From assembly GCF_001438845.1 (NCBI RefSeq), contig NZ_JQCL01000006.1:1-57154 (forward strand): a DNA stretch of 57,154 bases, in the 5' to 3' direction. The stretch's first letter is position 1. Each line of letters opens with the position of its first letter. A program made the translations under genes and the position numbers. Origin of the DNA: Lactiplantibacillus xiangfangensis. GTDB lineage: Bacteria > Bacillota > Bacilli > Lactobacillales > Lactobacillaceae. A model generated the notes under the pieces. The model was given only the letters and a program-made list of their open reading frames with translations. It was not told the origin of the DNA and did no database searches. Shown piece after piece: positions 1-57,154 of this stretch.

Positions 1-275
1 AGAGACAGATTTAACTTTATAATATTTCATCTGTCAACTTGACAGGGACTAGTGCAAAAAGACATTTTTAATATATACAATTTTAATGTTAACATAGATT
101 TCATTAATAAAATTGCTAAAAAAATGCCCGCCCATATTCAAAAGAATTTGGTTCTCTTCATAAAGTGTTCAAATAATATTCGTTTCATATTTCAATTTTT
201 AATTCATCTATAAGAAAAACAATAACCCGGCAAGAATCAAACAAATTTGGATTGCAGTTACAATCCAGAAAAAGA

Positions 276-318
276 AGAGTCTGGGACAGACAGCACATGA
301 CTGTCTGTCCCAGACTCT
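276..318 (-). terminator. Rho-independent terminator after the GT14 gene
   Basis: An 18-bp perfect stem (276-293 pairs with 301-318) with a 7-base loop, followed on the minus strand by a T-rich stretch. It lies about 80 bases past the GT14 stop. The stem contains the AGTCTGGGACAG sequence that also appears at the edge of the 3' UTR repeats near 20.1 and 30.8 kb. The rest of 1-400 shows a small hairpin at about 4-36 and AT-rich sequence, but no gene. Confidence 0.8.
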
Positions 319-400
319 CGTAAAATCTTTAATCAACTGCCATTTGACAAAAAACCATTATTTTTCTGTTTGCTTTTTATATGCGATAACCGAACCCTAA

Positions 401-1351
401 TCAGAAGTTTGCAGTTTGCTTTAGTTTGATATTTGATTTCATAGTATTTTCGTTAATTAACTCTTTAATCACCAAATCTATTATTGTTGCATCTACCGTT
501 TCATCAAATTTTCGTGAAAAAAAATGTCCTGCCTGTTTAGCTTTTTCTAGTTCATGAAAATTTTTCGAAGTCCAAATTAACGGACTTCCATCCCACCAGT
601 TGATATATCTTAGATTTCCCTGAAATTCGTCTTCGATATCATGGACTGGATCTTGATGATATACTGTGTTTTGCATTTTAAATTTTTTTAACTCATAGGG
701 TATGAATAATTCGTCCACTAAATAACCATGAGAAAACTGATGATAAACATCCACTATATTTTCCTTTTTAACTATTTTTTGGACAAATTCATCACTAAGT
801 GTAACCCAATTTGAACCAAATCTAATGTCATCCAGTTGATGCGTAGTTTTTTCTAAATACTTTGTTTCAATTTTTCTAATACCTTTAAAAAGCAGATATA
901 ACGGATTCTTACGAGAAATTCTAAATGATTTTTGAAATATATGTTTCCGTTTACGCATTGATAATGAAAGCTTATCTGACATACACGAATAAGATACAAA
1001 TTGACAATTTGAATGTTTGTCAAAGAAGTGATGAATATTGTTTTGAGACGTTAGGGGTAAATCGAGCCCCGATAATAGGTGATAATAAGTGTACTGTTTT
1101 AAAGCAGCATTGCTGAATAGTAATAATTCGGCTTTAATCTGCGAATAGCTTCCCCAATATATTGGAATCTCTTTTAAAATAAAGAGACCTGATTTTTTAC
1201 TAGTTAAATGCGTACGAGCTTCCTTCGATGTCTTATCAATAAGAATATAGATGTCATTTCGAGAATCATCAAGTAGAGAAATTAATCTTTGTAATTGATG
1301 GAAGTTTCTATTGGCTATAATTAAATATGCGTGTTTTTTATTCGTTGTTAT
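401..1351 (-). CDS. GT14 (core-2/I-branching type) glycosyltransferase, non-AUG start or start-loss allele
   Basis: The frame is open from 1378 to the stop at 401. An in-frame stop lies directly upstream, and no ATG, GTG or TTG occurs before residue 124 (ATG at 982). Translation from the ATA codon at 1351 gives about 316 residues, normal for bacterial members of the Branch family. The N-terminal part has HAYLIIANRNFHQL, an Asp-rich stretch and YYHLLSGLDLPL. The C-terminal part has SNWVTLSDEF, DELFIPYEL, RYINWWDGSP and FFSRKFDE. These match the family from end to end. AGGAG sits four bases before ATA, so ATA may be a mutated ATG. Family knowledge suggests transfer of a sugar to a surface polysaccharide; the substrate is unknown. 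The gene is AT-rich compared with its neighbours, which suggests transfer. It is either a start-loss pseudogene or uses a rare start codon. Confidence 0.6.
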   Translation of the reverse strand: MTTNKKHAYLIIANRNFHQLQRLISLLDDSRNDIYILIDKTSKEARTHLTSKKSGLFILKEIPIYWGSYSQIKAELLLFSNAALKQYTYYHLLSGLDLPLTSQNNIHHFFDKHSNCQFVSYSCMSDKLSLSMRKRKHIFQKSFRISRKNPLYLLFKGIRKIETKYLEKTTHQLDDIRFGSNWVTLSDEFVQKIVKKENIVDVYHQFSHGYLVDELFIPYELKKFKMQNTVYHQDPVHDIEDEFQGNLRYINWWDGSPLIWTSKNFHELEKAKQAGHFFSRKFDETVDATIIDLVIKELINENTMKSNIKLKQTANF

Positions 1352-1596
1352 CAGACTCCTGAATACGTTTTTGATTGTTTACCGCTTTAACTGTTCATTG
1401 TATGTTGAATATTTCTACTCTTTGGTTATTAATCAACTGTTTATAGTAGAATAAAGAAGAGGTCTGTTGTACCTCTTAATTTCAGAGAAAGAAAATAAGG
1501 AAAACTAACAAACCACTACGAATAAAGTAACGTAAAACTGAATTTAAATCAAGTTATTAATTACTATAAATAAGAAAATTTATATCACTGGATTAA

Positions 1597-1636
1597 AAAA
1601 AGGAAAACAATTTAAACATGAATTGTTTTCCTTTTT
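1597..1636 (-). terminator. Terminator of the glycerol-facilitator gene
   Basis: A 16-bp perfect stem (1597-1612 with 1621-1636) with an 8-base loop and a T-run on the minus strand. It lies about 45 bases past the stop of the channel gene. The stretch between this stem and the GT14 frame (1352-1596) is AT-rich; no gene or clear promoter was seen in it. Confidence 0.8.
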
Positions 1637-1681
1637 AAATTTTTCATCAATAACCGTTTGTCAACCAGCTACTCAACTTAG

Positions 1682-2395
1682 TTAGATTCCGAAAAATCCA
1701 CGCATAAACAATGCCGCACAAGCTGCCCCAACAAATGGTGCAATCCCAGGAACAATCACACCGTATTGCCAGTCACTATCAGCCTTGTTCTTAATTGGTA
1801 AAATAGCATGTGCAATTCGTGGTCCCATGTCCCGTGCAAGGTTCATGGCGAATCCGGTTGGACCACCAAGCCCCATACCAATGGCCCAAACTAACAAACC
1901 AACACCAATCGGAACAATCCCCGGCGTCTTCACTTGAGAAATAGCTAAAATGCCAGAAATAAAAATGAACGTATCAAAAAATTCGACGAAGAAATTCCGT
2001 GGTAAGTTCCGAACTGCTGGTGCGGTAGAGAAAATGTTACGAATCGTAATTGGAGAAATTTCATCAGCAGAAGCAGCAAAGTGATCAGCATACATGATCC
2101 AAACAATCACGGCACCAACAACCCCACCTAAAACTTCTGCAACTGAATACGGAATAAAGTAAGCCCATTTAATATTACCTAAAATACATTGAGCCAAAAC
2201 CATGGCCGGGTTAATTGATACGTTACCAAAGATAAATAGCGCAATGGTAATCCCAAAACCCCAAGTTGTAATTGCAAAAATGTGACCTGAACCGCGGTAC
2301 TTAGTTCCCTTTAAAACCTCACTACAATGTACACCAACACCAAAAATAATCATCAAAGCGGTTCCCATGAACTCTGCCAGAAGCTGATGAATCAA
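1682..2395 (-). CDS. Glycerol facilitator / aquaporin family (MIP) channel
   Basis: A 237-residue membrane protein with six hydrophobic segments and the two pore half-helix motifs of the MIP family: INPAM (Asn62) and NLARD (Asn185-Asp189). The second has Leu in place of the usual Pro of NPA; the RD after it is typical of glycerol-conducting members rather than strict water channels. Lactobacilli carry several such paralogs, some of which pass lactic acid, glycerol or dihydroxyacetone; the substrate here cannot be told. AGGAGGAG lies upstream of the ATG. The gene stands alone with its own terminator. Confidence 0.88.
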   Translation of the reverse strand: MIHQLLAEFMGTALMIIFGVGVHCSEVLKGTKYRGSGHIFAITTWGFGITIALFIFGNVSINPAMVLAQCILGNIKWAYFIPYSVAEVLGGVVGAVIVWIMYADHFAASADEISPITIRNIFSTAPAVRNLPRNFFVEFFDTFIFISGILAISQVKTPGIVPIGVGLLVWAIGMGLGGPTGFAMNLARDMGPRIAHAILPIKNKADSDWQYGVIVPGIAPFVGAACAALFMRGFFGI

Positions 2396-2502
2396 AATAT
2401 TTCTCCTCCTGTGGCGCTCGTGACGCCGTTTTATTTTTAAGTAGGTTCGTTAAACTAACTTTTCAGAAAGTAACAACCTTTTTTTCACGAAGACCATTAT
2501 AC

Positions 2503-2528
2503 ACAAAAAAAGAACCGCATAGGGTTCT
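2503..2528 (-). terminator. Terminator after the YihY/BrkB gene
   Basis: A six-base stem (2511-2516 with 2523-2528) followed on the minus strand by seven T residues. It is short but in the right place, about 70 bases past the stop. Confidence 0.6.
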
Positions 2529-2595
2529 AATTATAAAATTATTCAGTTTTACGCCAATTACCAGTCTTTTCAAATCAATTGCCCACCTAAAAGCG

Positions 2596-3510
2596 TTACT
2601 TGCGGAAATACTTGATTCGCCTTCGTAACCGCCGCATAACCCGGGGTGATTTCGGCTCAATATTCTTTTCAAACCATTCTTGAACCGTCGCATTGACTAC
2701 CCCACCAAACATCAACAAGATGCCTGAAAAGTTCAACCAAAACATTAATACGATCAAGCTTCCAATTGTTTGATACGAGGTCACTCGCCGTGCAAATAAC
2801 TCGACGTAGATTCGGAATCCTTGGGAAATAACAATCCACCCAATCGTCGTTACTAGCGCACCTGGCCAAACATATCTCAACTTAACTTTTGCATTAGGTA
2901 CAAAATAATACAGTAGCATGGCCACCGTAAACATCCCGACAAATGTGATTAAGTTTTTATTAGCCAATAATTGGCTCCACCAACTCGGAATAAATGCTTC
3001 CGAAGTATGGGTCATCTGTAAAATGGCGTCCATAATCACTTGACTCAGGGTAAAGAACACCGATAGCCCAACGATTAGGACCAACAAACCTAATGTGAGG
3101 ACAAACGCCATCAAACGGGTCACAATCGCACCCTGAGCATTTTTTACCCCGTAAGCTTCATTCAAGCTTCGACGAATGGCTGCAATAATCTGAGAAGCTG
3201 ACCAAATTGTCACAACGATCCCGATTGAAAGACTTCCACTACCTCCACTCGACAGAAAGGAAACCAAGATGGGTTTAAACGTTTGATAAATGTTACTGGG
3301 AATAAACTCCTGAGCGTACGCTAAAATCTGGCCCGTTTTCAAATTAAAACGGGCCACAATGTTACCAGCAATTAATATGATGGGTGCAATCGACATCAGA
3401 GCATAGTAAGCCAGAATAATTGCATTGTTCGTTACATTAGCCTGTTTAAAACGTCTGATGATGATTTCCAACCACCTCATTGTTTTCGGAAAACGCGTTT
3501 TTAAGTTCAT
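2596..3510 (-). CDS. YihY/BrkB family inner-membrane protein
   Basis: A 304-residue protein with about six membrane segments, of the family once called ribonuclease BN / virulence factor BrkB. Recognisable features are the N-terminal amphipathic stretch leading to ILAYYALMSIAPIILIAGN, the central IGIVVTIWSASQIIAAIRRSLNEAYGV region and the C-terminal GSLIVLMFWLNFSGILLMFGG segment. The charged tail ends in RRLRRRIKYFRK. The true function of the family is not settled; RNase activity was a misassignment, and transport or envelope roles are proposed. GGAG precedes the ATG. It is divergent from the GT2 gene at 3663. Confidence 0.88.
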   Translation of the reverse strand: MNLKTRFPKTMRWLEIIIRRFKQANVTNNAIILAYYALMSIAPIILIAGNIVARFNLKTGQILAYAQEFIPSNIYQTFKPILVSFLSSGGSGSLSIGIVVTIWSASQIIAAIRRSLNEAYGVKNAQGAIVTRLMAFVLTLGLLVLIVGLSVFFTLSQVIMDAILQMTHTSEAFIPSWWSQLLANKNLITFVGMFTVAMLLYYFVPNAKVKLRYVWPGALVTTIGWIVISQGFRIYVELFARRVTSYQTIGSLIVLMFWLNFSGILLMFGGVVNATVQEWFEKNIEPKSPRVMRRLRRRIKYFRK

Positions 3511-3662
3511 TTATTAATCTCCAGAGACTACCTTAATGCTTAACATTATACCTTTAATTTAAAATCTAAACATCTTTACATTCGTACCTTAAATAGCAGC
3601 TATAATCAAAACTAGTGTGGTAAGCTAACAGTATAAACCGGATACTAGGAGATTATTAATTA

Positions 3663-4604
3663 ATGAAAATGATGAGTCTAATTGTTCCCTGCTATAATGA
3701 GGAACCTACTGTACCGATTTTTTTTGATGCCGTCGAGAAAGTCTTTGCCAATAACCCGGATACCTTCAAAGATGTTCGCCATGAATATCTTTTTATTAAC
3801 GATGGCTCAAGCGATGCAACCTTGACAGAGTTTCGCAAATTACATACTGCTCATCCCGAGCTAGTTCATTACCTGTCATTTTCACGTAATTTTGGAAAAG
3901 AGGCCGGCTTAGCTGCTGGACTACAACATGCTAACGGCGATTATGTCGCCGTCATGGACGTCGATCTTCAAGACCCCCCCGAGTTATTACCCCAAATGCT
4001 TTCACTACTTGAGAGTGGTAATTACGATTGTGTCGGTACCATGCGAGAAGATCGTAAAAGTGAACCAGCTATCCGTTCATTCCTCTCAAGATCATTTTAT
4101 ACGGTCATTAATAAGGTCTCGAAAGTCCAAATCATCCCTAATGCACGTGACTATCGTCTGATGACCCGCCAAATGGTTGATGCTATCTTAGAGTTGCCAG
4201 AGTACAATCGCTTTTCAAAAGGAATCTTCAACTGGGTTGGTTTTCGAACGACTTACTTGAAGTTTAAAAATGCCCCCCGGGCTGCCGGAGAAACTCACTG
4301 GTCATTCTGGCAATTATTTAACTACTCGATTGAAGCCATCGTTGATTTCTCTGACGTTCCTTTAAAAATCGCCACATTTACCGGTGGATTATTCGCTTTT
4401 CTCTCAATCATTGGCATGATTATCGTAATTGCCAGAAAGCTACTACTTGGTAACAGTGTTAGTGGTTGGGCTTCAGTTGTCACGATTATGTTATTCATAG
4501 GTGGAATTCAACTGTTTTGCCTAGGAATTATCGGTAACTACATTGGTAAAATCTACTTAGAAACAAAGCATCGTCCTCAGTATATTATTCAAGAAAAAAA
4601 GTAA
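3663..4604 (+). CDS. GT2 glycosyltransferase with two C-terminal membrane helices (GtrB/CsbB-like)
   Basis: A 313-residue enzyme. The N-terminal GT-A domain has SLIVPCYNEE, a nucleotide-sugar metal site DVD at residues 99-101 followed by LQDPPE, and the RDYRLM region. Two hydrophobic segments at roughly residues 235-300 anchor it. This layout is that of polyisoprenyl-phosphate hexosyltransferases, which load a sugar onto undecaprenyl phosphate at the inner face of the membrane for later transfer to wall polymers. Donor and acceptor are not visible from sequence. TAGGAG lies before the ATG. It is convergent with mnaA, and the two share a terminator. The nearby epimerase and the GT14 frame point to cell-surface glycan work. 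Confidence 0.88.
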   Translation: MKMMSLIVPCYNEEPTVPIFFDAVEKVFANNPDTFKDVRHEYLFINDGSSDATLTEFRKLHTAHPELVHYLSFSRNFGKEAGLAAGLQHANGDYVAVMDVDLQDPPELLPQMLSLLESGNYDCVGTMREDRKSEPAIRSFLSRSFYTVINKVSKVQIIPNARDYRLMTRQMVDAILELPEYNRFSKGIFNWVGFRTTYLKFKNAPRAAGETHWSFWQLFNYSIEAIVDFSDVPLKIATFTGGLFAFLSIIGMIIVIARKLLLGNSVSGWASVVTIMLFIGGIQLFCLGIIGNYIGKIYLETKHRPQYIIQEKK

Positions 4605-4652
4605 AAGCAACACCTGATAGCCAGCCGTTATTGGCTATCAGGTGTTGCTTTT
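4603..4652. terminator. Bidirectional terminator between the GT2 gene and mnaA
   Basis: A 21-bp perfect inverted repeat (4603-4623 with 4632-4652) with A-run and T-run flanks, so it can end transcripts from both sides. It overlaps the stop codon of the GT2 gene. Confidence 0.9.
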
Positions 4653-4732
4653 ATCATTTCGCATTAGTTACAAAACAATTATCACTATGCCGTACACAAT
4701 GATACATCCGTTTAACATTAATGTAAATTGAT

Positions 4733-5854
4733 TTAATTGTTTCCATTAATCTTATTATAAATATCTTCAAGAATATATTCCGCCGCATGCCCATCCCCAT
4801 ACGGATTCTTCGCATCAGCCATCCGTTGATACTCTTTTTTGTCATCCAGTAACTGATTCATGGCATCTGTAACCTTTTGACCATCCGTCCCCACTAGCTT
4901 CAGCGTACCCACAGCGACGCCCTCAGGCCGCTCCGTCGTCTCACGTAAGACTAGTACCGGCTTATTCAGTGATGGTGCCTCTTCTTGAACCCCACCAGAA
5001 TCCGTCATAATGAAGTAGCTCCGCGCCGCCATGTTATGGAAGTCCACAACATCCAACGGGTCAATTAAGTGGATTCGCTCTGTATTGCCTAGGACCCGCT
5101 TAGCCACCGTCTGAACTGCCGGACTTAAATGTACCGGATAAACCACTTCAACATCAAGGTGCTGCTTAACAACCGCTTTAACAGCATTAAAAACCGTCTC
5201 CATCGGTGCGCCTTGATTTTCCCGCCGATGCATCGTCAATAAAATCATCCGATGGCCCGGCTGAATCAGCTTCAACGCATCATGCTGATAGTCCTTTGAG
5301 ACCGTCTGATTGAGCGCATCGATTGCTGTATTCCCCGTTACACTGATATTTTTGTCAGCATGGTGTTCTTTAAGCAGATTCTGACGGCTTAGTTCCGTCG
5401 GTGCAAAGTACATATCGGCTAAGACATCGGTCAACTGGCGGTTCATTTCTTCCGGATACGGTGAATACTTATCCCATGTCCGTAGCCCCGCTTCAACGTG
5501 TCCCACCGGAATCTGGTGATAAAAAGCACTGACACTGGCTGCAAACGTGGTCGTCGTGTCCCCATGTACCAAAACAATATCAGGCTTGACCTCATCCATA
5601 ATAGCATCTAGCTTAGTCAGCACCCGACTGGTAATTCCTGCCAACGTCTGATTTGGCTTCATAATATTCAAATCGTAATCCGGTGCGATGTGAAAAATAT
5701 CAAGCACTTGATCCAACATTTCGCGATGTTGGGCTGTAACCACCGTTACCGGAATGAACCGTTCCTGTTGTTGCAACTGTAAGACAATCGGGGCCATCTT
5801 AATGGCTTCGGGACGGGTCCCAAAAATTGTCATCACCTTAATTCGTTTTGACAT
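4733..5854 (-). CDS. mnaA: UDP-N-acetylglucosamine 2-epimerase (non-hydrolysing)
   Basis: A 373-residue enzyme that interconverts UDP-GlcNAc and UDP-ManNAc, the precursor used for wall teichoic acid linkage units and other surface glycans. The full set of family motifs is present: GTRPEAIKMA near residue 12, HGDTTTTFA, HVEAGLRT, the HRREN region and SGGVQEEAPSL. Length is standard. AGGTGA lies upstream of the ATG. Downstream toward 4653 there is a short AT-rich stretch, then the shared terminator. Confidence 0.95.
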   Translation of the reverse strand: MSKRIKVMTIFGTRPEAIKMAPIVLQLQQQERFIPVTVVTAQHREMLDQVLDIFHIAPDYDLNIMKPNQTLAGITSRVLTKLDAIMDEVKPDIVLVHGDTTTTFAASVSAFYHQIPVGHVEAGLRTWDKYSPYPEEMNRQLTDVLADMYFAPTELSRQNLLKEHHADKNISVTGNTAIDALNQTVSKDYQHDALKLIQPGHRMILLTMHRRENQGAPMETVFNAVKAVVKQHLDVEVVYPVHLSPAVQTVAKRVLGNTERIHLIDPLDVVDFHNMAARSYFIMTDSGGVQEEAPSLNKPVLVLRETTERPEGVAVGTLKLVGTDGQKVTDAMNQLLDDKKEYQRMADAKNPYGDGHAAEYILEDIYNKINGNN

Positions 5855-5964
5855 TATTATTCACCTGATTTTCACTAGTCTTTATCCTTTATAATAACGT
5901 TTAACAAGCTAATCGGCTACCCACACTGCTTAATTGCTAATCTTCCTTTATTAATTAATATTAT

Positions 5965-6060
5965 AAGGAGGTATAGATTGCAGTAAAAAAATTACTAACG
6001 CTAGCTATTTTTGAGCCAAAAAAAGTGTTCGAAAACCGTCCAGTTTTCAAACACTTTTGA
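5965..6060 (+). other. Possible remnant of a gene start (ribosome site plus signal-like codons)
   Basis: AAGGAGG at 5965-5971 is followed five bases later by ATT at 5977, then codons reading AVKKLLTLAIFEPKK and a stop at about 6058, 23 codons in all. The spacing and the Lys-Lys-Leu-Leu pattern look like the first codons of an exported protein whose ATG became ATT. The frame then runs straight into the galactanase terminator. It could be chance. The rest of 5855-6020 is AT-rich intergenic sequence upstream of mnaA. Confidence 0.25.
6021..6058 (-). terminator. Terminator of the GH53 galactanase gene
   Basis: A 16-bp stem with one mismatch (6021-6036 with 6043-6058), a six-base loop and seven T residues on the minus strand. 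It lies just past the galactanase stop codon. Confidence 0.88.
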
Positions 6061-6068
6061 TTAATTAC

Positions 6069-7889
6069 TTATTTTAAATACTTGTGCCAAACATAACCTT
6101 TAACTTTATTGTTTGATGAATGAACGTAGTAGTAAAGGTACTTCTTACCGTTGTACTTGGTAATATGAGCTTTCTTCGTTGCAATCAAACGTGTCTTAGC
6201 ATAGTTTTTCAAGTTATGTTTCTTAACGAACTGGAAGTTCTTAGAAGAACCTTTGAGCTGGTAAACGGCACCCTTAGACTTTTTCCCGTTAACAACCCTG
6301 TAATTTTTAGCCTTCATCGTCGTTTTCTTGGTGATCTTGTTATCCAAACGTGTCACATACTTGTGCCATACCCAGCCTTCGTTTTTACCTGATTTAATGT
6401 GGTAGTACAAGTATGTTTTACCATTGGTCCGAGCAACATAAGCACGTTTATCAACCTTGAGATACTTAGACTTAACATCTTTCAGATTAAACGCAGTCTT
6501 AAAGGTAAAGTTACTCTTGGAACCATTGAGATCATAAGCTTTGGCGCTTACACTTGCCTTTTTGACCTTATAATAGTTCGCTACTTTACCTTTTTCTTTG
6601 GTAATGCTCTTACCCATCATTTGCTTGAAAGTCAACAAGGATTGTAATGGGTTCCCATTAGGATCAAAGAGCGCTTGGTTATCATAGGAAGAAGCACCCC
6701 AGTAAGCATCAACATTAGCTTTTTGACCAGCATAACCGGCATCACCGTAATAATCAGCAGCGTACTTAGTTGCCCAGCCAGTCCCATACTTTTCATCCAT
6801 ATCGCGGTTGTATTGGTAGTTATTCCAACCAGCTTTGACTGGAATCCAAGCAGGTTCCCAGTAGAACGCACCAAGGGCCTTGCCATTCCCATTTTGCATC
6901 ACTGTCTTCCAAACATCACTGATACTATCAGATTGTCCTTGGACAGAAATCTTGAATGGCGGGTTTTTAATATCTCCAACAATGTTCGGCTGACCATCCA
7001 TATCATCAGTGGTGTATGGGTAACTCATTTCCATTACGGCAAACTTCTTACCATACTTTTTAGTGATGACATTTTCCGCACCAATTAGCTTATTATCAGG
7101 ACCATTCCAATGTGGATAGAAGGTTGCACCCATCACATCATAATCAACTTTATTAGCTTTTAACTCACCGGCAATCTTGTCAAAAGAAGCGGCGGTTGGT
7201 GATTCATAGTGCACTGCGGCCAATGCATTAGGGGCGTACTTATGAACTGCGTTAACCCCTTCAGCTAAATATTGCATATACTTAGCCGGGTCAGACTCCT
7301 GCATCATGCCCTTAGTCGTTTCGTTGCCGACCTGAACCATGCCAACGTTCACATCAGCATCCGCCATTGCAAGCATGACTTTCTTAGTATAATCATGCAC
7401 AGCCTGCTTCTTTTGTTCGAAGGTGTAGTTCTTCCAAGCTTTTGGCAAGGCTTGCTTACCAGGATCAGCCCAAAAATCAGAATATTGTAAATCAATCAAA
7501 ACTTTCATATGATGCTTAGTCGCATCTTTCCCAGTCTTAATTGCGTTAGCTAGTGTTGAATCACCCGCACCATAAGAATGACCATCCTTATCGTAAGGAT
7601 CGTTGAGAATTCTTAACCGTACGTAGTTAACACCAGCATCCTCCAACGTCTGCATGATATCTTGTTGCTCACCTTTGTAGTTGTAATACTTTACACCAGC
7701 ATTCAACTCAGCTTGCAAACTAGAAATATCGACCCCACGAATCGTATTTTTCGTGACCCCTTTGACGGGCGCAACCTTAACCTTGTCATTCTTGACATTG
7801 GTTGTCCCATCGGCATTGGCCTGCGCATTGAGTCCAACTGAACTCAAGCCCAATAAAACGGCCGCAACCAGTAATCCTTTGTGTTTCAT
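6069..7889 (-). CDS. Secreted GH53 endo-beta-1,4-galactanase with C-terminal wall-binding-type repeats
   Basis: A 606-residue exported enzyme expected to cut beta-1,4-galactan side chains of plant pectin (type I arabinogalactan). The start at 7889 is chosen because it gives a clean signal peptide (KHKGLL, hydrophobic core, AQANA) and has a GGGG ribosome site; an upstream in-frame codon would add 13 charged residues. The (beta/alpha)8 domain covers about residues 45-430. Putative acid/base Glu190 is in VQVGNE and nucleophile Glu287 in VMEMSYP. After residue about 440 come two similar modules, each with a YLYY strand and a WVWHKY or YVWHKY end, resembling the DUF5776/GW-like surface-binding repeats of lactobacilli. 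Their binding target is inferred. The gene is monocistronic and points to plant-material growth. Confidence 0.92.
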   Translation of the reverse strand: MKHKGLLVAAVLLGLSSVGLNAQANADGTTNVKNDKVKVAPVKGVTKNTIRGVDISSLQAELNAGVKYYNYKGEQQDIMQTLEDAGVNYVRLRILNDPYDKDGHSYGAGDSTLANAIKTGKDATKHHMKVLIDLQYSDFWADPGKQALPKAWKNYTFEQKKQAVHDYTKKVMLAMADADVNVGMVQVGNETTKGMMQESDPAKYMQYLAEGVNAVHKYAPNALAAVHYESPTAASFDKIAGELKANKVDYDVMGATFYPHWNGPDNKLIGAENVITKKYGKKFAVMEMSYPYTTDDMDGQPNIVGDIKNPPFKISVQGQSDSISDVWKTVMQNGNGKALGAFYWEPAWIPVKAGWNNYQYNRDMDEKYGTGWATKYAADYYGDAGYAGQKANVDAYWGASSYDNQALFDPNGNPLQSLLTFKQMMGKSITKEKGKVANYYKVKKASVSAKAYDLNGSKSNFTFKTAFNLKDVKSKYLKVDKRAYVARTNGKTYLYYHIKSGKNEGWVWHKYVTRLDNKITKKTTMKAKNYRVVNGKKSKGAVYQLKGSSKNFQFVKKHNLKNYAKTRLIATKKAHITKYNGKKYLYYYVHSSNNKVKGYVWHKYLK

Positions 7890-7980
7890 AACTAATTTTC
7901 CCCGCTTTCTACAAACTACACTAATCATACGTCATTTATAATCTCACAAATATAGTTATATTAAAATACATTTCACCAAA

Positions 7981-8013
7981 AAAACGCAGTTATTTAGTCA
8001 ACAACTGCGTTTT
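7981..8013 (-). terminator. Terminator of the serine hydrolase gene
   Basis: An 11-bp stem (7981-7991 with 8003-8013) with A-run and T-run flanks, directly past the stop of the hydrolase. Confidence 0.8.
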
Positions 8014-8024
8014 CTCCTGATTAC

Positions 8025-9200
8025 TTAAAACTTCACCGTTTGCATTAAGATATCCTGAATTTCGTAGGCCACCTGGTTATCCGTCGAAAAAACGCCTTGA
8101 TTTTCGAACAACACGAGGGCAACTTTACCATCCCGGGTTCCCATATAATACGTGTGGAATTCATTATCGTTTCCCCCAACCCGAATGTGCCCATTAGGCT
8201 GATAATAGACGCCTCCCGAATACTGGAACGCAAAATTATTCGTTAACTCCGCCAACCCGGCTTGACCAAGCAACTCGCCACTCTGCAGTTGATACATGAA
8301 CTTATAGTAGTCACCCACACTCATATACAAACTCCCACAACCTAACTCACTAGACTGCAGTGGCTTGGATAAGATGGTTCCCTGTGAAAGTCCATTCGTT
8401 AAGCGGTAGGCCAACGGATTAACAATATTACCAGGAATCTCGTCATAACCAAACGTATGCTTCAGTCCCAGTGGCCGAATGACCACGTTCTGCAACATCG
8501 TCATGTAAGATTTATGTGACACCTTCCGAATCACACCCGCTAATATCGTGAAGTTCGCGTTCGTATAAAAATACGCGTGATTGCCCGTTGAGAGCACGTG
8601 TTTCAACGTAAAATCAATCTGCGCCTTTTCAGTTGGTAAAATCGATTTGGGTGTCGTTTCTTTCATCCGGATTCCCGAACGGTGGTCTAACAATTCACGA
8701 ATCGTGATCTGATTTGCGTACGGTACCTGCGGATAAAATTTACTCAACGGTGTCGTCATACTGAGTTGCCCTTTATTGATTAAATGCTGCACAACGGTTG
8801 CTGTGACTGCTTTTTGTAACGACGCTAACGGATAAACTTCCGTCGCCGTATTCCGCGTATTTTTAGACAGGTCAGCGTACCCGTACGTTTTCGTTTTTAC
8901 CCCGGCCGGACCGTTCGTCGTCACCAGTAACGTGCCCATAATGTTATGACTTTTAATTAAAGCATCAATCTTGCTCATCGCCTGTGCTTCGGTCAGTTGC
9001 CCTGGAAGGGGCTTTTGTACTGGTTGCTTTTTAGGCGCAGGCTTCTTTTTCTTCGGAACTACCCGGGTACTATTAATGCGCGCCATTTTAGGGGCACGTT
9101 GGGTTTGGCGATTAAATTGCTGACTCCCCCACAGGCCCAATCCAATTATCAGTAACAATCCTGGTATTCCAAGCACAACTAACCACGACTTTTTCTTCAT
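8025..9200 (-). CDS. Membrane-anchored serine hydrolase of the beta-lactamase / penicillin-binding (class C) fold
   Basis: A 391-residue protein read from ATG 9200, which follows a G-rich ribosome site and gives an ordinary N-terminal anchor (residues 5-25). A Lys/Pro-rich linker (about 35-68) precedes the catalytic domain. The active-site motifs are SLQK at 127-130 (SxxK) and YTN at 212-214 (YxN); the third (HxG-like) box is less clear, perhaps HTYYMG near the end. Members act on the outer face as D-Ala peptidases, esterases or amidases; the substrate here is unknown. The gene is single, divergent from gdhA, and has its own terminator. Confidence 0.85.
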   Translation of the reverse strand: MKKKSWLVVLGIPGLLLIIGLGLWGSQQFNRQTQRAPKMARINSTRVVPKKKKPAPKKQPVQKPLPGQLTEAQAMSKIDALIKSHNIMGTLLVTTNGPAGVKTKTYGYADLSKNTRNTATEVYPLASLQKAVTATVVQHLINKGQLSMTTPLSKFYPQVPYANQITIRELLDHRSGIRMKETTPKSILPTEKAQIDFTLKHVLSTGNHAYFYTNANFTILAGVIRKVSHKSYMTMLQNVVIRPLGLKHTFGYDEIPGNIVNPLAYRLTNGLSQGTILSKPLQSSELGCGSLYMSVGDYYKFMYQLQSGELLGQAGLAELTNNFAFQYSGGVYYQPNGHIRVGGNDNEFHTYYMGTRDGKVALVLFENQGVFSTDNQVAYEIQDILMQTVKF

Positions 9201-9395
9201 CCCAAAGCCCCCCAATCTTGTATCCATAGCGTACGACGCACCCGAAAAAAAAGCACGCAGAACAACGTTAATGTTAGTCGACCAAACCAAGATTCAGGGT
9301 AAAGTTGAATATAATAACTAAAAAAAGACTAAATTTTAGTGATTTTAACTCGTGCAATTACCGAACAAAACCATTAAACTTAGTTCCATAGTTAA

Positions 9396-10766
<1,371 letters not shown>

Positions 10767-10777
10767 GCTTGCAACTT

Positions 10778-10824
10778 AAAAAAACGCAGTTCAGAAATCT
10801 AAAATTTCTGAACTGCGTTTTTTT
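10778..10824. terminator. Bidirectional terminator between gdhA and the leftward gene at 10826
   Basis: A perfect stem of about 21 bp (10778-10799 with 10804-10824) with a five-base loop and A/T-runs on both sides. The leftward gene ends two bases past it. Confidence 0.92.
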
Positions 10825-10825
10825 G

Positions 10826-11389
10826 TTAAACTTTATCATCTGGATAACCCGTGTGGGCCACTAGCTGTGAATACGTCTCGTGTAAAGTCAGTGCTGCGAC
10901 CTTCCAACCAAGCTTTAATAGTGGAATCAATCGCAACGGATCTTCAACCGGAATACCGTGTTCGTGTGCAAATTTAAAAATAGCAGGTAAAACTTCCATA
11001 TCAGAATTAGCAAAATAATAATTACCGGTATCCGTTAGAACAAAGATCGTGGCCCGAAAAGCGTGCCGGGGATCAAGCCCCTGACTAACGTGCCAACGAA
11101 TCGCCCCGATTTGGATCCGTTGCACCGCACTCAACGGCATCTCGCCAAGGTTGCGTCCCTCTGGCGACCACAAAACGACTTGCCGTGGTGTCAGCTCCAC
11201 AATGGCATATTTTTCACTCCGGGTGCCGGATAACCGCCGAAGCCAGTTACGTTCAGGCTCTGGTTTGGGGTACTCCTGCCCCTGAATTTCAAAGTGAAAC
11301 GGGACAATACACTTCTGAGCACGGTCAATCGCCCGGTAATGGCCAGCAATCTGATGATTAGCAAAAACAGACGTCATTGGTTTAAACAT
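10826..11389 (-). CDS. Conserved hypothetical protein, soluble
   Basis: About 187 residues from ATG 11389; GAGGGGAG eight bases upstream decides this start over a GTG that overlaps the ribosome site. I do not recognise the family with confidence. There is no signal peptide or clear membrane segment. The protein alternates beta-like stretches (KYAIVELTPRQVVLW, ATIFVLTDTGNYYF) with an Arg/His-rich middle, and a PH-like or similar small-molecule-sensing fold is possible but unproven. A -10-like TATACT at 11412-11417 would place the transcript start just before the ribosome site, so the gene probably does not depend on the promoter at 11.7 kb. Confidence 0.75.
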   Translation of the reverse strand: MFKPMTSVFANHQIAGHYRAIDRAQKCIVPFHFEIQGQEYPKPEPERNWLRRLSGTRSEKYAIVELTPRQVVLWSPEGRNLGEMPLSAVQRIQIGAIRWHVSQGLDPRHAFRATIFVLTDTGNYYFANSDMEVLPAIFKFAHEHGIPVEDPLRLIPLLKLGWKVAALTLHETYSQLVAHTGYPDDKV

Positions 11390-11455
11390 AACGGTCACTC
11401 CCCTCACCGTCAGTATACGCTTTCATCACTAAAATAACAGCCTTTAAATAGGTCA

Positions 11456-11495
11456 AAAACGGGATCAAATTACGATTGTAATTCGACCCCGTTTT
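11456..11495 (-). terminator. Terminator stem upstream of the 10826-11389 gene
   Basis: 18 pairs (11456-11473 with 11478-11495, two of them G-U on the minus strand), a four-base loop and five T residues on the minus strand. No protein gene ends here, so it implies a non-coding transcript or an attenuator. Confidence 0.8.
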
Positions 11496-11700
11496 AGCTT
11501 GCCACTTAGTTCTCATTTATGTGCTTGAATAATATCTTATGACAAATATGTGCGCTGACAATTTAAATTAATTAACTTGCCATCCCCGATTCAGATAGCT
11601 AAGCGCAAGCTTCACTCACGAAATCAGCGATCCGCTGACTTCAACTACACCCTTTGACACCATATTCACAACTTTTAAGTTGTTTGACCTAATCAGGTCA
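11456..11700 (-). ncRNA. Candidate small RNA (or attenuated leader) under catabolite control
   Basis: A promoter at 11707-11736 and an 18-bp terminator stem at 11456-11495 frame a transcript of about 245 bases on the minus strand. It has no convincing reading frame; the longest with ATG is about 15 codons and has no ribosome site. It contains short self-complementary stretches. The downstream leftward gene has its own -10-like element after the terminator, which favours a free small RNA, though a leader ending in an attenuator is possible. The remaining part of 11408-11797 holds nothing else that I can support. Confidence 0.45.
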
Positions 11701-11706
11701 ATGCTT

Positions 11707-11736
11707 ATTATAGCATCATTGTGAGCGCTTACACAA
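11707..11736 (-). promoter_or_regulatory. Promoter with a CcpA (cre)-like operator inside it
   Basis: On the minus strand: TTGTGT (11731-11736), 18 bases, then consensus TATAAT (11707-11712) preceded by TGC, an extended -10. The spacer holds TGTAAGCGCTCACA (11720-11733), one mismatch from the cre consensus TGWAANCGNTNWCA. An operator between -35 and -10 should repress. No gene lies directly downstream; the transcript would end at the 11456-11495 stem. Confidence 0.65.
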
Positions 11737-11762
11737 TTATGGCCGATAAATTTAGGGATAAT

Positions 11763-11790
11763 AAAAAAAGCTTACCAACTAGGCAAGCTT
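11763..11790 (-). terminator. Terminator of the 11798-12250 gene
   Basis: A nine-base stem with one G-U pair (11768-11776 with 11782-11790), a five-base loop and seven T residues on the minus strand, directly past the stop. Confidence 0.85.
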
Positions 11791-11797
11791 CTCTTTA

Positions 11798-12250
11798 TTA
11801 GTCGTTAGTTTGACCGTCTTGGTTCGCTTCACTATCGTCAAAGTCAGCGGGCATAATCGCAAAATTGCTTGCTTCAGTTGAAAGTAATGCGGCGTAAGCA
11901 CGAACTTTAGCAGATAAAGCAGGAATAATTGCACCGTTAAGGTTATTCAACATGTCCTGTTCATCATCTTCAACACCCTTGTCGTCTGCTTGACGTTCAA
12001 TGATACCGACCATTTCACCACTCAACCGTACGATTGCAAAAACCGTTGCGGATAAGTCATACATGTCTTCTTTATAAGTGACGTTTAATTGTGCTTGGAC
12101 CACGTCGTCACCAAAAGTCTTCTTAACGTCGGGATTAGCTGGTGTGTAGCTGAATTGGCCTTGGCCAGGTTCGTCTTTGGATTCATCACGATCATAAACG
12201 ATTTGGAAATGTAAATCTTGGATAGCTGAGTTTAAAATTTCAATATTCAT
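11798..12250 (-). CDS. Conserved hypothetical protein, possibly SecB/DUF1149-like
   Basis: 150 residues from ATG 12250, chosen because AAGGGAG precedes it at normal spacing; the in-frame codon further up has no such site. The protein is acidic and soluble, with alternating beta stretches (FQIVYDRDES, VVQAQLNVTYKED, SATVFAIVRLSGE) followed by a helical part ending in ALSAKVRAYAALLSTEASNF. That shape is reminiscent of SecB-fold proteins such as DUF1149 of lactic acid bacteria, but I cannot confirm it. The tail is Asp/Asn-rich. It is monocistronic. No function is proposed. Confidence 0.7.
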   Translation of the reverse strand: MNIEILNSAIQDLHFQIVYDRDESKDEPGQGQFSYTPANPDVKKTFGDDVVQAQLNVTYKEDMYDLSATVFAIVRLSGEMVGIIERQADDKGVEDDEQDMLNNLNGAIIPALSAKVRAYAALLSTEASNFAIMPADFDDSEANQDGQTND

Positions 12251-12444
12251 AGATGGAAACTCCCTTTTATATAATACCTTCACCATAAAGGAAATAGGTC
12301 AAAAATACAATCAAATTTCCGTGCTTTTCGTGAATAATTCATCAAGATTTGATTAACTTGCCGTAAAGATCATTAATCTGAGATTGATTGACGAACTTCG
12401 TTATAACCCTTAAACTAATCAATGAGTTTGATTAGGGAGGAATT

Positions 12445-12645
12445 ATGATTAAGAAGAGCAAACTGATGACCGCCATTATTATTTTGAGTTTGGGCACTGG
12501 CTTACTTGCAACCCCCGGTGTCACCGCACAGGCGATGCGTGTCCGCGCACCCCGAACCTTCTTACGCTGGCGCTTTAAACGAAATATTTCAAAGCGTCAC
12601 CACGTTAAACAGAATCACCATAAGAGATATTCGCACCGACGTTAA
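12445..12645 (+). CDS. Small secreted, strongly cationic peptide
   Basis: 66 residues. GGGAGGA sits five bases before the ATG. Residues 1-30 form a classical signal peptide (KKSK, hydrophobic core, VTAQA cut site). The mature part of about 36 residues has 10 Arg, 4 Lys, 5 His, two Trp/Tyr and no acidic residue, a net charge near +14. There is no Cys, so no disulfide or lantibiotic ring, and no double-glycine leader. It could be antimicrobial, bind wall teichoic acid, or be a degenerate surface-protein stub. No immunity gene is evident; the next gene is convergent. Both the ribosome site and signal peptide look real. Confidence 0.65.
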   Translation: MIKKSKLMTAIIILSLGTGLLATPGVTAQAMRVRAPRTFLRWRFKRNISKRHHVKQNHHKRYSHRR

Positions 12646-12680
12646 ACAAAATTAAATTACGCGATGCCTAAAGCTAGCGG

Positions 12681-12804
12681 TTCAGAAACGTGCGCTAAAA
12701 GGCAATTTGCTCCGCTTAACCCGGTATCAGGGCCCATTCCAAACCCGGGAATAATCCCTGATACCACGTTAATGCTCACAAATTAGTCGCCTTTTATCTC
12801 ACTC
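12681..12804 (-). repeat. 3' UTR hairpin repeat, copy 1 (with an insert in its loop)
   Basis: Starts right after the stop codon of the DUF915 gene (minus strand). Outer arms 12690-12703 and 12789-12802 pair imperfectly (about 12 of 14). The inside arm sequence GAGCAAATTGCCTTTT and the flank CACGTTTC match copies at 20.1 and 30.9 kb. The loop carries an additional perfect 10-bp hairpin (12723-12732 with 12756-12765) absent from the other copies, and there is no terminator hairpin after it. Confidence 0.65.
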
Positions 12805-13668
12805 TTACTGCCGGGGTTGTTGCTGATTCTGACGCCGAATCCGATCAGGAACCTTTTCAACCAAGAGGTATTGCCGAATCAATGCTACAATCTGCTTATT
12901 TTGCGGTAAATCCGAATGGGCCGTATTCGCCCCGGTCACCGTTATTTCAGTAAAGTGCTTGACCTGGTGCTGATAGATGTACTTGCCGTAATTCACACTA
13001 TTGGCTGGTACCGTCCCATCACTAGAATAGTTCTCGGTTCCCGCAATCGAGTACACGGTGAGCGATTCTGGCAACCCACTGCGGTACTTGTATAGTTCTT
13101 TAAACATACTCGTCTTAGCCGTCGTACTCGTGGACTCCATGTTATACGGCGAGGCAATCGTCATTAACCGATCAACGTGGACTTTCGGACTTTGTTTTAA
13201 ATACCGCTCTAAAAACAATGTCCAAATCAAGCCACCATTAGAGTGTCCTAATGCCGAGAAGTGATTAAATTTATAAGTCTTAATTAATTCCTTTAGCGCG
13301 GTATTCAACCAAACGGCTTGCTTATCGATGTTGGCCTTACCGTCCTTATTATTGGCAAAGCCAATCACAATAAACGGTTCCTTATCCCGATTATCAATGC
13401 TTCCACTATACTTAATCGAACCATCCGTTTGAACCGTTAGCTTTAAAACGCTGTGCTTCTTCGGCGTTTCCTTCCCTAACTCAGTAATCAAACTATCGAA
13501 ACGGTTCTGAGTCGCACTCGACCCGGGAATCATAATAACTGGGGCCATCTGACTTCGGCCCGCATTTTTTAACGTTTTAATGTTAGCCTGCGACCACGTA
13601 TAAGCTGGCCAACAAACGCCAACTAAGATAACCAAGCCAAGAACCCATTTCCACCAATTACGCTTCAT
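12805..13668 (-). CDS. DUF915-type alpha/beta hydrolase, membrane-anchored (copy 1)
   Basis: 287 residues from ATG 13668, a start that overlaps the end of the EIIC frame by 11 bases, so translation is probably coupled. The N-terminal segment (WWKWVLGLVILVG) is an anchor or signal. The catalytic domain shows MIPGSSATQNRFD, the nucleophile elbow GHSNGG, an Asp in AGTENYSSDGTVP and a terminal His in TAHSDLP, consistent with a Ser-Asp-His triad. These surface hydrolases are common in lactobacilli; substrates are mostly unknown, and esterase activity is likely. A paralog at 23581-24471 has the same motifs and the same EIIC partner. Confidence 0.85.
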   Translation of the reverse strand: MKRNWWKWVLGLVILVGVCWPAYTWSQANIKTLKNAGRSQMAPVIMIPGSSATQNRFDSLITELGKETPKKHSVLKLTVQTDGSIKYSGSIDNRDKEPFIVIGFANNKDGKANIDKQAVWLNTALKELIKTYKFNHFSALGHSNGGLIWTLFLERYLKQSPKVHVDRLMTIASPYNMESTSTTAKTSMFKELYKYRSGLPESLTVYSIAGTENYSSDGTVPANSVNYGKYIYQHQVKHFTEITVTGANTAHSDLPQNKQIVALIRQYLLVEKVPDRIRRQNQQQPRQ

Positions 13669-14971
13669 CTTTGACCACCGTCCCCTCAGTTTGGTTAGCG
13701 AGTAGGACAAATGGCAAATAAATGGCCGTCGCTACTAAAAGGTTAATTAGACTGACAACTAACGCACGCCAGTCGCCACCGGTCCCTAACCAACCAATTA
13801 GGACTCCCGGCGTCGTGCGGTCGACCGGATAAACGACTGGGGGCATCAGTTGCAGTTTTAGCGCCGCCCAACTGATCACCATGTTAACCACCGGTGCCAA
13901 GACAAACGGGATCGCTAAAATCGGACTGTACGCAATCGGTAAGCCGACTAATAAAGGTTGATTAAAGTTAAAAATCGCTGGTAACCAACTCGCTTTAGTC
14001 ACGGCGCGGTAGCTTTGATTATGGGAACGCCACAAAATGGCAATAACTAACGCTAACGTCATCCCGGGACCCCCAACGTTCGCAAAACTGTCAAAAACGG
14101 TGTGCAGTGTGATTGGGTTCGGCGCTCCCCAAGCCGAGCCGTGCTGTAAAGCGTACTGTAAGTTTTGAACCGTGCTGATGGCACTATTGCCGCTGTAATC
14201 AACGGGGCCAATAATCCCAATCAACCAAAATAAATTGCTTAAGACCGTCGTCCCCAGCATCGTGCTCAACATGGCACCGGGATTAATAAACGGCAACGTA
14301 AAAACTTTGTAAAATAGGCCGTTTAAGCCGTACTTGCTAACGAAGCTAACCCCGTAACCCACGCCGCTAAATAAAATCACACCCACGACGAGGGGTAACC
14401 AGTTACACCGTGCCCGTAACAACAAATGTTACTGCGTCTCAATGGCCTGGTGGGTATGTGGTCGACGGACTAGGTGCGTAAATAGCCATCCCGTCACCAG
14501 CCCTACTAGTAAGGCTAAAAAGATGCCTTGCGTCCCCAAGTTATCTTCTAAAACCCGAGGAACGTTTGCATCACGCCGGTTAAAGACGGCGTAGTTAAAG
14601 TTCAGCATCATAAAACTAATGGCCGCGCTAATCCCAGCCAATAAGTTGTCACGTTGGGCGGAACGCGCCACAAAATTGGCGGCCGCAAACGCCACGATAA
14701 CTGCAATAATTCCGTTAATACTTTGGCTTAGCATCGTCGTATAAGTCGTTAACTGCGAAAAACCAGGCACCCAGTGACTCAGTCCGTAAATATGATTTAA
14801 AAAGCCGTTTTTTTGAAAGATTGCTTGGTTAACTAAACTAATATAAGTGCCGATCAGCACAAATGGAAAAAGCAACGTCAAGGAATCTCGCAACGCGCGC
14901 CAATACCGTTTGCGCTCAACGACCCGTTCAAAATTTAACAATCCGCGTTGTAGCTTTTTAATGGTACCCAT
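13658..14971 (-). pseudogene. PTS EIIC-like (cellobiose-type) permease interrupted by one stop codon
   Basis: Two adjacent pieces in the same frame: residues 1-180 (14971-14432) end at TAA 14429-14431, and the frame resumes at once and runs to 13658. Together they equal about 437 codons, matching the intact 446-residue paralog at 24455. The N half has the LLFPFVLIGTY segment; the C half has DSFANVGGPGMTLALVIAI and LMPPVVYPVDRTTPGVLIGWLGTGG, the substrate-loop region of EIIC_2 permeases. A single C-to-T change (CAA to TAA) would explain it. The break falls in the central cytoplasmic linker, which is poorly conserved. The start is uncertain: ATG 14971 lies directly on the G-rich ribosome site. 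Confidence 0.8.
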
Positions 14972-15108
14972 CCCCCAAAACTTAATTGTCTTAAATATAC
15001 GCTTATCCGCTAGCTCTGCCTACCGCAGCCACTTATAAAGTGCGTTTGATTTCGTCTTCGTCTTGATATCATTTATAATTATAATAAATATAAATGGAGG
15101 TGGTTTCT

Positions 15109-15549
15109 ATGCCTAGTCGTTACACGCACATCTTAGTTCCTGTCGACAGTTCCGAAGCTGCACAAGCGGCCTTTACCGAAGCAGTCAACATCGCCCAGCG
15201 GCATGCGGCCCAACTGACCGCACTGTACGTTGTCGACGATAGTGCCTACCATGCGCCAGCGCTTGATCCGGTCCTTTCCGAATTACTCGACGCCGAAGCC
15301 GCGCACGCTCAAGACGCGATGCAGCAGCGACAGCAATTCGTAACCACTACCACGATTTCTGATTTCAAAACCGAAGTCACGTACGGGATTCCTAAACGGG
15401 CCATCGAGGACTACGCTAAGCAACACCCTGAAATTGATTTGATTGTACTCGGTGCCACTGGTAAAGATTCGCCCCACCGGGTGGCTGTGGGTTCAACAAC
15501 TAGTTACGTGGTCGACCACGCCCCTTGCAACGTGATGGTCATTCGCTAA
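15109..15549 (+). CDS. Universal stress protein, UspA family
   Basis: 146 residues from ATG 15109, five bases after GGAGGTGG; an upstream ATG lies inside the ribosome site and is rejected. The single Usp domain has HILVPVDSSEAA at the N-terminus and the ATP-binding pattern LIVLGATGKDSPHRVAVGSTTSYVVDHAPCNV near the C-terminus (GxxGxnGx8GSTTxxV type), so it is probably of the ATP-binding class. L. plantarum-group genomes carry many such genes, linked to stress survival. It is divergent from the broken EIIC gene and ends at a strong terminator. Confidence 0.92.
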   Translation: MPSRYTHILVPVDSSEAAQAAFTEAVNIAQRHAAQLTALYVVDDSAYHAPALDPVLSELLDAEAAHAQDAMQQRQQFVTTTTISDFKTEVTYGIPKRAIEDYAKQHPEIDLIVLGATGKDSPHRVAVGSTTSYVVDHAPCNVMVIR

Positions 15550-15562
15550 AAATGAAGCGCAT

Positions 15563-15610
15563 AAAAATGAGGATTCAGAAAAGTTGGCTATTTTCTGAAT
15601 CCTCATTTTT
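15563..15610. terminator. Terminator after the universal stress protein gene
   Basis: A 20-bp perfect stem (15563-15582 with 15591-15610) with an 8-base loop and a T-run. Confidence 0.92.
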
Positions 15611-15751
15611 GTTTTATCGACATTCAAATGACCGCCAAATTCTCACCGAAGTTTTAAGTTCAACAATGCGCAGCCGTAGTATCATTAAGTAGCCAACTGA
15701 TTCCTGTGTCAAACAATTATTACAGTGCTTAAATCTTTGGGGGAAATTAGC

Positions 15752-16279
15752 ATGCGACATAAACAACCACGTTATTTGGGGAGCCTGATTGCAATCATCG
15801 GTCTAGCAATTCTAGGCCTATCTTTTTTATTCATTGGTTATGATAACTCCGACGCCAGTGTCGGGGATCAGCGCCTATTTCAAACTCGGCTAACACGGAT
15901 CACGGCCACTGACAACGGTGAATGGCGCGTCACGGGGACGACTAACGCACCGTCTGGGGCTAAGATTATCGCCCTAGGCACGACGGACGTTTCCTCAGTC
16001 GCCAGCTCACTAGCCAGCACCACTGCCTGGTCTCGCGTTAATCACGGTCAATTCACAGCGACCATCAATGCTTATAACGCCGCAACTAGCCATCAATACC
16101 GTACTGGGCAACTTGTCCCGGTCACGGTAGTTGCGGTGACCGATTATCAGCAGCGTCAGTATAACTTACTGCCCGCCGCCCTGCGTGACCAGTTACAACA
16201 GTTTGCACCGCACCAACTTAAACTGACTGAGCAACTCGCACACTTTTGTCAGGAATCGTACCATCAATATAATCTATAA
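15752..16279 (+). CDS. Membrane-anchored extracellular protein of unknown function
   Basis: 175 residues from ATG 15752, preceded by GGGGGAAA at good spacing; the frame is open further upstream but without a better site. One N-terminal membrane segment (LIAIIGLAILGLSFLFIG) is followed by an outside domain rich in Thr, Ala and Gln. Patterns such as WRVTGTTNAPSGAKIIALG and GQLVPVTVVAVTDYQQ suggest a beta-sandwich (Ig-like, often in FxLYD-like lactobacillar proteins). I do not recognise the family. It is single, with its own terminator. Confidence 0.7.
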   Translation: MRHKQPRYLGSLIAIIGLAILGLSFLFIGYDNSDASVGDQRLFQTRLTRITATDNGEWRVTGTTNAPSGAKIIALGTTDVSSVASSLASTTAWSRVNHGQFTATINAYNAATSHQYRTGQLVPVTVVAVTDYQQRQYNLLPAALRDQLQQFAPHQLKLTEQLAHFCQESYHQYNL

Positions 16280-16280
16280 A

Positions 16281-16330
16281 ACACTAGGCGACTGGAATTG
16301 GCATAATCAATTTCAGTCGCCTAATGTTTT
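16281..16330 (+). terminator. Terminator after the 15752-16279 gene
   Basis: A stem of about 20 positions with two mismatches (16281-16300 with 16308-16327), followed by TTTT. Confidence 0.8.
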
Positions 16331-16353
16331 ATTACTGTTTTTTTCAAAATAAA

Positions 16354-16394
16354 AACCGCTTCATATCAACCGTAATCGCTGATATGAAGCAGTT
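16354..16394 (-). terminator. Terminator downstream of tRNA-Arg
   Basis: 15 positions with one mismatch (16354-16368 with 16380-16394) and a T-run on the minus strand, beginning 16 bases past the tRNA 3' end. Confidence 0.8.
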
Positions 16395-16409
16395 TAAAAC
16401 TGAATTTAT

Positions 16410-16482
16410 TGATCCCACCCGGACTCGAACCGGGATCAACCGCTTAGGAGGCGGGTGCCCTATCCAGTTGTGCTATGAGACC
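16410..16482 (-). tRNA. tRNA-Arg, anticodon CCU (reads AGG)
   Basis: 73 bases with a complete cloverleaf. The acceptor stem GGTCTCA pairs with TGGGATC (two G-U pairs), the discriminator is A, the T arm is CCCGG-TTCGAGT-CCGGG, and the anticodon loop is CTCCTAA on a GCGG stem. CCA is not encoded. It lies 51 bases past the helicase stop on the same strand and may be on one transcript with it; a 8-bp inverted repeat (about 16488-16516) in the gap has no T-run. Confidence 0.95.
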
Positions 16483-16533
16483 ATAACCAATCCGTAAAAT
16501 ATCATCTCACGGATTGCGTCATTTGGCAATTAC

Positions 16534-17883
16534 CTATTTACCGAAGCGGTCGCGGTTCTTTTTCCGCATCCCCTTCTTCTTGGAATGCTTATTGTGCCCC
16601 TTATGCTTCTTTGGCATGGCTTTTTCTGCCTTGGCCGGCTTCACTAATTGATCATTAGTCTCAGCGACACGCTTAACCTTGTCAGGATGCCCAGCATCAC
16701 CGACCCGGTGGCGACCATTCGCCGCCTCCCCAGCCTTTTCTGGATGGTCAAACGTCAACGGCGGTACTACCCGATCAGGCTTGTTATCCACGATTTGATA
16801 ACCAACTAAGTAACCGGGCTTAATTTCGTAATTCGTCTCCGCCATCAGCTTCTTGAAGTCACGAATATCGTGATCATCGCCCATAGTCAAGACTAACCCT
16901 TCGGCGCCCATCCGGCCGGTCCGACCACTACGGTGAATATAAGTCGTCACGTCTTTTGGCAACTGGTAATTAATAACCGCTGGTAATTCGGGAACGTCTA
17001 ATCCCCGGGCAGCCAAATCAGTCGTCAATAACAGTTCAACCTTACCCTGGCGAAACAGCCGCAACGCCTTTTCACGTTCAACCTGACGCTGATTACTCGT
17101 TAACGCCACGTAATTAACGTGTTGGTGCCGCAATTCAACGGCCACGTGTTGTAACTCCTGCATCTTGTTAAAGAACACTAGCGCCCGTAGACGGTCCACG
17201 CGGCTAATCCGTTTTAGCAAGTTGACCCGTTGCCGGTTGCCGACTTCCATCGTACGGTGGCGCACGACACCCTGCGTCTGGTCGATGGCCCGTACGTCAA
17301 TTTTTTCAACCGTTTGGCCAAACCAACGAGGAAGTTCATCCAAAATCTTCGTTTCGGTTGCTGAAAAGAAGCCCAATTGTAACGTTTCGGCAAAGGTTGC
17401 GTCTAAAATCTCTCGAATCTGATCAAGCGTTTCATCCGTCAGCAATTCGTCCGCTTCGTCAACGATCATGAGCTTTAAATGCCCAAGCTTCAACTTACCA
17501 TCCGCAATCAGGTTAGTGACCCGTCCCGGCGTCCCAACGACGACTTCTGGATGTTTCTTAAGCTTTTCAGTCTGGCGCTTCACGTTGGCCCCACCAGTAA
17601 TGGCTAAGACCTTTGCGTCGACTAACTGTGCCCAATCACGGACAACGTTGGTCGTTTGCATCGCTAACTCTTGTGATGGTGCTAAAATCAAGGCTTGTAC
17701 CCCTTCACCAGGGCGCACCATTTCTAACATTGGCCAAGTAAAGGCCAGGGTCTTCCCCGAACCAGTCGGGGCCAGTCCTAAGACTGATTTGCCCGCAGCC
17801 ATGGGTTCCGCTACCGCCGTTTGAATGGGTGACGGTTCCGTAAAGCCCTGCGCTGCAAACTTTGTTTTAAATACGTCTAACAT
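16534..17883 (-). CDS. DEAD-box RNA helicase (CshB-like)
   Basis: 449 residues with the full DEAD-box set in order: Q motif (FTEPSPIQ), motif I APTGSGKT, PGR, motif II VDEADELL, motif III FSATE, and the second RecA domain ending in HRSGRTGRMGAEG. The C-terminal tail after about residue 375 is basic and ends in a Lys/His-rich stretch that should bind RNA. It is close to the B. subtilis CshB/YqfR group, thought to act in cold adaptation and ribosome or RNA turnover. GAGG precedes the ATG. It starts 12 bases after the oxidoreductase gene, so the two are one operon; the tRNA lies downstream. Confidence 0.92.
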   Translation of the reverse strand: MLDVFKTKFAAQGFTEPSPIQTAVAEPMAAGKSVLGLAPTGSGKTLAFTWPMLEMVRPGEGVQALILAPSQELAMQTTNVVRDWAQLVDAKVLAITGGANVKRQTEKLKKHPEVVVGTPGRVTNLIADGKLKLGHLKLMIVDEADELLTDETLDQIREILDATFAETLQLGFFSATETKILDELPRWFGQTVEKIDVRAIDQTQGVVRHRTMEVGNRQRVNLLKRISRVDRLRALVFFNKMQELQHVAVELRHQHVNYVALTSNQRQVEREKALRLFRQGKVELLLTTDLAARGLDVPELPAVINYQLPKDVTTYIHRSGRTGRMGAEGLVLTMGDDHDIRDFKKLMAETNYEIKPGYLVGYQIVDNKPDRVVPPLTFDHPEKAGEAANGRHRVGDAGHPDKVKRVAETNDQLVKPAKAEKAMPKKHKGHNKHSKKKGMRKKNRDRFGK

Positions 17884-17895
17884 AGTGCCTCATTT

Positions 17896-18906
17896 CTATT
17901 TATCGGCTAAATCACGTTCGTCATCGGAAAAGTAGATGTGTCCGGACTGCCGTAAATTAAATAATAGTTTATTAACATTGCGACTTAACTGCCGCCATGC
18001 TTGATATTCTTTTTGATGACCGGCTGGATCATTGATTACCATTGCAAAGTCGCGGGCTTCCGCGAGCATTGGGTTAGCGTCCGGCTGAACACCGATGTTA
18101 TGGGCCTTGCCGTCCACGTCGTGATAAGTGACTTTGCCCAGCTCAGCCGCGTTATCCATCACAATGGCATCTTGCAAGCCGTTAATTTCAGATGGCAAAA
18201 ACGAATTACTGGTTTTACCCACGTTCAGTGTCACCGTAAAGGCTGGGTAACGCAAAACTGCCAAGCCCTTCCCGTCGACCTTCGTTGACAACAAGGTTGG
18301 GTAATAGGCCACCTCATCCGGCATACCGAACCAACCAACCGCATCATAGGCCAAGTAAACACCGAGGTCTTGCAAAGCCCCACCGGCGAACTTCAGTGAG
18401 AAAATGTTAGGTTCTTCGCCTGCCCGCACGGCGTCAAACCGTGAGGAGTACTTCATGTACGTTAAAGTAGCGCCTTGGACCTGTTCAAGCTGGTCGATTT
18501 GATCCTTGACCCGTTTAAAGTTAACTTCATGGATCTGACGTGCGGCTTCAAATAGCAATACGTCTGGATGAGTAGCTAAGCATTCGTCTAACTGTTCAAA
18601 TTCAGCCTGATTAGCCACAGCGGGTTTTTCAACAATGACGTGCTTGCCGTGTTTGATAGCGAGCTTCGCTTGGGCAAAATGCAAACTATTTGGCGATGCA
18701 ATGTAGACGGCATCAAAGTCACCTTGACTGAAAAAGCGCTCTAAATCCGTAAAGATTGCCCCGGCGTGATTTTTGTCCGCAAATGCTTGGGCCGTCTCAC
18801 TGTGCCGTGAATAAACCGTCGTCAGCTGCCATTCACCCGACTCATTCGCCGCGTCAATAAATTGTTGCGTGATCCAGTTGGTTCCAATGATTCCTAATTT
18901 TAACAT
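17896..18906 (-). CDS. Gfo/Idh/MocA family NAD(P)-dependent oxidoreductase
   Basis: 336 residues. The N-terminal Rossmann domain begins KLGIIGTNWI; EKP at about residue 94 supplies the family lysine. The C-terminal dimerisation domain has the GGALQDLGVYLAYDAVGWFG segment (position of the DxGxH-type site, here DLGVY). The sugar or inositol substrate is unknown. A similar but distinct enzyme of the same family lies at 53125. AGAGGGG precedes the ATG. It is followed at 12 bases by the DEAD-box helicase. Confidence 0.9.
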   Translation of the reverse strand: MLKLGIIGTNWITQQFIDAANESGEWQLTTVYSRHSETAQAFADKNHAGAIFTDLERFFSQGDFDAVYIASPNSLHFAQAKLAIKHGKHVIVEKPAVANQAEFEQLDECLATHPDVLLFEAARQIHEVNFKRVKDQIDQLEQVQGATLTYMKYSSRFDAVRAGEEPNIFSLKFAGGALQDLGVYLAYDAVGWFGMPDEVAYYPTLLSTKVDGKGLAVLRYPAFTVTLNVGKTSNSFLPSEINGLQDAIVMDNAAELGKVTYHDVDGKAHNIGVQPDANPMLAEARDFAMVINDPAGHQKEYQAWRQLSRNVNKLLFNLRQSGHIYFSDDERDLADK

Positions 18907-19030
18907 GCTAATACCCCTCTCGTTAACGGCAACCGCTGTGACTGGTTGCGCTTACTGATACTTTCATTCTACCAGTTTTACGAACGAAATAGGGCCTTGG
19001 AACTTTGAAATTTATGGCCTGTTTAATGGC

Positions 19031-19060
19031 AAAAAAAAAGTTGCCCGCGGGCAACTTTTT
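19031..19060 (-). terminator. Terminator of the cold-shock gene
   Basis: A perfect palindromic stem around GTTGCCCGCGGGCAAC with five T residues on the minus strand, just past the stop codon. Confidence 0.88.
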
Positions 19061-19070
19061 AAAAGTTTGA

Positions 19071-19274
19071 TTATTGTTGAGGAACAACGTTAGTAGCTTG
19101 TGGGCCACGATCGCTTTGTTCTTCGTCAAAAGTAACTTTTTGGCCTTCTTCTAAGGTCTTGAAACCGTCAACTTGGATAGCTGAGAAGTGAACGAATACA
19201 TCGTTGCCATCTTCACCAGTAATAAAACCAAAACCTTTATCAGCATTAAACCATTTTACAGTACCATTTTTCAT
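19071..19274 (-). CDS. Cold-shock protein, CspA family
   Basis: 66 residues (ATG 19274, seven bases after AGGAGG). Both RNP motifs are present, KGFGFI (RNP1) and VFVHFS (RNP2), in the standard five-strand cold-shock domain starting NGTVKWFN. It acts as an RNA chaperone that melts RNA structure. A TATAAT-type -10 at 19398-19403 (minus strand) predicts a leader of about 115 bases, the long 5' UTR expected of csp genes. The remainder of 19275-19615 holds only this leader and the promoter area of the next gene. Confidence 0.95.
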
Positions 19275-19615
19275 AAATACAAATCCTCCTAGGATTATCA
19301 AATCTAAAGTAACGAAACTATGTTATCAACACCTAAAAGAATTTGCAAGGTAGCAAACTAATGATACTTCTGAACTCCTGTTAAATGCCAATTACATATT
19401 ATAGATTAACACACTCACCCACCCGATGACAAGTGATGCCGATTTTTATTCTGATTTTTCGTGGAATATCTCATTAAAATTAACAAACGGTTACGTACAT
19501 TACCTGCGGGTAACAACCATCTAAAAGCTTTACTAAGAACGGGTTATTTCGTGACGGGTCGGTCCCGTTAGTGGTATATTCTAAGTATAAATGTTAACGA
19601 AAGAAGGTTGATCCG

Positions 19616-19999
19616 GTGAAGCGACGTGGCGCCATTTTATTTGGCCTATCATTACTAGCAGGACTTTCAAGTACATTGGTACGTAAGCAGCACCCCAGCA
19701 AACTTGCCAGCGGCGATTTAGCCGTCTTTTATGCGGGCACTTGGACCTATCGTGACGAAGAACATCACCGGGATCACAAACTTGAGATCAACCCCAGTAT
19801 GCTTATTCGCATTGATGGCCATTCCATGCCAGCAACCGTGGAATCAATTTCTCCAAGCAAACTCGTTTTACTGGACAAATACGGCTTTCACTTAGAAATC
19901 AAAGCCAATGAGCAACGGCCCGTTGCTTTGTTTGACGAAGCGGATAATCACAGTTACGTGATCTTATCCCCACAGCAGTTAGACCAAGCGACCAATTAA
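19616..19999 (+). CDS. DUF4828 family protein
   Basis: 127 residues from GTG 19616, with AGAAGG ribosome site. The N-terminus is a hydrophobic anchor or signal (GAILFGLSLLAGLSS). The rest is a small beta-rich domain with FYAGTWTYRDEEH, LIRIDGHSMPATVESISPSKLVLLDKYG and a closing YVILSPQQ, features of the DUF4828 family of lactobacilli, whose function is unknown. An extended -10 (TGGTATATT, 19572-19580) sits 35 bases upstream. It is convergent with the GH25-like gene. Confidence 0.82.
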   Translation: MKRRGAILFGLSLLAGLSSTLVRKQHPSKLASGDLAVFYAGTWTYRDEEHHRDHKLEINPSMLIRIDGHSMPATVESISPSKLVLLDKYGFHLEIKANEQRPVALFDEADNHSYVILSPQQLDQATN

Positions 20000-20076
20000 C
20001 ATGGAATTGAGGGACCACGACACTCGCCGTGATCCCTCCTGCTATTTTTTAGCCATTATAATTATTTTAATATTAA

Positions 20077-20202
20077 AGTCTAGGACAGCACTCAAAAATC
20101 CTTCAGAAGTATCAAATATTTCTGAAGGATTTTTTCTATTACTATGGTCGAAACGTGGGCCAAAAGGCAATTTGTTCCGCCTTTTGGCCCACTCTTTGTC
20201 CC
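20077..20202 (-). repeat. 3' UTR hairpin-plus-terminator repeat, copy 2
   Basis: On the minus strand the element starts at the stop codon of the GH25-like gene. In order it has a GGGACAAAGAG flank, a perfect 14-bp hairpin (20155-20168 with 20179-20192, loop aatttgttcc), the flank CGTTTCGACCATAGTAATAG, a terminator hairpin (20094-20108 with 20120-20134) with T-run, and the CTGTCCTAGACTT edge. The same order is found at 30.84-30.98 kb downstream of an unrelated gene. Confidence 0.8.
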
Positions 20203-20979
20203 TTACTCGAGGTCAAACGCAATCAAATTATCGAACTGTTTGACGCTTCCGTTATAAATGAGGCCGGTAAATTCTTGGCGCGTGCCGTTTTGCCGGTAAA
20301 CTGCACGGTCAGAGTAATGCATGAAGAGGACCCGTTTTGAGCGGTGGTGCGTTGAAGTTGTGTCGTACCACAAGGGCGTCTTTTTAATCACTGGTTTAAC
20401 TAAACTCGTGGCCACTCCCGGCGTTGACCACACCACGCACTGGCGGTCGTAATGCGCCGTTAACTTTAAAACTAACGCCCGTAACTTAGCCTGGGCCTGC
20501 TTGACCTTGACCGTTTTAGCCGAATAATTGCCGTAATATTGAACTTGAATCGCAATTGGTAAGTTACCGATATTACTGCCGACCGTTTTTTCAAAGTACG
20601 CCGCCTGGGCACTGGCAGAACTGGAGAAACTAAAAACGTGCACGACCCCAACGCCCAGGTCAGTCCCCACGATCCGCTGGTAGTTACTGGAAAAGTTGTC
20701 ATCCGAGTAACTTGCCCCCTGCGTTGCGTGTAGGTAGATAAATTTTAGTCCATTATTTTTTAGCGCGGCAAAATCCAGGTACCCATCATTTTGGGAGACC
20801 GCTACCCCGCGGACATTAAACCCATCCACGACTTCAGCACGTTGCCATTGAATCAATGCCAAGACGCCCCAGACGCTACTAATCACGATCAGCAAGACCA
20901 ACAGCCACGTCAGTCGACGCCGCCACCGCGCGCCCCTGGTTTGCGCATATACTGGTCTTAAGCGCTGCTGTTTTGCCAT
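20203..20979 (-). CDS. GH25 (lysozyme)-fold membrane-anchored protein, probably inactive
   Basis: 258 residues. One N-terminal membrane segment (residues about 24-46) follows a very basic start. The outer domain aligns by eye with GH25 muramidases: GVAVSQNDGYLDF for GIDVSxxQGxIDW, LKFIYLHATQGASYSD, GVGVVHVFSFSSSASAQAAYF, and the LWYDTT region near the end. The catalytic first Asp is Ala (GVAVS), and the DxE pair after strand 4 is replaced (LPIAIQVQYYG). It should therefore not hydrolyse peptidoglycan but could bind it. It lies 22 bases downstream of the RpiR gene stop side, with no shared function visible. Confidence 0.75.
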   Translation of the reverse strand: MAKQQRLRPVYAQTRGARWRRRLTWLLVLLIVISSVWGVLALIQWQRAEVVDGFNVRGVAVSQNDGYLDFAALKNNGLKFIYLHATQGASYSDDNFSSNYQRIVGTDLGVGVVHVFSFSSSASAQAAYFEKTVGSNIGNLPIAIQVQYYGNYSAKTVKVKQAQAKLRALVLKLTAHYDRQCVVWSTPGVATSLVKPVIKKTPLWYDTTSTHHRSKRVLFMHYSDRAVYRQNGTRQEFTGLIYNGSVKQFDNLIAFDLE

Positions 20980-21001
20980 TCCTCATCCATCCTTACCAAC
21001 T

Positions 21002-21880
21002 TTATAATTCCGTCCGCGTCTCACTAATCGCTTCACGTACTCGGCCCAAACTGGCCGCCATCTTAATGTTACCGTGAACCGCCGTCATCAAGAACAAACT
21101 ATCAATAATGCTCATCTGAGCAATTAACGACGTCAGGCCCTCCGAACGGTAATTAATTTCCTCGGCCACCGAAATAAACGCCACCGTACTGGCCTTAGCC
21201 AGTGGTGAATTGCCAAAACTCGTTAAGGCAATGACCGGTACTTTTTGCCCGGTCAAGGTTTTTAAAATTTGTAAAGTCTGCTGATTACGTCCCGTGTGCG
21301 AAATCACCACGGCGACGTCATTTGATGTCATTTGAGCCGCTTGCATCAGTTGCATATCATAGTCGCTATTATGCGCGCAGGGAATCCCCGTCCGCACAAA
21401 CTTATGGTAACCATCCAGTGAAGCAACAGCTGACCCACCAAGGCCGTAAAAGCCAATCGTTTTAGCGTGTAGTAATAAGTGGACCGCCCGTTTCAAATCA
21501 GCTTCAGTCATTACCTGACTCGTCTGGTCCAAGGAACTGCGAATACTATTAAACGTGGACGTCGCGATGCCCTTGAAGGTCGTTTGTTTTTCAACGTCTT
21601 GAAAGGCCTCGGCCGTTGTCCGTTCAACTGGTTCTGCCGCGGTCAATTCACGTGAAAAGTCCCGAAAACTATTAAAACTAATCCGTTTGACGAAGCGTGA
21701 AACCGTGGCCGTCGAAACACCGACCGCTGCCGCCAAATCCGAAATTGATTGGGCCGCCGTTTTTACGGGGTCCTTTATAATATAATCCGCAATCTTGCGG
21801 TCCGTTACGCTTAAATTCGGGTAATACGACCGAATAAGTGTCAAAACCCGATTACGATGTTTGGGTGCTTGTGTGGACAC
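21002..21880 (-). CDS. RpiR/MurR family sugar-phosphate responsive regulator
   Basis: 292 residues if translation starts at GTG 21880, five bases after GGAGGTGG; a TTG/ATG pair further up overlaps the ribosome site. The N-terminal helix-turn-helix (residues about 30-75) carries LAAAVGVSTATVSRFVKRISF; the C-terminal SIS domain (about 120-260) has TIGFYGLGGSAVAS and VVISHTGRNQQTLQILK, which bind phosphosugars. It is divergent from the gluconate-type kinase with about 120 bases between, so it most likely controls that gene in response to a phosphorylated sugar acid (inference). Confidence 0.9.
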   Translation of the reverse strand: MSTQAPKHRNRVLTLIRSYYPNLSVTDRKIADYIIKDPVKTAAQSISDLAAAVGVSTATVSRFVKRISFNSFRDFSRELTAAEPVERTTAEAFQDVEKQTTFKGIATSTFNSIRSSLDQTSQVMTEADLKRAVHLLLHAKTIGFYGLGGSAVASLDGYHKFVRTGIPCAHNSDYDMQLMQAAQMTSNDVAVVISHTGRNQQTLQILKTLTGQKVPVIALTSFGNSPLAKASTVAFISVAEEINYRSEGLTSLIAQMSIIDSLFLMTAVHGNIKMAASLGRVREAISETRTEL

Positions 21881-21939
21881 ATCGGCCACCTCCATGACCA
21901 AATTTTACCACAGTTTACAAAAACGCCCTAGGTTTGTCA

Positions 21940-21968
21940 TTGCAACCGTTATCAAAGATGTTTACACT
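21940..21968 (+). promoter_or_regulatory. Promoter of the FGGY kinase gene with overlapping cre-like site
   Basis: TTGCAA (21940-21945), 17 bases, TACACT (21963-21968). TGCAACCGTTATCA (21941-21954) differs from the cre consensus at one position and covers the -35, so CcpA repression in glucose is likely. Confidence 0.55.
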
Positions 21969-21999
21969 ATTACTATTGAATTCGAGAAAGGACACCGCT

Positions 22000-23490
22000 A
22001 TGACACAAATTCTTACCGTCGACATTGGCACCACTAGTACCAAAGTTGTTTTATACGATCAAACTGGACAAGTGGTTGCTAGCGCCAACCATGGTTACCC
22101 CCTGTACCAAGACCAACCGGGTATGGCTGAAGAAGACCCCGCCGATATTTATCAGGCCGTTATCGCCGGCATTCAAGAAGTCGCACAATTCCAAGACTCG
22201 ATTGCCGGCATCAGCTTTTCAGCTGCCATGCACAGCTTAATTTTACTGGATGATCAGTATCACCCCCTCAGCCGGATGTACACTTGGGCCGATAATCGGG
22301 CGAGTCGCGCCGCTGATGACTTACGGGCCCGCCCTGATGCGCACGCTTTATACTCGCGGACCGGGACCCCACTACATCCCATGACCCCCTTGTCAAAACT
22401 ACGCTGGCTCGCACACGACCAACCGGCTTTACACCACGCCGCACGGTGGTTTGTCGACATTAAAGCCTACATTTTATACCGGTTAACCGGTCAACTAGTG
22501 ACCGACTATTCCATTGCCAACGCTTCGGGCCTCTTTAACCTACACACGTTTAAGTGGGACGACCAAGCCTTAAAATTAGCCCACGTCAAAACAAACCAGT
22601 TGCCCCAATTAGTCGACACGACTACTCAAATCAGTGGGATGACGGCTGCGACCGCTACGATGCTTGGTTTGACAGCCAGCGTCCCACTAATTGTCGGTGC
22701 CAGCGATGGTTGCCTTTCTAACCTCGGGCTAAACGCCATTCGTCCCGGGCAAGCCGCCCTGACCATCGGCACATCCGGTGCGATCCGCGTCGTCAATGAC
22801 CAACCACAGCTCGACCCTCAAGGCCGGCTCTTTTGTTACTACTTAGCGCCTAACGCCTGGGTCATCGGCGGCCCCGCCAATAACGGGGGCAACGTTTTGG
22901 CCTGGGTTCACGATACCCTGTTCAAAAACGTCCAACCACCAGTCACCTTAGCACAACTCAGCGCCGCGGTTGCTCAAGTCCCCGCTGGGAGCCATGGTCT
23001 GCTGATGCACCCTTACCTCAACGGCGAACGCGCACCGCTCTGGGATGCCAATGCTCGCGGCGCTTTCTTCGGGCTCACCGCACAACATACCCGCGTAGAT
23101 ATGACCCGCGCAGCGCTTGAAGGAATCACCTTCAACCTCGCCCACATCGCCCAAATGGTACAGGCTTTGACCGGTCAGTTCACCAGCTTACAAGCCGCCG
23201 GTGGCTTTGCTAAATCACCCGTTTGGCAACAAATTGTGGCCGATATCTTTAACACACCCGTCACAATTCCCAAAAACGTGGAAAGTTCCTGTTTCGGTGC
23301 CGCCATCCTTGGCATGGTCAGCTTGGGCTTGTTACCAAACTTAGAAGCTGTCAGTGACCTTGTTAATAACGACGCGCCTCGGCTGCCAGTCGCCGCCAAC
23401 GTGACCGTCTACCAACGGCTTTACCCGCTATATGAACAGTTAGCCCAAACTTATCAACCACTATTTAAACAACTGGCTGATTTCAAATAA
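22000..23490 (+). CDS. gntK: FGGY-family carbohydrate kinase, gluconokinase-like
   Basis: 496 residues from ATG 22000 (AAAGGA upstream, and the protein then begins with the phosphate-1 motif ILTVDIGTTSTKVVLYD). Further marks are SFSAAMHSLILLD, the TWADNRA region, IVGASDGCLSNLG, and the C-terminal LLMHPYLNGERAPLWDANARGAFFGL signature. The pattern MHS and NGERAP is that of bacterial gluconate kinases, which make 6-phosphogluconate for the pentose phosphate route; xylulokinase is less likely. No permease follows. The divergent RpiR gene and the cre-like promoter site fit a regulated sugar-acid pathway. Confidence 0.85.
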   Translation: MTQILTVDIGTTSTKVVLYDQTGQVVASANHGYPLYQDQPGMAEEDPADIYQAVIAGIQEVAQFQDSIAGISFSAAMHSLILLDDQYHPLSRMYTWADNRASRAADDLRARPDAHALYSRTGTPLHPMTPLSKLRWLAHDQPALHHAARWFVDIKAYILYRLTGQLVTDYSIANASGLFNLHTFKWDDQALKLAHVKTNQLPQLVDTTTQISGMTAATATMLGLTASVPLIVGASDGCLSNLGLNAIRPGQAALTIGTSGAIRVVNDQPQLDPQGRLFCYYLAPNAWVIGGPANNGGNVLAWVHDTLFKNVQPPVTLAQLSAAVAQVPAGSHGLLMHPYLNGERAPLWDANARGAFFGLTAQHTRVDMTRAALEGITFNLAHIAQMVQALTGQFTSLQAAGGFAKSPVWQQIVADIFNTPVTIPKNVESSCFGAAILGMVSLGLLPNLEAVSDLVNNDAPRLPVAANVTVYQRLYPLYEQLAQTYQPLFKQLADFK

Positions 23491-23513
23491 TGACAGTTAA
23501 TTCCCTTTAAAAG

Positions 23514-23553
23514 AAGCCAAGCGCTAACCCATCAGGTTGGCGCTTGGCTTTTT
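23514..23553. terminator. Bidirectional terminator between the kinase and DUF915 genes
   Basis: A 16-bp stem with one G-U/mismatch (23514-23529 with 23535-23550), a five-base loop and a T-run. Confidence 0.88.
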
Positions 23554-23580
23554 GCTACCTCAATTTCACTTTTAAACTCA

Positions 23581-24471
23581 TTATTCCGAATTAGTCGTCG
23601 TGTTATTAATTAACGTCCGGCTACGCTTCGGCTTTTTGTCCAACACGTATTGCCGAATCAAGGTCACAATTTGCTGATTTTGTGGCAGGCTTGAATGTTG
23701 CGCATTATTGCCCGTCACGGTAATTTCAGTGTAGTGCTTAACTTGTCCCTGATAGACGTACTTACCCGCTTCGACGCTGCGCGCAGGAACCAGCCCATCC
23801 GTATCGTAATTCTCCGTTCCAGCGACCGAATAGACCGTTGCGTTTTTGGGTAGCTTATCGCGGTACTTAATAAAATCGGCTAGCATTTGGGTTTTATGAT
23901 CAAGATTGGCTTCCGAAAAGTTGTACGGCGACCCAATCGTCATAATTCGTTTGACCTTAATGTCTGTCCGATTAAAGTAATGCTCAAAGAAATACGTATA
24001 GATCAGACCACCATTAGAATGACCAATTGCCTTAAAATTATTGAACTGGTACTTACTCGTTAACTGCTTAAAGGCCAGTGAAAACCAGCGCGCTTGCTTT
24101 TTAATATTATCGTAACCGTCCTTGTTATTTTCAAACCCTACCACGATAACTGGTTCGTTATCCCGCGGGCGCAACGTTCCCGTCATCGTAACGCGATCAT
24201 TCTTTTTGACCGTCAGTTTAATGAGACTGTGTTTACGTTTATCCGCCTTATTCAACTGAGTGACCAGCGTATCAAACCGATTTTGACTCGCGCTACTCCC
24301 CGGAATCATGATGATGGGCGACATTGGCGAATCGTGTCGACCAGTCATCGACGTCACGTTGGCGCGCGTCCACCGATAGGAAGGTCCGATTAACAGGCCT
24401 AAAAAGAGAATTCCCAATGCTAAGACGATTAAGCTCCGCAGTCGGCGTGACCCACTAGGATTCTTTAGCAT
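23581..24471 (-). CDS. DUF915-type alpha/beta hydrolase, membrane-anchored (copy 2)
   Basis: 296 residues from ATG 24471, 17 bases inside the end of the EIIC gene and preceded by GGGGGG, so coupled translation is likely. It has an N-terminal anchor (LIVLALGILFLGLLIG), MIPGSSASQNRFD, the nucleophile elbow GHSNGG, an acid site in AGTENYDTDGLVPA and a final His in AQHSSLP. It is similar throughout to the protein at 12805-13668. The C-terminal tail is basic (KKPKRSR). The role is that of a surface esterase or peptidase of unknown substrate; its repeated link to an EIIC permease suggests a glycoside or glycan derivative (inference). Confidence 0.86.
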   Translation of the reverse strand: MLKNPSGSRRLRSLIVLALGILFLGLLIGPSYRWTRANVTSMTGRHDSPMSPIIMIPGSSASQNRFDTLVTQLNKADKRKHSLIKLTVKKNDRVTMTGTLRPRDNEPVIVVGFENNKDGYDNIKKQARWFSLAFKQLTSKYQFNNFKAIGHSNGGLIYTYFFEHYFNRTDIKVKRIMTIGSPYNFSEANLDHKTQMLADFIKYRDKLPKNATVYSVAGTENYDTDGLVPARSVEAGKYVYQGQVKHYTEITVTGNNAQHSSLPQNQQIVTLIRQYVLDKKPKRSRTLINNTTTNSE

Positions 24472-25795
24472 GGTCGTTCCCCCCTTTCCGGGCAACTTCC
24501 ACTTGGGCCGCATTAACGATGGCTTCCGCTAAGTGCATGAACGGCAAATAAATGGCCGTCGAAATGATTAAGCACACGACTCCAAGTAGCAGGGCCACCA
24601 CGTTCCCGTTGGTTCCAATAAAAGCAATCAACGGGCCCGGCGTCCCAATCGGCACCGGATAGACGACTGGTGGCATCCAGTGAAATGCAATCGCCATGGC
24701 AGCGATGCCCATGTTGACCACCGGCGCTAAAATGAACGGAATCAAATAGATGGGATTATATAAAACTGGTAGCCCAGTTAGGATTGGCCCATTACTATTA
24801 AACAGCGCTGGTAGTAATCCCCACCGTGCCACGACGTGATAATTATGATTATTACTACTAATAAAAATTGCAATGACTAACGCTAAAAGCATCCCGGTAC
24901 CGCCAAAAGTTCCAAACGCGTGGTACAAGGTATCAGCCGTAAACGGGTATGGCACATTATAAGCTGAATGGTGAGCTAGGGCGTAATTTAAATTCGTGTT
25001 CATTGCGGGAGTATTGGACGTTAATTGTTGATACGGCCCAAACAACCCAAAAATTTCCAAGAATAACGTCAGGATGGCTATTCCAAACGTCAGCCAAACG
25101 CTATGGCTGGTTGTTGCAAATTTCTGGAACGCTTCCCAAGTTTCTTCAGAGTAACTCGCGACCATCAGCCAGTGCATCCCTAAACTAGCCACAACGGCGA
25201 GTAAAAACACAATCAGCATTGGTAGTAACGAGCCAAACGTGCGTTGCAAAATCTGCGTCGTGTGCGGGGCCTGGGGTTCATCGCCAGGTTTACCGAACCA
25301 CTTAAAACATAGTCCGGTCACACCGCCCGTAATCAGTGCCCCCGTAAGGCCGTTGGTTCCTAACATTAGAGCGTTAAATATCCCTAGCTGCGCCTGATTC
25401 GTATACTGATACGCCATAATGAGTAAGGCAACGGCGCCCGTCAATCCAGCCAGTTGTTCATCGCGATTATGTAGTTTGGCCAAGTACTTCGCTGCCCCGT
25501 ACGCCGCAATAACGGCAACACTGTTCAGTGTCAGGTTAGTCAAATTGTCGAACGGATAGTGTAGGTATTTATAATACGGGACCCACTTGGATAAGTGAAA
25601 AACACTCGCAAAGAATCCTTGCTTCGTTAGAACCGTCGACTGAATGATCTGACTAAACGTCCCAATCAAAATAAACGGGAACGTCAGCATCAACGTCCGC
25701 TGAATCACCCGGTAAAAGTTCGTTTTCCGTAACCTTAATAGTGTCGGCACCATTCTTTGGATCACCCGTTGTTCACTAATCCCCACGCTGTCCAT
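24455..25795 (-). CDS. PTS EIIC-like permease (cellobiose/lactose type), intact copy
   Basis: 446 residues, about ten membrane segments, with LLFP-like LMLTFPFILIGTF near the N-terminus and the conserved C-terminal block HAFGTFGGTGMLLALVIAIF, VLYNPIYLIPFILAPVVNM and WMPPVVYPVPIGTPGPLIAF of EIIC_2 proteins. It is the stand-alone membrane subunit; no EIIA or EIIB gene lies near, so it would need partners from elsewhere or act in another way. A GTG three codons in (25786) has better spacing to AAGGGGG and may be the true start. The DUF915 hydrolase gene overlaps its end. The same pair, broken, is at 12.8-15.0 kb. Confidence 0.86.
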   Translation of the reverse strand: MDSVGISEQRVIQRMVPTLLRLRKTNFYRVIQRTLMLTFPFILIGTFSQIIQSTVLTKQGFFASVFHLSKWVPYYKYLHYPFDNLTNLTLNSVAVIAAYGAAKYLAKLHNRDEQLAGLTGAVALLIMAYQYTNQAQLGIFNALMLGTNGLTGALITGGVTGLCFKWFGKPGDEPQAPHTTQILQRTFGSLLPMLIVFLLAVVASLGMHWLMVASYSEETWEAFQKFATTSHSVWLTFGIAILTLFLEIFGLFGPYQQLTSNTPAMNTNLNYALAHHSAYNVPYPFTADTLYHAFGTFGGTGMLLALVIAIFISSNNHNYHVVARWGLLPALFNSNGPILTGLPVLYNPIYLIPFILAPVVNMGIAAMAIAFHWMPPVVYPVPIGTPGPLIAFIGTNGNVVALLLGVVCLIISTAIYLPFMHLAEAIVNAAQVEVARKGGNDHAKES

Positions 25796-25928
25796 CCCCC
25801 TTCAGTGATTGCTTTAGTCTAATTATACGGCTATCTCTAAGTTTAGGGCCACCAAACTAGTCTATAAATTTAGTTGTTCCGAAGCTAACAAGCTAAAGGT
25901 TGAAAATCATAAAACCTGATACCAGCAA

Positions 25929-25955
25929 TATACCAACACTAACAAAGTTGGTATA
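25929..25955. repeat. Small hairpin with T-rich tail in the 25.8-26.5 kb gap
   Basis: TATACCAAC (25929-25937) pairs with GTTGGTATA (25947-25955); TTTGT follows. It sits just before the family-2 element and may be a terminator or the edge of that element. Confidence 0.45.
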
Positions 25956-25960
25956 TTTGT

Positions 25961-26135
25961 CGCTTCCGGCCGCCCATGATTTCATCTTCCGCAGCGACCG
26001 GACTAAGCCTGAGAAGCGGTCTTAGTCCTCGCTTGCAAGCCGCAACCCCACGTCTTGCAAGACGTCGGTGGCGTAAACCGGAAGTCCACCGGTCATCGCC
26101 ACTTTCGCGGTAGATTCATCATGTTCGACCTCCAG
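25961..26135 (-). repeat. Structured repeat family 2, copy 1 (minus orientation)
   Basis: Read on the minus strand it has an outer stem (26123-26107 with 25993-25975, with matched internal bulges), a GTGGCG...CGCCAC hairpin, a CTTGCAAG-armed hairpin, and a perfect 8-bp hairpin GGACTAAG/CTTAGTCC whose loop ACCGCTTCTCAGG is nearly identical in copies at 49.5 and 57.0 kb. It is more diverged than the other two copies. The surrounding 25796-26466 gap has no gene. Confidence 0.65.
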
Positions 26136-26189
26136 CTAAGGTGATCTTGCTATGATAATTGATCTAGCTTGTTTTAACCAATCCTAGCG

Positions 26190-26230
26190 CAGCCGGCAGA
26201 ACCAGTGGGCAGTGTCGGCGAAGCGCCGAA
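26190..26230. repeat. Possible mini-hairpin related to family 1
   Basis: CGCAGCCGGCA pairs imperfectly with TGTCGGCGAAGCG. The GCTTCGCCGACA arm (minus strand) recalls the arm at 54.6 kb. Low certainty. Confidence 0.25.
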
Positions 26231-26266
26231 GATTACAAGTTCTTCGATAAATCTTGCCATGACAAT

Positions 26267-26300
26267 GATTGCGCCTATTTTAATGCTTTCAACCTTGAGT
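26267..26300 (-). repeat. 34-bp dispersed repeat, copy A
   Basis: Matches 36992-37025 at 31 of 34 positions when read on the minus strand. It lies in a gene-free gap, as does its partner, and both partners lie near structured-repeat elements. Confidence 0.6.
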
Positions 26301-26388
26301 AACAAGCGTTAAATCATTAAAGAGGCCGCTCTGTGAATTCGTCTAGGCATCGATACAACAGCAATTAATGGTCATAGTTAGCTAAAAC

Positions 26389-26424
26389 AGTCCTTTGTAT
26401 GAAATTTCGCACATACAAAGGACT
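26389..26424 (-). terminator. Terminator of the PadR-DUF4097 operon
   Basis: A 13-bp perfect stem (26389-26401 with 26412-26424) with a T-run on either side, 42 bases past the DUF4097 stop. Confidence 0.88.
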
Positions 26425-26466
26425 ATTTTTTACATCATTCAATTTTTTTACACTATCCGTCAGTAC

Positions 26467-27834
26467 TTAACTTAACCTAATCGTTCCCGATGTCGTCCGA
26501 CCCTTGATGGTATAAGTTCCGGTAATGCCAACTTGTCCGGCTTGATACCCGTCCGCAAAGTGCGTAACCGTCCCATTTTTTGGTGCGATGATCCGCCCGC
26601 TTTGTGCCTCTAATTCATAGGCATAACTGGCGTCACTTGGCACCCCGACCTTAATAGTACTGCTCTTCGCGTTGAGATTAATATCACCAGCAATTTTAGC
26701 AAATGCCAGCTTCAAGCTACCGGACTTCACTGACCAACTGCCACCACCACTCAAGTCTTCACCGGTAACACTTCCACTCGTCGCACTGATCGTAAACTGC
26801 CCTGCCGTAACGGTCTGCATTCGAATCCGACCACTTTTAACCAGCATCTCGAGTTGGTTTGTCACTTGGACTCCATTCAGGTCACAACTCCCAGAAGCTA
26901 CATCGGCGCTAAACGCTTGACTACCAACTTCAGTGACCCGGGCACTACCACTGAGAACTTGTAAGTTGACCGTATCCAAATGTGATAAGCCGGCAACTAA
27001 AACATTCCCAGAACGGCTGGCGACCATAACGTTACCTGTATAGTTGATTGGAATATGGATTTGAACATGGACACGTAGGGGAATTAAAAACGGTACCTTT
27101 CCTTGAGTCACATTCAATTCTTTTGCATTCTGACTGACTTGCGCCTGATAAGTCGTATTATTATGATTCATGTACTCCCGCACAATTATTTCATCGGTAT
27201 CTGCTTGAGTCGGTAAAATCTTGACCCGCGCCGATTTATAGTTGAGCGCTAACGTCGTGACCGTCTTGGCGTCAAAACGCTGTTCGTTCACAAGTGGTAA
27301 ATTGTCGATATATTCACCAGCTAAATTTAACGGCATCCTAGGCATTTTAAAATCAGTTTGGGACTGGGCGTCACCATTCAAGTTAATACCATCTTCGTTA
27401 AAGGTCCAACTCCCCAGTTTCAAACCGTGGCTATCCGCCTTAATGGCCCCATCATTGATGGAGACCCCTTCAGAGTCAGCCTTGAATGCCCGGCCGCCCT
27501 TCACGTACACACCGTCATTATTAATCTTGAGCGTCTCACCATCATCGACCCTAATCCCGTCATCGTCCATAACAACGTGGTGACCGTGAATCGTTTTGGT
27601 CGTCCCATTTTCGGCGTTGATCTGCCGAATCAATTCATTAAGATCGCCAAAATCACTAAACGCTTCCGCGACGGCTTCTTCAGGCGCTAATCCGGCCTGC
27701 TGCTTATCCGCGGCCGCCTCATTCAAATCACTAGTCAATTCCGCCTTGAGCTCAACCAATGCTGGTGTTTGTTGCTGATCTTTAAAATAACTATTTAGTC
27801 GCATTGCGACCAGTTGTTCAGTTTTTGCTGACAT
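26467..27834 (-). CDS. HAAS plus DUF4097 beta-strand repeat protein
   Basis: 455 residues from ATG 27834, which overlaps the end of the PadR gene and has GGAAGGA upstream. The first about 80 residues are an alpha-helical HAAS-type domain (NSYFKDQQQ, ELTSDLNEAAADK, EAFSDFGDLNELI), common in PadR partners. Then come short repeats around GVYVKGGRAF and GVSINDGAI, and from about residue 190 a beta-helix of DUF4097 type with SGNVLVAG, SGSARVTEVG, SGSCDLNGV, SGRIRMQTV and SGSVTGEDL in register. No membrane segment is seen. Such pairs are thought to act in envelope-stress sensing; the exact role is unknown. Confidence 0.85.
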   Translation of the reverse strand: MSAKTEQLVAMRLNSYFKDQQQTPALVELKAELTSDLNEAAADKQQAGLAPEEAVAEAFSDFGDLNELIRQINAENGTTKTIHGHHVVMDDDGIRVDDGETLKINNDGVYVKGGRAFKADSEGVSINDGAIKADSHGLKLGSWTFNEDGINLNGDAQSQTDFKMPRMPLNLAGEYIDNLPLVNEQRFDAKTVTTLALNYKSARVKILPTQADTDEIIVREYMNHNNTTYQAQVSQNAKELNVTQGKVPFLIPLRVHVQIHIPINYTGNVMVASRSGNVLVAGLSHLDTVNLQVLSGSARVTEVGSQAFSADVASGSCDLNGVQVTNQLEMLVKSGRIRMQTVTAGQFTISATSGSVTGEDLSGGGSWSVKSGSLKLAFAKIAGDINLNAKSSTIKVGVPSDASYAYELEAQSGRIIAPKNGTVTHFADGYQAGQVGITGTYTIKGRTTSGTIRLS

Positions 27835-28177
27835 GCGCGTCAATCCTTCCTAAAATCAATTCATCAATAACTTGCTTTGCAAAATTCCATTCAGCCACGT
27901 TTTGGGTCAACGTAGCACGTCCCTGGTCGGTGATTTGATAATACTTTCGCCGGCCACCCTGGGTCTCGTTTCCCCAGTAACTGGTGATATCGCCATTCTT
28001 TTCTAATCGCCGAAACACGGTGTAGAGCGTCGCTTCATTAATGTCATAAGCTTCCTGACTCAACCTTTTAATCGTCTTCGCAATCTCATAACCATAACTA
28101 TCTCCCTGGCTTAAAATATTCAGCACGATCGTGGTCGTGTGCCCGCGAATCGTATCTTTGGAAATTTCGGGTTTCAT
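27818..28177 (-). CDS. PadR family transcription regulator
   Basis: 119 residues from ATG 28177 (GAAAGGAAG upstream). It is a winged-helix protein with GDSYGYEIAKTIK, DINEATLYTVFRRLEKNGDI and the GGRRKYYQIT wing, the hallmarks of PadR. It is short, subfamily 1, with no long C-terminal domain. It heads an operon with the HAAS/DUF4097 gene, the usual layout for PadR repressors that control an envelope-linked partner. It probably represses its own promoter through the inverted repeat at 28208-28250. Confidence 0.92.
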   Translation of the reverse strand: MKPEISKDTIRGHTTTIVLNILSQGDSYGYEIAKTIKRLSQEAYDINEATLYTVFRRLEKNGDITSYWGNETQGGRRKYYQITDQGRATLTQNVAEWNFAKQVIDELILGRIDAHVSKN

Positions 28178-28207
28178 AGTCAACTTCCTTTCAACACTAC
28201 TTTGTGT

Positions 28208-28258
28208 CACATAGTAATTCGATGAGAATAATATATCATCAATTACTGTGCGTGTCAA
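28208..28258 (-). promoter_or_regulatory. PadR operon promoter and inverted-repeat operator
   Basis: TTGACA (28253-28258), 17 bases, TATATT (28230-28235) on the minus strand. An inverted repeat of GTAATT-GATGA type (arms about 28208-28225 and 28236-28250) flanks the -10, well placed for autoregulation. Confidence 0.7.
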
Positions 28259-28285
28259 AGTAATTGTTTTAAAAAAGTCGGCAAC

Positions 28286-28317
28286 AAAAAAACGCCCAAG
28301 GCTTCATCCCTTGAGCG
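28286..28317 (-). terminator. Terminator of the P-type ATPase gene
   Basis: A nine-base stem with one G-U (28293-28301 with 28309-28317) and seven T residues on the minus strand. Confidence 0.85.
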
Positions 28318-28345
28318 CACAACACAGCTTATTTTTTAGTAGTGG

Positions 28346-30685
28346 TTATCGCCACCGAATTTTGCTCAAAACCCGTTTGCCTAACCCATTTTGGAGTAGG
28401 ACAAAGACCGGGTAAGCACTTATCACGAGTGGAAGGTATATCCATGCCAATGACCAATTCCAGAGACTTACTAGGGAAAAGACATACCCACCAAATAGAA
28501 AGACGAGTAAGAACAAACTTGCTATTAAGACCACCAGTCCAATTTTAAACCGGTTCAGCGGCCGAGCCGCAATCAGTAGCGCGTTTAAACTAATAATTCC
28601 CGTCATCAGGACACTCAACGTCGACGTGGTCGCAAAGTTCAGCTGGAATTTACTTCCAAGCAACATGATCGTCAGTATATAACCTACCACACAAATCGCG
28701 GATGGTACCGCAATTTCCATGACTTGCTTCATAAAGCGTCCCGTAATTCGCGTGTAATCCGGTGCCAGCGCCAAGAAGAACGTTGGGATACCGACCATTA
28801 ACGTTGAGATGGGGGTTAACTGGATGGGCTCAAACGGATAGCTGTGACTCATAAAGATAAAAATCAGCGTTAACGCCGCCGAATACATCGTTTTGATCAA
28901 GTACAGCGCGGCGACCCGTTCAATGTTATTAATCACCCGCCGACCTTCATTTAGGACCTGCACCATGGCGTCAAAGTTCGAGTCAATCAAAACAAAGTCC
29001 GCTAAACTCTTCGTCGCTTCACTTCCAGTCGCCATGGCGATACTGCAGTCAGCTTGCTTTAAGGCCAACAAGTCGTTGACCCCGTCACCAGTCATCGCAA
29101 CCGTGTGACCAGCCGCCTGGTAAGCTTTGATCAAGGATTCCTTTTGTTGCGGCGTCACCCGACCAAAGACGTTGTAATCCGCCACAAGCTGATCAAAGTC
29201 TGGCGTCGTGCCAACTTGGCTCATGTCGATTAATTGGTCCGCACCCGCAATTCCAGCGCGTTTAGCAATACTAGCGACCGTGACCGGGTTATCACCCGAA
29301 ATCACCTTTAACGCAACGTCCTGATTCGCAAAGAAGCCAAACGTCTCTTTTGCCCGGGGACGTAACTCATCCGTGATTAAAATTAACCCGACTGCTTGGG
29401 GCTCACTTGGTTTAGGCGTCGTTAATGCCTTTACATGGGCAAACAGTAACACCCGGTACCCTTGTTTAGCCAGGGTTTGAATATGCGTTTGTAAGTCTAC
29501 CGGTACCGTTTCATAAATGAACTCCGGTGCCCCCATGACGTAGGACTGACCGTTAAACTGCGCTCCACTCCACTTACGAGCGGACGAAAACGGTAATACC
29601 GCCTCTGCTTGTACAGTGGGGGTTCCAAACGCTTCTTTGATGGCTTGCGCCGTTTCATTATCATCATCGATCGCCGTAACCAATTCCGCTAACCGGGTTT
29701 CAGCGACTTGGGCGGGAACTTGGCCCCATGGCTCTAACCGGTCAAACTTTAATTGACCACTAGTAATGGTCCCCGTTTTATCTAGGCATAGCGTATCAAC
29801 CCGCGCCAACGCTTCAATGGCTGGCAGTTCACGAACTAGTACCTGGTGCCGCCCTAAGGTGAACGCACCGGCCGCTAACGCCACGGATGTCAACAAGACC
29901 AGTCCTTCCGGAATCATCCCCACCATTGCGGCAACCGTTCCTAAAATGGCTCGGTTTTGTGACTCACCCCGCAACAGCGTGGAAATAAACAAACCTGCGC
30001 CCAACGGAATAATCGTAATCGTCAAAATTTTAATAATCCGGTTAATAATTGTGAGGAGTTGGCTCGGCGTCCGGTGCTTCTGCTTAGCCGCCTTCGCCAT
30101 TTGCTTAATGAAACTTCCGTGGCCAACTTCAGTTGCTTGCACGACGCCGTGACCACCGATAATCACACTCCCAGATATCATTGCGTCACCCGGTCCCTTA
30201 ATGACCGGGTCCGCTTCACCCGTAATCTGGGATTCGTCGACTTCGAGGCCCTCGGTTGTCCGGACGACCCCGTCTACCGGTAGCTGGTCGCCACGCGTGA
30301 CCATAATAAGGTCGTCTTGAACCACTGCGTCCTGCGCGTAATCATCCACTTGACCATCCCGGCAAATATGAATTTTTGCCGCTGACAGGAGCGATAACTT
30401 ATCGACTTGCCGTTTTGCCCGAATTTCTTGGAAAATCCCAATGGCCGTGTTCATAATCACGACAAATAGGAACAGGATGTTCTTATAACTCCCCGTCAAC
30501 AAAACCAGTCCAGCTAACACGACGTTGATCAAATTAAAGAGCGTCAGGAGGTTATCGCGGAAAATCTGTTTAACAGAGCGCGTTAACGGTGGTAACGGCT
30601 CATTTTTAAGGCCCGCTGCCACCCGTTGATGAACTTCATCGGTGGTTAAACCCAATTTAATTGGTGGTACATAACGGTCTGACAT
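28346..30685 (-). CDS. P-type cation-transporting ATPase (CtpE/calcium-type)
   Basis: 779 residues. It has the phosphorylation motif CLDKTGT at about residue 300, ITGEADP in the actuator domain (TGES variant), PEGL in membrane helix 4 (MVGMIPEGLVLLTSVALAAG), and GDGVNDLLALKQADCSIAM in the P domain. Ten membrane segments can be placed. PEGL in M4 and the lack of N-terminal metal-binding CxxC favour a calcium-type pump over copper or cadmium export. A ribosome site GAGGGGG precedes the ATG. It is monocistronic, and no metal regulator is adjacent. Confidence 0.9.
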   Translation of the reverse strand: MSDRYVPPIKLGLTTDEVHQRVAAGLKNEPLPPLTRSVKQIFRDNLLTLFNLINVVLAGLVLLTGSYKNILFLFVVIMNTAIGIFQEIRAKRQVDKLSLLSAAKIHICRDGQVDDYAQDAVVQDDLIMVTRGDQLPVDGVVRTTEGLEVDESQITGEADPVIKGPGDAMISGSVIIGGHGVVQATEVGHGSFIKQMAKAAKQKHRTPSQLLTIINRIIKILTITIIPLGAGLFISTLLRGESQNRAILGTVAAMVGMIPEGLVLLTSVALAAGAFTLGRHQVLVRELPAIEALARVDTLCLDKTGTITSGQLKFDRLEPWGQVPAQVAETRLAELVTAIDDDNETAQAIKEAFGTPTVQAEAVLPFSSARKWSGAQFNGQSYVMGAPEFIYETVPVDLQTHIQTLAKQGYRVLLFAHVKALTTPKPSEPQAVGLILITDELRPRAKETFGFFANQDVALKVISGDNPVTVASIAKRAGIAGADQLIDMSQVGTTPDFDQLVADYNVFGRVTPQQKESLIKAYQAAGHTVAMTGDGVNDLLALKQADCSIAMATGSEATKSLADFVLIDSNFDAMVQVLNEGRRVINNIERVAALYLIKTMYSAALTLIFIFMSHSYPFEPIQLTPISTLMVGIPTFFLALAPDYTRITGRFMKQVMEIAVPSAICVVGYILTIMLLGSKFQLNFATTSTLSVLMTGIISLNALLIAARPLNRFKIGLVVLIASLFLLVFLFGGYVFSLVSLWNWSLAWIYLPLVISAYPVFVLLQNGLGKRVLSKIRWR

Positions 30686-30840
30686 GTGGCAACCCCCTCG
30701 GTATTAATCTATTTTTTATTGTAAACGATTTTAACGGAAAATTACCGGAATTTCACTTAAATTCGTTCAGTTTTAGTAAAAACTAAGTAATTCTATTAGT
30801 ACATTCCAATTGCTTAAGAACTGATTGGTCAAAAAAGACA

Positions 30841-30975
30841 AGTCTGGGATAGTACGAAAAAAACCGTTCAGAAATCATCCTGAACGGTTTTACCTATTAC
30901 TATGGTCGAAACGTGGTCCAAAAGGCAGTTTGTTCCACTTAACGTGAACTAACCGTCTTTTGGACCACTCTTTGC
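30841..30975 (-). repeat. 3' UTR hairpin-plus-terminator repeat, copy 3
   Basis: Starts at the stop codon of the TetR gene on the minus strand. Same order as copy 2: GCAAAGAG flank, a perfect 12-bp hairpin (30913-30924 with 30957-30968) with a longer loop, CGTTTCGACCATAGTAATAG, a perfect 11-bp terminator hairpin (30861-30871 with 30880-30890) with T-run, and the TCCCAGACTT edge. The hairpin differs from copy 2 by a compensatory C-G to T-A change. Confidence 0.8.
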
Positions 30976-31542
30976 TTATTTTTCTGCTGGCAAATGCGTT
31001 TGGTCAATGGCCAATTGCATCGTCTTCGTAAACCGGCTATCTAATTCAGCCTTGGACATTGTAAAGAAGCCCCCGATTTCTTGAATGATAAAACCAAACA
31101 AGGTCGACCGGTACAACGTGTTTTCAACCCGCGCCGCGTCATTCAGCTGTAAAGGCGTGAACATGGCCTGGTACAAGTTAACCATTGCCGCCCGCGTCCG
31201 CGGAATCTTTAAATTATCATTTAAGTCCAGCAAAACTGGCGCCAGTCCCCGATGGTTCAGACAAGCTGAACGAAATTCTTGTGCAAAGGCCATTAAGGCA
31301 TCATCCCCGGTGACGTCCGCAATTTTTTCGGTCAACTGATCCTTTACCGTTTGGACAAATTGGAGCCCCACCTGATCTAATAAGTCACTCAAACTATCAA
31401 CATAATTATAAATGGATTGTGGTCGCACATCTAAAACAAGTGCTAAATCACGGATCGTTAACCCGGTAATTCCCTTAGTCTCAATTAGCTGATTTGCTGT
31501 GGCAAGAACTTTAGCTTGCGTTAGCGTTCTTCTCTTTACCAT
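30976..31542 (-). CDS. TetR/AcrR family repressor
   Basis: 188 residues. The N-terminal DNA-binding domain (about 8-55) has ATANQLIETKGITGLTIRDLA and LDVRPQSIYNYVDSLSDLL, as in TetR proteins of the C-terminal WHG type; the rest is helical ligand-binding domain. GGGGGAG precedes the ATG. It is divergent from the MFS efflux gene with 170 bases between, so it is the likely local repressor of that transporter and itself. Confidence 0.9.
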   Translation of the reverse strand: MVKRRTLTQAKVLATANQLIETKGITGLTIRDLALVLDVRPQSIYNYVDSLSDLLDQVGLQFVQTVKDQLTEKIADVTGDDALMAFAQEFRSACLNHRGLAPVLLDLNDNLKIPRTRAAMVNLYQAMFTPLQLNDAARVENTLYRSTLFGFIIQEIGGFFTMSKAELDSRFTKTMQLAIDQTHLPAEK

Positions 31543-31711
31543 ATTTGCTCCCCCGATTTAAAGTTTATACGATTATTATTATAACTCAAAAACAAACCTT
31601 ATTTTTTAGAAAACGACATGAAACAGTTTAAATAAAATATAAAAAGGCTTATAATTCCCACTAAGCTGATTGAATCAGTTTAATTTTAACTTATATTGGA
31701 GTGCTATTCAA

Positions 31712-33157
31712 ATGGTTGATACCAACGGCAAGCACTACAGTCAACTTGCACTGACGCTCACCCTCGTTTTAGGGACGTTTTGTACTGCGCTAACGACGAA
31801 CATGCTCGTTACCGCTTACCCAACGTTGATGAAGACTTTTTCCATTTCGAGCGCCACCGTTCAGTGGTTAACCACCGGATCATTGCTCGTGATGGGAATC
31901 ATGATTCCCGTCAGTGCCTGGCTGCTCAATAACTTTAGCCTGCGTTTGATTTATATTGCTGCTTTAAGCTGTTTTCTGATTGGATTACTCGTCAGTTATA
32001 CCGCGCCCAACTTCCAACTTATTTTAGCTGGCCGGCTAATTCAAGCCGTCGGGATTGGGATCACCTTTCCGACGATTCAAACCGTCCTGCTTGTGATTTA
32101 TCCGCCCGAAAAACGGGGAACGATGATGGGCCTTGGCGGCATTGTGATTGGCCTCGCTCCGGCACTTGGCCCCACCGTTTCGGGTTGGATCTTAGACAAT
32201 GCCAACTGGCGTGACCTATTTGGCATGATGTTGCCACCAGTCGCAATCGTCTTATTAATCGCCCTTTTCACGGTGAAACCCGTCATTCCGCTGAAAAAAT
32301 CACCCATTGACGCCTGGGCAATCGTCCTTTCAACAACGGGTTTTGGGAGCTTACTGTACGGCTTTTCATCGGTCGGCGAACACGGCTGGTCCTCGCCACT
32401 GGTCATTATTAGTTTAATTATCGGTCTCGTGTTTATTGCCGGTTTCGTTTGGCGCGAATGGCCACAATCACAGCCACTGTTAAACATTCGGTTACTTAAG
32501 ATTCCATCCTTTACCATCGCATCCATGATTACGGCCCTTGCCAACACGGCAATGATCGGGATCCAAGTGGTCTTACCAATGTACTTACAAAACGTTCGCG
32601 GACTCACGCCCCTCCAATCCGGGCTCATGATCTTACCAGGTGCGCTGCTCTACGGTGTCATCAGTCTCATTAGCGGTCGCGCTTACGATTCAATTGGTGG
32701 GCGCCGGTTAGCCCTCATGGGGACTTTCCTACTGACGTTAGGAACGTTACCGTTCGCCATGTTAACTCGGCAGACACCGTATCCGACTATCATCATGGAA
32801 TATGTCGTGCTCATGAGTGGGGTTGCGCTCGTTGCAATGCCACTGACCGCTGCAAGTTCAATTGATCTGCGGGGCATTCAACTCAGTCACGGGACGGCAA
32901 TCAACAGTACGATGCGTCAGATCATGACTTCTATGGGGACGGCCGTTCTCGGTAGCGTTTTGACGAACGTTGCTAGCAGCGCGCAGCCCGCAAAACACCT
33001 ACTGACGACCGCACCGCTGGCTTACCAAAACGCAGCTTACAATGCGGCCATGCACGGTTTCCACGCCGCTTTCCTAGTCGCAACGGTCTTGGGGGTCGTT
33101 GCAATGGTGTTCGCAGTATTCGTTAAGCGCACACCCAAGGGAGGTCAAAAAGTATGA
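31712..33157 (+). CDS. MFS drug efflux transporter, DHA2 (EmrB/QacA) family
   Basis: 481 residues from ATG 31712 with TTGGAGTG upstream. About 14 membrane segments. Family motifs include LVTAYPTLMKTF, PVSAWLLNNF, AGRLIQAVGIGITFPTIQTVL (motif C region nearby) and the GTMMGLGGIVIGLAPALGPT antiporter motif. It exports small hydrophobic compounds in exchange for protons. It forms an operon with the DUF4811 gene (four-base overlap) under the divergent TetR regulator. Confidence 0.92.
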   Translation: MVDTNGKHYSQLALTLTLVLGTFCTALTTNMLVTAYPTLMKTFSISSATVQWLTTGSLLVMGIMIPVSAWLLNNFSLRLIYIAALSCFLIGLLVSYTAPNFQLILAGRLIQAVGIGITFPTIQTVLLVIYPPEKRGTMMGLGGIVIGLAPALGPTVSGWILDNANWRDLFGMMLPPVAIVLLIALFTVKPVIPLKKSPIDAWAIVLSTTGFGSLLYGFSSVGEHGWSSPLVIISLIIGLVFIAGFVWREWPQSQPLLNIRLLKIPSFTIASMITALANTAMIGIQVVLPMYLQNVRGLTPLQSGLMILPGALLYGVISLISGRAYDSIGGRRLALMGTFLLTLGTLPFAMLTRQTPYPTIIMEYVVLMSGVALVAMPLTAASSIDLRGIQLSHGTAINSTMRQIMTSMGTAVLGSVLTNVASSAQPAKHLLTTAPLAYQNAAYNAAMHGFHAAFLVATVLGVVAMVFAVFVKRTPKGGQKV

Positions 33158-33906
33158 TCTTAATTATTTTGGGATTGAGTTTAATTGGTTTTATCGTCGG
33201 CTTTCTAGCGATGCCAAGTCACCGATTGCAATGGCTGGTTGGGGGACTTAGCCTAATTGTGATGGTGACGGCCGCTACCCTAATGATTGGTAACGATACG
33301 TGGCACTGGGGCATGCGTCAACGCACAACGACTCAGACGATTACGTTACAATCCAGTGCCGCTAACCCGTACGCGTCACTGTTGTTATACACCCCGGTGC
33401 GTCACGCTAAGACTGAAAAAGTCTACGTGTACCGCGCTCAGGGACAGGCTAAGCTTCACCACGCAGCGGCCCGCTTAACCACAACTAACCGGGTGACCCG
33501 AACAACTAGTCCAACGGCAAAGCTGGTCAGCCAGCAACGGCGTTGGACCTATCAGAATCAATTTTGGCGCTGGCTATTTAGCTGGACAGGACATCACAAC
33601 CAGTTGGTCAAGGAGACAAACACGTACGCGTTACCCTCGTCCTGGCAAATTCTCAGCGTCACGCAAGCCAAATGGTTAGCCAAGCGCGCCAAACAGCTTG
33701 AGGCTGAGAGTAAAACTGCCACAGCTAAAGCCGTTACCAGCCAAGTCAAAGCAGCCAAAATGGCGAACCCACAAATGACTAAGGCCGCAACGACTACCCT
33801 AGTTAAAAAGGTTGAAGCCACGGCCAAAAAGCAAGCGGCTAAGCAGGCACAAACGGCTTTACCAAAACTATTGAAACAGGCTCAGCAACAATCGATTTAC
33901 GATTAG
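33154..33906 (+). CDS. DUF4811 membrane protein, partner of the MFS transporter
   Basis: 250 residues. The ATG overlaps the MFS stop (ATGA) and has GGGAGG upstream, so it is coupled. Two N-terminal membrane segments (LIGFIVGFLAM and LSLIVMVTAATLMIG) precede an outside region with NPYASLLLYTPVRH and VYVYRA, then a long Ala/Lys/Gln-rich coiled-coil-like tail (about residues 165-250). DUF4811 genes travel with DHA2 exporters in lactobacilli; the function is unknown, and a periplasm-like adaptor role is a guess. Confidence 0.88.
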   Translation: MILIILGLSLIGFIVGFLAMPSHRLQWLVGGLSLIVMVTAATLMIGNDTWHWGMRQRTTTQTITLQSSAANPYASLLLYTPVRHAKTEKVYVYRAQGQAKLHHAAARLTTTNRVTRTTSPTAKLVSQQRRWTYQNQFWRWLFSWTGHHNQLVKETNTYALPSSWQILSVTQAKWLAKRAKQLEAESKTATAKAVTSQVKAAKMANPQMTKAATTTLVKKVEATAKKQAAKQAQTALPKLLKQAQQQSIYD

Positions 33907-33910
33907 TTCA

Positions 33911-33965
33911 AAAAAACGTTTAGAACGGCACCCGCTTGATTGGGCGGTCGTTCTAAACGTTTTTT
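33911..33965 (+). terminator. Terminator of the MFS-DUF4811 operon
   Basis: A 17-bp perfect stem (33911-33927 with 33949-33965) with a 21-base loop and a T-run. Confidence 0.9.
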
Positions 33966-34051
33966 AGGCGCTATCATTATTTTTATTAAGATATCAGTCC
34001 TTAGCGGGCGTATGATAAAAGTAATCAATCTGAGTTACGGAGGAAATTACT

Positions 34052-34714
34052 TTGGCAGAATTAACCTTTAAAGATAAAAAAATTGATTTCAACCGGCTAG
34101 TCACATTCGGTTTTCAAGCTTCAGGAACTAGCTACACTTATCAAGCCCCAATTGTTGATGACCAGTTCTTACTCACCATTACAGCGACCAAGCCCAACCA
34201 GCTCACAACTCACGTGACCGACATGAACACCAACGAAGAGTACGTGTTGCACCTGACACCCCAAGCTCACGGAAAATTCGTGGGTAAAGTGGCGACCGCC
34301 TACCAGCAAGTCCTTGATCAAATTGAAGCGAATTGCATGGTTAGCAATGTCTTTCAAGCAGCCCAGGTCCAAGCAGTCATGACCCACGTTGAACAGACCT
34401 ATGGCGATCAATTGGAATTTTTATGGAAAAAGTTTCCCAAAAATGCCGTTTGGCGCCGAGCCGACACCCATAAGTGGTATGCCGCTTTACTGACCGTTCA
34501 GCGTCAAAAGCTGGGGTTAGATGGTGCTAAAGAAGTTACAGTGCTCGACATGCGGGCACAGCCCGAAGTCGTCGAACAGCTGGTTGACAACGTCACTTAT
34601 TTCCCGGGTTACCATATGAATAAACGCAACTGGCTCACCATTATTTTAGACGGCTCAGTCCCGATGCCCACCATCGTCGCCCGACTCCAAGCTAGCTATC
34701 AATTAGCTAAATAG
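34052..34714 (+). CDS. MmcQ/YjbR family protein with N-terminal extension
   Basis: 220 residues from TTG 34052, seven bases after GGAGG. The second half (from about residue 110) is a YjbR-like domain, with WRRADTHKWYAALLTVQRQKLG, VLDMRAQPEVVEQL and the closing YFPGYHMNKRNWLTIILDGSV. The first about 105 residues form a separate beta-rich part not recognised. YjbR proteins have a CyaY-like fold; DNA binding has been suggested but the role is unknown. A second, single-domain YjbR protein with the same PGYHMN motif lies at 36634. Confidence 0.82.
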   Translation: MAELTFKDKKIDFNRLVTFGFQASGTSYTYQAPIVDDQFLLTITATKPNQLTTHVTDMNTNEEYVLHLTPQAHGKFVGKVATAYQQVLDQIEANCMVSNVFQAAQVQAVMTHVEQTYGDQLEFLWKKFPKNAVWRRADTHKWYAALLTVQRQKLGLDGAKEVTVLDMRAQPEVVEQLVDNVTYFPGYHMNKRNWLTIILDGSVPMPTIVARLQASYQLAK

Positions 34715-34724
34715 TGGGCGTGAC

Positions 34725-34783
34725 AATCAAACAAGCAGCGCCGCATTTTTGATCCACAAAGATGCGGCGCTGCTTGTTTGATT
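34725..34783. terminator. Bidirectional terminator between the YjbR and MerR genes
   Basis: A 22-bp perfect stem (34725-34746 with 34762-34783). Confidence 0.88.
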
Positions 34784-34791
34784 AGCTATAT

Positions 34792-35604
34792 TTAGACCGT
34801 TTGGAGCTGATATTGTAGCCGGACTAAATCAGAAGCCCCCTTGCTGGTGAACTGTTCATCCAAGTTCATCTGCCAGAGCTGGTCATTAATCTTTAGTTGC
34901 TTTTTTTGAATATATTCAGCTAATATCTGTAAGGAAATACAAATATTTTTCATGTCATTAGTCGTGTCGATTGACACGTATTTTCCGGCTGGTTTTTGTA
35001 ATAGTGGCAAGTCGCCGGTATCCGTACGGGCATCGACCGCTTTTAAAATACAAAAAGACGCCGTGGGATAGTCGTTTGCCTCGCTCTGCGGTAGCTGCGT
35101 CAAAAAGCCGGAATCCTGCTGATTAACTAATTTGAGTTTTCCTAGTTGCGCATAAAAATCGGCATAAATTTCAGCGACTTCCACTTCGGTGCAGGCAACG
35201 GACTGCCGGGAACGGCAAAACTGAGTGGCTGGAACGTTTGTCACGAACGGTTGATTTTTAGTAACGGTTCCGGTCGGTGTCACCTGATCAAAACGGGTCT
35301 GTAACGTCGTTTTAAGCAGACTTAAATTATCGATTTGATCATCGATTTTTGCTAAGACGGTCTTTAAATCCGCATCCAGTGAGGCCGTCTGCCCGTCGTT
35401 GTTCAACTGTTGGATGGCAGCAATGGATAGCCCTAACCGCCGCAATTCCAAAATAAAGGTTAATTCATAAAGCTGGTCGTAATCGTAATAACGATAACCA
35501 TTTTCGGCCACGTGCTTGGGCTGAAACAATCCCTTTTGGTCGTAGAAGATCAAGGTTCGCCGCGTCGTCCCCGCCAATTTTGCAAATTTTTGAATCGTTA
35601 ACAT
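34792..35604 (-). CDS. MerR family regulator with effector-binding domain
   Basis: 270 residues. The N-terminal winged helix (TIQKFAKLAGTTRRTLIFYDQKGLF, ENGYRYYDYDQL) and dimer helix (about 80-105) are followed by a GyrI-like ligand domain (from about 120). No metal-binding Cys cluster, so it is the drug/organic-ligand type. GAGGTG precedes the ATG. It is divergent from the oxidoreductase gene and should act on the promoter at 35626-35656, which has the 19-bp spacer typical of MerR control. Confidence 0.9.
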   Translation of the reverse strand: MLTIQKFAKLAGTTRRTLIFYDQKGLFQPKHVAENGYRYYDYDQLYELTFILELRRLGLSIAAIQQLNNDGQTASLDADLKTVLAKIDDQIDNLSLLKTTLQTRFDQVTPTGTVTKNQPFVTNVPATQFCRSRQSVACTEVEVAEIYADFYAQLGKLKLVNQQDSGFLTQLPQSEANDYPTASFCILKAVDARTDTGDLPLLQKPAGKYVSIDTTNDMKNICISLQILAEYIQKKQLKINDQLWQMNLDEQFTSKGASDLVRLQYQLQTV

Positions 35605-35625
35605 CCAAACACCTCAACTTAAAAC

Positions 35626-35656
35626 TTGACTGTAACGTTACGTCACACTCTATACT
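35626..35656 (+). promoter_or_regulatory. MerR-type promoter with 19-bp spacer and palindrome
   Basis: TTGACT (35626-35631), a 19-base spacer, TATACT (35651-35656). The spacer begins with GTAACGTTAC inside a longer dyad (TGAC-t-GTAAC / GTTACGTCA). Over-long spacers of this kind need MerR twisting of the DNA for activation. Confidence 0.8.
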
Positions 35657-35696
35657 TAGTTTATTGAAAAGGCAAAATAAATGGAGGATGATTTTT

Positions 35697-36641
35697 ATGC
35701 GAGCAGTTGTTATTGATACACCAGGAGACCCAGACGTGATGCACTTAGTTGAACGCCCAATCCCAGAAGCCACAGCTGACCAATCCGTCATGCGGATTCA
35801 CGCGTTTGGGGTCCACCGTTACGAAGCGTTGACCCGGGCCGGTGGTTCGCCATCAGTCAAGTTTCCACGGGTCATTGGCGTCGAAGCCGTTGGTGAAATT
35901 TATCAACCATCTACCAACAGCACGTTAAAGGTTGGTCAGAAAGTCATGACGATGATGGGCGGTTTCGGTCGTGAAGTCGATGGCAGTTACCAAGACTACG
36001 CTTTAGTCGCTGACACCAATTTATATCCGGTTGATTTTGATGGCGACTGGGTCACCTTAGCACAATATCCAGAAAACTTTTACACGGCGATGGGCGCCAT
36101 TGATTCCCTGAAATTAAAATCAGGGCAATCCTTATTAGTTCGTGGCGGTACCAGTGCCGTTGGGTTAGCAGCGATTAAACTTGCCAAGGCCATGGGCTTC
36201 ACGGTCACCGCAACGACCCGCCGGCAAAATCAATTGGACGCCCTAATCGCTAACGGTGCGGATCAATCGGTATTGGATACTGACAACCAGTTAGATACGG
36301 ACGCGCAATTCGATGGCATCATTGACTTAGTTGGGACGGTCACGTTAACGAACTCGATTGCGCACCTCAATCCGGGTGGTGGCGTTTCCCTAATTGGCTT
36401 ATTGGCCGGGGAATGGATCGTTAAGAACTTCAATCCGTTCACTTTAGCGGGTAAATTTTTGACCGTCTTTGATTCAACGGACGTCAAACAATCCTTAATC
36501 GATGAGATGTTTAAGTTAATCAATCAAAATCACTTATCCATTCCAATTGCCAAGGTCTTTAAACTTGAAGACATCGTGGCGTCACACAAGTACGTGATGG
36601 CTAGCCGCGAATTAGGACAAGTCATTGTCGACAATGACTGA
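35697..36641 (+). CDS. Zinc-less quinone oxidoreductase / alcohol dehydrogenase-like (MDR) enzyme
   Basis: 314 residues from ATG 35697 (GGAGGATG upstream). The MDR fold has an N-terminal GroES-like part (MRAVVIDTPGDPDVM, FGVHRYEALTRAGGSP, VIGVEAVGEI) and a Rossmann domain (LLVRGGTSAVGLAAIKLAKAMGFTVTATTR). The catalytic zinc ligands are absent, as in QOR/zeta-crystallin types that reduce quinones or enals with NADPH. Control by the divergent MerR protein suggests induction by an electrophile (inference). Its stop overlaps the start of the YjbR gene. Confidence 0.9.
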   Translation: MRAVVIDTPGDPDVMHLVERPIPEATADQSVMRIHAFGVHRYEALTRAGGSPSVKFPRVIGVEAVGEIYQPSTNSTLKVGQKVMTMMGGFGREVDGSYQDYALVADTNLYPVDFDGDWVTLAQYPENFYTAMGAIDSLKLKSGQSLLVRGGTSAVGLAAIKLAKAMGFTVTATTRRQNQLDALIANGADQSVLDTDNQLDTDAQFDGIIDLVGTVTLTNSIAHLNPGGGVSLIGLLAGEWIVKNFNPFTLAGKFLTVFDSTDVKQSLIDEMFKLINQNHLSIPIAKVFKLEDIVASHKYVMASRELGQVIVDND

Positions 36642-36975
36642 AAAGGAACTGATTCAATTAGTTCTCGACCAAACGGATGGCGAACTGAGCTTTCCCTTTA
36701 ATCGCCCCGGTCAAAAATCGACCGTCATTTTTTCCGTCATCAAGCACCGTAGTAATCATAAAATCATTGCCATGGTGTATACCCAAAAAGGTCAAGTCCT
36801 GATTGACGTAAAATTGACGCCGGCTCAAAATGACGAGCTCCGCCTCTCAGCGGGGGTCGAACCCGGCTACCATATGAATAACCGGTACTGGACCACGATT
36901 AAAGTAAATGACACCGTCGTCTCACACACGGAACTAACCAATATCATTCTGGAAAGTGCCCGGTTAACGCGTTAA
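36634..36975 (+). CDS. MmcQ/YjbR family protein, single domain
   Basis: 113 residues from ATG 36634, which overlaps the oxidoreductase stop (8 bases), so coupled. It is a complete YjbR domain: ELSFPFNRPGQKSTVIFSVI, KIIAMVYTQKGQVLIDVKL and VEPGYHMNNRYWTTIKV. The family has a CyaY-like fold of unclear role. Being in the MerR-controlled operon links it to the same stress response. Confidence 0.88.
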   Translation: MTEKELIQLVLDQTDGELSFPFNRPGQKSTVIFSVIKHRSNHKIIAMVYTQKGQVLIDVKLTPAQNDELRLSAGVEPGYHMNNRYWTTIKVNDTVVSHTELTNIILESARLTR

Positions 36976-36991
36976 AGCCGCTCTACTATTA

Positions 36992-37025
36992 ACTCAAGGT
37001 TGAAAGCATTAAATTAGCCACAATC
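36992..37025 (+). repeat. 34-bp dispersed repeat, copy B
   Basis: 31 of 34 positions match the reverse complement of 26267-26300. It opens a gene-free gap (36976-37623) that also contains the family-1 element. No gene is supported in the gap. Confidence 0.6.
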
Positions 37026-37344
37026 GTTGCATATCAAAGGTTAACGATAAAAAATTAGGATTCTTCATCGCTCCGCCGGACTAGGTATTAACTATTTAAT
37101 TTTTTGGTCTAAGTATCAACACAACAGGTTACCCAACTTCGCTCAAAATTGATTTACGGTTACCACCAGATAATCAGCGTCAACCGTAAATCATAATATA
37201 TTGTTTTTAAATTAAAGATTAAAAGCTGAAATTTAGATTCGAATACCGTTGTAGCAACACTCGAGCTAATAAAAAATAGTTGTTTATGACCTAATCCAGT
37301 TATTATTGATGATTCACTGAATTTTGAAATCGTAACAATAATAC

Positions 37345-37516
37345 TAGCGAAGTCAGGCAGAGTTGGGTGCTGTGTCGGCAAGATTAGCGAACGGGTTTTA
37401 CGCAAATCTTGCGGGGCAATTTAAAGACGTGGTTTATCGGCTTTAAATTGAGACTTCAGACCGCACTATGGCTGAAGCCGTCCCCCACAGCACCCAACTC
37501 TGCCTGACGAAGCGAC
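37345..37516 (-). repeat. Structured repeat family 1, copy 1 (minus orientation)
   Basis: A perfect 23-bp outer stem (37352-37374 with 37486-37508) encloses three hairpins. Read on the minus strand these are GGCTTCAG/CTGAAGTC, CAATTTAAAG/CTTTAAATTG and GCAAGATTTGCG/CGCTAATCTTGC. Loops CCATAGTGCGGT and CCGATAAACCACGT match the other copies. It is the only full copy in this orientation. Confidence 0.85.
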
Positions 37517-37569
37517 CAATTTAGGATTAACAATTGCTACTATTACGGCATTAGCGATAATTCAAACCA

Positions 37570-37610
37570 AAAATCAGCTCAAACTTGCAAAACAAGTCTG
37601 AGCTGATTTT
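37570..37610 (-). terminator. Terminator of the pcrA-to-rlmD operon
   Basis: About 17 pairs with one mismatch (37570-37587 with 37593-37610) and a T-run on the minus strand, 14 bases past the rlmD stop. Confidence 0.88.
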
Positions 37611-37623
37611 TTAGTGTTTTAAA

Positions 37624-38994
37624 TTACTTACGCGTCAAGACCGTTACACATTCAATGTGTGGGGTTTGTGGAAATTGGTCGACGGGTTGGACCGGCGCAC
37701 TAATTTCGTAGCCGTATTCGCCAAACCGTTGCACGTCGCGAACCAAAGTCGATGGGTTACAGCTAATGTAAACCACCTTCTTAGGCGCCATTTCACCAGT
37801 ACTCTTGATGAATTCAGCGTCTAAACCTTTACGTGGCGGATCAACAACGACGACGTCCGGTTTGATACCTTCTTCTTCCCATTTAGCCATAACGTCTTCG
37901 GCACTCCCGAGCACAAACTTCGCGTTCGTAATACCGTTTTTGTTGGCATTTTGCTTGGCATTTTCAATGGCGGCCGGCACAATTTCAACACCGTAAACTT
38001 GCTTAGCGTGTTGCGCCATCGTTAATGAAATCGTCCCAATCCCAGAATAGGCATCGATCACGGTTTCGTTACCCGTAAGCCCAGCTTGGTCAATGGCTAA
38101 TTGATAAAGCTTTTCCGTTTGTTGGGGGTTCACTTGGTAGAACGACTGTGCCGAAATGGCAAACGTTAAGCCGAGTAATTGATCATCAATGGTTGACTTA
38201 CCGGCCAACACGTTGTTATCAGGCCCTAGGATGACGTTAGTCTTCTTTTGGTTGATGTTTTGAATCACACTAACGACTTCAGGTAATGCCGCCTGAATCT
38301 CTTGTACGACCACGTCAGCCATTGGTAAATGCTTCGTCCGTGTCACGATGACAACCATCATTTCGTGGCTGTAGTAACCGCGACGGACCATAATTGTCCG
38401 AATCGTCCCGCTATGGTGGAATTCATCGTAGGCTGCTTCGTGATACTTCCGTAAAATATCACGGATGACCACGATGGCCTTGTCGATTTCAGGATCTTGA
38501 ATGTAATAGTCTTCAATTGGCATCAATTGGTGACTGTTCTTCTTGTAGAAACCAGTCGTCAATTTACCTTGAACTTGGCGGACAGGAACTTGCGCCTTGT
38601 TCCGGTATTGCGTTGGATTTTCCATCCCAATGGTTGGCAAAACTTCCACGTCATCCATGTGAACTTTCGCAAATAATTCAGCGACTTGGTGTTGCTTGAA
38701 CTTTAATTGTTCGCTGTATTCTAAATGTTGTAATGGTGCAATCCCAGTCTGACGATAAACCCGTCCCTTGGGGTTAACCCGGTGCGGACTAACTTGGTTG
38801 ATCTTGACCACGTCACCGAACGCAAAGTTCTTGGTTGTTTTCGTGACTTTGACCGTGATTTTTTCTTCGGGCAAGGCGTTTTCGATGAAGATTGGGTAGT
38901 TATCTACCTTGGCAACCCCCATGCCTTGATACGTTAAATCAATGATGGTGACATCGAGTTCTTCACCATTGTGTACGGGTAAATTAGTTTTCAT
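37624..38994 (-). CDS. rlmD: 23S rRNA (uracil-5-)-methyltransferase, RlmD/RumA family
   Basis: 456 residues from ATG 38994 (GAGGG upstream). The N-terminal TRAM domain (about 8-65) binds RNA; the C-terminal SAM domain has DAYSGIGTISLTMA, VVDPPRKGLD and the catalytic SCNPSTLVRDV. It makes m5U in 23S rRNA, possibly at two sites as in RlmCD. The Cys cluster that holds a 4Fe-4S group in E. coli RlmD is absent: the equivalent place reads RQTGIAPLQHLEY. It is the last gene of the operon. Confidence 0.93.
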   Translation of the reverse strand: MKTNLPVHNGEELDVTIIDLTYQGMGVAKVDNYPIFIENALPEEKITVKVTKTTKNFAFGDVVKINQVSPHRVNPKGRVYRQTGIAPLQHLEYSEQLKFKQHQVAELFAKVHMDDVEVLPTIGMENPTQYRNKAQVPVRQVQGKLTTGFYKKNSHQLMPIEDYYIQDPEIDKAIVVIRDILRKYHEAAYDEFHHSGTIRTIMVRRGYYSHEMMVVIVTRTKHLPMADVVVQEIQAALPEVVSVIQNINQKKTNVILGPDNNVLAGKSTIDDQLLGLTFAISAQSFYQVNPQQTEKLYQLAIDQAGLTGNETVIDAYSGIGTISLTMAQHAKQVYGVEIVPAAIENAKQNANKNGITNAKFVLGSAEDVMAKWEEEGIKPDVVVVDPPRKGLDAEFIKSTGEMAPKKVVYISCNPSTLVRDVQRFGEYGYEISAPVQPVDQFPQTPHIECVTVLTRK

Positions 38995-39085
38995 TGGTTC
39001 CCTCATTTTTCTTTCTTTTGGCTAATGGTTTTTATCCACTAGGTTAAATTTGTCATCCAGTGCGGTTATGTCCGCACCCGTTTGT

Positions 39086-39128
39086 TAAAAAAATTACCGT
39101 TCCCCATTCTAAAGGTAAACGGTAATTT
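39086..39128 (-). terminator. Hairpin with T-run after the lipid kinase gene
   Basis: An 11-bp perfect stem (39091-39101 with 39118-39128) and seven T residues on the minus strand. It may end part of the operon transcripts before rlmD. Confidence 0.75.
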
Positions 39129-39135
39129 AAGCAAG

Positions 39136-40152
39136 TTATTCAGATTTTGATTCGGTTTCAGCGTCCGTTTTCGGCAACTGATCGACCGCCGACACAAAAT
39201 GACGTTCCGCATCTTCAATCTCAGGATCCGTAATGGCATCGTCTGGAATCCGATCGGTATCCGCAAACATTTCAATATGTTGCTTCAAGTTTCTAAACGT
39301 CATCGGTGCGTCGCCACCATATTCCCCGTCAATGTTGATCATCAACCGGTCCTTAGGCGACTTGGCCACCACTTTATGCGTCTTAACGTAAATAATACTT
39401 GGGTCATTGATGTGCTTTCCACCATTCAGCACTAAGGTCATCAGGTGGAGCATCTTTGCCAAATTCCCGGTCTTCACGATAATCATCGTAAACTTACCGT
39501 CATCCAGCGAAGCGTCTGGCACTAATTTTTCAAAGCCACCCACTGAATTCGTTAGCGCTAGGAAAAACATCGACGCTTTGCCCGTAAAGTGGCCGCCATC
39601 ATACTTCAAGTCCATTTCAACGGGTTTCACCCGTGGCAACAACTCGGCCCCCTTGGCCAAGTACGCCGCGTAACCAAAAATCGACTTTAACTGTGATGGC
39701 ACGTCGTAAGTCAATTCAGTCAACAAACCACCGGCCGCAATGTTAATAAAATATTGTTCACCGGCTTGGCCGATGTCCATTTTGACCGTCTGATTTTTCA
39801 AGACTACTTTGGCCGCCGCAACTGGATCTTCACGGGGAATCCGTAAGGCCCGCGCATAGTCATTGGTCGTCCCCGCCGGAATGATGGCCATCTTAGGTCG
39901 CCGCTTTAACCCGGCTAAGCCGTTGACAACTTGATTGATGGTCCCATCACCGCCAGCTGCAATGATCAATTCAAACCCATCCTTAGCACACCGACGCGCT
40001 TCGTCAGCTGCCGAGTTCGGTGTCGCTGTTGTTGCGAACGCACTGGTCTCATAGCCAGCTTGTTCAAAAATGCCAAGAATTTCCACCAGGTCGTGCGCTA
40101 ATGCTTCGCGTCCTGACGTTGGGTTATAGATAAGTCGTGCCCGTTTACGCAT
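39136..40152 (-). CDS. dagK: Diacylglycerol/lipid kinase
   Basis: 338 residues from ATG 40152 (GGAGGAAAG upstream). NAD/DAGK-type catalytic domain: RLIYNPTSGR, IIAAGGDGTINQVVNGL (nucleotide site) and IPAGTTNDYARAL. It phosphorylates diacylglycerol released in lipoteichoic acid synthesis, feeding phosphatidic acid back to lipid synthesis. The last about 35 residues are acidic. It follows gatB after 160 bases, in which no gene or strong signal was seen. Confidence 0.93.
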   Translation of the reverse strand: MRKRARLIYNPTSGREALAHDLVEILGIFEQAGYETSAFATTATPNSAADEARRCAKDGFELIIAAGGDGTINQVVNGLAGLKRRPKMAIIPAGTTNDYARALRIPREDPVAAAKVVLKNQTVKMDIGQAGEQYFINIAAGGLLTELTYDVPSQLKSIFGYAAYLAKGAELLPRVKPVEMDLKYDGGHFTGKASMFFLALTNSVGGFEKLVPDASLDDGKFTMIIVKTGNLAKMLHLMTLVLNGGKHINDPSIIYVKTHKVVAKSPKDRLMINIDGEYGGDAPMTFRNLKQHIEMFADTDRIPDDAITDPEIEDAERHFVSAVDQLPKTDAETESKSE

Positions 40153-40312
40153 GTTTCTTTCCTCCGAATACACAGTGTTTGCCGTCCATGCCGATTATTT
40201 TCAGCGGCTTGTGACAAACACGACCCTGTTCAGCACCAAACCGGCCCCATGCTAAAAGCCCGCATGCGACCGGTTCACTTAATCGTCAGTGTCGTGCACC
40301 CAATGATAGGTG

Positions 40313-41737
40313 TTACCGTGCTTTTAATGATGTCATCAACAACTGGTTGACCACTTTCGGATTAGCTTGGCCGTGCGTCTGCTTCATGATCTGACCGACC
40401 AAGAAACCGACTGCCCGGTCTTTCCCATTCTTAAAGTCATCAATTGATTGTTGGTTGTTTTCTAATACGCCGTCAATGATTGGTTGTAACTTAGCGGGGT
40501 CTGATAATTGAACCAAGCCCTTGTCATTGACCCACTTGACTGGTTCGCTACCAGCCATGATTGCTTTAAAGACTTTCTTCGCGATTTTGCTTGAAATCGT
40601 TTCATCAGAAATCATCTTAATCATGCCTGCCAAGTGTTCTGGTGTCAAGTCAGTTTGTAACAAACCAACCTTCTTATCGTTCAAGTAGGCGTTAACGTCC
40701 CCTTGCAAGTAGTTGGAAGTGAGCTTAGGATCAGCACCCTGTGCAACCGTTGCGTCGAAAAAGTCGGACATTTCCTTGGTCTGCGTCAAAACGCCCGCAT
40801 CGTAAGGAGTCAACCCAAATTCATTGATGTAACGTTCCCGGCGTGAGCCTGGCATTTCTGGAATCGTTGCTTGAACTTCCTTGATCCAGTCATCTTCAAT
40901 GTTTAAGGCAGGAATATCTGGTTCTGGGAAGTAACGGTAATCATCGCTACCTTCCTTGACCCGCATTAAGATGGTCTTCCCAGTGGTTTCGTCAAAACGA
41001 CGCGTTTCTTGTTGCACTTGGCCACCAGACATTAAGACCCGTTGTTGCCGTTGTTCTTCGTATTCCAATGATTTACGGACGTAGTTGAAGGAGTTCAAGT
41101 TCTTCATTTCGGTCTTAACACCGTACTTGTCTGAACCAGCTGGCCGGATTGAAATGTTAACGTCGACCCGCATGGAACCTTCTTCCATCTTAACGTCGGA
41201 AACCCCGGTAAATTGAATCCGTTGCCGCAATGCTTCACAGTAAGCGTAAGCTTCTTCTGGTGAGGCGATTTCAGGCTTCGAAACAATTTCAATCAGTGGC
41301 GTGCCTTGCCGGTTTAAATCGACATAGGAATAGTCACTTTCATGGGTGTTCTTCCCGGCATCTTCTTCAATATGCATTTCTTCGATACCGATTTTTTTCT
41401 TCTTACCGTCAACTTCAATTTCAATCCAACCATCGTGCGCAATTGGCTTGTCATGTTGCGTAATTTGGTAAGCTTTCGGGTTATCTGGGTAGAAGTAGTT
41501 CTTCCGGTCAAAGTAAGTGTGGTGTTCAATGTCCGCGTGCAAAGCAGTGGCTGCTTTGATGCCGGCTTCAACAACACCCTTATTTGGCGTCGGTAATACC
41601 CCAGGATAACCCCAATCGATCACGTTCGTGTTGGCGTTTGGTTCGGAACCAAACTGCACGGGTGACGGACTAAAAATTTTGGAATTCGTCTTTAATTCAA
41701 CGTGGACTTCCAGACCAATCGTAGTTACAAAATTCAT
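40313..41737 (-). CDS. gatB: Aspartyl/glutamyl-tRNA amidotransferase subunit B
   Basis: 474 residues. Begins [20 protein letters not shown], with [18 protein letters not shown] and a C-terminal YqeY-like tail ([28 protein letters not shown]) that binds tRNA. As the kinase subunit of GatCAB it activates mischarged Glu-tRNA(Gln) before amidation. Its start overlaps the gatA stop by one base. Confidence 0.97.
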
Positions 41738-43200
41738 TAGTTAGCACCTCCGACTTTAGGGGTTTGCTTATGAACGTCAGTGGCTTGTTCAAAAGCGTAA
41801 CCTGCTTTATAGAGCGTACTTTCGTCAAACGCCTTCCCAATCAATTGTAAGCCGACTGGTAGACCATCCGCAAAGCCCGCTGGAACCGACATCCCTGGTA
41901 ACCCAGCTAAGTTAACTGGAATCGTCAAGACATCGTTCATGTACATCGTAATTGGATCGGAGATTTCATCGCCAATTTTGAAAGCTGGCGTTGGGGCAAC
42001 TGGTCCCATAATCATGTCATAGTCTTCAAAGACCTTATTGAAATCGTTAATGATCATTGTCCGGACTTGGCCAGCCTTGTGGAAGTAAGCGTCGTAGTAA
42101 CCCGCGGACAACGAGAACGTCCCCAGCATGATTCGACGCTTAACTTCGTCGCCAAAACCTTCAGAACGGCTACGAACATAGACGTCTTCCAAGTTCTTAA
42201 CGTCGTCTGCGCGGAAGCCATAACGAATCCCGTCAAACCGTTGTAAGTTTGATGACGCTTCTGAACTAGCAATGATGTAGTAAGCAGAAACACCGTAACG
42301 GCTATTTGGTAAGGAAACTTCCTCCACCGTTGCGCCTAATTCTTCAAACTTCTTAACGGCGTTGTTGATTACTTCACGGACTTTAGGATCAATCCCTTCG
42401 TCCATGTATTCTTTAGGCAACCCAATCTTCATACCCTTGATATTACCGTCTAATCCGGCCGTAAAATCAGGAACTTCGCGCTTAGAAGACGTGCCATCGT
42501 GCTGGTCGTAACCCGCGATCATGTTCAAAGCAGCGGCGTTATCCTTCACCGTCCGCGTCATTGGACCGATTTGGTCTAGTGATGACGCAAAGGCAATTAA
42601 GCCCCAACGTGAAACCCGACCGTACGTTGGCTTCATCCCGACAACCCCGTTGAAAGAAGAAGGTTGGCGAATTGAGCCACCGGTATCGGAACCAAAGGCA
42701 ACCGGGACTTGGCCAGAAGCCACCGCAACAGCTGAACCACCGGATGAGCCACCAGGAACGCGACTAACATCCCAAGGGTTCCGTGTAACTTTAAACGCGG
42801 AGTTTTCCGTTGAACCACCCATGGCAAATTCATCCATGTTGTTCTTACCAATGATGACAGCGTCGTTTGCGGCCATCTTTTCAACAACCGTTGCGTCGTA
42901 AACTGGGACAAAGTGTTCTAGCATTTTAGATGCTGCGGTCGTCGTTAAGCCCTTGGTCACAATGTTATCTTTAACTGCAACCGGAATTCCGGCCATGATG
43001 TTATCAGGGTTGATCCCCTTAGCATCAATTTCAGCAGCCCGCTTTAAAGCAGCTTCTTCGTTTAAGTTCAAGAAGGCCCCAAGTTTTGGGTCAATTTCCC
43101 GTAAGTTTTCAAAAGTGGCTTTAGCGAGCGCTACCGCACTGATTTTTTTTGCGACTAAATCAGCATGTAAGCTGGTCAAATCTTGGTCGAAATAATTCAT
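41737..43200 (-). CDS. gatA: Aspartyl/glutamyl-tRNA amidotransferase subunit A
   Basis: 487 residues. The amidase signature [20 protein letters not shown] with Ser-Ser-Lys triad elements (VKDN lysine, [11 protein letters not shown]) gives the glutaminase that releases ammonia for GatB. Length is standard. It overlaps gatC by one base (TAATG) and gatB by one base, so the three subunits are made in step. Confidence 0.97.
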
Positions 43201-43529
43201 TATTCGCCGTCCCCACTTTCATCAATAATTGTTGGCACCTTAATTAAGCCGTTGGCCGTTTCTGGTGCGTTGTTTAGCAACGCGCGGCGAAGTTGGTCGT
43301 CACTCTTTACGGCTTTATCTTCACGTAACGTTGCTTCACGTAACGTGTCATCGCTCAACCGCATCGTTGCGGGAACGTCCGTCGTATCAACTTTGCTTAA
43401 TTCTTCAAACATTCCAATAATTTTTTCAAGTTGACCCGTAAAAGTCTCAAGTTCATTGGGGGTAAATTCAAGCTTGGCTAACCCCGCAACGTGTTGAACT
43501 TGGTCGGCATTAATACGTTCTTCAGCCAT
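43200..43529 (-). CDS. gatC: Aspartyl/glutamyl-tRNA amidotransferase subunit C
   Basis: 109 residues from ATG 43529 (AAGAAGGAA upstream). [26 protein letters not shown] is the helical part that wraps GatA; RPDE-like end is missing but the family pattern is clear. It is the scaffold of the GatCAB complex. First of the gat genes; it follows camS by 31 bases. Confidence 0.95.
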
Positions 43530-43560
43530 CAAATTTCCTTCTTTCTCAGATCTTACTTAA

Positions 43561-49063
<5,503 letters not shown>

Positions 49064-49240
49064 GCTGTTCGCCACCCTTTCTAAAAATCAGTCAACAAAT
49101 ATTATAGCAAATTTTCGGCGTGATTGCTGGTTTTTAAGGCGCTATCACGCACATTAATCCCACTTATTTTTGAAACCGTGTTCGTATTTGTTCGGTTAAT
49201 CAAATTGGCCCCATTACTAGCCATTAACTATTAAGTTGCC

Positions 49241-49409
49241 GCTCCGTCGGGTAGAATTGGGTGCTATGGGGGACGGTCCCAGCCACAGGACGGTCTGGAA
49301 CCTCAATTCAAAGCCGATAACCCACGTCTTTGAATTGCCCCGCAAGATTGGTGTAAAGACCACCCGCCAATCTTCCCGACACAGCACACCAATCCTATCC
49401 GCCTCCGCT
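49241..49409 (+). repeat. Structured repeat family 1, copy 2
   Basis: Outer arms about 49245-49268 and 49381-49402 pair with a bulge and wobbles. Internal hairpins are GGTCCCAG/CTGGAACC, CAATTCAAAG/CTTTGAATTG (perfect) and GCAAGATTGG/CCAATCTTCC. Loops CCACAGGACGGT and CCGATAACCCACGT match the other copies. It lies upstream of pcrA and is followed after about 40 bases by a family-2 element. No gene is supported in 49076-49698. Confidence 0.82.
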
Positions 49410-49450
49410 GAAAATAACATTACTAGCGCTATTATTGTTGGATAATCAGA

Positions 49451-49623
49451 GGCTGGCACTGATGACATCAGTCGTGACGGCGGCGTTGGGGCGACGTTTT
49501 TTGTCACCCTTACACCGCGGACGGCCCGGGACAATTGTGAATTTTGCAATCGTTCCGGGCGAGAGGCTAGACCGCTCCTCAGGCTAGCCTCGGTCCCACG
49601 ACTGCATGTCATCAGTGACAACC
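49451..49623 (+). repeat. Structured repeat family 2, copy 2
   Basis: Outer arms 49451-49476 and 49597-49623 pair over about 25 positions with one unpaired G, at the same place as in the 56.9 kb copy. Inside are a GCGG/CCGC hairpin, a CCCGGGAC/GTTCCGGG hairpin and a perfect 8-bp GAGGCTAG/CTAGCCTC hairpin with loop ACCGCTCCTCAGG. Confidence 0.82.
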
Positions 49624-49663
49624 GGAATAAATTACAAGTAGCTAACTTATATCAGTCAGTAAT

Positions 49664-49696
49664 AAAAAAGCCGTCAGTACGCTACTGACGACAATT
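49664..49696 (-). terminator. Terminator of the PurK-like gene
   Basis: An 8-bp perfect stem (49672-49679 with 49683-49690), a three-base loop and six T residues on the minus strand, just past the stop. Confidence 0.85.
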
Positions 49697-49698
49697 TT

Positions 49699-50871
49699 TT
49701 ATTCAGTTGGTTTTTCATCCGAATTTTCCGCACTGGGTGCGTTAAAGTTCCAGATGTTCGTATCATCGATTTGTTCTAAGGCTTCCTTGACACTGGGCGC
49801 TTCCACTAGTACGTGGCCCGCAACCGGCGTCTTGTCAGCTTGCAATAAAGTCCGGTGGTAAAAGTTAAAGAACCAGTTCGTCTTAAGTTGCCACTGGGTC
49901 CGAATACCACTTTCCTGAGCAGGTGTGAAGTAGACCGCAACGACCGGCATGAGTTGCTTGACCGGCATCAAAGGCAAGCCCGCAATGGCCCGCAAATGTT
50001 GTTCAGCCATGCTGATGTTCGTCGCACGTTCAAAGACGTACCCCGCCTGGTGCATTGCGGGTACGATCCGTTTAACGTAGAGGTTACCGCTCTTAGTCAG
50101 GAAGAAGGCAACTTCAAAGATCCCCGTGTAGCTGAGGTTATCACTAATTTCTTTTGTGATTCGCATCATTTCATCGTTGACGGCCTGATCAATTTGGGCG
50201 GGAACGATCGTGGCCAAGAGTTCGTGGTCACGGTACCGATTTTCCACACTTGGGAAAAATTCCGTACTCGTTGCACTCTTGGCGACAAAGACGGAGAGTT
50301 CCTTATCATAAGGAATCAATGATTCCAACAGGTACGTTCCCCAATCTAAGAGGTCCGCGGCCTTCACGATGTCCGACTGCGTTTTAATCACTAACTGGCG
50401 ATTTTGACCAAGTCCCTTTTGAATTGGTTTCAAAATACTAGGGTACCCAATTGAACCAATAGCTTGATACACGTCATCCAAACTAACGATCGTTGCGGAC
50501 GGCGCCACGTTTAAATTCAACTGACTAAAGAAGGCGCGTTCAAGTGAACGGTCCTGCATAATTTCCAGCGCGTCGCCACCTTGAGGGACCCGGGTATGCG
50601 CTGATAAAAAGTTGATGACCGACGCATCGACGCTTTCAGACTCGTAAGTCACAATGTCACAACGTTCAGCAAAATTTTGTAATTGTTGCTGATCATTGCG
50701 CGCTCCGACAACGCGAAAGTCTGCCAATTCCATGGTCTCGGTATTTTCATTGTCCCCGTACACGCCGACATTAATACCAGCATTGCGCGCGGCAATCACC
50801 AAACCAACACCATTAGTACTACTCCCAATGATGCCTAGCGTACCACCTGGGTTTAAAATCGAGTTGTCCAC
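49699..50871 (-). CDS. PurK-like ATP-grasp protein, diverged
   Basis: 390 residues from GTG 50871 (TAGGG upstream); a GTG 13 codons earlier has no ribosome site. The layout follows PurK: N-terminal GTLGIIGSSTNGVGLVIAA, DIVTYESESVD, MQDRSLERAFFSQL, and ATP-grasp parts YPSILKPIQKGLGQNRQ and YDKELSVFVAKS. The PurK phosphate-binding NEIAPRPHNSGH box reads VKRIVPAMHQAGY, so key residues differ and the usual N5-CAIR synthase activity is doubtful. It lies near xpt, hinting at purine-related or novel amino-acid ligase work. A hairpin (50911-50937) sits in its leader. Confidence 0.8.
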   Translation of the reverse strand: MDNSILNPGGTLGIIGSSTNGVGLVIAARNAGINVGVYGDNENTETMELADFRVVGARNDQQQLQNFAERCDIVTYESESVDASVINFLSAHTRVPQGGDALEIMQDRSLERAFFSQLNLNVAPSATIVSLDDVYQAIGSIGYPSILKPIQKGLGQNRQLVIKTQSDIVKAADLLDWGTYLLESLIPYDKELSVFVAKSATSTEFFPSVENRYRDHELLATIVPAQIDQAVNDEMMRITKEISDNLSYTGIFEVAFFLTKSGNLYVKRIVPAMHQAGYVFERATNISMAEQHLRAIAGLPLMPVKQLMPVVAVYFTPAQESGIRTQWQLKTNWFFNFYHRTLLQADKTPVAGHVLVEAPSVKEALEQIDDTNIWNFNAPSAENSDEKPTE

Positions 50872-50910
50872 TTCAGTCCCTACTTTCTTAATCCATTTAA
50901 CGATTACCAC

Positions 50911-50937
50911 CGAGTGCTAAAACCCGTTTAACACTCG
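50911..50937 (-). promoter_or_regulatory. Hairpin in the leader of the PurK-like gene
   Basis: An 11-bp stem with one G-U (50911-50921 with 50927-50937) and a five-base loop, no T-run. It is about 40 bases before the preferred start. No purine riboswitch or other known leader was recognised in 50872-51128. Confidence 0.5.
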
Positions 50938-51128
50938 ATTTTGATACCATGTGCCATGACCGGGCAAACACCCAGCCGTTTTTTAATTTCAAAAATTTCT
51001 AATTTTTATCATGAGCCTAATTCACTAATTGCAACCCGCAAACAGTTACTAAGTTTAGTGACACTTTAGCCCACGCTGGTTCCGTTAGTTAATAATACTT
51101 GGTGCACGGAATGCATGCAAGCCCTAGC

Positions 51129-51674
51129 CTACATTTTTCGCCGGGCATTTCGATGACGGACCCGCTTGACCCAAAAGCCCCCAGAAATATAGCGTGGCTC
51201 GTAGGCAATGACGAACGCACTGGGCTCTTGTTCCTTAATCAAACCATATAACCGCCGTTCATTCTTACGTGGCGCTAAGATGTCGAGTTGGAGCCGTTCA
51301 CCTTCTAGGCCGTAAGCGATATGCTGGGTGACCCCAAAACCATTTTCGCGTAACACTCCCGGTAACGTGGATTTCGGATCAGGTAAGATAACCGAAATCA
51401 TGGTATACCCAAGTGCCAACTTATCTTCAATCACCATGCCGACGTAGACTCCGACACCATATCCGAGGGCGTAAACCACCAAGTTGATTGGATTATCGAG
51501 CCGATTTAAAACCAGTGACAGTCCTAAAACGTAAATTGTGATCTCAATCACACTGGTAAAAGCTGCGAAATACCGATACCCGCGCATGACAAGTAAAAAT
51601 CGCAACGTATTTAACGTAATGTAAACAAAGTTAATCACAAATATGAGGCCTAACATTCCAATATCAATCCGCAT
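51129..51674 (-). CDS. UPF0316 / DUF2179 membrane protein
   Basis: 181 residues. Three N-terminal membrane segments (LIFVINFVYITLNTLRFLL, TSVIEITIYVLGLSLVL, LVVYALGYGVGVYVGM) lead to a cytoplasmic DUF2179 domain (YTMISVILPDPKSTLPGVLRENGFGVTQ, SAFVIAYEPRYISGGFWV). The family occurs across Firmicutes; function unknown. GGGGG lies before the ATG. It is 21 bases downstream of xpt and probably in one operon with it. Confidence 0.92.
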   Translation of the reverse strand: MRIDIGMLGLIFVINFVYITLNTLRFLLVMRGYRYFAAFTSVIEITIYVLGLSLVLNRLDNPINLVVYALGYGVGVYVGMVIEDKLALGYTMISVILPDPKSTLPGVLRENGFGVTQHIAYGLEGERLQLDILAPRKNERRLYGLIKEQEPSAFVIAYEPRYISGGFWVKRVRHRNARRKM

Positions 51675-51695
51675 GGTTACCCCCGCTTTCTTGAT

Positions 51696-52280
51696 CTAGT
51701 CCGTTTGCTCCGATGCAAAGTGTACCCGATCATCATCGAACGATGTGATCTGGGCCAATGATTCTAAACGAACGCCCCGGTCTTTGACCAATTGATGTCC
51801 CGTCTGGAAGACCTTTTCAATGACGATTCCAACGCCCATGACGTCAGCTTTAGCTTGGTCACAAATTTCAAAGAGCCCTTGAACGGCTTGACCGTTCGCT
51901 AAAAAGTCATCAATTAGTAATACCTTATCACCAGCGTCTAAAAACTTCTTGGCAATTGAAATATGGTTAGACGTTTTCTTCGTATATGAATAAACTTCTG
52001 CGGTAAACAAGTCGTCAATTAGCGTCACAGACTTGTGTTTGCGGGCAAAAACAACTGGAACGTGGAGTGCTAACCCGGTCATCACTGCGGGCGCAATCCC
52101 AGATGATTCAACCGTAAGAATCTTGGTCACACCGGCATCGCGAAACAAGTGGGCAAACTCAGTCCCGATACTGAACATCAAATCAGGATCGACCTGATGA
52201 TTCAAAAAGTTGTCAACCTTCAACACTTCGCCAGGTAAGACCCGGCCATCCTTTAAAATGCGTTCTTCAAGTTCTCGCAT
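51696..52280 (-). CDS. xpt: Xanthine phosphoribosyltransferase
   Basis: 194 residues. MRELEERILKDGRVLPGEVLKVDNFLNHQ start, TVESSGIAPAV, and the PRPP loop VLLIDDFLANGQAVQGL. It salvages xanthine to XMP. AGGAGG precedes the ATG. Unlike many xpt genes there is no purine riboswitch directly upstream; only 44 bases separate it from the glucosaminidase gene, from which transcription may continue. Confidence 0.96.
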   Translation of the reverse strand: MRELEERILKDGRVLPGEVLKVDNFLNHQVDPDLMFSIGTEFAHLFRDAGVTKILTVESSGIAPAVMTGLALHVPVVFARKHKSVTLIDDLFTAEVYSYTKKTSNHISIAKKFLDAGDKVLLIDDFLANGQAVQGLFEICDQAKADVMGVGIVIEKVFQTGHQLVKDRGVRLESLAQITSFDDDRVHFASEQTD

Positions 52281-52324
52281 GCAAAGTAACCTCCTAATAA
52301 TAACAAGTACGTCTAATTCAACTA

Positions 52325-52972
52325 TTACTCTCTATCATACCTTTGTAAGTCGTATTTTTGAATAATATTAATTATTTTTTGTGCGTAACTGGGATCCGTG
52401 GCGTATCCGGCCGTTTGTAGCGCCTTAGCGGCCGTTTGATAGTCCTTAGCGTGAATGACCGCTGAATAGTGCTGCGCATCCCAGGGCGTCCCGTTAGCGA
52501 GCTTCTTTGCGTGAGCCACGAGGGAATCGTGCCAGCTATCGTAAACGGCAAACCGCCGTTTAACGGTGTGATACGCCCCGTCATAATACTCCTGCGTCGT
52601 CATCAACCGGCCCGCCTGAGTTGCGTAAGCTTTGACGCCAAACAAGTTATTGTTTTCAGTGGCATTCGTGCTACGTCCCCAATCAGATTCGAGGATGGCT
52701 TGGCTCAAGCTGATACTAGCCAACACGTGATACCGTTTCTGGATAACTTGGGCAGGCGGTGCTAACTTTTGGATAAAACCGCTATGGGTCGTGACCGCCA
52801 CTGGTGTCGGGGTCGGCGGTTGCGCGTCAAAGCTGCGTTTGGCAATCCCACTGAGAAGCACAACGGCGCCCAAGACGAGCAATAGGTTCAGCCATTGAAT
52901 GCGTCCGTTCTTCACAAATGGACTCCGCCGTTTTTTTGAACGCCGTCGCGGACGTCTGCGTTTGGTTGCCAT
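52325..52972 (-). CDS. Membrane-anchored GH73 N-acetylglucosaminidase
   Basis: 215 residues from ATG 52972 (GAAGGGGG upstream). The start is very basic (KRRRPRRRSKKRR), followed by one membrane anchor (LLLVLGAVVLLSG). The GH73 domain has ASISLSQAILESDWGRS (catalytic Glu in ILES), NNLFGVKA, the RRFAVYDSWHDSLVAHA segment and the terminal YATDPSYAQKIINII. It cuts the glycan strand of peptidoglycan at GlcNAc. Small, anchored members of this type act in wall remodelling. Confidence 0.92.
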   Translation of the reverse strand: MATKRRRPRRRSKKRRSPFVKNGRIQWLNLLLVLGAVVLLSGIAKRSFDAQPPTPTPVAVTTHSGFIQKLAPPAQVIQKRYHVLASISLSQAILESDWGRSTNATENNNLFGVKAYATQAGRLMTTQEYYDGAYHTVKRRFAVYDSWHDSLVAHAKKLANGTPWDAQHYSAVIHAKDYQTAAKALQTAGYATDPSYAQKIINIIQKYDLQRYDRE

Positions 52973-53124
52973 GGCTTGCCCCCTTCTATGTAAATGGACC
53001 ACTAGTGGATCATACTCTATTTTACCGATTTTCATTCGAAAATTAAACGGAATGCGTCCCATAACGCCTTACTTTTTTGCTAAAATGTAAGTGTTCTCAA
53101 ATGATTCTTAGGAGGAATTTTTTT

Positions 53125-54102
53125 ATGGCAAAAACTTACCGGTGGGCCATTGTTGGTTTAGGCAACATTGCCCACAGTTTCGTGAAATATTTTGACCAAC
53201 CCGACGGCGAGATCTACGCAGTCTGCTCACGCTCACAAGCCAAAGCGGACGCGTTCGCCAAGGATCACCAAATCCCCAAGGCGTATGGGAACCTCGACGA
53301 TTTATTAAAAGACGACAAGGTGGACATCGTTTACGTGGCAACGCCCCATAACTACCACATCGACACCATTTTACCAGCGCTGAGAGCAGGTAAACACGTC
53401 TTCAGTGAAAAAGCCATCACCATGTCCAGTGACCAGCTAAACATCGCTAAGGAAGTCGCCGCTAGCAACCACCTGATTTTAGCGGAAGCCATGACCCTCT
53501 ACCACATGCCGCTGTACGAAAAACTACACGAATTTGCGGCTGAACGGCACCTAGGCAACCTCAAGATGGTCCAAGCCAGTTTTGGGAGCTTTAAGGAACC
53601 GGATCCGACTAACCGCTTCTTCAATCCAGATTTGGCCGGCGGTGCCTTACTCGACATCGGTGTCTACGCCCTCGCTTTCGTAGAAGAATTCTTAACGGCC
53701 AAGCCCTACATTACAGGAACGACCATGCACCGCTTCAGTAGCGGCGTCGATGAATCCGAAACGATCACGTTACGTAACGCTAACGACGAACTCGCCACGG
53801 TTGCGTTGACTTTCCGGGCGAAAATGCCAAAGCGTGGCATCGTCGCTTACGAAAACGGCTATTTCACGATCGACACTTATCCCCGTGCCGACGAAGCCAC
53901 GTTTACCGACAACACCGGTCACAGTGAAATCATCAAAGCGGGCGACTCGACTAACGCCATGAATTATGAAATTGCCGACATGCAGAAAATGATTGCCGGC
54001 GAGCTTCACAATACTGGGTTAGCCAAGACTACCGACGTCATGGATGTCATGACCGCCGCACGCGCCCAGTGGGATTACCGTTACCCATTTGAAAATAACT
54101 AA
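53125..54102 (+). CDS. Gfo/Idh/MocA family dehydrogenase
   Basis: 325 residues from ATG 53125 (AGGAGGAA upstream). RWAIVGLGNIAHSFV Rossmann start, ATPHNYHID, EKAITM with the family lysine of EKP replaced context (SEKAI), and a C-terminal domain with GGALLDIGVYALAFV. It is of the trans-1,2-dihydrobenzene-1,2-diol dehydrogenase-like subgroup; substrate unknown. It is divergent from the GH73 gene, about 150 bases apart. Distinct from the paralog at 17896. Confidence 0.9.
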   Translation: MAKTYRWAIVGLGNIAHSFVKYFDQPDGEIYAVCSRSQAKADAFAKDHQIPKAYGNLDDLLKDDKVDIVYVATPHNYHIDTILPALRAGKHVFSEKAITMSSDQLNIAKEVAASNHLILAEAMTLYHMPLYEKLHEFAAERHLGNLKMVQASFGSFKEPDPTNRFFNPDLAGGALLDIGVYALAFVEEFLTAKPYITGTTMHRFSSGVDESETITLRNANDELATVALTFRAKMPKRGIVAYENGYFTIDTYPRADEATFTDNTGHSEIIKAGDSTNAMNYEIADMQKMIAGELHNTGLAKTTDVMDVMTAARAQWDYRYPFENN

Positions 54103-54160
54103 TTTGATCGAATAATCGTAAAAGAAGTTGTTATCTAAAGATTGAAAAGTCTAAATAGCC

Positions 54161-54327
54161 GCTCCGTCAGACAGCGTTGCGTGCTCTGGGGGACGGTTGC
54201 AGCCACAGTGCGGTCTGCAACTTCGATTCAGAGCCGACAACCCACGTCTTTGAATCGCCCCGCAAGATTGGCGCAAAAACCACCCGCCAATCTTGCCGAC
54301 ACAGCACGCAACGCTGTCTGACTCCGC
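54161..54327 (+). repeat. Structured repeat family 1, copy 3
   Basis: A perfect 20-bp outer stem (54166-54185 with 54303-54322) encloses GGTTGCAG/CTGCAACT, CGATTCAGAG/CTTTGAATCG and a perfect 12-bp GCAAGATTGGCG/CGCCAATCTTGC. Loops CCACAGTGCGGT and CCGACAACCCACGT are conserved. It is 58 bases past an oxidoreductase stop codon. Beyond it, 54328-54560 holds no gene. Confidence 0.88.
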
Positions 54328-54560
54328 TAAAATAACTTTACTATTTGTTGCTACTGTCTAGTAATCAAATTCAATCAGAATAACTTCAAAACCATGATTT
54401 GTATTAATCCAACAGCACTTAATTTCCAAGTTACCTTTTAACCTTAGTTGTTAAGCTAAAACACCCCAACCTAGTTGAAATTCAGCTGGATTGGGATGTT
54501 TTCTTGCCTGAAGACTATCAGGTAGAAATTAGTTATTCTAATTAAAAACCGATATTTATC

Positions 54561-54618
54561 GAAGCCAGCTAGGAATCACCGTTCCCCCACAGCACACGGA
54601 TTCTGACTGGCGAAGCGA
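54561..54618 (-). repeat. Internally deleted (mini) family-1 element
   Basis: On the minus strand it reads CGCTTCGCCAGTCAG then GTGTGCTGTGGGGGAACGG, matching the first third of a full family-1 copy, then turns into GATTCCTAGCTGGCTTCG, which pairs back with the start. It directly touches the stop codon of menA. Confidence 0.6.
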
Positions 54619-55533
54619 CTAGTTAAAAATGAGCCCGAGTCCCATAAAGACGACGAATGACAAGCAAATAATGGTCGCATTTTTAATGGCTAATATAAAT
54701 GTCTCCGTCTTGACCTGTTTTTTGAGGAATAACTGCGTGTTTTTTAAGACGGGAACCACGCTGAGTAACGTTAGTAAGCTGAGTTTTGGTAAGACGCCCA
54801 TCCATACGGCAACCATTAAGCAGACATATCCCACAATATAACTCCACGCGAAGACTTGTAACATTACCGGTTTACCCAGATAATATAGAATGGTGTGGCG
54901 GCCTAACGCAATGTCTTCATCCATATCACAAATATTGTTGGCCAGCATGATGTTAGAAATCGCAAAAATAGCTATTCCAGATGCAATTAAGACTTCTAAC
55001 GTACTGGTCCCCGTTATCGCGACTTTGTCATAGGTATTAATAAAGACAGCAATCCAAAAAATCATAAAGCCCATCGTGAATCCTGAGAAGAACTCCCCGA
55101 ACGGCCCGGACGAAATCGGCTTGGGTCCCCCGGCGTAAAAGTAACCCACCGCGTAGGAATAGAGGCCCATCCATAAAAGCGGTAGCCCAGTCCGCGTGAC
55201 CAGCCACAGCCCCAGAATCAACGAAAGTCCACCCAATCCAAAGGTAATGGCTCGCGCCTGACGAATGGAAATTTGGTTAACCCCAACCACGTTAGTTGCT
55301 TCCAAAAATTCTTGGTTATCAGCGTTGCGCGGGGCGTGTAAAAAGTCCTGGTAATTATCATTGGCATTAGTCGCCATGTGAAATAACGACGAGGCAATGA
55401 AGAACAGGATTAAATAACCGAGGTGCACCTGATGGTAGTTGTACACCGCGTATAGCGTTCCTAAAACGAACGGTAAAACACTGGCGATTAGTGATTTGAT
55501 CTCGACAAATTCGAGAAAAACTTTCGGTTTCAA
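54619..55533 (-). CDS. menA: 1,4-dihydroxy-2-naphthoate polyprenyltransferase
   Basis: 304 residues from TTG 55533, seven bases after AGGAGG. A UbiA-type membrane prenyltransferase with about nine membrane segments, the first prenyl-diphosphate box NANDNYQDF and the second NICDMDEDIALGR. It joins an isoprenoid chain to DHNA to make demethylmenaquinone. No other men gene is near; lactobacilli of this group usually need DHNA or menaquinone from outside. It is divergent from the polyprenyl diphosphate synthase that would supply the chain. Confidence 0.93.
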   Translation of the reverse strand: MKPKVFLEFVEIKSLIASVLPFVLGTLYAVYNYHQVHLGYLILFFIASSLFHMATNANDNYQDFLHAPRNADNQEFLEATNVVGVNQISIRQARAITFGLGGLSLILGLWLVTRTGLPLLWMGLYSYAVGYFYAGGPKPISSGPFGEFFSGFTMGFMIFWIAVFINTYDKVAITGTSTLEVLIASGIAIFAISNIMLANNICDMDEDIALGRHTILYYLGKPVMLQVFAWSYIVGYVCLMVAVWMGVLPKLSLLTLLSVVPVLKNTQLFLKKQVKTETFILAIKNATIICLSFVVFMGLGLIFN

Positions 55534-55675
55534 AAAAACGCCTCCTTTTGATTGACAACCTTAATAGTTATTTGTACCTTTGAATTAAATTGTATTTTAG
55601 AATGTGACTGGCTGCAAGTGTTGGCGTCTTAGCGACTTCGAGCCATTTCTAAGATTAACGGAGGAAGTTTTAAGT

Positions 55676-56653
55676 ATGATGCAAACCATTTGGCAACCTA
55701 ATAGTGCCGTAGAATCCCAATTGGCGGCGCTTAAACCCTACCTAGCAAAACACGTGCAGATCGACAACGGCCCTATTAATGACCGGGTCCACGCACTCTT
55801 AGCCGCTGGTGGGAAATTTTTGCGCCCCGGATTTTTTTACTTATTTAGTCAGTTTGGAACTGACCAGGATCCTGTTCGGCTTCAAGCCGGGGCCGCTGCC
55901 ATGGAAATGTTGCACGTCGCAACGCTAATCCATGATGACGTCATCGACCAAGCACCCGAACGCCGCAACGTGACCACCATTCATAAAGATTACGGACAAC
56001 GTAATGCCATCTACGCCGGGGATCTCCTGTTTACCTGCTACTTTGACCAGGTATTAATTGCCGCCAAGCGTGCCGAAGACGTCCGCGTTAACACCGCTGC
56101 GATGCGCGCAATTCTTCAAGGCGAACTGGATCAAATGGCGCATAACTTTGACCCACAAACAACGGTTACAGACTATCTCACCGTTGCGCGGGGCAAAACG
56201 GCCCGCCTATTCAGCCTGAGCTGTGAACAAGGGGCCCATTTAGCCGCAGCACCTTTGAAAGTCGAACGCCTTGCTAAAAAGATTGGTGAAACAATGGGGT
56301 TAGCCTACCAAATGTTAGACGACGTGTTAGATTACGCCGGTGATGAACACTTAACGCAAAAACCAGTTTTAGCTGATTTACGTGACGGCGTCTACTCGCT
56401 CCCCTTAATTTACGCACTCAAGCTTCAACCATCAATTGCTGACCAACTACCGGCTCCCGGTGAGTCAATCAGCAACGAGCAGTTGCGCTTAATTCGTGAC
56501 CAAGTCATCGTCTCTGGCGGTGTCACTAAAGCCCAGATGCTCGCGACCCAGTACACGCAAACCGCGCTGGACCTGATTGACCAGTTGCCAACCGGCGATA
56601 CGCAGCAGACCTTGCGCCGATTAGTGACCCAGTTACTGGTGCGCAACCACTGA
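55676..56653 (+). CDS. ispB: Polyprenyl diphosphate synthase (long chain)
   Basis: 325 residues from ATG 55676 (GGAGGAAG upstream; earlier codons lack a site). First Asp-rich motif LIHDDVIDQAPERR and second QMLDDVLDYAGDE, with GGKFLRPGFFYL at the N-terminus. It extends FPP with IPP to a chain for menaquinone, working with the divergent menA. Chain length cannot be read safely. The symbol hepT is also used. Confidence 0.92.
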   Translation: MMQTIWQPNSAVESQLAALKPYLAKHVQIDNGPINDRVHALLAAGGKFLRPGFFYLFSQFGTDQDPVRLQAGAAAMEMLHVATLIHDDVIDQAPERRNVTTIHKDYGQRNAIYAGDLLFTCYFDQVLIAAKRAEDVRVNTAAMRAILQGELDQMAHNFDPQTTVTDYLTVARGKTARLFSLSCEQGAHLAAAPLKVERLAKKIGETMGLAYQMLDDVLDYAGDEHLTQKPVLADLRDGVYSLPLIYALKLQPSIADQLPAPGESISNEQLRLIRDQVIVSGGVTKAQMLATQYTQTALDLIDQLPTGDTQQTLRRLVTQLLVRNH

Positions 56654-56678
56654 TGTGATACTATTTCTTAACGAAACC

Positions 56679-56849
56679 GCTCCGTCAGTCAGAGCTGGTG
56701 TGCTGTGGGGGGCGGCCCCAGCCAAAGGACGGTCTGCGGCCTCAATTCAAAGCCGATAACCCACGTCTTTGAATCGCCCCGCAACGTTAGCCGGCTAAAA
56801 CCACCGGCCAACGTTGCCGACACTGCACGCCAGCTCTGACTGACTGCAC
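56679..56849 (+). repeat. Structured repeat family 1, copy 4
   Basis: Outer arms 56684-56707 and 56821-56844 pair at 22 or more of 24 positions. Internal hairpins are GGCCCCAG/CTGCGGCC, CAATTCAAAG/CTTTGAATCG and GCAACGTTAGCCGG/CCGGCCAACGTTGC. The third hairpin differs in sequence from other copies on both arms. Loops CCAAAGGACGGT and CCGATAACCCACGT are conserved. It begins 26 bases past the ispB stop. Confidence 0.85.
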
Positions 56850-56900
56850 TAAACTCAATTTTCTTGTTATTCAATGATCTAAATTTATTAATTATTCGGA

Positions 56901-57071
56901 GGTCACCGCTGATAGCATCGGTCGTGATGGTGGCGTTGGGACGGCGGTTTATCGGCCCTACACCACGGACAGGCCGGGATAGTTGCGTTTTTTGCAGCTA
57001 TCCCGGACGAGGGTCAAGACCGCTCCTCAGGCTTGAACCGGTCCCACGACCGCATGCTATCAGCGGTGACC
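56901..57071 (+). repeat. Structured repeat family 2, copy 3
   Basis: Outer arms 56901-56926 and 57045-57071 pair perfectly but for one bulged G. Inside are a GTGG/CCAC hairpin with CG-rich top, a CCGGGATAG/CTATCCCGG hairpin and a GGGTCAAG/CTTGAACC hairpin with loop ACCGCTCCTCAGG. It follows family-1 copy 4 after about 50 bases, the same arrangement as at 49.2-49.6 kb. Confidence 0.85.
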
Positions 57072-57100
57072 GGACTAAATAATAAATGGCTAATAAATAT

Positions 57101-57154
57101 GGCTCTTTGTCAACGGCTGTTGATGAGGAACTTTATGAGGAAACCAGTTCATTT
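57101..57154. mobile_element. Probable left end of an ISL3-type insertion sequence, cut by the window
   Basis: The sequence from GGCTCTTTGTCAACGG followed by TGTTGATGA resembles the terminal repeats of ISL3-family elements of lactic acid bacteria (from memory). Only 54 bases are visible and no transposase is in the window. Confidence 0.45.

Follow-up and report, generated by a model that had tools for sequence, protein, structure and literature searches.

Cloverleaf repeats and their carrier in the window

The window analyzed here is the 57,154-nucleotide stretch of Lactiplantibacillus xiangfangensis contig NZ_JQCL01000006.1 (genome G000 below), and the folded repeat at its 54.16-kb position is one half of a gene-less mobile element of lactobacilli, which is its carrier. 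The original prediction had placed four full copies of a cloverleaf-like element at 37.35, 49.24, 54.16, and 56.68 kb, each with an outer stem and three internal hairpins. All four were recovered at these places, with 177-198 bits, by R1, a model built from 30 copies in the window's own genome that include these four, and the outer stem (a perfect 20 bp) and three hairpins were confirmed in the 54.16-kb copy. The features of this focal element and of its relatives in the window are listed here, with scores from R1 and from R2, a model built from 28 sequences of the second cloverleaf family described below.

54128..54134, no strand: left target duplication TTGTTAT; the right copy, TTGTTAA at 54448-54454, is alike in 6 of 7 bases
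54135..54447, plus strand: whole focal element, 313 bp, with left inverted repeat CTAAAGATTGAAAAG at 54135 and right inverted repeat CTTTTAACCTTAG at 54435-54447
54156..54330, plus strand: cloverleaf 1 (family 1) of the focal element; R1, 198 bits (a copy used in building R1); fold z -10.5
54166..54185, plus strand: outer stem, 5' arm, pairing with 54303-54322 (sequence and fold)
54195..54222, plus strand: hairpin I, tip CAGCC...GG(T)CTG, one bulged base (fold and A1 structure)
54224..54257, plus strand: hairpin II, tip AGCCG...CGTCT (fold and A1 structure)
54262..54296, plus strand: hairpin III, variable apical loop (fold and A1 structure)
54303..54322, plus strand: outer stem, 3' arm (fold)
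54556..54621, minus strand: degenerate remnant of cloverleaf 1 without its inner hairpins; R1, 17.6 bits, E 0.0025; inverted repeat I4
49236..49411, plus strand: cloverleaf 1 of the second element; R1, 186.7 bits
49448..49626, minus strand: cloverleaf 2 (family 2) of the second element; R2, 197.3 bits; R1, 42.1 bits; -105.5 kcal/mol, z -10.7
56674..56852, plus strand: cloverleaf 1 of the third element; R1, 177 bits
56898..57074, minus strand: cloverleaf 2 of the third element; R2, 187.3 bits; R1, 46.5 bits
37344..37518, minus strand: cloverleaf 1 of the fourth element; R1, 189 bits
25893..26299, plus strand: diverged relative, cloverleaf at 25965-26133, both ends intact as inverted repeats (25893 and 26286-26299)

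The right end of the focal element was assigned by eye and differs from CTTTCAACCTTTAG by one substitution and one deletion, and searches of the window with R1 and R2 found no second cloverleaf in this element. The diverged relative is bounded by a perfect 7-bp duplication, TAACAAG, at 25886-25892 and 26300-26306. As RNA, the focal sequence has a minimum free energy of -94.5 kcal/mol (z -10.5; none of 200 dinucleotide shuffles was as low), and the fold on the opposite strand also lies far below shuffles (z -7.9). Elsewhere in the window, the Rfam search returned a match to the cspA thermoregulator at 19031-19415 on the minus strand (102 bits), and the contig stops, at 57100-57154, just inside an IS-end-like stretch that we take to resemble the end of an ISL3-type insertion sequence.

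The conserved unit is an inverted pair of cloverleaves, family 1 on the plus strand and then the diverged family 2 on the minus strand, each half being ~175 nt long with three hairpins; the order is left end, cloverleaf 1 (plus), a short AT-rich linker, cloverleaf 2 (minus), and right end. Read on the opposite strand, family 2 has an outer stem and three hairpins on the same plan as family 1 (49.45-kb copy), and we regard it as a homologous cloverleaf because each model detects the other family. The original prediction had a repeat family 2 but did not join it to family 1 as halves of one element, nor did it report terminal inverted repeats and target duplications. R1 found both family 2 copies of the window (42.1 and 46.5 bits), R2 matched three of its four family 1 copies (45.6-79.6 bits; the focal 54.16-kb copy is absent from the R2 matches at E up to 1), and modules in other genera were detected by both models. 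The tips of hairpins I and II are similar, AGCC...GG(T)CT in the one and AGCCG...CGTCT in the other. In three diverged lineages (window 49440-49465, and comparable places in loci L061-L080 and L296-L325), module 2 is preceded by a GGAGG-like stretch with an ATG or TTG 6-10 nt further on, which may be either a ribosome-binding-like site or chance. An autonomous version, in which a transposase gene would lie between the cloverleaves, was looked for and none was seen. At one locus in G135, a genome of another genus (L319, 76-1685), the facing modules lie ~1.24 kb apart and are separated by a 270-aa frame extending into cloverleaf 1; by its motif, we take this frame to be esterase/hydrolase-like.

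Inverted ends, target duplications, and a likely mobilizer

Within the window's genus the cloverleaves are flanked by inverted ends, CTAAAGGTTGAAAG, as seen in G000, in its nearest relative G012 (an uncultured Lactobacillus MAG, CALFSK01), and in a third species, G002; at many copies terminal inverted repeats were not detected, and around 11 elements inspected singly (L061, L062, L088, and L089 of the genus and seven of other genera) only short, low-scoring matches to inverted ends were found. The exact 14-base end motif is present in 12 of 21 genomes and is absent from every reversed control. Among 30 full-length end-motif loci from these 12 genomes, taken with loci at contig edges excluded, 20 (from eight genomes, two of them being opposite ends of one element) lie within 400 bp of a cloverleaf match, and the remaining 10 lack one.

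Direct duplications accompany these ends. For 34 end pairs in pieces of G000 and G012, collected with up to three mismatches at each end and a spacing of 60-900 bp and including chance pairs, mean identity at a duplication length of 7 bp is 0.618 against 0.325 when shuffled, and lengths of 4-6 and 9-11 are near background. Perfect duplications occur in 11/34 (nine at 7 bp and two others at 8 bp; two of the perfect ones are a single site counted in both genomes). Eighteen end pairs in G002, from 20 stretches of which two had no pair, include seven perfect at 8 bp and two others at 7 bp (9/18). A terminator-like hairpin stands beside five of the 18 G002 elements in a crude scan that had no control, and we claim no preference for terminators from it. 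At one site (q36; L057/L158), G000 and G012 have apparently received different elements next to one and the same terminator.

The prediction was of a structured element, and in this genus it does not stand alone: the cloverleaf lies inside a repeat built like a transposon, which has inverted ends and duplications of 7-8 bp. A match to an insertion sequence, which the original prediction had named as counting against it, was found for the carrier in its IS4-family ends and was not found for the cloverleaf. From these sequence features, the element in the window's genus is best described as a non-autonomous MITE that would be moved in trans by an IS4-family (ISPepr1-like) transposase.

A likely source of that enzyme is a 1565-bp element between the same ends in the congener G004, which encodes a 451-aa IS4-family transposase (NF049925, 481.6 bits at a cut-off of 250; Pfam DDE_5 and DDE_Tnp_1 above cut-off; IS701-family models are also matched, below their cut-offs). 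On sequence grounds we consider it the likely mobilizer of the cloverleaf MITEs, a judgment based on the full reading of one copy in one species. Its left end matches the copy at L022 over the first 18 bases. The ISPepr1 subgroup of IS4, as set out in Table 1 and accompanying text of PMC2266710, comprises elements of 1500-1600 bp with ends YT-AA-YTT---A, 7-8 bp repeats, and AT-rich targets. Against that consensus, seven of the eight named bases of the G004 end agree, base 7 being G, and the size agrees as well; the cloverleaf MITEs share the 7-8 bp duplications and AT-rich targets (same part of PMC2266710). No clear duplication is visible on either side of the G004 copy, those of 7-8 bp being seen only for the MITEs. 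What differs is the cloverleaf: the single copy read of the likely mobilizer has no R1 or R2 match, and therefore its transposase need not use the fold. By tblastn, the G004 protein is matched in two pieces (97.1% over 91% of its length) on the Lactiplantibacillus plantarum plasmid NZ_CP035114.1. Contigs of G004 (L402/L404, G004:C61) and of G007 begin or stop at CTAAAGGTTGAAAG ends, which suggests that several near-identical insertion sequences with such ends may have broken these assemblies.

The same architecture can be followed in G135. There, R2 detects a second, oppositely oriented module no more than 180 bp past the first at 21 of 30 cloverleaf 1 loci, and the unit, mostly 430-480 bp long, starts sharply at cloverleaf 1 (CCGTTACG-like) and ends, with cloverleaf 2, near AACCGYAAGCG. 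No 8-mer is common to more than four of 42 flanks outside the pair, no inverted repeats were found outside it, and no 4-9 bp duplication was found in 24 of the 30 loci scanned; these scans cover one genome with assumed boundaries, with 24 and 21 of 30 loci usable. Since neither ends nor duplications were found in G135, the MITE reading is shown for the window's genus only, and elsewhere the cloverleaf pair may be older or may move by other means.

Distribution, covariation, and the fate of landed copies

In G000 (2.99 Mb), where 150 of 864 candidates were scored, R1 matches at least 122 places at E up to 0.1 and at least 63 above 120 bits, the remainder being fragments, diverged copies, or second-strand matches to a copy already listed. 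With 130 candidates scored per genome, 15 of the 21 genomes in the genus have matches (up to 127 per genome) and six have none. Under stricter scoring (nine candidates per genome, strict filters), matches were found in 44 of the 301 genomes sampled from the family, representing eight of 40 genera, and in six of 295 genomes drawn from the order, a sample with no breakdown by family; all six are in the window's family. The claim that no named family matches was upheld by Rfam, in which no family exceeds its gathering threshold on the element (at gathering thresholds and at E up to 10, matches lie far below gathering scores). A distant blastn of plasmid and phage collections with the focal element and a search of IMG/VR with one exact 22-base pattern gave no match, and no description of the cloverleaf element was found in the open-access literature, a body that leaves subscription papers mostly outside.

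The stems had been predicted to covary, and this was borne out both within the genome and across genera, beyond shuffles. Among the 30 G000 copies, compensatory change is seen in 24 of 56 pairs and 95.7% of cells pair; column shuffles of the same alignment give 11.4 pairs and 89.4%, and none of 500 reaches either observed value, with the proviso that column shuffles ignore relatedness and that the structure was derived from that same alignment. The search of Lactobacillaceae genomes with a model of the copies showed that the fold recurs in eight genera and covaries very strongly. In an alignment of 27 modules from other genera, of either cloverleaf kind and at E up to 1e-4, compensatory change is seen in 51 of 56 pairs and 445 cells, with 92.3% paired against 64.6% when shuffled and 35-45% in slid versions; this alignment, having been fitted to the structure, is biased in its favor, and the controls again ignore relatedness.

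Whether the molecule was RNA or single-stranded DNA had been left as alternatives. The fold is real, and the pair types favor the DNA option. A maintained RNA is expected to tolerate G-U over A-C, and here G-T pairs make up only 1.7-3.0% of paired cells. The ratios of G-T to A-C in three sets are 28/46, 35/43, and 45/35, with a slight G-T surplus only in the family 2 set; the ratio in tRNAs is 13/1 (Fisher p 0.0002, 0.0009, and 0.014 against the three cloverleaf sets), from a small control of 11 tRNAs in the fetched loci, two stems each, kept if at least 10 of 12 pairs were formed. Because G-T is not in excess of A-C, unlike in tRNAs, pairing at the DNA level is favored over pairing as RNA; decayed copies dilute the signal. 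Over 121 copies, A-C outnumbers G-T by 232 to 104 on the given strand. A choice of strand from this asymmetry was considered and dropped, the in situ count being only 23 A-C against 12 G-T (p 0.09).

Orthologous sites show what happens to copies after landing. From 79 G000 copies taken, 14 lie in collinear alignment with part of G012, and the 10 with cores >88% alike were counted. Their 47 changed pairs comprise 34 single changes that left or broke the pair, 12 kept as G-T, and one double change, and the outcome of single changes at these loci is, by our estimate, about what chance would give. Stem changes are mostly pair-breaking, and we therefore see no strong selection holding single copies; at the same time, stems changed less than unpaired bases (49/1116 vs. 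59/594, p 1.5e-5), possibly reflecting weak constraint on landed copies or lower mutability of stems. The predicted selection on a folded molecule was not seen, at the 10 loci, as strong selection on each copy. Single copies seem to decay after landing.

The other four loci (cores 69-84% alike, flanks 89-94%), excluded from the decay count, hold 22 pairing-preserving double changes, 24 single breaks, seven G-T pairs, and six double breaks. By our reading of the alignments, q36 holds different elements inserted at one site and q7 and q55 are tangled sites; q40 was read as an orthologue with several compensatory swaps, having four double changes, and the closest other copy to its cores reaches 0.86. 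At L007, L012, and L074 the whole element (548, 445, and 386 bp) is missing from G012, and at L002 and L194 a single cloverleaf is missing. For L002 we considered whether cloverleaf 1 had been inserted separately, leaving a CTCCG duplication, and rejected this, as a deletion between short repeats is equally likely there and L194 retains a stem remnant.

Origin and meaning of the cloverleaf element

The reading we prefer, with a probability of roughly 0.65, is a MITE with IS4-type ends moved in trans, whose two cloverleaves are kept on the propagating lineage and whose pairing is used as DNA. An ISPepr1-like transposase would move the element and leave the 7-8 bp duplications, the ends and duplications being what is observed. 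Selection would keep the cloverleaves on the lineage that propagates and not for a duty at each site, so that spreading copies would carry intact Watson-Crick stems and landed copies would then decay. The pairing could be used in single-stranded hairpins or in an extruded cruciform, and our preferred guess is that a protein might recognize the repeated AGCC...GTCT tips during movement or copying of the element.

Other accounts place the cause elsewhere. The cloverleaf pair could be a mobile unit of its own, served by a putative hairpin-recognizing enzyme in the manner of REPIN-RAYT or HUH systems, with the IS4-type ends captured in the window's genus; the sharp-ended G135 unit, its lack of shared outer sequence and of detected duplications, its facing arrangement in 21 of 30 loci, and the Watson-Crick-like pairing all suit this idea, which we nevertheless hold to be unlikely given the DDE-type ends and duplications in the window's genus and a G135 scan that covers one genome with assumed boundaries. 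Covariation might also arise with no selection on the fold at all, by palindrome correction, in which replication switches template from one arm of an inverted repeat to the other. Changed pairs are mostly full Watson-Crick swaps with few G-T intermediates, as such correction would leave them, and q40, with four double changes and no other copy closer than 0.86, could be a case of it; one double against 46 single changes at the 10 orthologous loci, however, implies that correction is slow beside mutation, and the conserved unpaired tips across copies are left unexplained, so that we consider this mechanism, too, a doubtful one.

Least probable, and in our view very unlikely, is that the cloverleaf serves the host as a structured non-coding RNA or mRNA element and was spread by a transposon. 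The case for this is a fold stable on both strands, conserved loops, stems that change less than unpaired bases, and the GGAGG and start-like codon before module 2 in three lineages; against it stand G-T pairs that do not exceed A-C, mostly pair-breaking change at single loci, the six of 21 congeners without a match, and the absence of an Rfam match.

Returning to the MITE with DNA-level pairing, several known systems bear comparison. The EFAR repeats of Enterococcus faecalis can presumably be grouped with Efa-1 as a comparable system. Efa-1 of the same species is 163 nt long, intergenic, and multi-copy, with a predicted structure, according to a passage of PMC2267715. Both are likened to the cloverleaf element by description, and our order sample, which may not include E. 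faecalis, matched only the window's family. REPINs are inverted pairs of folding repeats, non-autonomous, whose hairpins are read as DNA. Two inverted folding repeats with a spacer are likewise found in the cloverleaf element; the scale differs, as REPs are 20-40 bp in the portion of PMC3733652 consulted and the cloverleaf halves are ~175 nt with three hairpins. Bacterial IS-derived MITEs, as characterized in part of PMC10969869, are also non-coding, a few hundred bp long, with inverted ends shared with an IS, short duplications, and AT-rich sites, whereas the cloverleaf element has a covarying pair kept across genera and, in G135, occurs without such ends. A broader and decidedly tentative reading is that these elements form a class of gene-less mobile DNA in several Lactobacillaceae genera, whose two ends, ~175-nt cloverleaves with three hairpins, would be read as folded DNA by a dedicated hairpin enzyme, a much larger and more intricate counterpart of REPINs to which IS4-type ends were added in one genus.

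Covariation is usually taken as a sign of structured RNA. Here, a strongly covarying fold lies in a mobile element with mostly decaying copies and DNA-like pairing, which makes the cloverleaf element a test case for DNA-level versus RNA-level selection in covariation scans. For the lactobacilli themselves, a likely mobilizer is named and can be assayed, and part of the intergenic repeats of their genomes is accounted for.
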